64,000 bases of DNA. Source: Malacoplasma sp. (GTDB lineage: Bacteria; Bacillota_I; Bacilli_A; Mycoplasmatales; Mycoplasmoidaceae). Of the stretch, positions 1 to 64,000 are shown in pieces. Both the position numbers and the translations under genes were made by a program. Each line of letters starts with the position of its first letter. Position 1 is the stretch's first letter. Under the pieces are notes generated by a model, which saw only the letters and a program-made list of their open reading frames with translations, searched no databases and was not told the DNA's origin. The stretch is taken from NCBI GenBank assembly GCA_021444005.1, contig JABUSB010000001.1, positions 1 to 64,000 of the forward strand. Reading direction: 5' to 3'.

Positions 1-279
1 ATTTTGTATTTCAAATTTTTATTCATTGGCTTTTCTTTCTTTTTTTTCTCATCTATTTTGTAGAATAATCTTGCTACCTAATTATTCAAAACATTGCAAA
101 ACAATATATAAGTAAGGCAACAAGTGCCTTTAGTATAGTGAAGTTTTAAAGTTCTTCAATTAAATCACAAATTTTTTTATAAATTGGAAAAATTAGTTAA
201 TCCTATTGATTTTATTGTTTTTTATGATAATTTTGTGCATAATTGTATTGTAGACTATCTACAGAATTCATTAAAAAAG
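1..279. other. Window-edge intergenic DNA, no gene seen
   Basis: I see no convincing coding frame, tRNA or rRNA in this AT-rich stretch on either strand, even with UGA read as Trp. A short inverted repeat (AGGCA/TGCCT around 115-131) could form a small hairpin but has no T-run. The segment may hold the 3' flank of a gene outside the window. Confidence 0.4.
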
Positions 280-306
280 ACTATAAGAAATCTTATAGTT
301 TTTTTT
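280..306. terminator. Bidirectional hairpin terminator after metG
   Basis: An inverted repeat (ACTATAAG / CTTATAGT, four-base loop) is flanked by an A-run on the left and a T-run on the right. It can therefore act as an intrinsic terminator in both directions. On the minus strand it follows the metG stop codon by about 25 bases. Confidence 0.7.
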
Positions 307-329
307 AATTTAAGTCATATTTTTATATA

Positions 330-1904
<1,575 letters not shown>

Positions 1905-1928
1905 TTAGTTAGTCTTGAAAACTTTATT

Positions 1929-3596
1929 TTATTCAAAAAACTCAAATAATAATGAAATATTTTTAATTAGTTTTAAAATATCAACTTCTTTATGTGCAAA
2001 GCTGATTCCAATTCTTAATATTGAATCAGTTTCATCACTGATTCCACATTCAATAATCGTATCAAAAAGGACATACATATACATTCTTAAAATGCTTGCT
2101 TTAATGTTTTGTGGGGTTTTGACAACACAAACTCAATTTGAACGTGATTGTTCATTTTCAATAAAAGGAGTAAATCCTAATTTTGTTAATTCTGATAACA
2201 ATATATCCATTAAGTGTTTTTTAGATTCAATCGCTTTTTCTATACTTTTATAATTTTTAACAAATTCACAAGATGCATTAACAGCTGCAAAAATAGTTAC
2301 AGGATATGTGCTTGGTGTAAGTCCATTTGATATGTGTTTTAATTCAAAAGTTTGTCAATCCAAATAATATGGTTTTTGTCTAGGGTTGTTTCTAGCAAAC
2401 TCCATCGCTTTTTGACTTACACATATAAAACTCAAACCTGGAGTTGTTTCAAATCCTTTTGCTGATGTTCCAACTGCTGCACTAATATTAAAGTCATCAA
2501 AATCCAAGTGTTCATTTAAAACTGAAGAAATGCAATCAACTACAAGCATTACATTGTGTTTATGACAAATTTCACCTAATTCTTTAATCGGATTCACAAT
2601 TCCATATGATGTATCCATATGGACTACAAAAACACTTTTTTTACCAATAACTAATCTTTCAATTTCTTTTAAGTTAAATTCTTGACCTTTTTCTAATTGG
2701 TAATAAGTTGCGTTTAAATCATATCTTTTAGAGATTCTGATGATGTTGTCCCCAAAAAAACCATTAGATAAAAATAAAACATTGTCTCCTGGAGATGTTA
2801 AATTAATTAAACAACTTTCAATTGCAACACTTCCAGTTGCTAACATTGCAATTGGGAATCCGGTTTTTGAATTAAAAGCTCATTTAATGTTTTCTGCAGT
2901 TTGTTGATAAATAAACTTGGTTCCAATTGAGCGGTGGTGGTTAACATAATCTGATAGCATTTGATTTATTTCTTTTCTAATAAACACAGGACCTGGTGTA
3001 AAACTCATTCTTTTTTTGTCATTTAAATAAGATTTATCAAAATTTACAAGCTTGTTAAAACTATTAATCTTAGTTACAACTGGGGTTTTTTCAACTACTC
3101 ATTTAATATCAGTATCTGATGTAATCGAATTTGCTAAACTATTTTTAAAAAAATCAACGTATTTAAGTTGGTCTTTTGTAAGAATCGGTAAATAATCTGT
3201 TTCACAAGCATTTTCTACTGTTACAACACAACTTGTGTTTTGCAAGTTGTTATTATTCATAAAATAAGCTAGTCCAGAGTCTAAAAAATAATGACTATCT
3301 TCAATTACTAAAATTTTAGAATCTGGGTGTACAAATAACTTTTGGTAATCAAATTCTTCTTTAGCTATTAATCAATAATTAGTTGTTTTTAATTGGTTTT
3401 GAAGTAGCTTCAAATACTTTCTTTCAGCAACTATATAAACTTTTAGATCTTGGTTACTAAATTTTTCAATATTGGAATCAATGATTGTTTTTTCATTAAT
3501 TTTAAACAAGCCATTAATGAAAAAATTTGGAACTATGAAATTGTTTTTAACACTTGTATTTACATTAATTATTACTGTACTAAAATTTGCTCTCAT
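1929..3596 (-). CDS. Class V aminotransferase with N-terminal nucleotidyltransferase-like domain
   Basis: A 555-aa protein in two parts. Residues from about 195 on form a complete class V PLP aminotransferase: MSFTPGP near 197, HHRS, ATGSVAIE near 252, PLP-binding VVDC (Asp about 354) and TSAKGF with the Schiff-base Lys about 380. The family includes serine/alanine-glyoxylate and 2-aminoethylphosphonate transaminases. Residues 1-190 contain GLFKINEKTIIDSNIEKF, which resembles the segment after the glycine-rich loop of sugar or choline nucleotidyltransferases (GFLKINGKSIIERSI-like). The LAAGxGxR loop itself is absent. The domain order matches PntC-AEP transaminase fusions, so a phosphonate-related origin is possible, but the substrate is unproven. 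It lies 5 bases after ppc, so co-transcription is likely. Confidence 0.8.
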
Positions 3597-3601
3597 CTTT
3601 T

Positions 3602-6331
3602 TTACCCACTATTTCTTAATCCGGTTGCAATTCCATTAATTGATATTAAAATTGCATTTTTAATATAAGAATCGCTATCAGTCTTATTTTTATGTAATAA
3701 TTCTAATTGAAAATAATTTAAAACATTTAAATAAGGAATTCGGTCTGATAAACTAATTTTTAAATCACGATAATCTTGTAACAATTCTTCTTTTTGCGAA
3801 ATCAATAAAATTGATTTCAAAACTTTTTGATATTCAGCATAGATATCATTATAAATACTTTCACATTGTTTGTTTTTTGAAAAATTAAAGTATAGTTTAC
3901 TAATCTTTAAATTTACTTTTGCTAATAACATTTCAATGTTTGATAACATTGTTTGAAAAAAAGCAACATTTTGGTATCAATTTCGCAATACATTTAAATT
4001 ATTGGGGTTTGCTTCAATAAATTGGGAAAGTGCAGTACCCACTCCATATCACCCAGGAATCATTGCCCGAATTTGAGATCAAGAAAAAACTCACGAAATT
4101 GATCGTAATTGTTTAATTGTTTGTGTGTTGCTACGCAATGAAGGACGAGATCCAATATTTAAATTTTGAATTTCTTTGATTGGGGTAATTTCAAAAAACA
4201 ATTGCTCAAAATCTTTGTTTTCATAAACTAAAGATTGGTATTTATTAAAACTAATTTTGGAAAGTTCTTCCATTGTTTGTTTAAAAAAATCATCCTCATA
4301 TGAAGAATTAGAATTGTTAATTACTTTGTTAGCGGTTGCAGTTAAAATTGATTCCAAATTAAACCAGCCTTTACGGGGGTTAGCATATTTAGCCCATATA
4401 ATTTCACCTTGTTCTGTAAATCTTAATTTATTAGTAACACTATTGTTAGGAAGGGAATTAATGGCTAAATAACTTGGGCCTCCACCACGTCCGATAGTTC
4501 CACCTCTCCCATGAAAGAAACTAATATTGAATCCATATTTTTTAACTAAATTAATTAGTGCAATTTGGGTGTTGTAAATGTGTCAAGAAGAACAAAAATT
4601 ACCCCCATCTTTACAACTATCAGAATAACCTAGCAAAACTTCAACACTATTATTCCATTGCTCTTTAATTAATTTTTGTGTATAAGGTTTAGTAATTAAA
4701 GATTTGATAATGTTAACCGAATTTTTTAAGTCTAAAATGCTTTCAAATAAAGGGACAACATTAAGCGAAATTAAATCTGTTTGATTAATGATTTTAAATA
4801 AAAATATAACTTCAAAAATATCTATAAAACTTGTAGTGTTTGAGATTAAGTAATTTTTAATTGCTTGGTTACCAAATTTAGTTTGAATTTCCTTGATTGT
4901 TTTAAAAACCACAATTTCACTTTTAGTAAATTCATCAACAGCATCAAAATTAAATTTATTGTTAATTGTATTAAACAACAATATCTCTTTTTTCGTTTCA
5001 TCTAATGCTTCATAATTTTCACACAAATTAGAAGCTTTTAAAATTTGAGCAATTGTGTGTTTGTGCTCACTAGAATTTTGACGAATATCAATTGTCATTA
5101 AATGAAAACCAAAAGACTTTATCGCATAAATCAAATCAACTAAATTTCTTTTAGCAATTTGGTAAGAATTATTCTTTTTTAATGAACTTAAAATTAAATC
5201 TAAATCTTTTAATAATTGGTCAATATTGTCATATTTCTCATTAGTATTAATCAAATTCAGTTTACTAATTAAATTGGAATTTTTAGCTAAATATTGGCTT
5301 GTATTGAAAAGCTTTGTGTTAATTTTTAAAACTGCAATTGAGTATTGCTCGTGTGCTCTTTTTTTAACTTCAACATCTTTAATAAAATCTAAAATAACTC
5401 AATCCATTTTAGTAACAGAATCGTGTAGAAGCAAATCATTGTATAAACTTTCTAGCTTGAAAAAATAAAAGCTAAAAAGTTTTTCAACTTGTTTAAAAAT
5501 AGCATCATTTAGTGAATTTGCATTTACAAAGGGATTACCATCCCGATCCCCACCTGCTCAACTTCCAATTTTTAAACTAATATTATCTTTAATATCAACT
5601 TCAAAATCGTTTGATTTTAATTGGTTAAATTTGTAATTAATTTTGGGAAGAATTGAGAAAAAAGTAGTATCAAAAAAAGTTAAAATATTTTTCACTTCAT
5701 TCTCAACTGTTGTTTTTTCATCTCTTAGAATTGAAACTTGTCACAAGATGTCAATTAAAACTTCAATATTTTGATTTTTATCCAATAAGTGAATGTTAAA
5801 CAAACTATAGTAATTTGTTTCAATATCCAAATATTCCATAATTTTTTTGATAATTCTCAAAACCGTTTCCCGTACAACTTGAGTAGGATGTGAAGTTAGT
5901 ACAATGCTAATATCAACATCATTCAATTTACTAAAAATTGAATTTGTCATTTTTAAACCATTAAAAAAATTAACCAAAAAATCATTATTACTCAAATATG
6001 TGTCTTCTCATTTATTTTCATAACTTGTTTGGTATATATCTTCTACCAAATTAGTTAAAAGTTCATGATATGCAAAATAACGACATAGTAACAAAAAATC
6101 CATATTAGTTAGATCTTTAGAAATTTGTTGAATATATTCAAAAATCTTTTCTTCATTTGTTTTTTTAATAACTAAGTTTTTAATTGCAATCACAATTTCA
6201 TAAAGTTTTTTTGAAGAATGCTTGTAAAAAACCTTAGTTAAAATACCAATAACAAAATCGATTTTTTCCCGCATTTTCAAAAGGGAAAAATCAGGATTTT
6301 CAACATAAAATTTAGTATGGTCACTTTTCAT
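3602..6331 (-). CDS. ppc: Phosphoenolpyruvate carboxylase
   Basis: Fixes bicarbonate onto PEP to make oxaloacetate in the cytoplasm. With UGA as Trp the gene is uninterrupted and encodes 909 aa, the usual size. Active-site blocks are intact: TSHPTQ with the catalytic His near 148, GYSDSCKDGG with Lys near 574, FHGRGGTIGRGGGP near 606-619, and the diagnostic C-terminus GIATGLRNSG. The bacterial SRPAKR motif appears as SRPSLR. The enzyme is unexpected in a mycoplasma, most of which lack a TCA cycle; its oxaloacetate could feed transamination by the gene 5 bases downstream (inference). No clear Shine-Dalgarno precedes the ATG. Confidence 0.95.
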
Positions 6332-6444
6332 AATTTAATGATTTTCATTTATATTTATCTAATATTTTATTTTAGACATATTAAGATAAATAATTTCTTT
6401 AATTTAATTAAAATTAAAACAACTATTTTATAGATAAGCAAAAT

Positions 6445-7539
6445 ATGGAAAAATTACAAAGAGAAAAAACGAAAAAAGTTTTTGTAGGTGATATTCAAAT
6501 TGGAGGGAATAACAAAGTTGTTATTCAATCAATGACAACTACCAAAACATATGATATTGACAAAACTCTTTTGCAAATTGATGAATTATTAAGAGAAGGT
6601 TGTGAACTTGTCAGAGTAGCAGTATTAGATGATAGAGATGAAAAAGCACTACCGATAATTGTTAAAAAAGCAAAATGTCCTATAATTGCTGACATTCACT
6701 TTAATCCATATTATGCATTATCTGCTATTAAAGCAGGTGCTAAGAAAATTCGGTTAAACCCAGGGAATATTAACAATATTGAATTATTAAAAGAAATTAT
6801 TAAATTAGCCAATCAAAATAATGTACCGATTCGAGTAGGAGTTAATAGTGGTTCATTACCAACTGATTTAATGAAAAAATATGGGGTTACAAAAGACTCT
6901 ATGATTATTGCAGTTAAAAGATATATTGATTTATTTGAGGAAAATGGGTTTAGTAATATTGTTGTATCTTTAAAAGCTACTAACCCAATATTAGCCATTC
7001 ATGCATATCAAGAAGCTGCAAAAATTTTTGACTATCCTTTACATTTAGGAATCACAGAAGCAGGATCATTATTTAATGGCACTATCAAATCTTGTGCTGG
7101 GCTTGCGATATTGTTATATGAAGGAATTGGCAACACAATCAGAATTTCACTGACAGGAGATCCAGTAAGTGAAATAAAAGTTTGCAAGAAATTATTAAAT
7201 TCACTAAATCTCTATGATAATTTAGTAGATGTAATTGCTTGCCCAACGTGTGGAAGATTAAACTTCAACTTATATCCAGTAGTTAATGAAATTGAAAAGT
7301 TTACTAAAAAAATGAATTTCCCTTTAAAAGTTGCCATTCTCGGATGTGAAGTAAACGGACCTGGAGAAGCACAAGAAGCAGATATTGGGATCGCTGGTGG
7401 AAAAGGCAAAGGAATTATTTTTGAAAATGGCAAAATTATTAAATCTGTTAAAGAAGATGAACTTGTTGGTGAATTAAAGAAAATGATTTTAAATAAATAT
7501 GAAGCATATTTAAAAAGCAAAGGAAGCAAAAATGGTTAA
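6445..7539 (+). CDS. ispG: 4-hydroxy-3-methylbut-2-en-1-yl diphosphate synthase
   Basis: A 364-aa IspG (GcpE), the penultimate enzyme of the MEP isoprenoid pathway, which converts MEcPP to HMBPP with a [4Fe-4S] cluster. The TIM-barrel start (VVIQSMTTTKT) and the C-terminal cluster ligands Cys266, Cys269 and Cys301 are all present, with GCEVNGPGEA supplying the usual Glu. The cluster implies the cell makes or repairs Fe-S centres. The gene starts the ispG-ytpR-like-pncB run, overlapping the next ATG by 8 bases. The leader is very short and lacks a clear ribosome-binding site. Confidence 0.96.
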   Translation: MEKLQREKTKKVFVGDIQIGGNNKVVIQSMTTTKTYDIDKTLLQIDELLREGCELVRVAVLDDRDEKALPIIVKKAKCPIIADIHFNPYYALSAIKAGAKKIRLNPGNINNIELLKEIIKLANQNNVPIRVGVNSGSLPTDLMKKYGVTKDSMIIAVKRYIDLFEENGFSNIVVSLKATNPILAIHAYQEAAKIFDYPLHLGITEAGSLFNGTIKSCAGLAILLYEGIGNTIRISLTGDPVSEIKVCKKLLNSLNLYDNLVDVIACPTCGRLNFNLYPVVNEIEKFTKKMNFPLKVAILGCEVNGPGEAQEADIGIAGGKGKGIIFENGKIIKSVKEDELVGELKKMILNKYEAYLKSKGSKNG

Positions 7540-8140
7540 CATTTTTTATAACAAAACAACTTTAAATGATACTTTAATAATTAATCTGCATTTTGCAAAT
7601 GCAAATAAGGTAGAAAATCATAATAACTATTCTTTAATGTGAAGTGATGATAAATTAGTGGGAATTAATATTTTTAATGCTAGTCAACACATAAATTTAG
7701 AAGAAGGATTTTTATATTGTGATTCAACATTAATTGCTTTTATTAAAAAAATCACTAATCTTGATCTTTCTGCAAATGTTGAAAAAAACTTTGTGGTGGG
7801 CAAAGTTTTAAAATGCAGTAAAGTAGAAAATACACATTTAAACTATTGTGAAGTTGATGTGAAAGATAAAATATTAAACATTATTTGTGGTGCAAATAAT
7901 GTTAAAGAAAATATCAAAGTGGTAGTTGCTAATGTTAATACAGTACTACCTAGTGGTAAAAAAATAGTTAAAAGTAAAATTCAAGGCTATGAATCTTCTG
8001 GAATGCTATGTAGTAATAGTGAACTTAATCTTGCATCAGAGCAAAAAAGTGGAATTATTATATTAGAAAACGAATATCAAACAGGAGATTTATTTGTTGA
8101 TGTTTTCGCCAATAAAATAAACTATGGAATTAAAAATTAA
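7532..8140 (+). CDS. YtpR-like tRNA-binding (EMAP-type OB fold) protein
   Basis: A 202-aa protein whose second half is a tRNA_bind/EMAP-type OB domain: VGKVLKCSKVENTHLNYCEV, IICGANNV, VVVANVNTVLPSG and KIQGYESSGMLCSNSEL follow the pattern of the PheT N-terminal domain and stand-alone YtpR proteins. It probably binds tRNA or another nucleic acid; no catalytic motif is visible. An in-frame TGA (Trp) in the N-terminal part requires code 4. The ATG overlaps the ispG stop and the 3' end overlaps the next gene by 17 bases, so the three genes are likely translationally coupled. Confidence 0.85.
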
Positions 8141-9206
8141 ATTTAAATTTAATGATGAGATAAAAGAAGGTAACTATTCTGCTAAATATTTTTTAATATC
8201 ACAGCAAATATTAGAAAATGCAAATATTAACCATATCTCAACCTTGCGATTCAAACATTTTAATGATAATGTAGTTGTAGCTGGTATTGAAGAAGTTTTA
8301 CAACTTATTAAATTTGCTATTAAACCAAACGAATATGAAAAATTAAAAATTAAATATTTACCAGATGGTTCAATTACAAATAACGATCAAATTATTTTAA
8401 CAATTGAGGGTGAATATAAAAAATTTGGATACTTGGAAAATATTATTGATTCCATATTATCTCGAAGAAGTTCAATAGCTACTAATGCTCATAAAGTTAT
8501 AAGTTTAGTAGGTGCCAAACGGGTTATTTATATGGGGGATCGCAGTGATGATTACTTGTTGCAACCATATGATGGGTATAGTGCATACATTGGGGGAATC
8601 CGCAACTTTGTAAGTGAAGCCAGTGTTAAATTTTTAAGAGAAGCAAACGTTAGTGACTTTATGGTAATTGGTACAATTCCACACGCCCTTATTCAACAAT
8701 TTGAAGGCAATTTAGCAAACACTTTAAAAGCATATGCAAATTGTTTTCCTAATTATCCGGTTGTTGGATTAATTGATTTCCACAATGATTGCTTGCAAGA
8801 ATTAATTGATTTAAAAGAAGCTGGAATTACAAAACTAGATTATGTTAGAATTGATACCTCAAAAAAATTAGTTGATAAATCATTACAAAAAATTCATTAC
8901 TATTCACAAGATAAGCAACTATATGGGGTTAATAAATATTTAATTCAAAAAGTGCGATCTAAATTGGATGAATTAGGTTATCAAAATACTAAGATTATTA
9001 TTTCTTCTTCTATTAATGCACAAATAATTGAAGAATTTGAAAGAGAAAAAATACCAGTAGATATCTATGGTATTGGTAAATACTTTACGGAAGTTAATGT
9101 TAACTACACCGGTGATCTAATCAAACTTAATGGTAAATACCTTGCAAAAGCTGGAAGAGATCAAAACATAGATAAGTATTTACAAGAGATGAAAGAAATT
9201 GAATAA
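8124..9206 (+). CDS. pncB: Nicotinate phosphoribosyltransferase
   Basis: A 360-aa protein resembling the mycoplasmal nicotinate phosphoribosyltransferase family, which makes nicotinate mononucleotide from nicotinate and PRPP in NAD salvage. Visible family features are SRRSSIATNAHKV, the GGIRNFVSEASVKFLREANV loop region, GTIPHALIQQFEGN, and a barrel strand LDYVRIDTS that precedes the phosphate site. It is last in the ispG run and followed by a strong hairpin terminator. The family call is by motif; exact substrate preference cannot be read from sequence. Confidence 0.85.
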   Translation: MELKIKFKFNDEIKEGNYSAKYFLISQQILENANINHISTLRFKHFNDNVVVAGIEEVLQLIKFAIKPNEYEKLKIKYLPDGSITNNDQIILTIEGEYKKFGYLENIIDSILSRRSSIATNAHKVISLVGAKRVIYMGDRSDDYLLQPYDGYSAYIGGIRNFVSEASVKFLREANVSDFMVIGTIPHALIQQFEGNLANTLKAYANCFPNYPVVGLIDFHNDCLQELIDLKEAGITKLDYVRIDTSKKLVDKSLQKIHYYSQDKQLYGVNKYLIQKVRSKLDELGYQNTKIIISSSINAQIIEEFEREKIPVDIYGIGKYFTEVNVNYTGDLIKLNGKYLAKAGRDQNIDKYLQEMKEIE

Positions 9207-9223
9207 ACAAATGTTGTGAATAG

Positions 9224-9265
9224 AAAAATCTCATTTTTGAGTAGTAGATCTTGAATGAGATTTTT
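9224..9265. terminator. Shared bidirectional terminator
   Basis: A 12-bp perfect stem (AAAAATCTCATT / AATGAGATTTTT) encloses an 18-base loop, with A- and T-runs built into the arms. It can terminate the plus-strand pncB transcript and the convergent minus-strand HNH gene, whose stop codon lies just outside it. Confidence 0.85.
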
Positions 9266-9268
9266 TAT

Positions 9269-9901
9269 TTATCTCTTAATCTTTAAAGCTTTAAATACTT
9301 TTTGTACAATATTTCAATAAAATCCTAGTGAAAGAACTATTTTTTTAGTATACATCTCTGAATAAATTGGATTGTTTTCAATAACAGTTCACAAATAATT
9401 CAGAATTTTTATGTAATCATCAAAATCATTTTTAATATGACTCATTATTCTGACTCAATATTGTCTTTTATATTGGTAACCATCATAATAATCGTTGATA
9501 TTTCTTATAATAAATTCTACTGCTCCTCCAATTCCAGGGACTTCATTTTTATTAGCTTGCGGGTGTCTTGGTTCTTCCATAATTTTGACATGAAGTAATA
9601 AGTGCTCCATAATATTGCAATAAATTAATCTTTCAGCTTTCTGATATTCAAAAGGATTATTCATTGCAAATTCACGAGTTGAAAGCATTATTGCTTTATC
9701 TTCATCAATATGGTGGCATTGCAACCCCTCTGCAGATCTTGATATTTTTTGATTTTTGCTTTTAAAAGTAGAGTTAAAAAAATAATCATATTTTGCAGGT
9801 CCGTATTTATCAAGCAAATGCGAAACAAGTTGTGCATATGTCATATTAAATTCTTTGTTGTATTTTTTAAGAATTATCTTTTTAGTGTTTTTGGTAGCCA
9901 T
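9269..9901 (-). CDS. HNH-motif protein of unknown role
   Basis: A 210-aa protein that is complete only when three in-frame TGA codons are read as Trp. The central part reads QCHHIDEDKA (His63-His64) followed about 30 residues later by ERLIYCNIMEHLLLHVKI (Asn96, His100, His104), the spacing of an HNH/beta-beta-alpha-metal nuclease core. No zinc-binding cysteine pairs are visible. The C-terminal third is lysine- and aromatic-rich without a recognised domain. It appears monocistronic, with its own TATAAT (9950-9955, minus) and the terminator shared with pncB. It could be a nuclease in DNA repair, restriction or a mobile element; nothing decides between these. Confidence 0.7.
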
Positions 9902-9956
9902 TTCTCTAATTTATTTCTTTCTTTATATCTATACTAAGTCTTTGATCAAATTATAG

Positions 9957-10018
9957 AATTTATTCAAAAAACCAAACTAAATCTTTTTCTGCATAAATAG
10001 AGTGATTTTGAATAAATT
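9957..10018. repeat. 13-bp inverted repeat upstream of the HNH gene
   Basis: AATTTATTCAAAA (9957-9969) and its exact reverse complement (10006-10018) flank 36 bases. The inner arm directly adjoins the putative -10 box of the HNH gene. It may be an operator, a recombination site or chance in AT-rich DNA. Confidence 0.45.
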
Positions 10019-10047
10019 TACTAATATCTGCAATTAACAGACAAAAA

Positions 10048-10074
10048 AATAGTGTAGTTTCAAACTACACTATT
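10048..10074 (-). terminator. Terminator of the 327-aa orphan gene
   Basis: A 13-bp perfect inverted repeat (AATAGTGTAGTTT / AAACTACACTATT) around one base, followed on the minus strand by a T-run. It sits 3 bases past the stop codon of the orphan gene. Confidence 0.85.
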
Positions 10075-10076
10075 AA

Positions 10077-11060
10077 TTATTTGCGAATGATGTTAACAAT
10101 TTTCTTGTTTTTCTTAATTGGAATTTGGTTTTCCTCATCATTCTTAAGTTGTAATTCTAAAAGAAAAATACTCTTAATTGCCCGGTTAGCAATTTTTAAA
10201 CTATTAGACAAGATTTCACCCACTTGACTAGAATAACTTTTCTTAAAGAAATCAATTCTTAATAACTCTTTACCAATTCCCGTAGCTATTAATTTATTGT
10301 CATCATTTGTATATGTGTGAAAGATTTTAAAACGAACTGCTGCAATCTTTTCATTATCTGTTTCTGCACTTACATAAATAATATTGAAATCACTATCATG
10401 AATACTATACACAAAATTTAAACCATTAGTTTTGATTAAAAACAAATGGTTTCAGTAGTCCAGACACTCTTTTTTGTTATCAAAATCCCTTAATCTATTG
10501 GATTGGTTAATTATTTTTTGATAAACTTGATTATCATTTTGGATATATGAAAAGATTTGGTTAAAACTAAACTCTGCAGCAGTTTGGATATTTTGAGTTA
10601 TTGTTATTAGATCTTGGCTATCCCTGATGTTAACATTATCAAAAATGAATTTAAAATAACTATTTGACTGAATTGTGATGTTTTTAAATTTTTCAAGAGT
10701 TTGGTATTGATCACCTAATAATGTTACATCTTTGGACTTATTTAAAACTAACCATTCATAAATGTATGCTAATATTAGAAGTTCATCAATTTGGTTATCA
10801 GTTAACCTTTTATCAAAAAAGTTATTTGAATCCATCAAATATTTAATAAGAGCAATAAAAATATTGCTATCAAAGTTAATAGTAGAATTGTTGATATATG
10901 AAACTTTAGAAAAAATCAAATTATATTTATCCAAAAGTAATCTAGATTCTTCTTGTTTTTCTTGAATGATTTTTGATTGGATTAAATTAACTTTAGTCTG
11001 GACTTTTTTCCATAATTCAAAAACATTCAATGCTGAATTAATATTAAAAATTTTATTCAT
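10077..11060 (-). CDS. Unknown protein in the TIR/HNH cluster
   Basis: I do not recognise this 327-aa protein. It is intact with one TGA read as Trp. The first 200 residues look mainly helical, rich in Asn, Ile, Lys and Gln, with no signal peptide or obvious membrane segment. The last 120 residues contain a beta-rich stretch (FVYSIHDSDFNIIYVSAETDNEKIAAVRF) followed by helices and a Lys-rich end. No nucleotide-binding or catalytic motif stands out. It has its own TATAAT (11083-11088, minus) and terminator, and lies between an HNH-motif gene and a TIR-like gene in the same orientation. Confidence 0.6.
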
Positions 11061-11116
11061 AGTATAAAACTTACTCTATTTAATTATAAGCATTTGAATA
11101 AATTAAAAAAATAGCA

Positions 11117-11160
11117 AAACCCCAATTTATTTAAAAAAATTAAATTAAATTGGTTTTTTT
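11117..11160 (-). terminator. Terminator of the TIR-like gene
   Basis: A hairpin with arms starting CCAATTTA and ending in the complementary AAATTGG is flanked by A- and T-runs. It lies in the gap downstream of the TIR-like gene and upstream of the orphan gene. The arms are imperfect beyond eight pairs. Confidence 0.6.
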
Positions 11161-11217
11161 ATTCAAAATTATATGATTTATAAATTGAAAGCTAAAATAC
11201 TTAAAAAGTAAATTTGA

Positions 11218-11784
11218 TTACTTGAAACTATTTTCTGGATAATTACAAATGTTTTCTTTTTCCATTGCAGTGGTTAAAACATAGTTTGACATTCTGCTAT
11301 AAGCATATGAAGTCTTTAATAACTTATCTAGAATATTAATATCTCTTTTGATTTTCTCCCAAGTTGTTTCTAGGACAAAAACATCATTACTTTCAACATT
11401 TACTTTCAAGATTTCTGGTAGGACAATTCGAGGAATTTTAGATCCGTATTTTTCAATCAATTCTGGTAAGTAAACAATTACAATTCCACATTTATCAAGA
11501 ACCCCAAAACTAGACATTGCAGCTCTCGCTTCCCAGTCCACTACTCTTCTTTTGTAAGTTTCTTCACCAATTAAAAAAACTACAACATCAGCTCCTCTTA
11601 AAACGTTTTTCTTAATAAAAGGAATGATGTTATCTTTTTTACTTAGATAATCTTTTTCAACAAAATCAGAATCTGATTGAACTAAAGTAAAAAGTTTGTT
11701 ACCTCGTATTTCGTTGCTTTTGATTAAAATTTCTTTGTATTTGTAGTCACTATTTTCATAACAACTTATATATACTTTTTTCAT
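11218..11784 (-). CDS. TIR-like (MTH538/ThsB-type) domain protein
   Basis: A single-domain protein of 188 aa. It starts KKVYISCYENSDYKYKEIL, continues to VVVFLIGEETYKRRVVDWEA (Gly73-Glu74-Glu75-Thr76; Trp84-Glu85) and then a GIVIVYLPE strand. This is the pattern of the MTH538/DUF1863 TIR-like family: a VFISF-like first strand, a G-x-x-T-x-x-R-x-x-V-x-W-E block and a final strand. That family includes ThsB, the sensor of Thoeris anti-phage systems, which makes a cyclic ADP-ribose-type signal from NAD. The conserved Glu of the WE motif is present. No ThsA-like (SIR2 or Macro) effector lies in this window. The gene has its own TATAAT and terminator. Confidence 0.75.
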   Translation of the reverse strand: MKKVYISCYENSDYKYKEILIKSNEIRGNKLFTLVQSDSDFVEKDYLSKKDNIIPFIKKNVLRGADVVVFLIGEETYKRRVVDWEARAAMSSFGVLDKCGIVIVYLPELIEKYGSKIPRIVLPEILKVNVESNDVFVLETTWEKIKRDINILDKLLKTSYAYSRMSNYVLTTAMEKENICNYPENSFK

Positions 11785-11913
11785 AATCGAATATCCATTA
11801 AGTTACAAGATAATTATAATATGTTTATCTAAATGATTAATAAACTATTTGTAGAATATTATATTAGTTTTGCAATCAATAAAAAAGCTTTTATTTAAAA
11901 ATGAATTTGAACA

Positions 11914-11946
11914 AAAAACACTTCCCAATGATTGGGAAGTGTTTTT
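11914..11946 (-). terminator. Strong terminator of the surface-protein gene
   Basis: A 15-bp perfect stem (AAAAACACTTCCCAA / TTGGGAAGTGTTTTT) with a three-base loop follows the surface-protein stop codon by 29 bases on the minus strand and ends in T residues. Confidence 0.9.
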
Positions 11947-11975
11947 ATCTGTAATTGTTTTTTATTAACTAATTA

Positions 11976-13472
11976 TTAGTTAGTTTGTGTAAATGCATAT
12001 CCTGTAATTGTTTTTGTAACATTAGCATTAGTTTTTGAAACAAATGTTACTTTATAAGTTCAGTTTTGTGCATAACTTTGAACAACTGTATTGCTTGACT
12101 GTCCTACAATTTGCATAGAGTCAATGCTAACTTTTCAATTAGTACCATAGTAGTAATTTAAATCAAACAACAATTGATCAGAGATTTTAGCAGTAGCATC
12201 GTATAAATCACCAGTTAGAGCAGAAGATGCTTGAATGTAATCTGCTACTCATTGTGTTGGTAATCCATCACTCGTAGTAGAAGCTACTCCTGCCATATAA
12301 CTATTAGTTACTCAACCATTAACTCCAAAGCTGTTATTTAAAAATAACTCCATAGTTACATTCATTGTTTTGTTTTGGTTTGAAACATCAGCAACTAAGA
12401 TATCAAAGTAAAGCACGGAACTGTTGGCATTAATTGTTTTAATTTGAACAGTATTAGGTTTTACAACTCCTTTATATACAAGGTTAGGGAAAGAGTTTTT
12501 CATTTCGTTAAAACCTAAGTTTCCTAATCCATCAATTAAGCTAAAGTAATTTGTAGAGTTGTAGAATGATTGTCTTCCAATTGTGTTAATAGCTCAAGAT
12601 TTAGGAGCACGGGCAGACAATTGCAAGTTAACAGTTATATCCATAATTCGGTAAATGTTGTCTTTTCAAATGTGTCCAACTTTTGGAGTAACAGTTACTT
12701 GGAAAGTTTTAGAATTATAGTTTGCAGATCCTTTTTTATAAACTATATCAACATTTTGGAAACTTCCTTTTAATTGGTTAAGACTAAAATTAGATTGTAA
12801 ATATGCATCTAATTTTTGGTTAGAACCAACTTCATAATTTAATCCAATACTATAGTTTAAATTAGTAGTAATGTCAGCATCTTTTAGTGACATTTGTTCA
12901 ATTTTCACAGTAGCTGTAATTATTCTTGTAGAGTCATCTTGTCAAGTATATCCACTTTGTGGAGTTACATCTACTTGGAAAACACCTTTGTCAAAATTAG
13001 CTTTTCCATCAACATATGCAAAATTAACAAATTGGTTATTACCAGTTAATAAAGATGCATTAAAGTTTTTCTTTAAGTAATCATTTAATGAACTAGTATC
13101 AACTGCAATTGTGCTATCAATTTTTAATCGATAAGTTAAATTAGTTGAAAATTGTGCGTTGTTTTTTTCTGATACTTCAGTTTCTGTAGCATCTGGTTTT
13201 GTAGATTGTGAATCTTTATTAGTATCAGTGGATGGTGTTGCAGTTTCACTATCTGCTTTTGTTGTGTTTGTACCATCAGTTGTTGGATTCACAGTTGGAT
13301 TTACTGGGTTAGTAGGAGTTGTGTTAGTAGTGTCACTTGGAATAGTGTCATTACCCTTAACTTCAGATGTTTGTAAATTATTAGTAGCATTTGCAATTGG
13401 TAAACTAATTGCACATCCAGCAGCAATAGAAGCTAGAGCTCCTGCTGATCAAAATAATATTTTTTTACTCAT
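11976..13472 (-). CDS. Surface protein with two tandem ~85-aa repeats
   Basis: A 498-aa probably exported protein. Residues 1-29 form a basic-hydrophobic signal (MSKKILFWSAGALASIAAGC...) with a Cys in AAGC (possible lipobox) and an ANA|T site resembling signal peptidase cleavage. A Thr/Ser/Asp-rich linker follows, then two homologous units of about 85 residues, each with FNASLL or FSLNQL, a VDGKANFDKG or KKGSANYNSK segment, FQVDVTP or FQVTVTP, and Gly-(Tyr/His)-x-Trp. A long C-terminal region follows. The 47019 gene is a paralogue with one unit. The promoter region has TATAAT (13533-13538, minus) and an AGAGG ribosome-binding site ten bases from the ATG. Probable antigen; function unknown. 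Confidence 0.8.
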
Positions 13473-13561
13473 AGTTATATGTCCTCTTGATCACTTTCTA
13501 TATCGCAAAAACGCAAAATAAAAAAGTGTACCATTATATTAACTTAAATTAAAAAAAATTT

Positions 13562-13612
13562 TTTCTACTAGATAATTTTTTCTAAAAAAGAAATAAAATA
13601 TTAATTATCTTT
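13562..13612 (-). terminator. Possible terminator after the second HNH gene
   Basis: Arms AGATAATT and AATTATCT enclose a long AT-rich loop just past the stop codon, and a T-run follows on the minus strand. The loop is long, so this is a tentative call. Confidence 0.4.
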
Positions 13613-13613
13613 T

Positions 13614-14189
13614 TTAAGAGTTAAAACTACTAATCCTTTCTAAAAACTCCTGCAGTTTTTGAGCATTAGTTTTATTAACAAAAACTTGGTTTAAATCACA
13701 ATCAATTTTAAAGAGCCAAGATTCAACACTATCTAACATCTCTCTAGTTATTGTTTGTTTATCCAAATAGTTTTTGCGAAAAAGTAATTCATTATTCTTT
13801 AAATAATTAAATTCAGTGTTAGTTATTCTATTAACTTTTAAAAAATGCTGTTTTGTTTTTTCAAATCGATTTTGTAGTGTTGCAAAATTGATGTGCTGAC
13901 AACTATGGCAATTATTGCAAAGTAATAATAAACCTTTTAATACTTGTCATCTTTTAGCATAATCAAAACTTCACAATTCATGACAGTGTAAATACTTTAG
14001 TGAATTTGCATTGTTGTAATCAAACTTTCTTTTGCAAAATTCACAAGTGTATTGCTTACACTCACGAACATTGGCAACTATTACTTGTCATACCTTTTGA
14101 TTAAACAAATATCTTAAATTATTGTAATGTGCCCCTGATGGTAAATAATCTAATTGAAAAATAAGGCTTATCTCTTTATTGTTTTCCAT
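13614..14189 (-). CDS. Zinc-ribbon HNH-type protein downstream of uvrA
   Basis: A 191-aa protein visible only when its TGA codons (at least three) are read as Trp. Zinc ligands are clear: Cys49-x2-Cys52, then LHCHELWSFD (His68-Cys69-His70) and LLLLCNNCHSCQH (Cys91, Cys94, His95, His99). The order Cys-x2-Cys, H-x-H-E-x-W, L-x-x-L-C-x-x-C-H-x-x-x-H matches a bacterial family annotated as HNH endonucleases, including the following segment of about 15 residues and a FLKVN-like helix. The ATG is 2 bases after the uvrA stop, so it is probably co-expressed with uvrA. Nuclease activity is inferred. Confidence 0.7.
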
Positions 14190-14191
14190 AA

Positions 14192-17041
14192 TTAACTTAA
14201 AAGGGATGCCAAATATTTACCAGTATATGAAATTGCTTTTTTTTCAGCAACCTCTTCTGGGGTGCCATAAGCTACAACTTCTCCCCCTTGCTCTCCTCCA
14301 TTTGGACCCAAATCAATTACATAATCTGCACATTTAATTAAATCAAGGTTATGCTCTACCACAATCACTGTATCCCCATTATCTACAATTTTGTTAAATA
14401 TTTGAATTAGTTTTGCAATATCGTGAGTGTGAAGCCCTGTAGTGGGTTCATCCAATACATAAATTGTTTTCCCAGTTGCTCTTTTTTGTAAGTATCTAGC
14501 AAGTTTAATTCTTTGTGCTTCTCCCCCTGAAAGGTTTAAAGCAGAAGTTCCAAGCTTTAAATAATCAATTCCTACATCTACCATTAAATCAAGTTTTCTT
14601 TTAATTTCAGGAATTTCAAAAAAGAAATCTCTAGCTTGCAAAACCGACATTTCTAAAACATCAAAAATTGATTTTCCTTTATATAAAACTTGGAGTGTTT
14701 CTTCATTATATTTTTTACCGTTACATTCATTACACTTAACATACACATCTGGTAAAAAATGCATTTCTATTTTTAAAGTACCATCTCCACTACAATTTTC
14801 GCAACGTCCTCCAACTAAATTAAAGGAAAATCTGCCTTTTAAATATCCGCGTGCTTTGGCTTCTTTTGTAAGGGCAAACAAATCTCTGATGTCATCAAAC
14901 ACTGAAACATAAGTTGCAGGGTTGCTTCGGGGTGTTCTTCCAATTGGGTCTTGAGAAACTTGAATGATTTTGTCAACATTTTTAATTCCATTAATTTCTT
15001 TAAAGGGAGCTGGGACAACAAATGGATCACTAATTCATTTTTGAATTCCCTTCACCAATGTTTCATTAATTAATGTTGATTTTCCACTTCCTGAAACTCC
15101 AGTTACCACAATTAATTTATTTAAGGGGAATTCAACATTGATTGCTTTTAAATTATTCCCAGAAGCTTTAATAATCTCAATTTTTTTACCGTTCCCCTTT
15201 CGTCGGTTTTTAGGTATAGGAATAAAAAGTTCTTTTGATAAATATTTCCCAGTAATTGATTTTTTATTTTTAGAGATGTCTCCAACACTTCCAACTGCTA
15301 CTATTTCCCCACCAAATTCACCTGCATTTGGACCGATATCAACAATATAATCAGCTGCTAATATTGTTTCTTCATCGTGCTCTACCACAATTAATGTATT
15401 TCCCAAATCCCGCATTTTTTTTAGGGTATCAATTAGTTTTTCATTATCCTTTTGGTGTAGCCCAATAGAAGGTTCATCCAAAACATATAAAACACCGGTT
15501 AATGATGACCCAATTTGAGTAGCGAGTCTTATTCTTTGTGATTCACCACCTGATAATGTTGCTGCACTTCTAGATAGTGTTAAATAATTTAGTCCCACAT
15601 TGTCTAGAAATGAAAGACGGTTAACAATTTCTTTTAAAGCTAGATGTGCAATTTTTTTATCAACTTCATCTAACTCTAGTTCAATAAAAAAATTAATTAA
15701 ATCAGTAATATTTTTTTGAGTTAAGTCAATTATGTTTGCATTATTAATTTTGACCGACAATGCTTGTAAGGATAATCTTTGCCCATTACAAGTAGGACAT
15801 AAAAGGTTAGACATAAACTTTTCATAATATTCTCTTGCGTTGTCAGACGTAGTTTCATTAAATCGTCTTAATACTAAATTACAAACTCCGCTACGAAAGT
15901 ATCCACTCGAATATGAATTAGAGTCGTCAAAACTTTTAACATCTTTGATATCCTCTATTTCTTTATTGCCATAAAAAATAACGTTTTTTTCAGATCTTGT
16001 TAATTTGTTAAAAGGAACATTAACCCGCACTCCATTGTATGATCAATTTTGATATTCTTTTTTAAAGTCAATTGAAGGGGTTATCATAATGTTTTTAAAA
16101 TAAACAATTGCACCTTCATTTAAGCTTAATGTTTTATCTGGTACTAATTTATTTTCATCAGGTAAGAAATAATAACCAATTCCATTACAGTCCTTGCAAG
16201 CACCTAATGGTGAATTGAAAGAAAATAATCTGGGTTCTAACTCTGGAATCGCAAAACCACAAACATCACAACTATGGTTTTGCGAGAAAAACAATTCCTT
16301 ATCTTCTACAACTACTATGACTTTTCCATAAGCTTCTTTAATTGATTTTTCAATTGCATCATAAATTCGACTTCGAGTTACTGTATCTTTATTTAAAATG
16401 ATTCTATCAATTACAAGCTCAATAGTGTGTTTTTTAGATTTTTCTAATTCAATTTCATCATCTAATAAATAAACTTGGTTATCAATTCTTAAACGTAAAA
16501 AACCACGTCTTCTTAACTCCTCAATTTTATTTTTAAAAGTTCCTTTTTCTTGGTTAATAATTGGGGCTAAAATTTGTAGTTTATCTCCTTCTTGATATTC
16601 AAAAATAGTATCAATCATTTGTTTAATGGAAAATGTTGAAATCATTCCGTGGCCATTAGGACAAAAAGGTTTGCCAATTCTAGCAAACAAAAGTCTTAAA
16701 TAGTCAAAGATTTCAGTTACAGTCCCGACTGTTGAACGAGGGTTGTGGGATGTTGTTTTTTGGTCAATCGAAATTGAAGGTGATAAACCTTCAATTGAAT
16801 CAACATCTGGTTTTTCATTACCACCTAAAAATTGGCGCGCATATGATGATAATGATTCTAAATACCTTCTTTGACCTTCTGCATAAATGGTATCAAATGC
16901 AAGTGAAGATTTACCACTACCACTAATACCAGTCATTACTATCATTTTGTTTTTTGGTAAAACAATATCAACATTTTTTAAATTGTTTTCACGTGCCCCT
17001 TTAACAATTATGTAATCTTTTGTGTTGTATTTTTTTTCCAT
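14192..17041 (-). CDS. uvrA: Excinuclease ABC subunit A
   Basis: DNA-damage recognition ATPase of nucleotide excision repair. The 949-aa product has both ABC modules: [14 protein letters not shown] near residue 39, a zinc motif CDVCGF..., the signature [11 protein letters not shown] with [13 protein letters not shown], then [21 protein letters not shown]...CNECNGKKY and a second [11 protein letters not shown] with [11 protein letters not shown] codons read as Trp join the three pieces in one frame. It lies 34 bases after dxr in a pth-tilS-dxr-uvrA run and directly precedes an HNH gene. Confidence 0.97.
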
Positions 17042-17075
17042 ATAAAATTAATCCCATTCAACAATGTATTTAATT

Positions 17076-18188
17076 TTAAAACCCAAAATTTTTTAATACA
17101 TAATTTTTTGTTTTTAAATTTAATTGATACACATCTTCTAAATTATTAATTTTTTCATTTAAAAAATTGTTCACGCAATCTTCTATTATTTCTAAAATTT
17201 GTAGAAACCTAATTTTATCTTCTTTAAATAATTCGATAGCAGTATCATTGGCTGCATTCAAAATAATTGGGATTGTTAAATTCTTGGTTTTTAAAAATTG
17301 ATAGGCTCAATAAATTGGTCTATAAAGATTGGGATCAATTTTTTTAAAACTTAAATTAAGGTTATCAAATTCTAAACTATTAATTATTTTTGAATTTGAT
17401 TCAAACCCACTTAATGCTTGGTTAATTGCTAGGCGCATATCAGGATTTGACATATTAGCAAAAATTGAATTATCACTAAATTTTACTAATCCATGAACTA
17501 TGGATTGGCTGTGTTGATAAGTGAAAATTTTGTCAGTATTAAACAAATAATAAGCTTCAATAATTTCAAAAAATTTATTCATTAAAGTTGCAGAATCAAT
17601 TGATATCTTATATCCCATATTCCAATTGGGGTGTTTAATTGCGTCTTTAAATTTAACATTTTGAAGTTCTTGCTTTGGTTTATTAAAAAATGGTCCACCA
17701 CTGCATGTGATAATAATTTCTTCAATTTTCTTATTATTATTTTTTAGCAAATCAAAAATTGCAGAATGCTCTGAATCTACAGGATATAGTACAAGCTTTT
17801 TTTCTTTAAGCAAATCATTAATTAATCAACCTGCGTTTACTAATGATTCTTTATTAGCTAATGCTAAATTAAAGTTGTTGTTTAAACACAATAATGAAAT
17901 TTCTAATCCTGCAAAACCGACAACTGCATTTAATACAATATCAGGTTGTGATTTGATTAGTAATTCATAATAACTTGAAACATTATTAATACAATTGTAA
18001 ATTTTTGAAAAAAGAAAAGCTTTTTTAAATTGGTTTTTTATTGTTTTTGCTTTCTCAATATTTTTAAAAAAGCTAAAACCAACTAATTCATAGTTTTGTT
18101 TTAAGATTACATCAATTGCTAGATCTCCAATTGTTCCCGTAATTCCAAAAACTAATACTTTTAATCTTTTATTTTGTGGCTTATTCAT
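17076..18188 (-). CDS. dxr: 1-deoxy-D-xylulose 5-phosphate reductoisomerase
   Basis: A 370-aa enzyme that converts DXP to MEP with NADPH, the committed step of the MEP pathway. It shows the dinucleotide site GITGTIG (15-21), ANKESLV with Asn112-Lys113-Glu114-Ser115, the SEHSAIF segment, a flexible-loop stretch PNWNMGYKISIDSATLMNK and a C-terminal helical domain with NAANDTA. Two TGA codons encode Trp. The start overlaps the tilS stop by 8 bases. With ispG elsewhere in the window it supports a working MEP route; the other pathway genes are not in view. Confidence 0.95.
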
Positions 18189-19065
18189 AACAATAGCTTA
18201 AGGCATTATTTTTAACTATTAAAAAATAATTTTGTTTTATTCGGTATTTTTTATTTGATTGAGTTTGGTTTTTCTCAATAAACTCAATTGATTGTTTAAT
18301 TTTGTTTTGATTAGGTTTTATTCCAATGTGATTTAAATACAAATAAATAAGATTTGTTTTTAGGTTAGGTCTTTGATTGTTAAAAAAATGCAAATCAAAG
18401 TTTAAAGCTTTTCATTTTGCAAAAAGGTTGTCAACTTTTTTAATAAGAAAAAAGTTTTTAATATTGTGAAACTTAATTTTGAAATAAAAAAAATAAAGTT
18501 CTTTTTTAGTCCAGTTTGCAATGATTTTCCTTGTAACATTACGATCGTATATATCCGTAAAATTAGAGTAATCAATTGCATATGCAATCTGCTTTTTATC
18601 ACAATATTTTTGCAATGAATTTTTAGATTTGTGTAATAGTGGTCTTATTAAAATTAAGGATTGGTAAACCGATTTTTTTCTAATACCCAAAAACAAATGA
18701 TGTTTGTTTTTATCTAAACTCATATAAGCGGATTCGATAAAGTCATCTCTATTATGTGCTATTAAGCAGTTTTTGATATTCAGCTGCTTTGCAATTTTAA
18801 TAAAAAAATCAAATCTTATTTTGCGGTAGTAGGTTTGGGGGTTTTTAATATTTAAGTATTGGTCTACATTATCTTTCTTTGTATCAAATACAAATAACGG
18901 AATCTTAAATTGATTACAAAAATTTGTAACAATTAATTCATCATTATCTGTATCTTCACGATCATGATAATTAATATGACATACTGCTTTAACATATCTT
19001 CTTTTTTTGTTAAGTAGTGCCATCGAATCTGGGCCACCAGAGACTGCAATTAAATATTTCTTCAT
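18181..19065 (-). CDS. tilS: tRNA(Ile)-lysidine synthase
   Basis: Modifies the CAU anticodon of tRNA-Ile with lysine so it reads AUA codons. The PP-loop ATPase signature SGGPDS lies at residues 9-14, followed by HINYHDREDTDNDE and LIAHNRDDFIES, typical of TilS. At 294 aa it is short, lacking much of the C-terminal domain of larger homologues, as in other mycoplasmas. One TGA (Trp) joins the last 77 residues. It starts 5 bases after the pth stop and overlaps dxr. Confidence 0.93.
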
Positions 19066-19070
19066 AATAT

Positions 19071-19634
19071 TTAAATATTAAAACGGTTCATTATTAGGTC
19101 AAAATCAGTGTGATTCATAAATTGAATCGCAGCTGATTTAGCACATTCTATTGCTTGTTGAATTTTACTTTCATCAGCTTCATTAAATTTGGTTAACACG
19201 TGGTGAACTAAATCATGTATTGGTCTTCCAATCCCAATGCGAATTCTTTTGATCTTTTCAGTTTGTAAACAAGTAATAATATTTTTAATTCCGTTTTGTC
19301 CTCCAGAACTGCCAGATTTGCGAATTCTAATTTTCCCTACCTCTGTGTCGACATCATCATAAATTACTAAAATATTTTGATAATCGATTTTGTAAAATTT
19401 GGAGATCGCTAAAACAAAATTGCCAGAGTTATTCATATATGTTTGTGGCTTAGCAATTATAATTTCATCCTCTTGTTGTTTAACAATTGTAAATTTGCCC
19501 TCAAATTTATCATTATTTAAAAACAAAGTTAACTCTTTTAAAATTGCATCAATACACATAAAACCAACATTGTGTTTAGTCTTTTCATATTGAAATCCTG
19601 GATTACCTAAACCCACAATTAAATATTTAGACAT
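19071..19634 (-). CDS. pth: Peptidyl-tRNA hydrolase
   Basis: Releases tRNA from peptidyl-tRNAs that drop off the ribosome. The 187-aa product has GLGNPG (8-13), KHNVGF with the catalytic His21, KPQTYMNNSG, YDDVD and GGQNGIKNI, all signature blocks of bacterial Pth. It overlaps the upstream unknown ORF by 8 bases and sits before tilS, an arrangement common in Firmicutes and mycoplasmas. Confidence 0.96.
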   Translation of the reverse strand: MSKYLIVGLGNPGFQYEKTKHNVGFMCIDAILKELTLFLNNDKFEGKFTIVKQQEDEIIIAKPQTYMNNSGNFVLAISKFYKIDYQNILVIYDDVDTEVGKIRIRKSGSSGGQNGIKNIITCLQTEKIKRIRIGIGRPIHDLVHHVLTKFNEADESKIQQAIECAKSAAIQFMNHTDFDLIMNRFNI

Positions 19635-20106
19635 TATCTTTACCTAAGTTGAACATCTTAGCCCCGATTACAAAAACCTTTTGAGCTTTAAAAACGCTTG
19701 TTGGTAAACCTTTATCATTTTTAAATGAAATATTGTATTTTGAACACAAAAATTCTAAATTAGATTTTTTAAAACCTAAGAATTCTGCATTTTTAGAAAT
19801 ATCGTAAACAAAATTGTCAAAATTTTTATTTAAGAATCTTAAGCAACTTTCATTTAATATTAAAAAATCATTGTTATCATCATTTTTTAAGATTATTTTA
19901 CTGTCGCCTACTATTTTGAAAAGTTGTTTAATTGCAACAGAGAATTCAACTGCGTTGTTTGAATGCTTTAAGTTGTTTTTAACAAATTTGTAGAAATAAC
20001 GGAACTTTTTGTCCTTTATAAAAACAGAGGCAATTTGAAAAACCTCAATTCTTGTAGGCAATATTGTTTTTTCAATAAAAATAGAGGCTAGATTGTTAAT
20101 ACTCAT
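19627..20106 (-). CDS. Unknown 159-aa protein upstream of pth
   Basis: I do not recognise this protein. It is lysine- and phenylalanine-rich, has no signal peptide, membrane segment or nucleotide-binding motif, and is probably cytoplasmic. It opens the pth-tilS-dxr-uvrA run and overlaps pth by 8 bases (stop after start), so its translation is probably coupled to pth. A TATAAT (20157-20162, minus) about 50 bases upstream is a plausible -10 box. Real coding is supported by its length, operon position and clean ATG. Confidence 0.65.
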   Translation of the reverse strand: MSINNLASIFIEKTILPTRIEVFQIASVFIKDKKFRYFYKFVKNNLKHSNNAVEFSVAIKQLFKIVGDSKIILKNDDNNDFLILNESCLRFLNKNFDNFVYDISKNAEFLGFKKSNLEFLCSKYNISFKNDKGLPTSVFKAQKVFVIGAKMFNLGKDNV

Positions 20107-20311
20107 AAAAAATAAATTCTTTAGTTTTTTCTTTAATTTTAATAAAATATAAAAAAATTATAAAATTAACTATCTTAAAAATTTATTTAATTTATAGATT
20201 TATTTATATAATGTAATTTTATAAACATAATTTAGATTTCTTTTGGTGTTTATAAATGAAAAAGGTGAGGTATTAAAAAATAATTGTATAATTATTTAAT
20301 AAATTAGTGCT

Positions 20312-21484
20312 ATGAGTATGATGCAATCTGTTGAAGAAATAAGAAAACTAAAAAAATCAATTAATGAAAATGGGTTAACTATATATTCTGGGATTTGTTG
20401 TGTTAATAAAACTGAAATTATAAACTCATTAATCGAAGAGTGTAAAAAAGAAATTAATTGTATAGTTTTGGATTTTTCAATTTTAAACTATAACAGAAAA
20501 TATGAAATTAGCGAAAACATTGAACTAATTAAAGAACAAATTAAACCTCACTCTAATTCATTAATATTCATTTTAGAATTTACAAATTGTGAAGGATGAA
20601 TTGAAATTATTAATTTTGTTTGTAACACACTTAAAAATGTAAAACTATTTTGTTCAACTAGCTGTAGTTTTTCAAGTTTAACTTCACTTTCAAAAGCATA
20701 TACAATTAAACATCAGTTTAATGAATTAGTATACTACCCTCCAACTGTTAGTCAATATTTTGAAGAATGTTATGAAGCTAATTGTGAAACTTATATTAAA
20801 TATGGTTCCACAATTTATAGATCTGCAGATGAGTATAAAAAAATTGAATTAACTAATCAAATTGATTTTTTTAAACTTCTTTCAATGTTTTTAATTCTAA
20901 CCAAAGTTAGAAATCACTTTTATATCGAAGTTTTTATGAAATTTCTATTAGAGAATTTAGATAAAAAATTAACCATTGATTTCACTAAAAGAAACATTGG
21001 TAAGTCTACAAAACTTCATATTAAAAACACAAAAATATTTTGAAAATATAAAAACCTATTATTAGATTTATTTATTTTAATCCCAATTAAAACAATAACG
21101 ATTTCAACTAAAACAAAAGCTAAAAATACGCGATTGCAATCTAAATTTATTTGTATTGACCACATGTTAATTAACAAATTAGAAAACGTTAGTAATAAAA
21201 CTTTTTTAATTGGAAGAAACATATTTATTAGTGAATTTCTAAAAAGAAATCTAGAGGTTTTTGCAATTGAAAAAAACGATGAAGAAATCGGATTAGTAGG
21301 TACATTATTTAATGGTAAAAAAATCATTTTTAGCTACAATCCATCTAATGATGACGAAATTATTCACTATGCTGTTGGACACCAATTAAAAGATGAATTT
21401 GATCTTGTCCATTTCAAGAAAAGAATTAGCCAAAAAGAATTGGCTAACATTTTAGAAAATTTTGTAAAAAACAACATTAAATAA
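20312..21484 (+). CDS. Degenerate AAA ATPase-like protein (COG1373/DUF4143 type)
   Basis: A 390-aa protein, complete with two TGA codons as Trp. Its layout recalls the COG1373 AAA_14/DUF4143 family: an N-terminal P-loop region, LIFILEFTNCEGW where the family has a VYIDEIQ...GW Walker B, a sensor-like CSTSCSF, a YYPPTVSQYFEE segment like PLSFKEFLE, and a C-terminal LENVSNKTFLIGRNIFISEFLKRN like LENLVYNELLRRG. The P-loop reads SGICCVNKTE (26-35), with Asn where the invariant Gly before Lys should be, and the Walker B Asp is missing. It is probably a pseudo-ATPase. TATAAT lies at 20287-20292, leaving a 12-base leader without a Shine-Dalgarno. Confidence 0.6.
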
Positions 21485-21486
21485 AG

Positions 21487-22716
21487 CTATTTATTTTTCT
21501 TAACTTTATCTCAATATTCTTGAAACCTAGTTTCATTTAAACTAAATTTATTAAATGTATAAAATTTAGTATCTTTAAGCTCTTTAGGCAAATAATCTTG
21601 TTCTACAAAATTGTATTTAAAATCGTGGGGGTATTTATAATTTGATACTCCCAATTTTTTAGCACTAACATAATGGTTATCTCTTAAATGAAGTGGGGGT
21701 TGATATACTTTCTTACTTAATGTTGCAATTGCATTATCAATTGCAACACAAGTAGAATTTGATTTTGGAGACAAACACAATTCAATTGTGATATTAGCTA
21801 GTGGAAGTCTGGCCTCTGGCAACCCTAAAGCTTCACTTGCTTGAATAGCAGTATGTACTTTAACTCCCATATTCGAATTTGCTAACCCAATATCTTCATA
21901 TGCAACAGCATACAACCGTCTGTAAATTGAAGCTAAGTCGCCGCTTTCTAATAATTGTGCTAAATAATAAATTGCAGCATCAGCATTACTTCCTCGAATT
22001 GATTTGTGAAAAGCAGATAAGAGATCATAATGATTGGTTGTGCGTTTATCAATTAAAGAATTGTTAACCTTACTTAATTCTTTTAATATTGTTTGTGAAT
22101 CTGATTCTTTGTAATGCTTAAGAATAATCTCTAAATAAAAAAAGATTTGACGAAAATCTCCTTTTGCAATTTCAACAACTGCTTCAACTACTGAATTACC
22201 AATTTTTATATTTTTATTTTTTAAATATTTAATAAATTCTTTTTTTAGAATTTCAGTATCAATGTTTTCAATTTTGTATAAAAACATTCGACTTCTAATT
22301 GCAGGATTAACTCTAAAAAAAGGATTTTCTGTCGTGGTTGCAAAAACGATTATTAATTTTTTTTCCAAGTACATTAACAATAAATCTTGCTTATCTTTAT
22401 TTAATCGATGAATTTCTTCTATGACAATAATTGGTTTTTCGTTATCTTCTGCTTTCTTAAGAATTTCAGCAAGATCATTCTTATTATTTGTTGTTGAGTT
22501 GAAATAATAAAAATTTCGATTCATTTTTTTTAATATAAATTGAATCGAAATTGATTTACCCACTCCTGGGTTTCCAAAAAATAAAATTGAAAACAAATCA
22601 TTGTTTTCAATCATTTTTCTAACTATTGAATTTTTAGGAAAAATTATTTCACTACAAATTAAATCGTCAAAAGAATTACAGTATAAATCTTGTGTGTCTT
22701 TAAATTCTAATTCCAT
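21487..22716 (-). CDS. rarA: Replication-associated recombination protein RarA
   Basis: A 409-aa AAA+ ATPase of the RarA/MgsA/WRNIP1 family that acts at stalled replication forks. It shows Walker A GNPGVGKS (48-55), a Walker B variant IVIEEIHR (Glu100 replaces the usual Asp), ATTENPFF as sensor region, RSRMF, and the clamp-loader-like C-terminal block RRLYAVAYEDIGLAN. The final nine codons follow a TGA (Trp). It is last in rsmI-membrane protein-rarA and its stop is 2 bases from the convergent COG1373-like gene. Confidence 0.92.
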
Positions 22717-22727
22717 ATATTAGAATT

Positions 22728-23459
22728 TTAAAATGCTTTAATTCGTTTTGACATATCTTTTTGTTTATGTTTACTAAGGTGTTTTTTCATCTTGATCATA
22801 TCAAGATTACGGTAGTTATCTTTTACTTCTTTCTTTGAATTTTCTCTTTCTTCTGATACAAATAATTTATTTTGTTTGAAATAAAAGTAAAGTGAAACAG
22901 AACCAGATACTAAAGTAAAAAGCATTAATAAAATTACATTAAAACCAAAGTTGCCAATCGATAACATATTAGTTGCATTTGAAGTGTTACCAAAAATTGA
23001 CCCTTCTTGATTTAAATCAATAATTGCTAAATTCATTACTTGTCCAGTACTAGCATTTGTTTGGCCATAATACGAACCTACTGTCATCAAACCAAAAAAA
23101 GCATAAACAATTCTAATGATTGCATCAATTGAAACAAGAATTATTAAAACTCCCATAATTGTTACAAACTTAAAATTAAAGGCTTTCCTATCTCCAATTG
23201 ATTTCTTGTAAGAGGAAATTCAAGAAACTAAATTAAAGAAAAAATAAACACAACCAACTAATTCTATAATTGTTAAAATTACTGAATAATAAAACACTAA
23301 CAATTGGAAAAACAAGGGATCATTAGGATTAGATGATGCATAAATTAAATCAATTATGAATACAACAAATCCCAAAAAGGCTAACGAAAAACAAACAATA
23401 GATGTGATTCCCAAACTTGATAGTCAGTTTGTATTGTGCTGATTAATTTTTATTTTCAT
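22728..23459 (-). CDS. Four-helix membrane protein, unknown
   Basis: A 243-aa integral membrane protein with about four hydrophobic segments: LGITSIVCFSLAFLGFVVF, a following stretch ending CVYFFF, IMGVLIILVSIDAII with an adjacent YAFFGLM helix, and FNVILLMLFTLVSGSVSLYF. It ends in a long basic cytoplasmic tail (KMKKHLSKHKQKDMSKRIKAF). A polar Asn/Thr/Ser loop separates helices three and four. No transporter or enzyme motif is seen. It sits between rsmI and rarA, 11 bases from rarA. The ATG at 23459 was chosen because it includes the short basic N-terminus and a TGA-encoded Trp. Confidence 0.65.
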
Positions 23460-23488
23460 AATTTTTATATAAAACCTATATATAAAAA

Positions 23489-24349
23489 TTAAATCCAATT
23501 TTTTTGTTGTTGTCAAAAGTTATAAACAACATTTTTCTTTAAATTATGTTTGTAAGCAACCATCTTGCAAGCAACATTAATCTGCTCACCTTTTTTTAGC
23601 AACATTTCTAATTCATTTAGAATCATTTTAAAATCCATTTTCTCGTTTTCTTTTTTAGTATTTTCATAACAATTGTTGTCAATCACAATTACAAATTCAC
23701 CTTTTTCAACAATTGGTACTGTTAATACATTTTTAATATCCACTCGAATTATGGTTTCATTAATTTTTGTTAATTCACGAGCTATGCAAATTTTTTTGTT
23801 ATGATCAAAAATTTGATAAATTAATTTCAGAGTTTCTTTAATGCGGTGGATAGATTCGAAAATAATAATTGTGTTTTTATAATTATTAAAATGAATCAGC
23901 TCTTGTTTCTTAATCTTTTCTTTGTGATTTAAAAAACCTGCAAAAATAAATTTTTGTGTTGGGAATCCTGAAACTACTAAAGCATGCATTATTGAACAAG
24001 GCCCATTAACTACTTTAATATTTCAATTATTGTTTATAAAGTGATTTACTAAACTAAATCCTGGATCACTTAGCAATGGATATCCAGCATCACTTAATAA
24101 ACAATATTGATTACTAGCAAAATTAAAGTTTTTTATAAATTCTTCTTCATTGTTTTGGTTAAAACAATAGAAATGTTTATTAACTAATGAAATATTTAAA
24201 AGATTAAACAACTTTTTTGTAACTCGTGTGTCTTCACAAAAAAAGTGCGTATTTTCTTTTAATGAATTAATTGCTAAACTACTAATTTCATTAATGTTAC
24301 CAATTGGGGTTGCAACAATATAAAGGTTTTTAATTTCATTATTTTTCAT
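23489..24349 (-). CDS. rsmI: 16S rRNA (cytidine1402-2'-O)-methyltransferase
   Basis: SAM-dependent methylase of the 16S rRNA decoding centre. The 286-aa product has the tetrapyrrole-methylase fold: LYIVATPIGNINEIS near the N-terminus, FFCEDTRVTKKL, CLLSDAGYPLLSDPG, GPCSIMHALVVSGFPT and FESIHRIKETL, all RsmI blocks. The true end is at 23489, beyond a TGA read as Trp. A rare TGG Trp codon occurs four codons before the stop. First gene of rsmI-membrane protein-rarA, divergent from the flavoprotein gene. Confidence 0.93.
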
Positions 24350-24398
24350 TAAGTTAAATTTCTCTATTTATAATATTGTTTACAAAAAATTATAAATT

Positions 24399-25382
24399 AT
24401 GACTAATCTTAATGACATAAAAACAAATTTAATTGATGTTGCCATAATTGGGGCAGGAGCTGGTGGAATATATGCTAGTACAATGGCCCATTATTTTAAA
24501 TTAAAAAACATTGTACTTGAAAAAAACGAATATATTGGGGGGCAACCAATAGAGATATACCCCAATAAATTCATTTATGACTTTCCTTGTTTTTATGAAA
24601 TTAAATCAAGTGATGTAATTAAAAAACTTTTAATTCAAAACCAAACATACAATAAAGATTCAATTAAAACAAATGTAGAAATTTTTAATATTTCAGTAGT
24701 TAAATTTGAACAAGAACAATATTTTTATTTTCAAACTTCATACCAAAACTTCTATGCAAGAAATATTATTATTGCTACTGGGAATGGTTTTTTTAAACCA
24801 AGAAAATTAGAAATTAACAACGTTGTAATTGATAGTAAATTAATTCATTATGTGGTTGGTATTAATACTGCAATTTATCAAAATAAAAAAATAGTTATTT
24901 TGGGTGGTGGTGATTCTGCAGTTGAATGGGCCAATTATTTTGCTGAAGAAAAAATAAGTTGTGATGTATCAATTGTGCACCGTCGTAATGAATATCGCTC
25001 TTCTTCTTTTATGATCCAAAGTTTGGAGAAAAACAAAATCAAACAATATCTTAATTATGAAATTATTGATTTTAATGAAATAAATCAAAATTTAATAATT
25101 AAACACAAAGAAAGTAATGAAATTAAAAATATTAATTTTGATTTTGTTTTTGTCCAATATGGTCAAATTCCTTCACAATTATCAATAAATTTGTTTGATC
25201 AAATTGAAAAAGAAAAGGGGAAATACAAAGTTGATTTGAACCAAAAAACAAATATTAAAAACATTTATGCAATTGGAGATGCTAGTTGGTTTTTATTTAA
25301 ACCAATGACAATTTTATCTGCTTGTAATGATGCAATGAAAGCAATTTACCACATTGTTAAAAATAAAGAAGAAACTTGATAA
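24399..25382 (+). CDS. Ferredoxin--NADP(+) reductase-like flavoprotein
   Basis: A 327-aa FAD/NAD(P) oxidoreductase of the thioredoxin-reductase-like FNR2/YumC type. It has the FAD site GAGAGG (18-23), a GGQP motif, an ATG strand (IIIATGNG), the NADPH site ILGGGDSAVEW, VHRRNEYR and the C-terminal IYAIGDA. The CxxC redox pair of thioredoxin reductases is absent, which favours a ferredoxin/flavodoxin-NADP reductase. Such an electron source would fit IspG, which needs low-potential electrons (inference). The last codon before TAA is TGA, read as Trp. TATAAT lies at 24369-24374. Confidence 0.85.
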
Positions 25383-25400
25383 CTTAACTTATTAATGATG

Positions 25401-26207
25401 TTATTGAAAATCGTTTTGTTCGATTCTAACTTTTTCAATTTTAACTACTTCTTTTTTAGTTTCATCAAAAGATAAAATTACAGCACAAAACTGGTATGGT
25501 CCGATTTGTTCTTCTAATTTAAAATATGGAGAGTTACCTCTAAACATATTCAAAATAGAATCTGGTTTAGCCCCTATTATTCCGTTTAGTGCACCAGTCA
25601 TTCCCACATCTGTTATGTAAGCTGTTTTGTTAACAATTCTATCATCATTAGTTTGGACATGAGTGTGCGTGCATAAAATTGCATCAACTCTGTTTTGAAA
25701 GTTTAAGAAGAAAGCGATTTTTTCACTAGTGTATTCACAGTGAAAATCAACAATATGAAAATCAGTTTTAGGTGTAGTTTTTAAAATTTCTTCTAGATCT
25801 ATGAAAGGGTTGGTTTGCATTTCTTTAACAATTACTGACATTCCCAAAAGGTTGGTAATTCTAAAACTTTTGTTTTTTATTTTAACAACTTTAGTCCCAA
25901 CTCCCACTTTAGCTTCTTCTAATTCACTTTTTAAGTTATTGGGACGAATGATATTATTTTTAACTTTTAAAATCTCAAATATATCACTTTTATGTCACGT
26001 GTGGTTTCCCATTGTAATGAAATCAATTTTTTGGTTTACTAAAAAATCATAATCTTTTCAATTAAGTCCTCTCCCTTTTGTGCAATTTTCAGCATTAGCA
26101 ATTACAAAATCAATTTGGTAGTTTTTTCTTAAATTTTTTAACTCTTTTTGGATCGCTTGTTTCCCAGCACTTCCAAAAATGTCACCAATAAATAAAATCT
26201 TTATCAT
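25401..26207 (-). CDS. ymdB: YmdB-family metallophosphoesterase
   Basis: A 268-aa calcineurin-like phosphoesterase of the YmdB (TIGR00282) family, which has cyclic-nucleotide phosphodiesterase activity in Bacillus. Metal-binding motifs are visible: GDIFGSAGK near the N-terminus, ANAENCTKGRG, MGNHTWH, VDFHCEYTSEK and CTHTHVQTND, with DVGMTGALNGIIG near the end. Two TGA codons supply Trp, including the one in NHTWH. It starts 2 bases after the pcrA stop, so the two are almost certainly co-transcribed. Confidence 0.9.
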
Positions 26208-26209
26208 AA

Positions 26210-28423
26210 CTATTGTTTCACTTTCTTAATTGTTTTGTGGTGTTTAATAAAACTTTTAACACCATACTTTGAATTTTTAAATGCAATTTCAATTTCATTA
26301 TTTGATAAATTAGTTACCATTCCCAAACCATAAGAAGAGTGCTCTACCATATCACCAATAAAGTAATCTTCTTTTTCTTTATGTAAATAAGAATCTAAAG
26401 TTTTTGAATTGTTATAGAATGGTGCATCATCATTTCATCTTGTGTTTTTTGCAGTATAAACTTTTTTAACATCTAACAATGAGGTATCAACTTCACTAAT
26501 AAATCTTGATGGTGTTTTTGAATTGTTTCTAGAATTGAATGAATAGAAGTCTTTTTCCCTACTACACGAGATAAAAAGATGTTCTTTCGCACGGGTAATT
26601 GCAACATATGCAATTCTTCTTTCTTCTTCTAAAAATCCTTCTTCAATCGATTTTTGGGATGGAAAAATAGTTTCATTAAATTGGATAATAAATATGATTT
26701 TAAACTCAAGCCCTTTTGCCATATGGACTGTCATTAAAAAAACTGAGTTATCTTTATTTTTTTTATTGTGTTCATTATCATTTACATTTGTTAAAATTGT
26801 GACTTCTTGCAAATAAGAAGCTAATGTGGCACCATTGTTTTTTAATTCATAATTTGCAATTGCTCTTTTAAGTTCATCGATATTTTCAGTTCTATTTTGC
26901 TCATCATTATCTTGAAGCATTTCTAAATAATTAACTTTATTAATTACGTCTTCCACTAATTGCACAATAGAGCCATATTCTTTATCCCTAAATTCACAAA
27001 TTAAATTATAGAAATTTTTAGCAACTTCTTTATTTTTAGCACTTAGTTCTTCAATCTTATCCACTTCATTAAATGCAGCAAATGTGGAGATATTATGTTT
27101 TGTGGCATAATCTTTGATTCTTGAAAATGTTAATTCACTAATCCCTCGTTTGGGCATATTATAAATTCTTGTTAATCCCACTTCATCACTGTTAGCAATT
27201 ACTTTTAAATATGCAATGATGTCTTTAATTTCTTTTCTTTGATAAAAAGAAAAACCACCAAAAATAATGTGTGGTATTTGGTAATTTAGCAAATATTGCT
27301 CAATATTTCTTGATAAATAATTAGCACGGTACAATATCGCAATGTCTTTATATTCGTATCCCTTAACATCCACTAATTCTTTAATTTTATTACACACAAA
27401 TTTAGATTCTTGGTTTTGTTGTTCAGCTTCAAAAAAAACAATTTGACTTTCAAAAGGGGTATTGGTATAAAGTTTTTTCTCGATTCGGTTTTTATTCTTA
27501 GAAATTAAAGAATTAGCTAATCCTAAAATTCTTTTGGTAGATCGGTAATTTCTCTCCAATACAATTGTTTTTGTACCACTAAAATCTTTTTGAAAAGTAC
27601 TAAAAATATTGCCCTTAGCACCTCTTCAAGAATATATCATTTGGTCTGGATCTCCAACTGCAAAAACATTGTTTTGATTTACAAGCAATTTAATAATTTC
27701 ATATTGAATCAAATTAGTATCTTGAAACTCATCTACCAAAATGTAATCAAAACGGTTTTGCCATTTTTCTTGAATAAATTTTATTTTCAAAACACGATAT
27801 GCATAGTTTAAAAGGTCATCAAAATCCAATAGATTTGATTTACTTAAAAAATTTGTATATTCTTTAAAAACTTTTATTAGTTGGTTTTTTTTATTTTTAC
27901 CACCTTCTCCATCAAAGAAATCAAGCTTCTCATAAAGGTCATCTGCATCATAATAACCTTCACTCTTTAATTTTGAAATTCAACTAATACAAAACTTATG
28001 AGTTAAATCTGATGTACTGATATTTTCTTTTTTATAAATTTCTTTAATAATTGAAAGTTGGTCATCTTCATCGATTACCCCGAAATTACTAGTAATATTG
28101 TTTAATTCTAAAGCTTTTATATCTTCTCTTAAAATTCTTAAACAAATAGAATGAAATGTACCAATGAAGTTAAATTTGTAATCGGGTAATACTTTTGCAA
28201 TTCTTTCTTTCATTTCATTAGCAGCTTTGTTAGTGAAAGTAAATCCCAATATGCGATTGCTTTTGAATTGGTTTTGAGAAATTAAATGAACAATACGACA
28301 AGTTAATACAAGTGTCTTCCCGCTCCCAGCACCCGCAACTACTAACACTGGAGTATTTAGATCTGTAGTTACAGCTTCTATTTGCTTATCATTAAAATTA
28401 CTTAAAATGTTGTTCACTTGCAT
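26210..28423 (-). CDS. pcrA: ATP-dependent DNA helicase PcrA/UvrD
   Basis: Superfamily 1A 3'-5' helicase for repair and rolling-circle replication. The 737-aa product has motif I AGAGSGKT (30-37), FTNKAANEM, DEFQDTN, the MIYSWRGA region, LERNYRS, and C-terminal VFLMTVHMAKGLEF and RIAYVAITRAKEHLF. The C-terminus ends in a Tudor-like stretch (GDMVEHSSYGLGMV), as in Gram-positive PcrA. All breaks are TGA codons in one frame. The start overlaps the RDD gene by 26 bases. Confidence 0.96.
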
Positions 28424-29195
28424 CTCCCTTCTTTTCTTGAAAAATTGCAGTTGTGTTTATTTCACCTGGTAAATTATATTTGATCGTTGATTTATTCTTG
28501 TTTTTAAAGTTTAAAACACTAGATTTGTCATCATCAAAAACTTCTATCATTTTCACAACTACTGTGTTGCTAATAAAATCAATAAAGGCTCTACGTCGGC
28601 TTGTAAAACAAATATTGATAATAATTAAAATATCAATTAATGTTGCAATTGCATAAAAAGTGCCAAATGCAGTTGCAACTACATTTTGGGAATTGGGTTG
28701 GTTGTTTAATTTAGAATTTAGAAAAGACAAAAGAAATTCAATTACCTTTTGTTTATCAAAAAAACTAACAAACCCTAAAACTAAAGTAATTGTAGTAAAA
28801 ATAAAAAATGTAAAAGTTTCTCTAATTAATAACTCTTTTAAGAATCTAAAATTAAATTTTGATAAAAATTTTTTTGATTCATTCTCAATTTGCAAGGAAG
28901 TACTAAAAATTCTGATTTTAAAAAATTTCGAGAATAAAGTATATCCTTTAGTAAAAAAAGGTAAAACAACAAAGTAAACAAAAAACAAAATAAAAATTAG
29001 TAAAGTGAATAAAAATATCCTTCAGGGTTCAACATCTGTATAAAAATTAATTACAGGTGTTTGAGTAGTATAAAAAATAGCAAAAAACAAACCAACTACT
29101 ATTAATAAATTAAGGATAAGGTCAAAAAGTCGACAAAAAATTCTAACAGGCGCACTGGCTAATCCGTATTTCTTTTTACTTTTGTCTAAATTCAC
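28398..29195 (-). CDS. RDD-family membrane protein
   Basis: A 265-aa membrane protein with an RDD-like start, KKYGLASAPVRIFCRLFDLILN (Arg and Asp in the first helix), then helices around LLIFILFFVYFVVLPFF, FTFFIFTTITLVLGFVSFF and the AIATLIDILIIINICF stretch leading into RRRAF, and a cytoplasmic tail. No in-frame ATG exists before the conserved N-terminus, so I chose GTG at 29195, which has GAGG five bases upstream. It begins 10 bases after the glycosyltransferase and overlaps pcrA. RDD proteins are thought to be transporters or exchangers; no substrate can be assigned. Confidence 0.7.
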
Positions 29196-29205
29196 TTTAG
29201 CCTCG

Positions 29206-30165
29206 TTAATTAAATTTAATGTTTTTTCTTACATATTTGTAAGATGGTTTGAAATCAAGAAAATAATTAACTAAATTTTTATCATTCAACAGTAACAATG
29301 AAGCATTATTTTTAAAATTAAGATCTGTTTTTTCTAATATTTCTCAAGCTTTTTCAATTGCGATTGTTAAGATTTTTTCATTACCAAAATAAGAGTGGAA
29401 CATTTTAGTTAAAAAATCTTTTAAACACAATTTTGGTAATCATACTAAATAATTTGATTTAACTGCATCATCTACTAACAATTCATTAATTTTATAAGAA
29501 ATCATTAGAGCAGAATTTAAAATATTGTAAAGGTTGTATGTAAAACTGCGGTTGTTATTAAAATTATCTCTAAAATTGATTAATTGCTTAGCAAAAAAAT
29601 AACCAGATTTACTATTTATAAAAATATTGAATAAACAAACAGGATAAAAATTATTGTATTTTTCAAAAATAATTTTATTAGATGTTAAAAATTTTGTGGC
29701 AAACAATTTGTTTCTAAACGTTATAGAGCAATTTGTAATTCAAGCAGATAAATTATCAGTGTTGCTAATTTCTAAATCTTGTTTAAAATCATCATTCAAA
29801 TAATCCAAATCGGTTTTGAATGAAACATAATCAAAACTTTTTTTATTAACAATTTTTAAAATGTCATCTACAAAAGTTGGTGAAAAAACATTTGATGCAT
29901 CAGCATAGTATATGTAATCACCTGTTACTTTTTCAAAACCTAAGTTGTAAGAAAATGATTTTCCGTGATTTTCAAATAATCTAATTATGCGGTATTTTTT
30001 ATGAGATAAATCAAAGCTATTAAAAATTTGTTTTACCGGTTCTTCTGCAAAATCGTCAACAAAAATTATTTCAAAATTCTCATTAGTTTGGTTTATTAAT
30101 GATTCAATTGAAGCTTTTAAAGTAGACAAATTATTGTACAAGTAATAAATAAAACTTATTTTCAT
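29206..30165 (-). CDS. Family 2 glycosyltransferase
   Basis: A 319-aa GT-A-fold glycosyltransferase: the N-terminal half has ISFIYYLYNN...LKASIESLINQT, EIIFVDDFAEE, RLFENHGKSFSYNLGFEKVTGDYIYYADASN, matching GT2 enzymes up to the DxD-like site, which reads ADASN rather than DxD. No membrane segment is obvious, so it probably works at the inner membrane face on a lipid or capsule precursor. Three TGA codons encode Trp. It is first in the GT2-RDD-pcrA-ymdB run. Confidence 0.85.
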
Positions 30166-30238
30166 AACAAAATCATTTTCATATATGACTTTTATTATAA
30201 ATTAATGAAAAAATAAATATTCTAAAAATTTTTCATAT

Positions 30239-31963
30239 TTAATTTTTGAAATTTAACCAGTTTTTAGTCTTCGTTTTTGTGTTCTTAACTATTTGAAAAA
30301 TATTTTTATTTTCGATAACAAAAATCCGTAAATTATATTCGATAAAAATTACTAACAAAATAAGGAAAAAGGCAATTCACATAAAAACAGCCATATTTTC
30401 AGTTTGCTTTTTTAAACCAAAATAAGCATACATTTTAGCCCCAATTATTGAAACTCCATACTGCCCATAAGTTATCAAATCCCGAAATTGTGATTCCCAT
30501 TGAAAAAAGAATAGTGATAAAAAATCTTTTTTAATACTGCCTAAAATATACTTAAAAAATATTGTGAGTTTACTATACCCTTGCATCTTATAAATATTAA
30601 TTACATCACTACTTAGTTTATTAATGCTTTCAGTAATGTTTTTGTTAATAACAGTTGCAGTACTAAAAGCAAAAATAATACAAATAGAAGATGAAGGATT
30701 GATAAAGATCGGATTAAAGATAAAAAATAATGCAATTGTGGGAATTGCTCGAATCATTGTTGACAAGAATATTCCTAGCAACGAATAGTATTTAAATAAT
30801 TTGTAACAGCTAATGAAAATGAAAAAGATACTCGAAACCAATGTTAAAAACATAATCACAAAAGTTTGGGCAATTAAAGTTATAACTTCTTGTACAACAT
30901 CAAAATTACTCACATCATTTAGTACATTTCAATTCGGATTAAATATTTGTTGTAAGAAATTAGAATTGCTAGCAAAATATTGTGTTCAATCCAAACTTAT
31001 TGAAGCATATAAAAATAAAGCAACAAAAAAGACTAATAATCCAAGCTTGAAATAAGTTTTATATCTTTTATAACTAATAAACTTTTCAACACTTTTATTA
31101 AACAAAAAACTCTTGTGTACCAATACATAACGATTCATTAAATATACAAAAGTTTCGAGAATTAACATAAACCCAATGATGGTAACTAAAGGGATTCCCA
31201 TACTTTGGTATTGTGAATCAGATGCATTTTCAATTAATTCTCCAATCCCTGCTAACCCCAATACTCCCAAAATGGAACTTCATCGCATATTAGAATCAAA
31301 TGAATATAAAAATAAAGCAATAAATTTATTATTAACTTGAAACAATATTGTTTTCAAATATGCATTAATTTTGCTACTGCCTTGAAGTAATAAGTAGTTG
31401 TATGGGTGGTAGTTTAGATTTTGGTAAATCTCAATCATATACTTGTGCACTCATATCCAAGTGTACCAAGCAAGTAATAAAATTAAAGCAATGTTTTTTG
31501 AAAAATAAGTAGTAAAGAAATAGATAAATAAAATCGGGACAAAAGCTCTTAAAACTGCAAGTAACCCTTTTAAAATTCAATTTAAAAAACTAATTTTAAA
31601 AAAGTGTTTATTAGCAATGGTTGCACTAATAAATCCAGCTGCAAAACCGATTGAGGTTCCAATTAATACCCCTTGGATTGAAATTCACAAATACTTTAAG
31701 GATAACAAAATTAACGATTGGTTAGGATAATTATTTATTTGATTTGAAAAAACAAAAATTTGGCTAATATGATTTGAAAATATTGTAAACCCTCGAGGTG
31801 CAATTGAAAATCCCACAATTATAAAAGATCCAATAATTACAAAAGCAAAAATAAAATAAATAATGGATTTACTTCATTTTGATAACTTCTTTTTTTCATA
31901 TCTGGCATCATTACCAACATATTCATAAAAGAAGTTTTGGTTAACATTCACATTAGTCTTCAT
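30239..31963 (-). CDS. p69-type ABC transporter permease, two fused halves
   Basis: A 574-aa permease with two PhnE-like transmembrane domains in one chain, as in the p69 protein of the mycoplasmal p37-p29-p69 operon. The first EAA-like region is near GSSKINAYLKTILFQVNNKFI followed by the GLAGIGELI block. The second is near QGYSKLTIFFKYILGSI followed by GQYGVSIIGAKMYAYF. Around a dozen hydrophobic helices are present. It overlaps the ATPase gene by 11 bases. The TPP riboswitch at the operon head suggests the substrate is thiamine or a phosphate ester of it. Confidence 0.88.
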
Positions 31964-32690
31964 AAAGTTTTTTAAAATCACTTTCTGTAATCAATTTTGG
32001 AATTTTGTTAAACAGTATTTTTTTATCTTTTAAAGCAATTACATTATCAATTTCATTTTTTAACAATTCAATGTTATGAATGATTACAATTCCAACAGCA
32101 TTCAATTCAACAGTTAATTTTTTAAGCATTGCAATAATATTTTTCGAATTTGATAAATCAAGACTAGAAGTTGGTTCATCAGCTAAAATAATTTTTGGTT
32201 TGCGAATAAATAACTTTGCAATCTCTACCCGTTGGGCTTCCCCACCACTTAAATCACTCACTTTGTAAAAAACTTTATCAATAATTTTAAGTGATAGTAA
32301 CAAATCATAAATTTCTTGCTTTTGCTTTTTATTAATAATGTTAAAAAATTTAAACAAAAAATTATTTCTTTGAGCCATTACAAATTTCAAATTATCATAC
32401 ACACTAATTTCTTGAATCAATGTACTTTTCTGACTAATAATTCCAATGTTTTTACGAAATCATTTAAATTTGAAATGGTTTTTTAAATCAATTTCGTTTC
32501 CCTCAAAATTTAGTGATCCATTAATGATATTAGCATTAATAGCAATTGAGTTAATTAAGGTGGTTTTACCAATTCCCGATGCCCCAATAATTGCACTTAA
32601 TTGCTTTGGTTTAAACTCAAGGTTAATATCATCTAATACCACATTGTTTTGCCCAAAATTCTTAATTGTTCAATTTTTTAACTTTAGCAT
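31953..32690 (-). CDS. p29-type ABC transporter ATP-binding protein
   Basis: A 245-aa ATPase that powers the p69 permease. It carries Walker A GASGIGKTT, a Q-loop (GIISQKS), the signature [13 protein letters not shown], Walker B IILADEPTSSLD and an H-loop (VIIHN). It resembles PhnC-type ATPases and the mycoplasmal p29 protein. One TGA encodes Trp. The ATG is 3 bases after the p37 stop, consistent with a single transcript. Confidence 0.92.
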
Positions 32691-32693
32691 AAT

Positions 32694-33980
32694 CTATCCT
32701 AATGCAAGCTGCATTGGGTCATAAACTTCTTTTTTAAAATCACTAATTTTAGAAAATCCGTTATACCCCATTCCAGCTCCATATGAATTAACACCAACCC
32801 CTTCTGGATCATCTTGTGCTAGTGCTACAATTGCTTGAGTTAATAAATCTGCAATTTTAGTATCGACGCTTTTACTAAAGATGCCGATATCATAATTTGC
32901 AGGATTAGTAACTGTTAAAATCTTGATTTTGTTATTGTTAATTGGTGAAAAATCTTGGTTACTATTATCATTATGGGTTCAAGAAAAAGAACCTTCATCA
33001 CTAAATGTAATTACAAAATTTGAATCCTTCCCAATTTTGTAAGTACCAGAAGAATCAGTGTCATATTTACCTGGGTTTTGGGATCTATCATTAGCTAATG
33101 TAAAATCTTGTCCTAAACTAGTAAAGTGTTGTTTAATTAAACTTTGCTCTAACAAATAATTCCCAGTAGACCCATTTTCTCCCAACACAATACCTAAATT
33201 ACGGAAACTATTTCAGTCTCTTTTATCCCATGCTTCAATTGCACTTTGAATTTTATCATCACTTCCAGATAATACAATCATTCCCCGATACCCTGCAACT
33301 AGAGGAGCACTTGTATCATAAAATGCATTGTATCTTACCCCATTCCAGTCATAATTAGGTGCTGCTCCTTTTGCATCTTTTCATTGTGAAAAATAGTGAT
33401 AAGAATTAGAATCCCAACTCCATTTAGAAGCGGAAGTAGAAGATGAAGATCCAGAATTAGAACTACTAGTAGAAGTATCACTAGTAGTTTGGACAAAATC
33501 ACTGCCAAAACTAGCTTTTTGCATATTGTTAGCAATCACTCTTAATGGATCAGTTTCACTTCCATCCTTATAAACTTGACTAATATCAGTATCAAAAGTA
33601 AAGGGAGTAGTTAAGGTTTGAATTAAAGGTTTAACTTGCAAATATACATCGTTATTATACAAATAGCGCGCAGTCACGAAAGTAAAATCAGCACTTCCGT
33701 TTAGTACTGAATTTAGTTTGGTTTGTTTATCATCAATGTTTTTAACATTAATTGTAATATCTGCCAAACTCGAAGTTGTTTCATCTTTTGCTTTTAATTC
33801 ATTAAACTTTTTTGCGACATTATTAGCAAAAACATTGTAATCTCCCTCATTAGAAGGAGTGGACAATACAAATGTGTATGTATTGCTATTGGAACTACAA
33901 GAACATACTAAAACAGTTGTAGAAACCAATGAGAATGTTGAAACCAATAAAGGTGTAAAAATTTTTTTAGATAATTTCAT
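32694..33980 (-). CDS. p37-type substrate-binding lipoprotein (thiamine transporter)
   Basis: A 428-aa extracytoplasmic binding protein. The N-terminus is a lipoprotein signal (MKLSKKIFTPLLVSTFSLVS...VLVCSC), with acylation at one of the adjacent Cys. The mature part starts TYTFVLSTPSNEGDYNVFANNVAKKF and contains GSADFTFVTARYLYNN, as in p37/Cypl proteins; M. hyorhinis p37 binds thiamine. A Ser/Thr-rich insert (TSDTSTSSSNSGSSSSTSAS) interrupts the domain and may be a surface loop. It is first gene of the operon behind a TPP riboswitch and terminator. Two TGA codons encode Trp. Confidence 0.9.
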
Positions 33981-34004
33981 AAATTAATCTCCTTTAAGGC
34001 TAAA

Positions 34005-34034
34005 AATAAAAAAACTTCCCATCAGGAAGTTTTA
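34005..34034 (-). terminator. Riboswitch expression-platform terminator
   Basis: Nine-base-pair stem (AAAACTTCC / GGAAGTTTT) with a five-base loop followed on the minus strand by a T-run, located between the TPP aptamer and the p37 start codon. It fits transcriptional attenuation when TPP is bound. Confidence 0.85.
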
Positions 34035-34049
34035 ATATTATAAGAATAT

Positions 34050-34141
34050 GTTATCTTTTGCCTCCGCTAGTATTAACTAGATCAGGTCATAAGCGTATAT
34101 TCTCAGCTATATTTTTATATAGCACCGCCTGATAAATTACG
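34050..34141 (-). promoter_or_regulatory. TPP riboswitch (THI element) controlling the p37 operon
   Basis: On the minus strand the segment shows the conserved TPP aptamer elements in order: GGCGGTGC, a P3 hairpin (GCTATAT / ATATAGC), GCTGAGA, then ACCTGATCTAGTTAATACTA leading into AGCGGAGGCAAA, closed by a P1 stem TTATC/GATAA. The blocks TGAGA and ACCTGATCT...TAATACTAGCG are hallmark bases of Rfam family RF00059. An intrinsic terminator follows. Binding of thiamine pyrophosphate should shut off the downstream transporter. A TATATAAT-like -10 box lies just upstream (34143-34155). Confidence 0.93.
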
Positions 34142-34174
34142 TTATTATTATATATTTAATTTGTGATTTTAAAT

Positions 34175-34214
34175 AAAAAAATGAATTCATACATTAAAGT
34201 ACAAATTCATTTTT
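34175..34214 (-). terminator. Terminator of tuf
   Basis: Arms AAAAATGAATT and AATTCATTTTT pair across a 17-base loop about 30 bases after the tuf stop codon; the outer arm supplies a T-run on the minus strand. Confidence 0.75.
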
Positions 34215-34242
34215 AGTAAAAGTAAATTAAAAAGTTATTAAA

Positions 34243-35448
34243 TTATTTAATGATTTTAGTAACAGTACCAGCTCCAACTGTTCTTCCACCTTCTCTAATT
34301 GAGAATTTACTACCATTTTCGATAGCAATAGGTGAAATAAGTTTTACGCTGATTGTTGTGTTGTCACCAGGGTTAATCATTTCAACACCTTTAGCAAGCG
34401 TAATTTCCCCAGTAACGTCAGTTGTTCTGAAATAGAATTGTGGTCTGTATCCACTTAGCACAGGAGTGTGTCTTCCACCTTCCTCTTTTTTCAAAGCATA
34501 AATTTCTGCTTCAAATTCAGTGTGTGGGTTAATACTTCCTGGTTTTGCTAATACTTGTCCACGTTCAACTTGGTCTCTTTCAATCCCTCTTAAAAGAATT
34601 CCAACATTATCACCAGCCATTACTTCTTTTAAGTTTTTACGGAACATTTCCATACCAGTTACAACTGCTTTTCGAGGTTTTTCACCAACTGCTGTAAGTC
34701 CTACAATTTCAACTTCTTGGTTCAATTCTAATTTACCACGTTCAACACGACCAGTAACTACAGTTCCACGTCCTGTAATTGTCATAACGTCTTCAATTGC
34801 TAGCAAGAATGGTTTATCAACATCACGAGTAGGTGTTGGAATATAAGTGTCAACTGCAGCCATTAATTCGTCAATTGCAGTTACTCATTTTGCATCACCT
34901 TCTAATGCTTTTAGTGCAGATCCTTGAATGATTGGTGTGTTTTTACCATCAAATCCATAAGAATCTAGTAATCCTCTAACTTCTTCGATTACCAATTCAA
35001 TCATATCTTTGTCATCAACCATATCACATTTGTTTAAGAAGACAACAATTTTAGAAATCCCTACTTGTCTTGCTAATAAAACGTGTTCGTAAGTTTGTGG
35101 CATTGGACCATCAGTTGCAGCAATTACAAGGATTGCACCATCCATTTGTGCAGCACCTGTAATCATATTTTTAATATAGTCAGCGTGTCCTGGACAGTCT
35201 ACGTGTGCGTAGTGACGGTTATTTGTTTGGTATTCAACGTGAGCTGTGTTAATTGTAATTCCACGAGCTTTTTCTTCTGGTGCTTTATCAATTTCGTCAT
35301 AACGAATCGCTTCAGCCCCACCCTTTTTAGATAAACAAGTACAAATTGCAGCAGTTAATGTAGTTTTACCGTGGTCAATGTGTCCAATAGTTCCAATATT
35401 AACGTGCGGTTTTGAACGATCAAAATCTTGTTTTTTTGCTTTTGCCAT
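34243..35448 (-). CDS. tuf: Elongation factor Tu
   Basis: GTPase that delivers aminoacyl-tRNA to the ribosome. The 401-aa product has G1 GHIDHGKT (Ile as in other mycoplasmas), switch [13 protein letters not shown]3 DCPGHADY, G4 NKCDM and G5 GSALKAL. Domains 2 and 3 include [14 protein letters not shown] and [13 protein letters not shown]. One TGA encodes Trp. It follows fusA after 104 bases that hold a TATAAT-type box (minus), so it may be transcribed both from the str operon and alone. An AAGGAGAAA ribosome-binding site precedes the ATG. Confidence 0.98.
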
Positions 35449-35552
35449 AATTTTCTCCTTAAATTAATTAATTTAATTTGTATATTTATTTAAAAGACAT
35501 TAAAAATTATATTATATAATTCTTAATTTATTTAATATCTATATAGATATTT

Positions 35553-37625
35553 TTACTTCTTAGTTTTCGAACTTATTACTTCTTCTGTAACTGATTTTGG
35601 AGCTTGTTGGTAATGACTAAATTGCATTACATAATTTCCCCGTCCTTGAGTGAATGAACGTAAATCAGTTGCATATCCAAACATTTCTTTCAAAGGAACT
35701 TTAGCCTTAATTGCTTGCATAATTCCCCGTTGTTCTTGGCCTTCAATTTGGCCTCTACGGGAAGAAATATCCCCCATTGCATCACCAAAGTACTGCTCAG
35801 GGACAATCACTTCAACACTCATAATCGGTTCTAATAAAACCGTGCCTGCAGACTTAGAAGCTTCTTTTAAAGCCATAGAAGCGGCAATTTTATAAGCCAT
35901 TTCTGAAGAGTCAACATCATGGTATGATCCATCAAACAATGTTGCTTTTACATCAATCATTGGGAAACCACTTAAAGGTCCAGCTTTCATTGCTTCTTCA
36001 AGTCCTGCACGAATTGGTTTAATATATTCTTTTGGAATTCTTCCCCCAACAATCTTGTCAATAAATTCAAACCCTTTTGCAGTGTTTGGTTCAAATTTAA
36101 TAAACACATGACCATATTGTCCACGACCTCCAGATTGTTTAATATATTTTCCTTCAGCTTCAGTTTCTTTAGTAAATGTTTCACGGTAAGAAACTTGGGG
36201 TGTACCAACATTTACATCAACCTTGAACTCACGACGCATACGGTCCACGATAATTTCCAAGTGAAGCTCTCCCATCCCAGCAATTATGGTTTGGTTAGTA
36301 TCATCATTTGTATATGTTCTAAATGTTGGGTCTTCTTCTGAAAGTTTTGAAAGGGCAATCGACATCTTTTCTTGGTCTGCTTTTGTTTTAGGTTCTACTG
36401 CCAATGAAATTACAGGCTCTGCAAATTTCATTTCTTCTAGTGAAACTTCAGTGTTTTCAGAACACAATGTATTTCCAGTACCTGTGTCTTTTAACCCAAC
36501 TACAGCACAGATATCACCTGCTCTGATTTCATCAATTTCTTCACGGTTATTAGAGTGCATTTTTACAAGTCTTGAAACTCTTTCTTTTATATCTTTTGTA
36601 GTGTTAATTACATAAGATCCTTTTTTAAGCACTCCTGAATACATTCTAATAAATGTTAGTTTTCCCACATATGGGTCAGTTGCAACTTTGAAAGCTAATG
36701 CAACTAAAGGTCCGTTATCTTCATTTTTAATTTCAATTTCACTACCATCGTCTTTGTAAGCCTTTACAGGTGGTACATCAATTGGAGATGGTAGAAAATC
36801 AACTACTGCATCTAATAGTGCTTTAACCCCTTTGTTTTTAAAAGCAGATCCACAAACTACTGGGAAAAATTCTGCAGTTAATACACCTTTACGGATACAT
36901 CTTTTAATTTCATCAACACTTAATTCGTTACCATTAAGATATTTTTCCATCATTTCATCATCAAAGTTAACTACTTCTTCAATCATATGACGTCGCATAT
37001 CTGCAGCTTCTTTTTGTAATTCTTCAGGAATTTTGCCAACTTTAAAATCTTCGTTTTGTTTACCATCATAAAAGTAAGCTTCATTAGTAATTAAGTTAAT
37101 AATTCCATTAAATTCTGATTCTGCCCCGATTGGTAATTGAATAGCAACAGCGTGGGCTGCTAATCTTTTTTCAAGTGAATCCAAACACATTTTAAAATCA
37201 GCACCAGTTTTGTCCATTTTATTAACAAACACAATACGTGGCACTCGGTATCTTGTGGCTTGGTGTCACACCGTTTCAGTTTGTGGTTCTACCCCATTTT
37301 GGGCATCTAAAACTGCAACTGCACCATCTAATACTCGAAGCGATCTTTCCACTTCGACTGTAAAGTCTACGTGTCCTGGAGTGTCAATTAGGTTTAATTC
37401 ACATTCATTTCAAGTAACATAAGTTGCAGCAGAGGTAATTGTAATCCCTCTTTCTTTCTCTTGTTCCATTCAGTCCATTGTGGCCCCACCATCATGAACT
37501 TCTCCGATTTTGTGGGTTTTACCTGAGTGAAACAAAATTCTTTCAGAAGTAGTAGTTTTACCAGCATCAATGTGAGCCATTATTCCAAAGTTTCTAAATT
37601 TTTCTAAATTAAATTGTCTCGCCAT
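35553..37625 (-). CDS. fusA: Elongation factor G
   Basis: Translocase GTPase of the ribosome. The 690-aa product has [15 protein letters not shown] at the N-terminus, [25 protein letters not shown] and the C-terminal domains IV/V with SHYQQAPKS near the end. TGA codons (Trp) in the N-terminal 127 residues break the frame under the standard code. The ATG at 37625 has GGGGG six bases upstream. It begins 12 bases after the rpsG stop in the order rpsL-rpsG-fusA-tuf. Confidence 0.98.
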
Positions 37626-37637
37626 AAAATCCCCCTA

Positions 37638-38105
<468 letters not shown>

Positions 38106-38121
38106 ATATTACTCCAATTAA

Positions 38122-38544
38122 CTAATTACTCTTTTCTTTAGGTCGCTTTGCCCCATAACCTGATCTTTGTTGTCGACGTTTGTCAACACCAGAAGTATCA
38201 AGTGTTCCTCTAACCACGTGGTAACGTACCCCTGGAAGGTCCTTTACTCTTCCACCTTCAATTAGAACAACACTGTGTTCTTGAAGGTTGTGCCCTTCAC
38301 CTGGGATGTAGGCTAATACTTCATAACCATTAGTTAGTTTTACCTTTGCGTATTTACGAAGGGCAGAGTTTGGTTTCTTAGGAGTCATAGTCCCCACTCT
38401 GGTACACACACCACGTTTATAAGGTGATGGATTATAAGTTCTCTTCTTTTTAAGAGAGTTATAAGTGTACATTAAAGCTGGAGATTTTGATTTTTTAGTT
38501 TTGTCTTTTCGATTATTTCGAATCAGTTGTGCAATAGTTGCCAT
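38122..38544 (-). CDS. rpsL: 30S ribosomal protein S12
   Basis: Decoding-centre ribosomal protein, 140 aa. [15 protein letters not shown] and [21 protein letters not shown], then [10 protein letters not shown], are diagnostic; these include the streptomycin-sensitivity lysine regions (TPKKPNS). It heads the str operon and has a strong AAGGAG ribosome-binding site eight bases from the ATG. The 100 bases upstream hold its promoter region and the valS terminator. Confidence 0.98.
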
Positions 38545-38618
38545 TAAATTCTCCTTTTTCTAACAACATATCCGTGTGTATCAAAACACTTAAATATTCT
38601 AACATAAATTAGAAAGGT

Positions 38619-38648
38619 TAATAAAAAACTCTAAATTATTCAATTTAG
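38619..38648 (-). terminator. Terminator overlapping the valS stop
   Basis: Arms CTAAATT / AATTTAG with a four-base loop; on the minus strand a T-run follows. The valS stop codon lies inside the first arm. Confidence 0.65.
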
Positions 38649-41239
38649 GTTAATAATTTTTCTAATTCTGCTAGTCTTTGCAAATAGTTTTTTTGTTTTT
38701 GTTTTTCCAATTCAACCTTATCTTTTGGTGCTTTTTTTAAGAAATTTGAATTGTTTAGCATTGAATTACATCGATCAATTTCTTTTTTAACAAACTCAAT
38801 TTCATTAGCAATTTTAAGTTTTAAGTCTTGGTCGTTTTGTTTTTCAATTAAATCTTCTTTATTTAAAATGAAAATTTTAAAATTGCTTTCCACAAAGTCA
38901 GGTTCACTATTTTTAATTGTGTTTGTATTATCAACTTCGATTTTAGCCATACTTAAAATCTCAATCAATTCGGGGTTTAAAGCAAAGTTTGATCCTTGAT
39001 TAAACTCTAATTTTATTTTAAATACTTTGTTTTCTTTGATTTTGTTTTCAAAACGGTAAACTCTAATTTTATTAACAATATCTAAAACAAAATCAATTTT
39101 TAACTCACTCTCACACGCTAACTTATCAAATTTACAAGATTCATATAAAATCGAATCAAATTTCTTAAACTTTGCACATTCATATAGTTTTGCAGTTACA
39201 AAAGGGCATATTGGGTGTAATAAAATTAAGATTTTTTTAAGCAAATAATTTAGAATTCAAAACTTTGTTTCTTGGTTAACAGATCTTTTTTTAGTGAATT
39301 CTAAATAGGTATTGCAAAAATCATTTCACACAAAATCAACCAACTTTTTAATTGCAACTAAGAAATTGTAATTATTAAATAGTTTTAAAAACGAAGCATA
39401 CATCTCAAAAAACTTGTTAATAATTCATTTATCAAACAAATTAAAACTTGAAGGAATTTGGGATTCATCATATTTAAATTCCTTAGTTTCAATTTCAATA
39501 AAGCGGAAGGAATTCCAAAGTTTGTTAATAAAATTCCAGCTTCCTTTAATTCTTTCCTCATTATAAATTAAATCCTCTCCAGGAGAAGAACTGGATAGCA
39601 AATAAAGTCTTAGTGCATCTGCGCCATATTTTTGGATCAAATCAATGGGGTCAATTCCATTGCCTAATGATTTTGACATCTTACGATTTAGTGAATCGCG
39701 AGTTAATCCGGTAATATAACAATTTTTAAAGGGGATTTGGTTTTTTAAATATAGTGAAAAAAACATCATCCGAAAAACTCAGAAAAAGATAATATCAAAC
39801 CCGGTTACTAATACAGAACTTGGGAAAAATGGCGAATCATTATTTAGTGATTTTGTAGTACTGATGGGCCACAAACCAGAAGAGAATCAAGTATCTAATA
39901 CTGATTCATCTTGGACATAATCTTCAATATTTTGGGGTGGTGTAGTATTTACATATACTTCTTTAGTTTTTTTATGATACCAAACTGGAATTTGGTGTCC
40001 CCACCACAATTGTCTTGAAATACACCAATCATTAATGTTGCTTATTCAATTAATTAAAACTTTTTCAAACTTTAGCGGATAAAAAACAACTTTATTGTTT
40101 GTCTTTTGGTTTTCAATGATTTTGTTTGTTAATGCTTTCATTTTAACAAACCATTGCTCAGATAACATTGGTTCAACAACACAATTAGTTCGTTCAGAAT
40201 ATCCAATACTACTAATTGTTTTTTCAACTTTTTCCAATAAGTTTTTTTCTTTTAAAAATGCTGCACATTTTTGACGGCATTCTAGTATTTTTAAGTTTTC
40301 AAAACTAATTGCATTACTATTAGTTGTACCATTTTCATTAAAACAAGAAACTACTTTAAGGTTATGTTTTTGAGCAATTTCATAGTCATTAAAATCGTGT
40401 GCTGGAGTACATTTCATCACCCCAGTACCAAATTGGGTATCAACATAACTATCTGCAATTATAGGAATGATTTTATTAGTTAAAGGATTTACCACATTTT
40501 TATTAATGTATTTTGAATATCGAGAATCATCTGGATTTACAACCAAACATTCATCGACAAAAATAGTTTCAATTCGAGTTGTTGCAACCAACAAATACTC
40601 ATTTGAATTTTCTAAGTAATATCGAACATAATACAAATTGGTTTCAGTTTCTTTTTTAATTACTTCGATATTCGAAATTGCAGTTTGTAATACTGTATCC
40701 CAATTAACTAGTGTTTTTTGTTTATATATCAAGTTTTCTTTGTACATCTTAACAAAAACTTGATATACCAATTTAGATGAATCTTGGTCTAATGTAAAGT
40801 GTTGGTTATCATAATCTAGAAAAAATCCCATTTGTTGTCATTGATCTAAAATTGTATTTTTATTTTGCAAACACCATTCATACAAATCCGCAATTTTTTG
40901 TTTTCTTGATTTCAAAGAATTATCAATCTTGTTATCCCTTAAATACTTTTCATACTTAGTTTGGGATGCAATTCCAGCATGATCAGAACCACATATCCAA
41001 TATGCTTTTTGATTATCATACAATGTATGGAAACGAATTAAACAATCTTGGATTGTACCATTCCAAGCATGCCCTAAATGCAATTTACCAGTAACATTTG
41101 GGGGTGGTAAAAGAATTGTGAAAATATTTTTTTCAGATTTTAAATTAATTGCATTTAGTTTTTTTTGAAAAGCAAATAATCTAGAATTTTTTTCACAAAA
41201 TAAATGGTTATATTTCTTATCTAAATTTGGATTTTGCAT
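38645..41239 (-). CDS. valS: Valine--tRNA ligase
   Basis: Class I synthetase that charges tRNA-Val. The 864-aa product has [17 protein letters not shown] (HIGH region), [14 protein letters not shown], an editing domain with [17 protein letters not shown], the [12 protein letters not shown] loop and a C-terminal coiled coil. Several TGA codons encode Trp. I chose the ATG at 41239; the longer frame upstream would need a TTG start and would overlap engB. Last gene of the divIVA-like...engB-valS run. Confidence 0.96.
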
Positions 41240-41258
41240 TATTAATACCAATTTATTG

Positions 41259-41807
41259 TTATGCAATAATTATATTTAATAATGCTTTTAAACTATTAAG
41301 ATTAGTCTTATTTTTAGCACTAACACAATAAAACTTATTTGGTTCAAAACCAAACATTGTAGCAATTTTTTTGATGTTATTATCATAATAACTTTTAGCA
41401 AGTTTATCGCTTTTATTTAACACCACATAGTAGTGGACAAATCTGGATGATAATAGCTTTGCAGTTTCAATATCTTGATCTGTAATCACATTCAAATCTA
41501 CCACTTGAATAATCCCAACTAAATTGATTCTTTGATAAATATATTCAGAAATGATTTTCGATAATTCAAAGTGCTTTGATTTACTAACTTTTGCATAACC
41601 ATACCCTGGTAAATCAACAATCCGAAATTTATCAAAATTAAAAAAATTAGCTAATTGAGTACGTCCGGGAACGTTTGAAGTTTTAGCTATTTTATTGTTG
41701 GCTAATGCATTAATTAAAGAAGATTTACCAACATTTGAACGCCCAATAAAACAAATTTCTTTTGTATCATCAATGATTCAATCATTTTTTGAAAAACAAG
41801 ACTTCAT
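41259..41807 (-). CDS. engB: Ribosome-biogenesis GTPase EngB (YsxC)
   Basis: A 182-aa TrmE-Era-EngA-EngB superfamily GTPase needed for 50S assembly. GRSNVGKSSLINAL, a switch segment SNVPGRTQ, DLPGYGYAKVS, VLNKSDKL and CVSAKNKTN (G5) are all present. TGA codes for Trp near the N-terminus (NDW). An alternative GTG at 41819 would add four residues. It sits between a UPF0154 gene and valS. Confidence 0.93.
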
Positions 41808-41825
41808 AAAATTAGCCACTATTGT

Positions 41826-42059
41826 TTATTTTGTGTTCTTCTTAAAAGTAGCCATAATTTGTTTAATTTGTTTTTCACTTGGTTTTCTTCCCATTTGTTG
41901 ATACATCATTCGAATTTGGCTCTCAGTAATTGGTGGGTTTTCTTTAAGTTGCTTCTTAAAGTATTTACCAGCTAAGATATACCCAATTACAGCACCAACA
42001 AATAATGATATTGGAATTCCAAGTCCTAAACTTAAACCTAATACTAATCCTAAATCCAT
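41826..42059 (-). CDS. UPF0154 (YneF-type) membrane protein
   Basis: A 77-aa protein with one N-terminal transmembrane helix (GLVLGLSLGLGIPISLFVG) followed by a cytoplasmic segment KYFKKQLKENPPITESQIRMM and MYQQMGRKPSEKQIKQI. This is the UPF0154/YneF pattern found widely in Firmicutes and mycoplasmas. Function unknown. It lies 11 bases after scpB. Confidence 0.9.
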   Translation of the reverse strand: MDLGLVLGLSLGLGIPISLFVGAVIGYILAGKYFKKQLKENPPITESQIRMMYQQMGRKPSEKQIKQIMATFKKNTK

Positions 42060-42070
42060 ATACTTATCTC

Positions 42071-42658
42071 CTATTCTTGTTCACTTCTGTTTTTATCAAA
42101 AAAATCAATTTTTTCTTCATATGTTAATTCACTTAAATCATTATCTGGTAACACAATTTCAGGTAAATCTTTAATTGAATCTAATCCAAATATATCATAA
42201 AACTTGTGTGATACCTGATACAAGTATGGTTTCCCAACAGATTCGGCACGACCTACAATTTCAACCAATCCAATTTCAATCAGTTTTTCTAAAATGGGGG
42301 TTGAATCAATTTTTCTTAATTCATAAATTTTTGATTTTGTACAAGGCTGGTTATACACAATAATTGCAAGTGTTTCAATCATTGCTTGGTTTAAAAAACT
42401 TTTCTGTTTAATTCCAAAAGTTGATGAAACAATTCTAGCAATTTCTGGTTTTGTAAATAACTTAAAATAATCACCAACTTTTTTAAGTAGTAATCCTCTT
42501 TGTGAGTCTTTTTCATACTCAATTTTCATCTCTTCGATAACTGCATCAAAATCACTTTCAGATAAACGTGAAATTGTTTTTAATTTATCTTTATGAACTC
42601 CCTCACTCCCGGAAATAAAAAGTGCAGCTTCGATTACACTTTTGACATTAATCCCCAC
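42071..42658 (-). CDS. scpB: Segregation and condensation protein B
   Basis: A 195-aa winged-helix partner in the SMC-ScpA-ScpB condensin. IEAALFISGSEGV at the start and LNQAMIETLAIIVYNQPCTKSKI in the first-to-second wing are typical of ScpB. The start is GTG at 42658, inside the end of scpA (11-base overlap), which suggests translational coupling. Confidence 0.95.
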   Translation of the reverse strand: MGINVKSVIEAALFISGSEGVHKDKLKTISRLSESDFDAVIEEMKIEYEKDSQRGLLLKKVGDYFKLFTKPEIARIVSSTFGIKQKSFLNQAMIETLAIIVYNQPCTKSKIYELRKIDSTPILEKLIEIGLVEIVGRAESVGKPYLYQVSHKFYDIFGLDSIKDLPEIVLPDNDLSELTYEEKIDFFDKNRSEQE

Positions 42659-43520
42659 AACTTAGAACCTCTTTATCTATTTTAACAATAAATATTTCTT
42701 CGTCTGCACTATTTTGTTCCAAAATAATATCCCCATTTTTAACTAATACTAGGATTGCAACAAATGCAACTACAAAGTATCTTTTTGTGAATTTTTCATA
42801 GGGAATATTACTAAAATAATCTAAAAATGAAATCTTGTGTAAGTGTGCAAAAGGTTTTAGAAATTCTAAAATTTCTTGCTCTACATTTTCAATTGAGATT
42901 TCACTAACCCCAATTACTTTAATTTTTGATTCATAAGGTTTTTTAGGTCTTTTTTTATTTGCAACAAGTTTTAAATAAACTTTTTGCATTGCTTTTAAAA
43001 TGACATTTAAATCTAAAGTTTGCATAAAAGGTTGTGGGTCAACAACACTTTCCATATCAACAACCTCTTCAATTTTTTGGGGTGCTTTTTCAAACATTCT
43101 TAATCGTTTTTCATAACGTTCGGCAAGGTTTGGAATTAGTAATTCAAATTGTTTAAAGATAAGCATTCTTTGAATTTCCTTATCTCTTTCAATGTCATCA
43201 CTAATCTCTTTTTCGGTTTCCATAGAGGGTAAGATTCTTTTTGATTTTTGTTCTAACAAGTATGTTGCCATCAATAAATATTCTGTTAGATCATCAATTG
43301 TTAAATTCATTAAATTTTGGCTGATATATTGCCCATATAATTCAATGATTTCAACTAAATTAATGTTTAAAATATCCATTTTTCGGTCTTTTATGAGTGA
43401 ATAAAAAAGGTCAAAGGGGCCATTGAAAGTTTCCCCTTTAACAGTAGTGATCTCAATTTTAAAATCATTGTTATTAGTATTTTCTATAACCTGTTGTTCA
43501 CTATTTTTTTCATCATTCAT
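42648..43520 (-). CDS. scpA: Segregation and condensation protein A
   Basis: Kleisin subunit of bacterial condensin, 290 aa. The N-terminal FNGPFDLFYSLIKDRKMDILNI block matches ScpA (FxGPLDLLLxLIxxxxxDIxxI), then LLMATYLLEQKSKRILP. The C-terminal winged-helix region ends in VVAFVAILVLVKNGDI. It starts 17 bases after plsC and overlaps scpB. Confidence 0.95.
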   Translation of the reverse strand: MNDEKNSEQQVIENTNNNDFKIEITTVKGETFNGPFDLFYSLIKDRKMDILNINLVEIIELYGQYISQNLMNLTIDDLTEYLLMATYLLEQKSKRILPSMETEKEISDDIERDKEIQRMLIFKQFELLIPNLAERYEKRLRMFEKAPQKIEEVVDMESVVDPQPFMQTLDLNVILKAMQKVYLKLVANKKRPKKPYESKIKVIGVSEISIENVEQEILEFLKPFAHLHKISFLDYFSNIPYEKFTKRYFVVAFVAILVLVKNGDIILEQNSADEEIFIVKIDKEVLSCGD

Positions 43521-43537
43521 AACACACTATAACTTAA

Positions 43538-44362
43538 TTATTCTTCATCCCCATTTTTAGATTCTTTTCAAAATGGATTTTTCGCAATTTCACTGTATGC
43601 TAATTCCATTTTGTTTTTTATTTTAGAAGCTACAACATCTTTGCTTAAATGGACAAAGTCTTTATATTTAAAAGGTTCTAAAAATTCTACTGTTACTTCT
43701 TTATATTTAAAAATGTTTTTCTTATGTTCTTTTTCAACACCAAGTGTCCCATAAATTACCACTGGAATGATTGGACAAAAAGTACTATAAGCTGGAGATA
43801 GTGCTGCGGGTTTAAACTCTCCAAATTCATCTTTTTTAATTCTTGTTCCTTCAATAAAAACAACTAATGATTGCTCGTTTTTTTGCAATAAGTTTTTTTG
43901 CTCTTCAGAAGCTCTAATTGCATCTCTTAAATTTTCACGATCTAAAAAAACACAATTAATCAATTGTGATACATATTTGGTTTTCTTACTATCTAAAATT
44001 TCTTTTTTTGCTAAAAAAGTGGGGTTTAAAATCAAGTTATTGTCACTTCTAATTTTCTTAAAAGCTTTAAGTAATACTAAGACATCAAAATTAGATTTAT
44101 GATTAGGAATAAAAAGTGCAGGTTTATTATTAGGTAGGTTTTTAATTCCTTTAATTTTAACTTTTGTAAGAGCACAAAAAACTGCTTTTGTAACTAATCC
44201 ATAAATATATGTGTAACGCGTTTGAATTGATGCAGTTTCAGGGTCTTTTTCAAAAGAAAAATATTCTCTTTTACTTTTTTTAAGTCCGAGTCATAAAAGA
44301 AAGGCAACAAAAGGTAATACTAATCAATGACCTAAGCAAAATAAGTACTTTTTAAATCTCAT
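43538..44362 (-). CDS. plsC: 1-acyl-sn-glycerol-3-phosphate acyltransferase
   Basis: Makes phosphatidic acid from lysophosphatidic acid at the membrane. The 274-aa product has an N-terminal hydrophobic helix, the HX4D motif NHKSNFD, an EGTR motif in FIEGTRIK (usual FPEGTR), and a downstream FCPIIPVVIYGT segment. The true end is at 43538, past a TGA (Trp). Grouped with acpS and, elsewhere in the window, cdsA, it covers phospholipid synthesis. Confidence 0.9.
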
Positions 44363-44434
44363 ATTGAGTATTTTAAAGCATTATTTTATTGATTATTATG
44401 TTATTTGGTTTTTAGGTAACAAATAATTAAGGAT

Positions 44435-44770
44435 TTATTTAATATACACTGCAAAACCAAATATAAAGTCACCACTATATGCAATGCTTACTTTAACATT
44501 TTTAAAATTAGTACAAATATATTTATTGTTTTTTTTCATAAACTCAATTTTTAAAAAAAAGATTTTATGAAACTCACTAATTGCTTTATAAACTGCTTCT
44601 TTTAAAACCCAGTGAGTTGCAATAAATTTGGGATGCAATTCTTTTTCAGTTTTTAAAAATTGTTCGTATTCATTTGCTGTTAAAACTCTAGTAATAATTT
44701 TATTATCAAGGTTTTTAAATCGGTTAATGTTTTCAACATCAATTCCAACACTAAATTTAAATTGCTTCAC
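44435..44770 (-). CDS. acpS: Holo-[acyl-carrier-protein] synthase
   Basis: Transfers 4'-phosphopantetheine from CoA to apo-ACP. The 111-aa product shows the AcpS blocks VGIDVENINRF and THWVLKEAVYKAIS (W-x-x-KEAxxKA). The start is GTG at 44770; no in-frame ATG precedes it. It lies 23 bases after the DivIVA-like gene. Confidence 0.93.
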   Translation of the reverse strand: MKQFKFSVGIDVENINRFKNLDNKIITRVLTANEYEQFLKTEKELHPKFIATHWVLKEAVYKAISEFHKIFFLKIEFMKKNNKYICTNFKNVKVSIAYSGDFIFGFAVYIK

Positions 44771-44793
44771 TTAATTTTCCCAATATTTAGAAT

Positions 44794-45144
44794 TTAGTCT
44801 CTTTTTTTATTTTTAAGTTCAGCAATTTCCATTTGCATTTTCCCCATATCAGACATCATTTTTTGACTTTGATATCCGTCTTTTTTTAAAGATTCAATTT
44901 CTGCCACCAAACCTTTAATGTAATCTTGTTTTTGGTTTAATAAATCTTTTAGTGAATAAATTTCATTATTTTTTTCACTAATCTTTTTTTCAAACTCTTC
45001 TTGTCTTTTATTAAAATCAATTAAAAAATTCCGCACTGAATCTAAAAACATATCAACTTCTAACGGATCATACCCTGCAGTTAGGTTTTTAGAAAAGCGG
45101 TGGTTTAATATTTCATCAAAAACTTTTTTTATATTGTTTTTCAT
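44794..45144 (-). CDS. DivIVA/GpsB-like coiled-coil protein
   Basis: A 116-aa protein with the DivIVA-domain start: a FDEILNHRFSKNLTAGYDPLEVDMFLD segment (F-x-x-x-x-x-GYDxxEVDxFLD), then a long coiled coil of heptads (QEEFEKKISEKNNEIYSLKDLL...). Family members sense membrane curvature or scaffold division and wall proteins; in a wall-less cell a division or polarity role is the likely remnant (inference). It is the first gene of the valS-ending run. Confidence 0.85.
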   Translation of the reverse strand: MKNNIKKVFDEILNHRFSKNLTAGYDPLEVDMFLDSVRNFLIDFNKRQEEFEKKISEKNNEIYSLKDLLNQKQDYIKGLVAEIESLKKDGYQSQKMMSDMGKMQMEIAELKNKKRD

Positions 45145-45153
45145 AAGCTACCT

Positions 45154-45194
45154 AAAAAAATTAATAACCCAATAATTGGATTATTAATTTAATT
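45154..45194 (-). terminator. Terminator of the Thr-rich surface protein gene
   Basis: Arms AAATTAATAA / TTATTAATTT pair across a loop that itself contains CCAAT/ATTGG. On the minus strand the stem is followed by a T-run. It separates the surface-protein gene from the DivIVA-like gene. Confidence 0.75.
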
Positions 45195-45220
45195 TATACT
45201 AAAAGATAATTTAATTTTAT

Positions 45221-46516
45221 CTATAAAACACTTGGAATATATAAAAAGTTGGTAGATGTAGAAAGCTTAGAAGTTGAAAAGTCGATTGAACTTGTATCTT
45301 GTGAATTAGATGATAATAGTGCTGTTAACAATGCTTGTTGGTTTTGAACATCAGTACTAGCTGAACTGAATCGATAAGTTACAGTGTAGTAACTGCTATA
45401 AGTTGGTGCTGGTTGCCCCTCTTTTGTACTTACAGTTTGAGGGGTATATGTTATAGTTAATGAATTGTCAGTATTACCATTCATTAATAAAGGTGACGAG
45501 TATTTAACAGTTATTGGACTGTTAGCATTAGAGCTTACAGTAATTGTTCTTTGTCAAATAGTGGATCCTGTATTTGAAGTAATTGTAGTTGTGTAAACTG
45601 TTGTCGAAGTGCTAGTTGGACTAGGGGTTGGTGTTGTACCAGGATTTGGGTCTGCGTCACCACCAGTAGATGGATCTGTAGTCCCAGTTGCAGAACCAGT
45701 AGCATTTGGGTCTGTACTTGTAGTACCACTTGCTGAAGTACCATCACCTGTGTTTGCAGTTCCACTAGCATCTGTACCGGTAGTGGTGTTACTACCAGTT
45801 GCATCTGTAGTACCAGCAGCATTAGCAGTTCCTGTGCTAGCATCAGTTGTGCCAGTAGCTACAGCACCAGTAGCACTGTTTGCATCTCCAGTAGTTGTAC
45901 TAGGTGTGTCAGCACTATCAGCTTGCAATACAACAGAGTTAGTAGTGGCATTAGCATCATCACCAGTTGTAGTAGTGCTTGTAGTTAATGTGTATCCATT
46001 AACTGTTGTACTAAAGTTGTTACCAGATGCAGCTAAACTTAGGTTGCTATTTAATGTTGAATCCCAACTATAGTTATTATTAAGTGTGATTCCAGTATTT
46101 GATTTAGTAACTGAAGAATCTACTAAATCAATTGCAGAAGATGACGTGTCACCAGTTGATAAAGAATATGAAGTATTGTTTGCATTAATTTTTAAACTTG
46201 CAACTTTTGTGTTTAATTTATCAATTGTTGAACTTGAATCATAGTAATCATAAGTTGTTGATGAGTCACTATTTTTAGTAACTGTAACAACTTTAGGCAT
46301 ATTGTATATTAGTCAGTCATTAAATGACATTTTCCCATAAACAAAAGCACCATTCCCCAAATAAACAGTTGCACCACTTAATTTTGCAGAAACTGAACTG
46401 TCTTTCTTAACTTGATGGGATGCATAAATAATACCTCAAGTTGCAATTCCAAAAACTGCAAAAATTGCAACTGAAACGACTGTAACACCAATTATTTTTT
46501 TTCGATTTCGATACAT
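45221..46516 (-). CDS. Thr/Ser/Ala-rich membrane-anchored surface protein
   Basis: A 431-aa protein with a basic start (MYRNRKK) and one hydrophobic helix (IIGVTVVSVAIFAVFGIA), so it is probably a signal-anchored surface protein. The middle is low-complexity, about 100 residues of Thr, Gly, Ala, Ser and Asp with loose TGTTD-x-TG units, then Pro/Thr (TPTPSPTSTSTT). A second globular part ends with Ser/Thr-rich sequence. The low-complexity DNA has markedly higher GC than its surroundings. Two TGA codons encode Trp. Function unknown; an adhesin or antigen is plausible. Confidence 0.75.
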
Positions 46517-46900
46517 ATCAAAGACAATATAATAAAAAATATAACTATTTTAATTATATGGAATTTAAATTTTAGATTCAATTTAGTAAATTTGTGATTT
46601 AATTAAATTTTATAATCTTTTGAAAAATTAAAAATTTTATTACTAAATTTAAAAATTTTTAGAATTTATCAAATCTCTAAAAACTATATTCAATTCATTT
46701 TATATACATTAATTAAGCATATCTCTTGTGAATAGCTTTCTTTGTTTATATAAGCATATACATATATATATATATAAGAAATAAAAAATTAATCTGAATA
46801 AATTAGGTATTCCAAACCTGCCCCCTCAAAAAATTTTTTAAAGTTTTTTAATAAAATTGTTCATAAACATATATAATAAAAAGTTAAACTTTTTTACTCC
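46517..46900. other. Divergent regulatory gap between two surface-protein genes
   Basis: Part of a 502-bp gap with no gene on either strand. It holds a very AT-rich stretch including a (TA)n tract near 46755-46770. A palindrome-like AAAAAGTT-A-AACTTTTT near 46879-46895 lies just upstream of the promoter of the plus-strand gene. I found no tRNA or small RNA here. Confidence 0.5.
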
Positions 46901-46906
46901 AATTAT

Positions 46907-46934
46907 TTGACAATCCTATTTGTAGGATTATAAT
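46907..46934 (+). promoter_or_regulatory. Consensus promoter with palindromic spacer
   Basis: TTGACA (46907-46912) and TATAAT (46929-46934) are separated by 16 bases. The spacer is a near-complete inverted repeat: AATCCTA (46912-46918) and TAGGATT (46923-46929) around TTTG, with arms overlapping the ends of both promoter boxes. A second repeat, CGTTTAT/ATAAACG (46942-46970), lies in the untranslated leader, and AGAGG precedes the ATG by eight bases. Confidence 0.8.
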
Positions 46935-47018
46935 CATTCCACGTTTATCAAATTAATTACAGAATAAACGAATAGAAAAATAATCTTTACTACAGATTAA
47001 GAAAAAGAGGTAAATAAA

Positions 47019-48374
47019 ATGAGTAAAAAAATTCTATATGCTGGTGCAACAATTATTGGTGCTGCTTGTATTGGAACAGCAGTTGCACTTCCAACTGTAA
47101 ATGCTACTGCTACACAAAACTCATCAGTAGTTACTGTTGCTACTCCTGAGCAAACAACTCAACCTACTACTATTAATAACCCTGCAGGTGATGAAACAAA
47201 AACACAACCTGCTCCTACTACAGAATCAACATCTACTAACAACACTGAATCTGCTGCTTCAACTACTCCTAAAGCTGATTCCAACAAAGAAAGTGAAAAC
47301 ACAAAAGTTGATAGTGAATCAAGTTCACAAGCAATTTCACAACAAGATACACAATCAACTACTCCTAAAACTGACGAAACTAATAAAACTTCTACTACTC
47401 CTGTTGCATCTCCTGCACCAGCTAGTGCTAGTGAAAGTAAAACTACAACTCCAACAAATCCTACACCTGCTCCTGCTAAAACAGAAACTTTATCAAACGA
47501 TGCAAGTTTTAATTTAACAAATGTGACACTAAATTATACTGACAGAGTAAAAGCAAGTGATGGTGTAACTTCAACTACACTATTAAATGATTGGTTAACT
47601 AAAAACTTTAGTGCATCTAAATTACAAAACTTTTCAGCTCCAAACATTGATGTAAAATATGTTAATGGTTCTGCTAATTATGACGATGGATATTTCTATA
47701 TTTCATTGACACCAACACAAGGACACGCTTGAAACTCAGATGGCTCAACTCAAACTAAACAAGTAAAAGTAAATATTATGATTGAGTATCGTGCTCCTGA
47801 TAATTGAACTTTTGATACAATTGGTAAATATTCAACTTTTAAAAATTATCCAAATTCAATTGACAATATGAAAGCATTAGCTCAAGAAAGTTTTAAGGAT
47901 ATGAAAACAGCTTATCCTAATCTTACATTTATTGGGTTTAATCAAAATGATACTTACCGAGTTGCTCAAATTAGCAATGGTACATACGTATTATATTTCT
48001 ACATAAATGTTGGTTATACGCCTGCATTTAATGTAGAAACTAAAGAAGTACAAGTAAGATTCTTCTTATCAGACACTTGAGGAGTTGATTCGATTTCTAA
48101 TAATCTTCAATTTATTTCAAACACAATTGTAGACAAATCACAATTTACTTCAGACCAAACTCACAATGCTCCAATTGTACAAGCTGCTGCATTAAAAGAC
48201 TTACAAGCAACATATATTGATTGAAATAGTGAAATCTCAACTCCTACTCCGCTTGCAACATATGACAGTAGCGATCCTTACACAATTTGAAAATATACAG
48301 TTACATTAACTTCAAAAACTGATCCAAAAAGTCCTGCATATGTAGTGCAAGGTTATAGTTTTGCAAGATATTAA
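47019..48374 (+). CDS. Surface protein, paralogue of the 11976 gene
   Basis: A 451-aa exported protein. It starts MSKKILYAGATIIGAACIGTA with a signal like that of the 11976 gene (Cys in GAAC; LPTVNA|T site). A Thr/Ser/Pro/Lys-rich stalk of about 130 residues follows. One copy of the repeat unit found in its paralogue then appears: FSASKLQNF, NGSANYDDGYFYISLTP and GHAW. The C-terminal half also aligns loosely with the paralogue (FDTIG...YPNLTFIG, ending TLTSKT...GYSFARY). Five or more TGA codons encode Trp. It has the strongest-looking promoter in the window. Confidence 0.8.
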
Positions 48375-48409
48375 TAAATTACAAAATTTAAAATAAAGAT
48401 AATAGAAAT

Positions 48410-48433
48410 AAAAAATGGGTTATTCCCATTTTT
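48410..48433 (+). terminator. Terminator of the 47019 surface gene
   Basis: Stem AAAATGGG / CCCATTTT with a five-base loop and a T-run, about 40 bases past the stop codon. Confidence 0.85.
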
Positions 48434-48484
48434 TTATTTGTTCGTATTTAATTTATAATTTAATAATAAATAGTTTTTAGTTAT

Positions 48485-49552
48485 ATGAGTATGAAACAAA
48501 TCATAAATTCAAGTGCTAATAATAAGCTGTTGTTAGTTAACAAACTTGATGAAAAGAAAAAAAGTACTTTTAAAAACCGGGTTGTTATCTCGATTTTTGT
48601 AGTGATTTTTTATTTACTAGTTTTAGTCTTTTCAGTGCTAGCAGATAGTACTAGTGCTAATTGAATCAATATGGAATTAAACATAAAATCAGTTTTTGCT
48701 TTTCTTTTAATTTTTTTACTTTATATACCATTTGTGTTTGCTAATTATGAGGCAATTAGTTTAATTTTTGATAAACACAAAAAACTTTATTTCTTAATTT
48801 TAATTTCTTGTTATTCAATAGTTTATTTTGTAGTTAATTTGTTTTTAGTAATAGCAAATTACTTTGTGCCTTTATTAATTACAGATAAAATCCCTGTTGT
48901 TTTTGGATTAATTTTTTTAGTAACAACTATTGTAGTGTTAGCAATCACTAATATCTTTTTAAAAGTATTCAATAGTGTGTCAATTAAAAATGTCATTAGT
49001 CTTAATGCAATTGTATTGGTTATAATGCTAGGCTTTTTATCGATTGTGTATTGTGCAATTTTTAAAGGTTGGTTTGCACTACTTTTCTTATTATTCTCTG
49101 TTATGGTAACTGATGCTTTTTGTTATTTATTTGGTTTGTTTTTTGGCAAACACAAAATGAGTAAAATCATTAGTCCTAACAAGACTTGAGAAGGTGCAAT
49201 ATTAGGATCAACATTTTCGATAGCAATTTTATTAATCCTATGTGGCTTTGTAAGTATCGACCAAAACAGAAGTGCGATTGTATTAAGTTATGTAATTGGA
49301 TACCAAACAAATTTGGTTGCAATAATATGGATTGTATTAGTATTTTTAAGCATTCTAATGGTTGTCTTTTCAATTCTGGGAGATTTGTTTTTCAGTTATA
49401 TTAAAAGATTATTTAACATTAAAGACTTTAGTAACTTTTTAAGAAGTCACGGTGGTTTTTTAGATCGCTTAGATGCCATGCTAATAGTATCGATTGTTTT
49501 TGCAATATACTCTTTATTTGCATCAAACATTAACTTGTTAAATAGTTTTTAA
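48485..49552 (+). CDS. cdsA: Phosphatidate cytidylyltransferase
   Basis: Makes CDP-diacylglycerol, the precursor of anionic phospholipids. The 355-aa membrane enzyme has about eight hydrophobic helices, SPNKTWEGAILG, GDLFFSYIKR and the family signature KDFSNFLRSHGGFLDRLD near the C-terminus. The ATG at 48485 gives a full N-terminus; TGA codons (Trp) occur at ANW and KTW. It converges with the exonuclease gene, leaving 5 bases between stops. Confidence 0.93.
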
Positions 49553-49557
49553 CTAAT

Positions 49558-50628
49558 TTAATCTAATTCGTTGTAGATATATAAAAAAACTTTTCAATTT
49601 TTAATTAATTCAAGGTTTTCCATAAACCTTTCATTTTCTACATTAATCTTTGAATATAGATTTTTATATCCATTAGTGAACATAATTAGGTTTAGCGGGA
49701 ATAGTTGTAAATAGAATGCGCAAAGATTATTAATTTTGACCAATTTGTGAAAACTTGATTCACCAATAATGATTTTTTTATTACGAATTGATATGATGTA
49801 TTTTTTAAGTGCTCTTTTAAGTTGGTCAATATAATCATCAAAATCAAAATTATTTTCATTCACATCATAACTAAAACTTCAATTCCGATTAATTCCATTA
49901 AAGCTGGTTTCTAATACATCTAATCTGGATAAAAGTTTTTCTTTAGTATCATTTTTTAGATAATCATCAAATTTTATTTTGATAAAGCAAAATCCACTTT
50001 GGTCATCAATATTATTCATTGTTATTGCTTTTTGGTTAGTTTTGTTTTGCTTCAAAGAAGTGGATCTAATTTTATTTGCATTAAATTTGTAAATCATTTT
50101 CGTGATTTTTTCATTATCAACTTTTTGTCAAGCAACAAAAATCTGGTAAAGCAAACTAACATCATATGATGCATCATGTAGTTTTTCTTTATCTACATTA
50201 ATTCCAAAAAAAGAAGCCAGCTTATTTAGAGCTCACACTTCTTTTGTCATTGCAATTCTTTTCCATTCATCTTGCAAATCAATAAATTCAACATTAAGCT
50301 TTGTTTTAAAATATTGCTTTACTCTATCATTTAAAAAAACATAATCGAATTGTCCATAAGATATTAAAACAGTGTTGTTTAAATATTTTTTGATCTTCTC
50401 AACAATTCTAATTTGGTTCATCCCTTTTTCAATTTGACTAATGTTTTTAGCTACAATTCTAAAAATATGGGGCGTAATTTTGCATTTGGGGTTACCAAAC
50501 CAATTTTTCTTATCAATAGACCCATCGCTTTTTTGCTTAATTGCAGCAAATTGTAAAATTTTTTTAGGAAAATCATTGGCTTCGATATCTACAAAAACTA
50601 AATCTTTATTTTGGTTAAATTTGAACAT
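49558..50628 (-). CDS. DEDD-type 3'-5' exonuclease-like protein
   Basis: A 356-aa protein with a DnaQ-like N-terminal domain of about 165 residues: Exo I FVDIEAN (Asp14, Glu16), Exo II ISYGQFDYVFLNDRV, and Exo III HDASYDVSLLYQ, which fits the DEDDh class. The C-terminal half has no recognised domain; it is Lys/Asn-rich with coiled-coil tendency. TGA codons encode Trp. It could trim RNA or proofread; no polymerase lies nearby. It converges with cdsA. Confidence 0.78.
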
Positions 50629-50776
50629 ACATAAATCTTTTAAATGATTGTTTTATTTGTAAAAATATTGAAGCGAGTTGGCTTTGCAATAAATCGTGTT
50701 AGGTTGTTAGTTAATAAGCAATCAATATTTAATATTATAATAATTTATAGTGTTAAAGGAATAAAAAAATAATAGT

Positions 50777-52837
50777 ATGCCTATTACAATTAAAACATTT
50801 AAAAATTTCAAGAAACTTAGTAAAGATGTTAAGAAATTTTTTAAAGAACAATTAAGAAATAAGCCTAACTCACTAATTGGAATGGACTGGAATAACGATT
50901 TCTTAAAAGCTACTAAAAACCTGAAAAAAGTTGTTAAATTAAATTTTTCACAAGCTAAGATTTTCGCACTTTCGTGTTACTTAAAAGCACAAAAATTATC
51001 ATTAGACAAAGAATTAGTAGATAAGTTTGTTTATGAAATTAACATTCCAATGCGCAATTACATTAACATCCACAAAAGATTGGTAGAGTTAGTAGATCAA
51101 AAGCACATTAATGAACTTTTTTTATTTAATGAACAAAACGGAGTTGATTTATTAGTCTTCTTTATTGATTCTCGTGGTAATTTTGCTTGCAATGATTACG
51201 AATCTAAAAAAGAATTTATTAATCTAACTAATAATGGGCTAGATATTTTATCAATCGGTCTTAAATCAATTTTGAGTGCTAAAAGAATCATTTGTTTTGC
51301 ATTAGATGAAGCTGCAAAAGATGTTGTTTTAAAACTTAATAAAAGAATTATTGATTATTATGACATCCTAACATATCTCCATTTACATAACAACATTACC
51401 TTATACACATTGCATTCTATTATCAACCCAAGTGAGGTAAATATATTTCCTTTAGAACAAGATCGCACTGAATTTATTAATGAATTAGATAAATATAATG
51501 AACAACTAAGTATTGAAAGTGTGAATGATGATATTGAGTTTATAGATGAGAATGAATCATACTCAAACCTTGAAAACATTAACTTAGTTAACCAAAATGT
51601 TAATATGAATAACTTAGATGAACAATTAGCCCAAAGTCTTTTGGAAGAAGAGCAACAACAAGAAGAAGAGTTTAGTGAAGATCAATTCGATGAAGAAACT
51701 GAAATGGAATTTGAACAAGATTCTGATTCAGATCAAATTGAATTAGAACCACAAGAAGCAGGGTTTGAAAGTGAATTTTTAGTTGATACTAACAACCAAG
51801 AAATGAACGCAATACAAGAAGAAATTATTGAAGAAGAAGTTAGTGAACCTGAAACTAATGAACAAATATATGATGATTCGTTTGATGAAGAACAAATTCC
51901 AAATGATGAATATCAAGACTTTGTTGAAGAAGAAAAATATAATTTTGATATAAAAAATAATATCGATATTAATAATAAGGATGAATTTGAAATGGATGAT
52001 GCTCTAAGAAAACTACTTTTAGAAAAAGAAAATGAATCAAATGATTTTGAATCACAAGAAATTAAAACAGATGAAAATGAATTAATTGCAAATGAATTAG
52101 AGCAATTAAGAACAGAAAGTGTTAATCAATTAGATGAAAAAGCATTATTAAATGAATTGGATTCTAAGAACTTGTATGATTCATTACATAAATATTTTGA
52201 ACCAAATTCAAATACAAATGAAGAAATTAATTTAAACATCAATAACTTAGATATTGAGAGTTTAAGAAAAATAAGAGACTTTAATAAAAACCTTGAATTT
52301 ATCCCAAATGACATAGAAGGCTTAATTAAATACATAAGAATTAAAAAAGAGACATTAGGTCAAATTCAAAAACTATTACTTAACAGTAGTTTAGGCAATA
52401 TTAAAACTAATCTAATGAGTAACATCACTCAAAATGATTTTGGATTTGTAACTGCTGATACAAAATCTAAAACTTATAAATTATCTTCTACTAACAGTTC
52501 TAATAAAAACACTGCTAAAAACATTCACCAAGAAATTAACAAAGAATTTTTTGATGCATTATCTACTGAAATGCAAACAAAGTATGGAATTAAATTAGAT
52601 AATAATGCATATAATGAAAAATATAACCACATTTGAAATGAAGGTGCTTATATTGTTTATGATAAAAAAAATCTAGTAATTCGTGCACTAGTTTTTAAAT
52701 CTGTAAACAAATTAGTAGCTTTATTAAGATATATTAATAAAGATTTAACAATCAACATTTCTAACAAACACATTTACAGTTCATTAAGCAATTTATTCTT
52801 AAAAAACAAAAATGAAATTAAAATTACAGAAATTTAG
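50777..52837 (+). CDS. Large protein with acidic, Glu/Gln-rich central region
   Basis: I do not recognise this 686-aa protein. Residues 1-230 look globular and basic at the start, with helices and a strand-rich stretch (LFLFNEQNGVDLLVFFIDSRG). Residues about 260-450 are strongly acidic and low in hydrophobics (LLEEEQQQEEEF, EEIIEEEVSEPE), probably disordered. The C-terminal 200 residues return to mixed composition and end in a small alpha/beta-like piece. Acidic modules of this kind occur in mycoplasmal cytoskeletal and attachment-organelle proteins, but no specific homology is claimed. A TATAAT lies at 50736-50741. The next gene starts 2 bases after its stop. Confidence 0.7.
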
Positions 52838-52839
52838 TT

Positions 52840-53175
52840 ATGAATAGTTTTAAGAAAAAGTTTTCCAGTCTTTTTAATAAAAAAGAAAACAGTAGTGATT
52901 TAAATAAACCGCAATTTGTAGCAAGCAATAATGGTTTAAACCAAAACAATCAAGATCCAAATTCTTTACTTTTATATGATTTATCATTAGCAGAGAAAAA
53001 TTATTTAGAAAGAGAATTAGATTTTAAATACGATGCAACAAAATTTAAAGTTCTAAAAATTAACCGCACAAATAAAGATTTTTTAGAAGTGCAATGTGAA
53101 ATAAATATTAATAATCAAAAACAAATTGTTACTGAAAGAATCTTATATAAAAATATTAAAAATGATTTAATTTAA
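52840..53175 (+). CDS. Small unknown protein, partner of the acidic protein
   Basis: A 111-aa protein without signal or membrane segment. A basic N-terminus (NSFKKKFSSLFNKKENSS) leads to an Asn-rich linker and a short alpha/beta domain (LSLAEKNYLERELDFKYDATKFKV...). Its ATG is 2 bases downstream of the acidic protein's stop, so the two are likely co-translated. Its own stop overlaps the convergent ECF S-component gene by 9 bases. Not recognised. Confidence 0.65.
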   Translation: MNSFKKKFSSLFNKKENSSDLNKPQFVASNNGLNQNNQDPNSLLLYDLSLAEKNYLERELDFKYDATKFKVLKINRTNKDFLEVQCEININNQKQIVTERILYKNIKNDLI

Positions 53176-53964
53176 TTTGGTATTTTTACCAAAATAACGA
53201 TTCACTATATTTGTTTTATCCAACATTATTAATATTGGAATTAAAACTAGAAAAACAATTGAAAACTTAATTCCATTAAATGCAGAATAAAGTGCAAAAA
53301 TACCTGTTCAATAATTGGGAATATATAACAACATTGCTCTAGCATCACTATTGTTTGTGTTGTTATATATTTTTTCAACTTCGATAAAAGAAACTGAAAC
53401 AAAACTTTTAGGCATATATAAGTTCATATAAAGTGGAGTAAAAATTATTCCATTTAATACACAATTAACTAAAATACTATACGCGAAAGAAATAATACAA
53501 ATTGCTACTATTTTCCAGTATTTTAATCTTTCACTTTGATTGTTATTTACTAAATTATTTGCATCTTCATTTATTGCTTTTTTATTTTGTTTATCAAATA
53601 ATAAGAACTTTAATAAAAAGACAAAAGATAAAGTTATTACATTAAGTACTACATTGTATATTGCACCAATATAACCCCCAACTCCTGCTCATATAAAGTT
53701 AGCTAATCCACCAGCAATTGCGGCAAACATTCACCATTGCCATCTACAAATAAAAACTAAGGGGATTAAAAAAATTAAAGAAATATCTAAATTTAGAAAG
53801 CTAGCTAAAAAAGTCATCTTAAAATAGAGATTCCCGATCGCAGCAAAAATAATATACAATGCTAGAAGCATTGCAGTAATTACCATTGATCTAATTTGGA
53901 TTGATGATTTAGATAAATAACTATTGCTTTCTAAATCAGATTTATTCTTTCTAAAAAATCCCAT
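53167..53964 (-). CDS. ECF transporter S component-like membrane protein
   Basis: A 265-aa membrane protein with about six helices. After a basic start, IRSMVITAMLLALYIIFAAIGNLYF, then LDISLIFLIPLVFICRWQWW, AAIAGGLANFIWAGVGGYIG and YNVVLNVITLSF. This follows the pattern of substrate-binding (S) subunits of energy-coupling-factor vitamin transporters. The substrate cannot be told, and EcfA/EcfT are not in the window. TGA codons encode several Trp. It starts 1 base after the upstream coiled-coil gene's stop. Confidence 0.72.
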
Positions 53965-53965
53965 A

Positions 53966-54637
53966 TTATTTTTTATTTAATAAACTAATTAAATCATTTT
54001 TATTAAAATTTTGTTTGCTTTCAAAATTTTGTACTGGTTCATCAAATTCTAAAGTAAGAGTATCTGCAATTTCTTCTTTTGTTTTTTTGTCAGCAATTAC
54101 AAAATTTTCCACAATTTCTTTACCACTTTTTTTAAGTGAATCTAATAAATCCATTGTTAAAACCATATCTTGATTATTGTTTTTTGCATCATCTGATAAT
54201 TGTTTGGTTTTATCAATTGTCTTCATTTCTTGCATTATGTTGACTAACAACTCATTTTGATCTTGTAAATTAACTTCAGATTCTTTTGTTAAGTCATCTT
54301 CTGTATTGTTAATCATTTCTTTAACAGCTTGAAGTGAAGTTAAATCAATTTCTTCCGCTTTATTTGCTACACTATTTTCACTTTTAGAAAGATTATTAAT
54401 GAATTGAATTTGGCTTTTGAGATCATTTAATTTTGCACTTTTCGAATTGCGAGGAAAAACTTTATCAAGTTTTTTTTGATCTCGAATACTTTCTATTTTT
54501 TTAATTAAATTAAATTCGTGAATTGAATTATTAGTGCTATAAAGATTTTGAATCTTATCTTGAAATTGATTAAGGTTGTTTTGAATATCTTTTATTAAAT
54601 TTTTTATTTTTTTATAATTACTGATTAATTGCGACAT
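53966..54637 (-). CDS. Coiled-coil protein, unknown
   Basis: A 223-aa soluble protein predicted largely helical and coiled-coil (ISNYKKIKNLIKDIQNNLNQFQDKIQNL...). It is rich in Lys, Asn, Glu and Asp with an acidic second half and a LISLLNKK end. I chose the ATG at 54637, since the longer frame uses TTG. It lies 19 bases after a second coiled-coil gene and directly before the ECF S component. Not recognised; possibly a structural protein. Confidence 0.65.
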   Translation of the reverse strand: MSQLISNYKKIKNLIKDIQNNLNQFQDKIQNLYSTNNSIHEFNLIKKIESIRDQKKLDKVFPRNSKSAKLNDLKSQIQFINNLSKSENSVANKAEEIDLTSLQAVKEMINNTEDDLTKESEVNLQDQNELLVNIMQEMKTIDKTKQLSDDAKNNNQDMVLTMDLLDSLKKSGKEIVENFVIADKKTKEEIADTLTLEFDEPVQNFESKQNFNKNDLISLLNKK

Positions 54638-54656
54638 AGTAAACAAAACAGAGCTA

Positions 54657-55076
54657 TTAAAGGGCTTTTTTCTTTTTTTCTAGCTCTAAAATCCTTTCTG
54701 AAATATCAACAATTATTTTTTGGTTTTTTGAGATTAACTTTTCTCTTTGGTAAACAAAAAATCTTTCACCACTAATTGAATCTTCAATTGATTTAATTAA
54801 ATTGAATTGTTCTAAATTAAATTCACTATCTGGATTTTTTGAAGATTCCACGTGAACAATCGCATCTTCATATGAAATTCCATTTAAGTCTATAAATTTT
54901 TCTTTTAATACAAAAGCTTCGGATTCTAATTCGCTGATTTTTTTAAATGAAATTTTGTTTCTTTCATTTGCGTTTTCAATTGATTTTTTAAAAATTGAAA
55001 TTGTTGACAACATATCTTCAATTCGTTGTTCAATTTCTTGGCAGTTATTAACAGTTCAATTTCTTTTTTGGGACAT
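54657..55076 (-). CDS. Coiled-coil protein, unknown
   Basis: A 139-aa helical protein (QEIEQRIEDMLSTISIFKKS..., ending SERILELEKKKKAL). The start at 55076 is set by ATG and includes a TGA-encoded Trp at residue 7, so it is longer than a standard-code reading suggests. A TATAAT box lies upstream on the minus strand (near 55114-55119). First in a coiled-coil/coiled-coil/ECF S-component run. Not recognised. Confidence 0.62.
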
Positions 55077-55145
55077 AACAAATCACAATATGTATTAATT
55101 AACAATTAATTTATTATAACTTATTCAAATATAATAAAATATAGC

Positions 55146-55166
55146 AGTTTGTTAAAAAAACAAACT
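55146..55166 (+). other. Hairpin in the metK leader
   Basis: AGTTTGTT / AACAAACT with a five-A loop, located between a TATAAT at about 55130-55135 and the metK ATG at 55201. No T-run follows, so it is not an obvious terminator; it does not resemble a SAM riboswitch. Confidence 0.45.
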
Positions 55167-55200
55167 AATTCTTTTATTTATTAATAAAAATACAGTAACT

Positions 55201-56340
55201 ATGAAAGATTTTAAAACAAAAATTTTAGTAAGTGAGTCTGTGGGTAAAGGACACCCGGACAAGATTTGTGACCAAATTTCTGATGCAATATTAGATAAGT
55301 GTTTAAAAGATGACAAAAATTCAAAAGTAGCTTGTGAAGTTTTTGCTACCAATCGTTTAATTGTGATTGGAGGGGAAATTACTACAAAATCTTATGTTGA
55401 TGTAGTCAAAACTGCTTGAGATATATTGTTACCACTAGGCTATTGTGAATCTGATTTTACAATTATTTCAAACATTAATGCACAATCTAATGAAATCTAT
55501 AACGCGGTTGTGAAAAATGACGAATTAAACGCCGGTGATCAAGGGATAGTGTATGGTTATGCAACTGATGAATCAAAAAATTTAATGCCGCTATCAATCA
55601 ACATTGCTAATGATTTATTAAAAAATGCAGAAAAAGAAATTAATAATTCTTGCGAAAAACTTTTTAAATATGATATGAAGTCGCTTGTTTGTTTATATTA
55701 TGAATTAAATAAACCTAAGATTGATTCTATCATTATGAACATACAACACTATGAAAACACTTCTTTAGATCAAGTTAAACAATTTTGTAACTCAATTATT
55801 GACAAAACTTTATTAAGTTATGGCGTTGACACTAAATGCGAACGTTTTATAAATAACTCTGGTAAATTCACAATTGGGGGACCAATTGGTGATACGGGAT
55901 TAACTGGTAGAAAAATAGCAGTAGATGCATATGGGTCAATTGCAAAACACGGTGGTGGTGCATTTAGTGGAAAAGATGCTACCAAAGTTGATCGAACAGG
56001 AGCGTATTATGCGCGTTATATTGCAAAAAACATTGTAGCTGCAAAATTAGCTAAAAAATGTGAAGTTCAAATTGGGTATGTAATTGGTAAAAGTCAACCA
56101 ATTTGTCTTTATGTGGATTGTTTTAACACTTCACATTTTAGTAACAGTCAAATCACAAAAGCAGTGCTAAACACTTTTGATTTTGATTTAAAAAAGATTA
56201 TTGATCAATTCAAACTTAGAGAACCTCATTTCCAAAAATACTCAGTTTACGGACATTTTGGTCGTGAAGAATTAAATTGTGAATGAGAAAAGACAGACAA
56301 AATTGAAGTATTAAGAAGATACTTTAATTTACACTTCTAA
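55201..56340 (+). CDS. metK: S-adenosylmethionine synthase
   Basis: Makes SAM from methionine and ATP. The 379-aa product has the start [34 protein letters not shown], then [19 protein letters not shown] and [19 protein letters not shown], all MetK signatures. Two TGA codons encode Trp. The stop overlaps the convergent ABC ATPase gene by 4 bases. SAM would be needed by RsmI in this window. Confidence 0.96.
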
Positions 56341-57362
56341 TTATTTGTATTAGATTCTTGTTTAGTATCAACAGAACCATAAATTACATACTTTTTGTAT
56401 AAATCTTCAATTGTTAAATAATATCTTTCAAATTTAATTAGTTTGTTTTCTTTGATTAAATACTCAATCAAAGTATTTAATTCATTTTGATTAGTAAATT
56501 TATAAATAATTTCATTATGATCATTAATCTTATAATTTAAAATTGATTTTTGATTTAATTCATTTTTAATTACAATTCGATATAAATTACTATCAGCATA
56601 CTTTTCTCTTTTTTCAGTGTATGCTATTCTACCATTATCTAAAATTGTTACCGCATTTGAATATAAATCAAGCTCTGTTAGAATATGACTTGAAATCAAT
56701 ATTGCTTTATTTTGTTTTCTTAACAATTCTAAGATATTAAAGAAGTCAATTCTTGCACGTGGATCTAAATTTGCAGTAGGTTCATCCATTACTAATAAGT
56801 CTGGATTATTCGATAATGCTTGTGCTAAAAGAATCTTCTTTTTTTGTCCACTTGAAAAATTATTTGGACAATGGTTTCTTAAATTTCACATACTAAATTT
56901 TTTTAAGACACATTCAGCAAATAATTTGGCAGCGCTAGTTTTAGTTTTATTAAGCTTTGCCATATACACTAAGTATTCAAAAGCAGTAATTCGTGGTGGG
57001 AATATTGCAGTTTCTGGGATATACCCCAATTTTTGTCTTGATTCCAAATTACGGTTATTAATTCCTGAAATGTAAATAGTCCCTTCAAAATTACGGTATG
57101 ACCCAATAATTGATTTAATCGTTGTTGTTTTACCAGCTCCATTAGCTCCTACAAAGGCGTGAAATTCACCAGGATAAACACAAAAATTAAGTTTGTTAAT
57201 TGCTGGTACTTTTTTCTTATAATACTTTTTCTTTAAATCTACTACCTCTAGTAGTGGTTTATTAAAATCAATTTCACTTTTCTTTTTTATAAAATGGTCA
57301 AAATAATTGTCAACAGAATCAACATTTAACTTAAATAATTCTTTTTTTGAAATTGGTTTCAT
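56337..57362 (-). CDS. ABC transporter ATP-binding protein (ABC-2 exporter)
   Basis: A 341-aa ATPase of ABC-2-type exporters. Walker A GANGAGKTTT, a Q-loop in LGYIPETAIF, signature FSSGQKKKILLAQAL, Walker B LLVMDEPTANLDPRA and an H-loop in LISSH. It has an N-terminal extension of about 30 residues and a C-terminal domain of about 100 residues. Its start is 1 base past the permease stop, so the pair forms one operon. Substrate unknown. Confidence 0.88.
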
Positions 57363-57363
57363 T

Positions 57364-59349
57364 TTATTTAAAGTCCTTTCGATTATAAATTTGTAGGGTT
57401 AGTAAAGCTATAACTAATTCAAAAACAATTCAACTTAAAAACAAAATAAGTGGGTTATAAATTGATACCATTTTAATGTTTTGAAAGTTAACTAAGACTT
57501 TATATGAAAACATCTGTGCAGGTATTAGAAAGTAGGTACCTGTAAAGTTATATGCATTGTTATTAATTGAAATGTTATCAATTGTTCTTGTAGTGAAAGA
57601 AGTTAAGATATTCGAATCTACATTAATATCTTGGTTGCTAAGATCAGGGTTAGTAGCACTAGCTGCAATAATTTCTCTATTTGCATTTAAAATTGCACTT
57701 ACACCACTTGCGATGTTTACTCCAAGTAACCTAAGCAATGTAAGCTGAAATAATGAAGAATATGAAAGTTTGTCAATTGAGTAATTTCCTTTGTTATCTA
57801 CAATATCTTTAGTGATTTGCTGAATCATATCGCGTAAATCATATTTTTTAACAAAATACTCATAAAGCCCAGTATATAACAATTGGTTAATATTGTTAAT
57901 CATATTTTTGATTGTGTTGTTATTAAAAATTGTTAGCTTTGCAAAATAAGCATTAATAGATTTAGAAGCAGCAGCATTAATTGCATTAAATAAATTAATT
58001 AAAGTATAGAATGCATTATTAGTTGTCAAATTTGCCTTTTGCACTTCTTCATATGCAAATTGAGACAGGATTTGCATAAATTCATTAAAATCATTACTAT
58101 TACTTAAAGTTTGCTGATTGTAATAATAATAATTATAGGTAACATTGGTTAAATACTCACGGTTTGATAATTGTGCAGTTGGTTGCACACTACTACCATA
58201 TGAAGTACCAAAAATATAGATTAATGAGTTTTCGGTTCTTAAAGGTAGTGAAGGATCAAATTTAACATTGAAATTTGCATCACTAATATTTTGGGTTTGA
58301 TTAGTATTAATGTTTGTTGCATCTGAAGTTAACACAAATGGGGTTAATAAAGTAAATGATGAACCGTTAAAATTATTAAAATCTTGAGATGCAAAAGATA
58401 ATTTATAAGCTGAATTCATTAATGATTGCATAACATAAGTTGTTATTGCATCTTTTGGAGCAGTTAATAATGAATACATTGACCCAAATTGTCCTGTGAA
58501 GTCAACAAAGGCATATTTAGGAAATATTAGTCCATTAAAAATATTGTTATAAATTTGTTCTGGTGTTTTTGGATTATTTGCAGCACCAGCAATCAATTTT
58601 GAACTATAATACATTGCTTGCTGCTCAGAAGGAATTCCATTTTGGTCAATATTCACATAAGGGACTGCAGTTACATTAGGAAGAGAAACTTGATTATTCA
58701 TATATGGGGTTTCTTTCTTATCCAATGTAAGTGAAGTTAATATTGAAACAATAATGAATACAAATGGAATTGCAACACTTGTTAATAATGAAATAATTTT
58801 TTTTGCAAACAATGAGCATAATATCCCAATGGTAGCAAAAACCATAAATGAAAATAGAGTACCTACAAACATTCCTCCAACTATGTATCCATTCTCTGTT
58901 TTATCAGTAAAACTAATTGCAAAAACAGCACAGGAAATTAAGCAAGAAATGATCGATATTGCTAATCCAAAGCAAAAAACAATTAAATATTTCATTAGAA
59001 ATATTTGGTTCCGGTGTAACGGTTTACTCAAAGTTATTAATTCGATTCCGTCATCTATTGGAGTCCTAAATATTTCAATTGAAATAAAAGAAGAGATGAT
59101 TGAAATTACTAAAACTAAAATTAAGGAAATTATGGGAATGCTAAAAAAATAGCTTGGTTGGTTTTTAGTAATTAAAGGACAAACGATTGTAAAAATAATT
59201 ACGATTAAAAAATAGATTGCAATCGCACAATAGACAGTTCATTTTCTTAAAATAAAACTAATTATAAAAACAAAATACTCTTTACTAAAAACATTTCTTT
59301 TCAACATAAAAAGAAAGCGGTTCATCATATTTTTTAATTTTGATTGCAT
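57364..59349 (-). CDS. ABC-2-type permease with large extracellular domain
   Basis: A 661-aa membrane protein. The N-terminal 240 residues hold about six hydrophobic helices. About 350 polar, Asn/Thr/Tyr-rich residues follow (PNVTAVPYVNIDQNG...), probably outside the cell. A last helix at the C-terminus (NPLILFLSWIVFELVIALL) closes the fold. The region ELITLSKPLHRNQIF after the first helices resembles the element before helix 3 in ABC-2 permeases. Start at 59349 by ATG; the frame needs one TGA (Trp). Partner of the ATPase that follows by 1 base. Confidence 0.78.
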
Positions 59350-59472
59350 ATAAAAATTATTTATTTTGATTTTAATTTTATTTTTAAATTAACTAAAATC
59401 AATCCTAAAAAGTAAAAAAATATTCTTAATAAAATATTAAATTAAACTCAATTGATTTTTTATTAAAAATTG

Positions 59473-59512
59473 TTGCAAAAATCAATTAGCAATTATAATA
59501 ATAGAGTGACAA
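59473..59512 (+). promoter_or_regulatory. groESL promoter with CIRCE-like operator
   Basis: TTAGCAATT (59486-59494), nine bases, then GAGTGACAA (59504-59512): each half matches seven of nine positions of CIRCE (TTAGCACTC-N9-GAGTGCTAA), with the exact nine-base spacing. A -10 box TATAAT (59494-59499) lies inside the operator and TTGCAA or TTGTTG sits upstream as -35. This fits repression by HrcA. Confidence 0.75.
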
Positions 59513-59532
59513 TTTTAACGATTGGAGTTTGT

Positions 59533-59805
59533 ATGGAATTTAAACCTATTGGTAAAAGAGTTCTTTTAAAAAAAATTGAAAAAGATACTAAATCAAAAGG
59601 TGGAGTATTGCTTACTCAAAATGCTAATAATGAAAGACCTTCTTCTGGTCTTATTAAAGCAGTGGGTGATTCAGTTACTTTATCTCAATTAACTATTGGA
59701 ACTATAGTTTATTTTAAACAATATAAAGCAAATGAAATTGTAATTGATGACCAAGAATATTTGGTTGTTGAAGAAGATGATATTCTAGGTATTGCTAGAA
59801 ACTAA
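59533..59805 (+). CDS. groES: Co-chaperonin GroES
   Basis: A 90-aa lid of the GroEL cage: FKPIGKRVLLKKIEKDTKSKGGVLL with the mobile loop (TQNANNERPSSG), ending VVEEDDILGIARN. I chose ATG at 59533 because it matches the family start and has GGAG seven bases upstream; the longer frame starts with TTG inside the operator. It precedes groEL by 39 bases. Confidence 0.95.
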   Translation: MEFKPIGKRVLLKKIEKDTKSKGGVLLTQNANNERPSSGLIKAVGDSVTLSQLTIGTIVYFKQYKANEIVIDDQEYLVVEEDDILGIARN

Positions 59806-59844
59806 ATTTTGATAAATTATTAAATTTTTATTAAGGAGAAAATT

Positions 59845-61479
59845 ATGGCAGGAAAAGAAATTAAATATTCTGATATTGCTCGTAATAAATTATTTAGCGG
59901 TGTGCAACAATTATTTGATGCTGTTAAAGTTACTATGGGGCCAAGAGGTCGAAATGTATTAATTCAAAAATCTTATGGAGCACCAGTTATTACAAAAGAC
60001 GGGGTTTCAGTTGCGAAAGAAGTTGAATTAATTAACCCAATTGAAAATATGGGTGCACAACTAGTAAAAGAAGTTGCATCTAAAACTGCAGATGAAGCAG
60101 GGGATGGTACAACAACTGCTACTGTTTTAGCTTATGGAATTTTTAAAGAAGGTTTGCGTAATGTAATTTCTGGTGCAAACCCAATTGAATTAAAACGTGG
60201 AATGGATAAAACAGTAGATGCAATTATTAATGAATTAAACAAAGCTAGTAAGAAAATTGCTAAACGTGAAGAAATTATTCAAGTTGCAACAATTTCTGCA
60301 AATTCAGATAAAAAAATTGGTGAATTAATTGCTAATGCAATGGAAAAAGTTGGTAGTGATGGGGTCATCACAGTTGAAGAAGCAAAAGGAATTAAAGATG
60401 AATTAGTAGTGGTTGAAGGAATGCAATTCGATCGTGGTTACATTTCGCCTTACTTTGTGACAGATACTAATAAAATGATTGCAAAACTTGATAACCCATA
60501 CATCTTAATTACTGATAAAAAAATCTCTTCAATTAAGGATATCTTACCAATTCTTGAAGAAATTATGAAAACTGGTCGTCCTTTATTAATCATTGCAGAT
60601 GATATTGATGGTGAAGCTTTAACGACATTAGTAGTAAACAAAATGCGAGGCATTATTAATGTAGTTGCTGTTAAAGCACCAGAATTTGGTGATAAGAGAA
60701 AACAAGTGTTAGAAGACATTTCAATCTTAACTGGTGGAATTTATGTTACTGAAGATCTTGGAATTAACTTTGACAAAGTAACACTAGAAAATTTGGGACA
60801 AGCTGAAAGTGTAACAATTGATAAAGACAATACAACAATTGTTAAAGGAAAAGGCAAGGAACACGAAATTAGAAACCGAATTAATAAGATTAAATCAGAA
60901 ATTCAATTATCTACTAGTGACTATGACAAAGACAGCTTAAAAAACAGATTAGCTAAACTTAACAAAGGAGTTGCAGTAATCAAAGTTGGTGCAGTTTCTG
61001 AAGTTGAATTAAAAGAAAAGAAAGACCGAGTAGATGATGCATTATCTGCTACTAAAGCTGCAATTGAAGAAGGAATTGTAATTGGTGGGGGAGCAGTGTT
61101 CCTACATGTTTCTAAAAAAATTAACAACCTAAATTTAATAGGTGATGAAAAAATTGGTAGCCAAATTATTATGTCTGCAATTCATTCTCCAATTTCACAA
61201 ATCGTTTTAAATGCTGGTTTTGATAAGGGTGTAGTAATTAATGAAATCCTAAAATCTACTAACCCTAATTTAGGATTTAATGTTTCAACTGGCAAATATG
61301 TAGATATGTTCTCATCTGGAATTATTGATCCTGTTAAAGTTACAAGAGTTGCTCTTCAAAATGCATCTTCAGTTGCAGGAATGCTATTAACTACAGAAGC
61401 TGTAATTTATGAAGCTAAAAAAGAGGAAGAAGAAAACGCAGTACCATCTATGCCAATGGGTGGAATGGGAATGATGTAA
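59845..61479 (+). CDS. groEL: Chaperonin GroEL
   Basis: A 544-aa chaperonin subunit for ATP-driven protein folding. It contains [27 protein letters not shown]-like [21 protein letters not shown], and the C-terminal GGM-rich tail PMGGMGMM. No TGA interrupts it. An AAGGAG ribosome-binding site precedes the ATG. GroEL is absent from many mycoplasmas of the hominis group, so its presence helps place the organism. Confidence 0.98.
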
Positions 61480-61512
61480 TAATCAATCCTTTAAATTAAA
61501 TTTATAAATATA

Positions 61513-61548
61513 AAAAAAATCACAAGATGATTATTCTTGTGATTTTTT
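61513..61548. terminator. Bidirectional terminator between groEL and dut
   Basis: A 13-bp stem (AAAAAATCACAAG / CTTGTGATTTTTT) with a nine-base loop that contains the dut stop codon. The A/T arms serve transcripts from both sides. Confidence 0.9.
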
Positions 61549-62037
61549 GTTGTTATCAGTGCTTCCCATTCCACCTTCTCTAATTGTTTGTACATCGTCA
61601 TCAATTGTGATTCCATAATTGATAAAAATACCTTGTGCAAATGCAGTGTTTTTTTCTAGAAACAAATCTTTGTTTTCATTGTTATCATTAGTGATTTTGA
61701 CAAAAATATGCCCCTCATTTTTAGCTCTATAATAATCTGCATCAACCACTCCGATTGTGTTATCTAACTGCATTCGGTACTTAAACCCTAAACTACTGCG
61801 AGGAAAAAGTAATAACACATAATTTGATTGGATTTTTACTCTAATTCCAGTTGGGATTTTAATTGTTTGTTTTGGTTTTAAATTAATGTCATATGGTAAA
61901 TAGAAATCATATCCTGCACTATATTTGGTAGCTCTTTGAGGTAATTTAATGTCATTGTAGACCAATATGTTTAGATCATTAAAATCTAATTTAAATTGGT
62001 CAATACTTATTTTTTCAAACTTTGCGATTTTGTTCAT
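61531..62037 (-). CDS. dut: Deoxyuridine 5'-triphosphate nucleotidohydrolase
   Basis: Hydrolyses dUTP to dUMP and keeps uracil out of DNA. The 168-aa product shows YSAGYDFYLP, PRSSLGFKY, TIGVVDADYYR (motif with the catalytic Asp), GHIFVKI and the C-terminal GGMGSTD tail that closes over the active site. It converges with groEL and shares the terminator. Confidence 0.93.
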   Translation of the reverse strand: MNKIAKFEKISIDQFKLDFNDLNILVYNDIKLPQRATKYSAGYDFYLPYDINLKPKQTIKIPTGIRVKIQSNYVLLLFPRSSLGFKYRMQLDNTIGVVDADYYRAKNEGHIFVKITNDNNENKDLFLEKNTAFAQGIFINYGITIDDDVQTIREGGMGSTDNNKKSQE

Positions 62038-62237
62038 ATAAAACCTTTGTTGTTACTTTAATAAAATTATTATATTTCTTGATATTCTACAAACTAAATT
62101 ATTTGATACTTTTACACAAAGTTAATTAGGAATTTAGAGTTACATTTATTTAATTAATTATGTTGATTATTCTAAATAAAAACTCACTTCTCAACTCTTT
62201 TATAAATTAGAGATAAATTTATATATTGTTTTACAAA

Positions 62238-62283
62238 ACAAAAAATAATGCTATCCCAATTAAGAGATAAGCATTATTTTAAA
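62238..62283 (-). terminator. Terminator of the rplK-rplA operon
   Basis: Arms AAAATAATGCT(ATC) and (GAT)AAGCATTATTTT pair closely after the rplA stop codon; an A-rich left flank gives a T-run on the minus strand. Confidence 0.8.
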
Positions 62284-62297
62284 CTAAAACTATTTAA

Positions 62298-63329
62298 TTA
62301 CTTTTTAGAAGCAGCTGGTTTTGCTTTCTTCAATAGTTGTTTTTTAACAACTTTTTTAGAACCAGATTTCTTACTAGAACTTTGTTTGTTAACAACTTTC
62401 TTGTTAGTTGTAACAACATTAGGTTTAACAGTTTCTTTAGTTTTCTTTGCTTTTTTAATTTGCTTTTTAACTTTAGCTTTTTTAGGTTCTACAACAACTG
62501 GTGGGTTTTCTGGATTTTTAGAAGGTTTTTTCTTTTGTGCATATTTAACAATTTGTCTTAAATAAACTGTTTTTTGTTTATCTTTAGTTTCTTGTTTGCT
62601 ATCTGCTACATTAGCTTTTTTATTAGAAGAAACTTTATTACTAGACTTGTTAATTAATAACTTAATTCCAGGTCCCATAGTAGAAGAGATACTAACTTTT
62701 TCAATAAATACCCCTTTTACAGCTGCTGGTTTTTTAGAAGCAATAAAGTTTAATAAGAATTCAATGTTTTCAACAATTTTCTTAGTATCAGCATTTTGCT
62801 TTCCAACAACCATATGGATATTTCCATAAGCATCGGTACGGTATTGATTTACCCCTTTTTTAAAATCTGCAATTGTTTTTTTCAAATCAGTTGTAACATT
62901 ACCGTTTTTAGGGTTAGGCATTAATCCTCTAGTCCCTAATATTTTCCCTAACTTACTAAGCTCTGGCATCATTTTAGGAGTAGTAATAATTAAATCAAAA
63001 TCTAATCATCCCTTACTAATTTCAGCAATTCTTTCAGAATCACCAGAATGAGCAACACCTAATGATTTTGCATCTTTTTCAGTTAGACCTTTATCTAAAA
63101 CTAAAATCTTTTTTTCTTTTCCAAAGAAATATGGAAGACTTACAGTACCTCTTAGTTGTTGGTCAGATTTAGTAGTATCCAAGTTTAGTTTAATTGCGAT
63201 ATCAATTGAAGATAATAGTTTTGCAGTACAAGTTTTTTTAGCTAATTCTACAGCTTCTTCCAAAGCATAGAATTTAGTTTTATCAAAATCAATACGAGGA
63301 GTTTTTTTAACTTGTTTTTTCTTTTCCAT
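62298..63329 (-). CDS. rplA: 50S ribosomal protein L1 with long Lys-rich C-terminal tail
   Basis: L1-stalk protein and operon autorepressor. The canonical L1 fold spans about residues 10-227, with GTVSLPYFFGKEKKILV, GRLGP-type block as LGTRGLMPNPKNGNVT and STMGPGIKLLI. A further ~115 residues are almost all Lys, Val, Ser, Pro and Asn (KKAKVKKQIKKAKKTKE), making 343 aa in place of the usual 230. One TGA (Trp) joins the two parts. It overlaps the rplK stop by one base (TAATG). Confidence 0.96.
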
Positions 63330-63796
63330 TAGTTAATTGCTCCTTTTTTCTTATCTTTATGAACAATTGGGTCTACACCCTCGATTTTGATTCCCATTTG
63401 TTTTGCACTACCTGCTACCATTCTCAAAACTGCTTCTTCATCGTTTGCATTTGTATCTACAATTTTGATTTTGGCAATCTTTAAAGCTTGCTCTTTCGAA
63501 ATTGTAGCTATAGTTTCAGTTTTAGGGTTTTTAGCACCAGATTTAATATTTGCTTCTTTTTTAAGTAAAGCAGTGATTGGTGGAGTTTTAATTACAAATG
63601 TAAAAGATTTATCCTTATATGCTGTAATGATACAAGGTACTACTTCACCATTCATATCTTTTGTTTTTTCATTAAATTGTTTTGTGAATTCACCCATGTT
63701 AATTCCAATAGATGCTAATTGAGGTCCAGGTTTAGCTTGACCACCAATTAAATTAACCTTAGCGATTCGAGTTATTTTTGGGTCTTTAAAAGCCAC
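63329..63796 (-). CDS. rplK: 50S ribosomal protein L11
   Basis: Ribosomal stalk-base protein, 155 aa. It contains [40 protein letters not shown] and a [10 protein letters not shown] end. I chose the GTG at 63796 (V in LLVAFKDPK, giving MAFKDP) because AAAGGA lies ten bases upstream and the residues before it are not L11; the longer open frame is 5' leader. Stop and rplA start overlap by one base. Confidence 0.95.
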
Positions 63797-63833
63797 AAGC
63801 AACACATCCTTTCTATATAAATAAAATATATTC

Positions 63834-63893
63834 TCTACGTGGTTAATTAGCGAAAACACTAAATGTGTTTTCTCCCACACGCTTTTACGTAGA
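63834..63893 (-). promoter_or_regulatory. Probable L1-binding autoregulatory leader
   Basis: In the rplK leader an outer stem (TCTACGT / ACGTAGA) encloses TGTGGGAG and an inner hairpin (GAAAACAC / GTGTTTTC). GTGGGAG is also a conserved element of the 23S rRNA L1 site and of known L1-operon leaders. L1 could bind it to repress rplK-rplA translation. The match is by motif and structure, not by alignment. Confidence 0.55.
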
Positions 63894-63907
63894 CCAAAGT
63901 ATACGCA

Positions 63908-63922
63908 AGTATAATTATAGTA
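63908..63922. promoter_or_regulatory. Overlapping divergent -10 boxes
   Basis: A palindromic TATAATTATA gives TATAAT on both strands (63910-63915 plus; 63914-63919 minus). It can serve rplK-rplA leftward and the partial plus-strand gene rightward. Confidence 0.6.
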
Positions 63923-63956
63923 TAAAAACAAAGAATTTTAAAAACAGGAAAACAAA

Positions 63957-64000
63957 ATGGCATTAGCAATTATTGGTTTATTAGCACCATTTATATTAGC
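63957..64000 (+). CDS. Start of an unidentified plus-strand gene (partial)
   Basis: ATG at 63957 with AGGA eight bases upstream opens a frame of 14 codons, hydrophobic (MALAIIGLLAPFIL), cut by the window edge. The start of a membrane or exported protein is likely; too short to identify. Confidence 0.55.
   Translation, partial: MALAIIGLLAPFIL

Follow-up and report, generated by a model that had tools for sequence, protein, structure and literature searches.

A predicted TPP riboswitch in front of the p37-p29-p69 transporter operon of a Malacoplasma species

The leader and the operon behind it

We analysed a window of 64,000 nucleotides from Malacoplasma sp. (GenBank assembly GCA_021444005.1, contig JABUSB010000001.1, forward-strand positions 1 to 64,000), in which a leader lying downstream of tuf, on the same strand, opens into a three-gene transporter operon. 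In the order of transcription, the main features are the following.

34147..34152, minus strand: TATAAT, read from the sequence as the promoter -10 box of the leader, with a predicted start at about 34140
34040..34139, minus strand: TPP riboswitch aptamer (RF00059), 61.5 bits against a gathering cut-off of 54.3 bits
34001..34033, minus strand: predicted intrinsic terminator, a 10-pair stem (34033-34011) with 3 G-C pairs and a T-rich tail
32694..33980, minus strand: p37/Cypl thiamine (pyrophosphate)-binding lipoprotein, 428 aa, PF06646 339 bits, NF045838 306 bits
31953..32690, minus strand: p29 ABC ATPase, 245 aa, PF00005 (ABC_tran) 106 bits
30239..31981, minus strand: p69 permease, 580 aa, two PhnE-like halves, TIGR01097 121.8 bits in 2 stretches, PF00528

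The aptamer match runs on the minus strand from 34139 to 34040 and covers the RF00059 model over its full length (positions 1-105) with an E-value of 1.2e-9, calculated for the whole window against all 4227 Rfam families. RF00059 is the sole Rfam family that exceeds its own cut-off in the window, and a genome-wide RF00059 search of the 984 kb assembly returned this TPP riboswitch and no other. The initial annotation had recognised the aptamer on the minus strand from the blocks GGTGC, GCTGAGA, ACCTGATCT and TAATACTAGCG, all of which we found there, and the covariance scan that it had proposed as a check bears this reading out, the score lying over the family threshold. The alignment with its structure line displays the conserved core (CUGAGA, ACCUGAUC and UUAAUAC..GCG) together with the P1-P5 pairing. 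The element shares with the RF00059 family (THI element) the full-length aptamer, the P1-P5 helices and the core motifs, as well as the position upstream of a thiamine-type transporter and a predicted terminator platform; it differs in that it lacks the optional stem that can follow P3 before the 3' strand of P2 (10 model positions deleted) and in that the antiterminator partner is not constant within the genus. By sequence, the assignment as a TPP riboswitch is well supported, with ligand binding as a prediction.

The TATAAT box was not listed by the promoter consensus scan and has no good -35 element with it; a TATAAT within 25 nt 5' of the aptamer recurs in 28 of 31 p37-linked leaders, including 11/11 in the window's family. 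At the other end of the leader, the terminator scan identified the tail TTTATTTTTA, and the extended terminator hairpin folds at -11.8 kcal/mol. As the scan by itself does not rise above chance in this region (2 found versus 1.8 expected), we consider the terminator at 34033-34011 credible because its position and its folding back it. A Shine-Dalgarno sequence (AAAGGAG, ~33995-33989) lies 3' of the terminator and 5' of the p37 start at 33980, which is 60 nt past the end of the aptamer match. The order aptamer, intrinsic terminator, p37 therefore stands as first annotated, and the originally proposed span of 34005-34141 does contain riboswitch and terminator, except that the T-run does not end at 34005 and reaches 34001.

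The operon was likewise identified correctly at the outset: p37 scores above the cut-offs of PF06646 (27 bits) and NF045838 (225 bits) and matches the solved p37 structures 3e78 and 3myu, the best NCBIfam match of p29 is PhnC (176 bits, under the cut-off of that equivalog), and the TIGR01097 score of the two-half, PhnE-like p69 is below the equivalog cut-off. Thus p37, with its CypI domain above cut-off, and the linked ATPase and permease genes are all present. The window p37 belongs to the same lipoprotein family as Mh-p37/Cypl of Mycoplasma hyorhinis and MG289 of M. genitalium (PDB 3e78, 3myu) and, unlike these, carries a Ser/Thr-rich insert near residues 163-200 (window ~33494-33381, minus strand), which sits between two conserved stretches and outside the alignment to the solved relatives. 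ThiT transporters under TPP riboswitches, as represented by Lactococcus lactis thiT (PMC8862789), are likewise a case of riboswitch-controlled vitamin import; ThiT is an ECF S component, whereas the window encodes an ABC importer of PhnCDE type that includes a lipoprotein. The terminator scan found no terminator-like site separating p69 from the glycosyltransferase and RDD genes that lie downstream, and on this ground the transcript may extend past the three genes.

The form of vitamin B1 that is imported

Three TPP-enzyme domains were found in the genome. By contrast, profile searches detected neither the TPK catalytic domain, nor the TPK B1-binding domain, nor ThiL, and a homology search with the TPK of a same-genus relative retrieved no homologue, the latter search and that with PF04265 each having limited power alone. 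With the genome 96% complete in 13 contigs, an absent TPK could also fall into an assembly gap, or the activity could belong to an enzyme that goes unrecognised. Because TPP enzymes are present and no TPK or ThiL was detected, TPP or something already phosphorylated is the cargo pointed to, with TPP itself the most probable substrate of p37-p29-p69. The ABC importer would bring in this form, which the cell would need for its pyruvate dehydrogenase- and transketolase-type enzymes, being predicted to be unable to make TPP from thiamine. The initial annotation had the transporter take up thiamine or its phosphates under TPP control, a proposal that the gene identities, the riboswitch and the terminator support at the level of inference.

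Thiamine or TPP is described as the ligand of the solved p37/Cypl family members, and a paper on syn3A metabolism argues that, once TPK had been deleted, TPP enters directly through a p37-like system (PMC6609329). The residues with which Cypl contacts the diphosphate are largely missing in MG289 (PMC6609329), and p37 homology alone therefore leaves the transported form unfixed. MG289 is described as thiamine-binding, so that the riboswitch could be real and the operon nonetheless import unphosphorylated thiamine, to be phosphorylated by an unrecognised kinase. Across the order, p37 was found in 131 of 320 genomes, the TPP riboswitch (RF00059) in 217 and TPK in 80, the cross-tabulated totals (131, 217 and 80) agreeing with the order-wide searches. 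TPK accompanies p37 in 3/131 genomes, one of them (G238) in the same genus, which suits thiamine import, versus 77/189 of the other genomes, a pattern that runs along family lines and lacks phylogenetic independence. Against thiamine import, 128 of the 131 p37 genomes have no detectable TPK, and none of the searches of the window's own genome found TPK or ThiL. We therefore regard import of unphosphorylated thiamine as unlikely and prefer TPP or phosphorylated thiamine as the cargo.

A second thiamine importer in the same genome was considered and rejected, as the sole match to the ThiT profile (24.1 bits) is under the cut-off of 25.8 bits. It is a 315 aa ECF S-like protein (L067:1375-2322, plus strand, contig C5 near 151300) without a TPP riboswitch, since the only one in the genome is that of the window, and we do not take this putative S component as ThiT.

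The predicted switch

Three segments of the leader take part in the alternative pairings discussed here.

34124..34132, minus strand: UCAGGCGGU, 5' strand of P1/P2, predicted antiterminator partner, pairing with 34030-34022 in nascent folds
34061..34065, minus strand: GGAGG, 3' strand of P4, antiterminator contact in five genus relatives and a weak alternative in the window
34022..34030, minus strand: ACUUCCUGA, terminator 5' arm and loop, antiterminator 3' partner by leader folding

In stepwise folding of the growing leader, which ignores ligand, Mg2+ and pausing, the aptamer with P1 forms first, P1 is then undone as CUGAGAAUAU pairs with AUAUUCUUA, the antiterminator between UCAGGCGGU and ACUUCCUGA reaches a probability of 1.0 at 120-124 nt, and the terminator wins (0.96) only once the T-run has been made. 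The pairing of UCAGGCGGU with 34030-34022 amounts to 7.6 expected pairs compared to 2.9 in shuffled sequences, a value reached by 1% of shuffles. When P1 was enforced, mimicking TPP, the terminator stayed intact. A GGAGG(P4):CUUCC antiterminator, drawn by eye from relatives, was discarded, as its probability is ~0 in the window and a UCAGG:CCUGA helix is favoured.

On the basis of these folds, we propose that at low TPP CUGAGAAUAU would pair with AUAUUCUUA and undo P1, that UCAGGCGGU would next pair with ACUUCCUGA and capture the 5' arm of the terminator, and that RNA polymerase would then continue into p37-p29-p69. At high TPP, the ligand would hold the aptamer with P1, the terminator would form and the operon would be off. 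The leader is thus predicted to be a classic OFF switch that acts by transcription termination.

The partner of the terminator arm changes by species (L044-L049, L050-L054): in five genus relatives the arm pairs with the 3' strand of P4 (probabilities of 0.86-1.0 per base over GGAGG), whereas the 5' strand of P1/P2 is its partner in the window and in other genera. Arm sequences vary among the relatives and complementarity to some part of the aptamer is kept, with the antiterminator pairing in several relatives weakly backed (a value reached by 15-37% of shuffles). As automatic terminator detection gave no plausible hairpin for many second-family leaders, this platform comparison rests on 18 leaders with hand-chosen terminator arms. 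In the G286-G294 branch the partner is the 5' strand of P2 and the hairpin includes the Shine-Dalgarno sequence, so that control there may be translational.

That equivalent hairpin lends some weight to a scheme in which the window leader, too, acts chiefly on translation or mRNA stability and its hairpin is not an efficient terminator, a scheme that we judge improbable because the window hairpin ends in a T-run and AAAGGAG (~33995-33989) lies outside it. That the aptamer has decayed and lost TPP binding, as its moderate score and the placement of some relatives under the RF00059 cut-off might suggest, is very hard to reconcile with a full-length match over the cut-off that has every core motif, and with a core that shows no variation in six species of the genus, whose P3 sequences differ but still pair. 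With ligand binding, switching and the transported form all inferred, we consider it highly likely that the riboswitch represses its own importer of TPP or phosphorylated thiamine by termination.

Riboswitch and importer across the order

The initial annotation suggested searching other p37 operons of the Mollicutes for the same arrangement. Among the 150 high-scoring riboswitches listed, 61 are in p37 genomes, and every one of these (61/61) lies upstream of p37 on the same strand, 153-320 nt from the p37 match. In a selection of 20 p37 genes from beyond this high-scoring set, 11 have a riboswitch upstream and 9 do not, and a universal linkage of p37 and riboswitch was dropped on this account. 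A riboswitch is present somewhere in 122 of the 131 p37 genomes; the order-wide search gave no RF00059 match in the other nine, one of which (G117) has a weak match under laxer filters. At five loci (L089, L090, L091, L092 and L104) the p37 genome has its TPP riboswitch elsewhere, outside the stretch upstream of p37. At four others (L107, in G289, and L093, L094 and L096) p37 has no detectable TPP riboswitch upstream, and these absences are probable losses; G289, in which p37 is present and the riboswitch was not detected, carries the window's family label.

Where p37 is absent, we read five riboswitch loci, and the next gene encodes a membrane protein in 5/5. The Thia_YuaJ (ThiT) profile scored 53 bits, 30.6 bits and 19.2 bits (below cut-off) at three of them and had no match at two; the protein at L061, one of these two, is 31% identical to the riboswitch-linked ThiT-like protein at L059. 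These riboswitch-linked membrane proteins argue that the TPP riboswitch, judged by gene context, is the mark of a B1 importer across the order. In three p37-less and TPK-less relatives the riboswitch precedes a membrane protein of 188-213 aa (L061:692-1303, plus strand; L017:896-1462, minus strand; L006:1574-2215, plus strand). No Pfam family matched the L061 and L006 proteins at E 0.1, and all three are unannotated candidates for thiamine or TPP import.

The initial annotation had considered riboswitches uncommon in such reduced genomes, a view that the 217 RF00059-positive genomes of the order and a published Mycoplasma hominis case overturn. In M. hominis Sprott, a TPP riboswitch was reported next to p37 genes in 2015 (PMC4498124), as in the window; in that strain it is flanked by p37 paralogues arranged in tandem, whereas in the window a single p37 precedes p29 and p69. 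TPP riboswitches had been described in mycoplasmas in 2009, in M. conjunctivae (PMC2697654), and a 2025 survey found the Mycoplasmatota to be riboswitch-enriched (PMC12452182). The pairing of riboswitch and p37 is thus common in mycoplasmas and published for a relative, and the window case is largely ordinary.

Metabolite-sensing RNA control appears, then, as a normal mycoplasma trait that outlasts genome reduction, and the window case supports the notion that p37 systems are importers of the cofactor itself. Most p37 mollicutes might sense exactly the molecule they import, TPP being scavenged intact and TPK lost in a closed, import-only circuit, and in p37-less, TPK-less relatives a ThiT-like protein under the same riboswitch may also import TPP; we hold this proposal to be evenly balanced. 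With p37 and riboswitch occurring without TPK, the form of vitamin B1 that p37 handles becomes a directly testable question.
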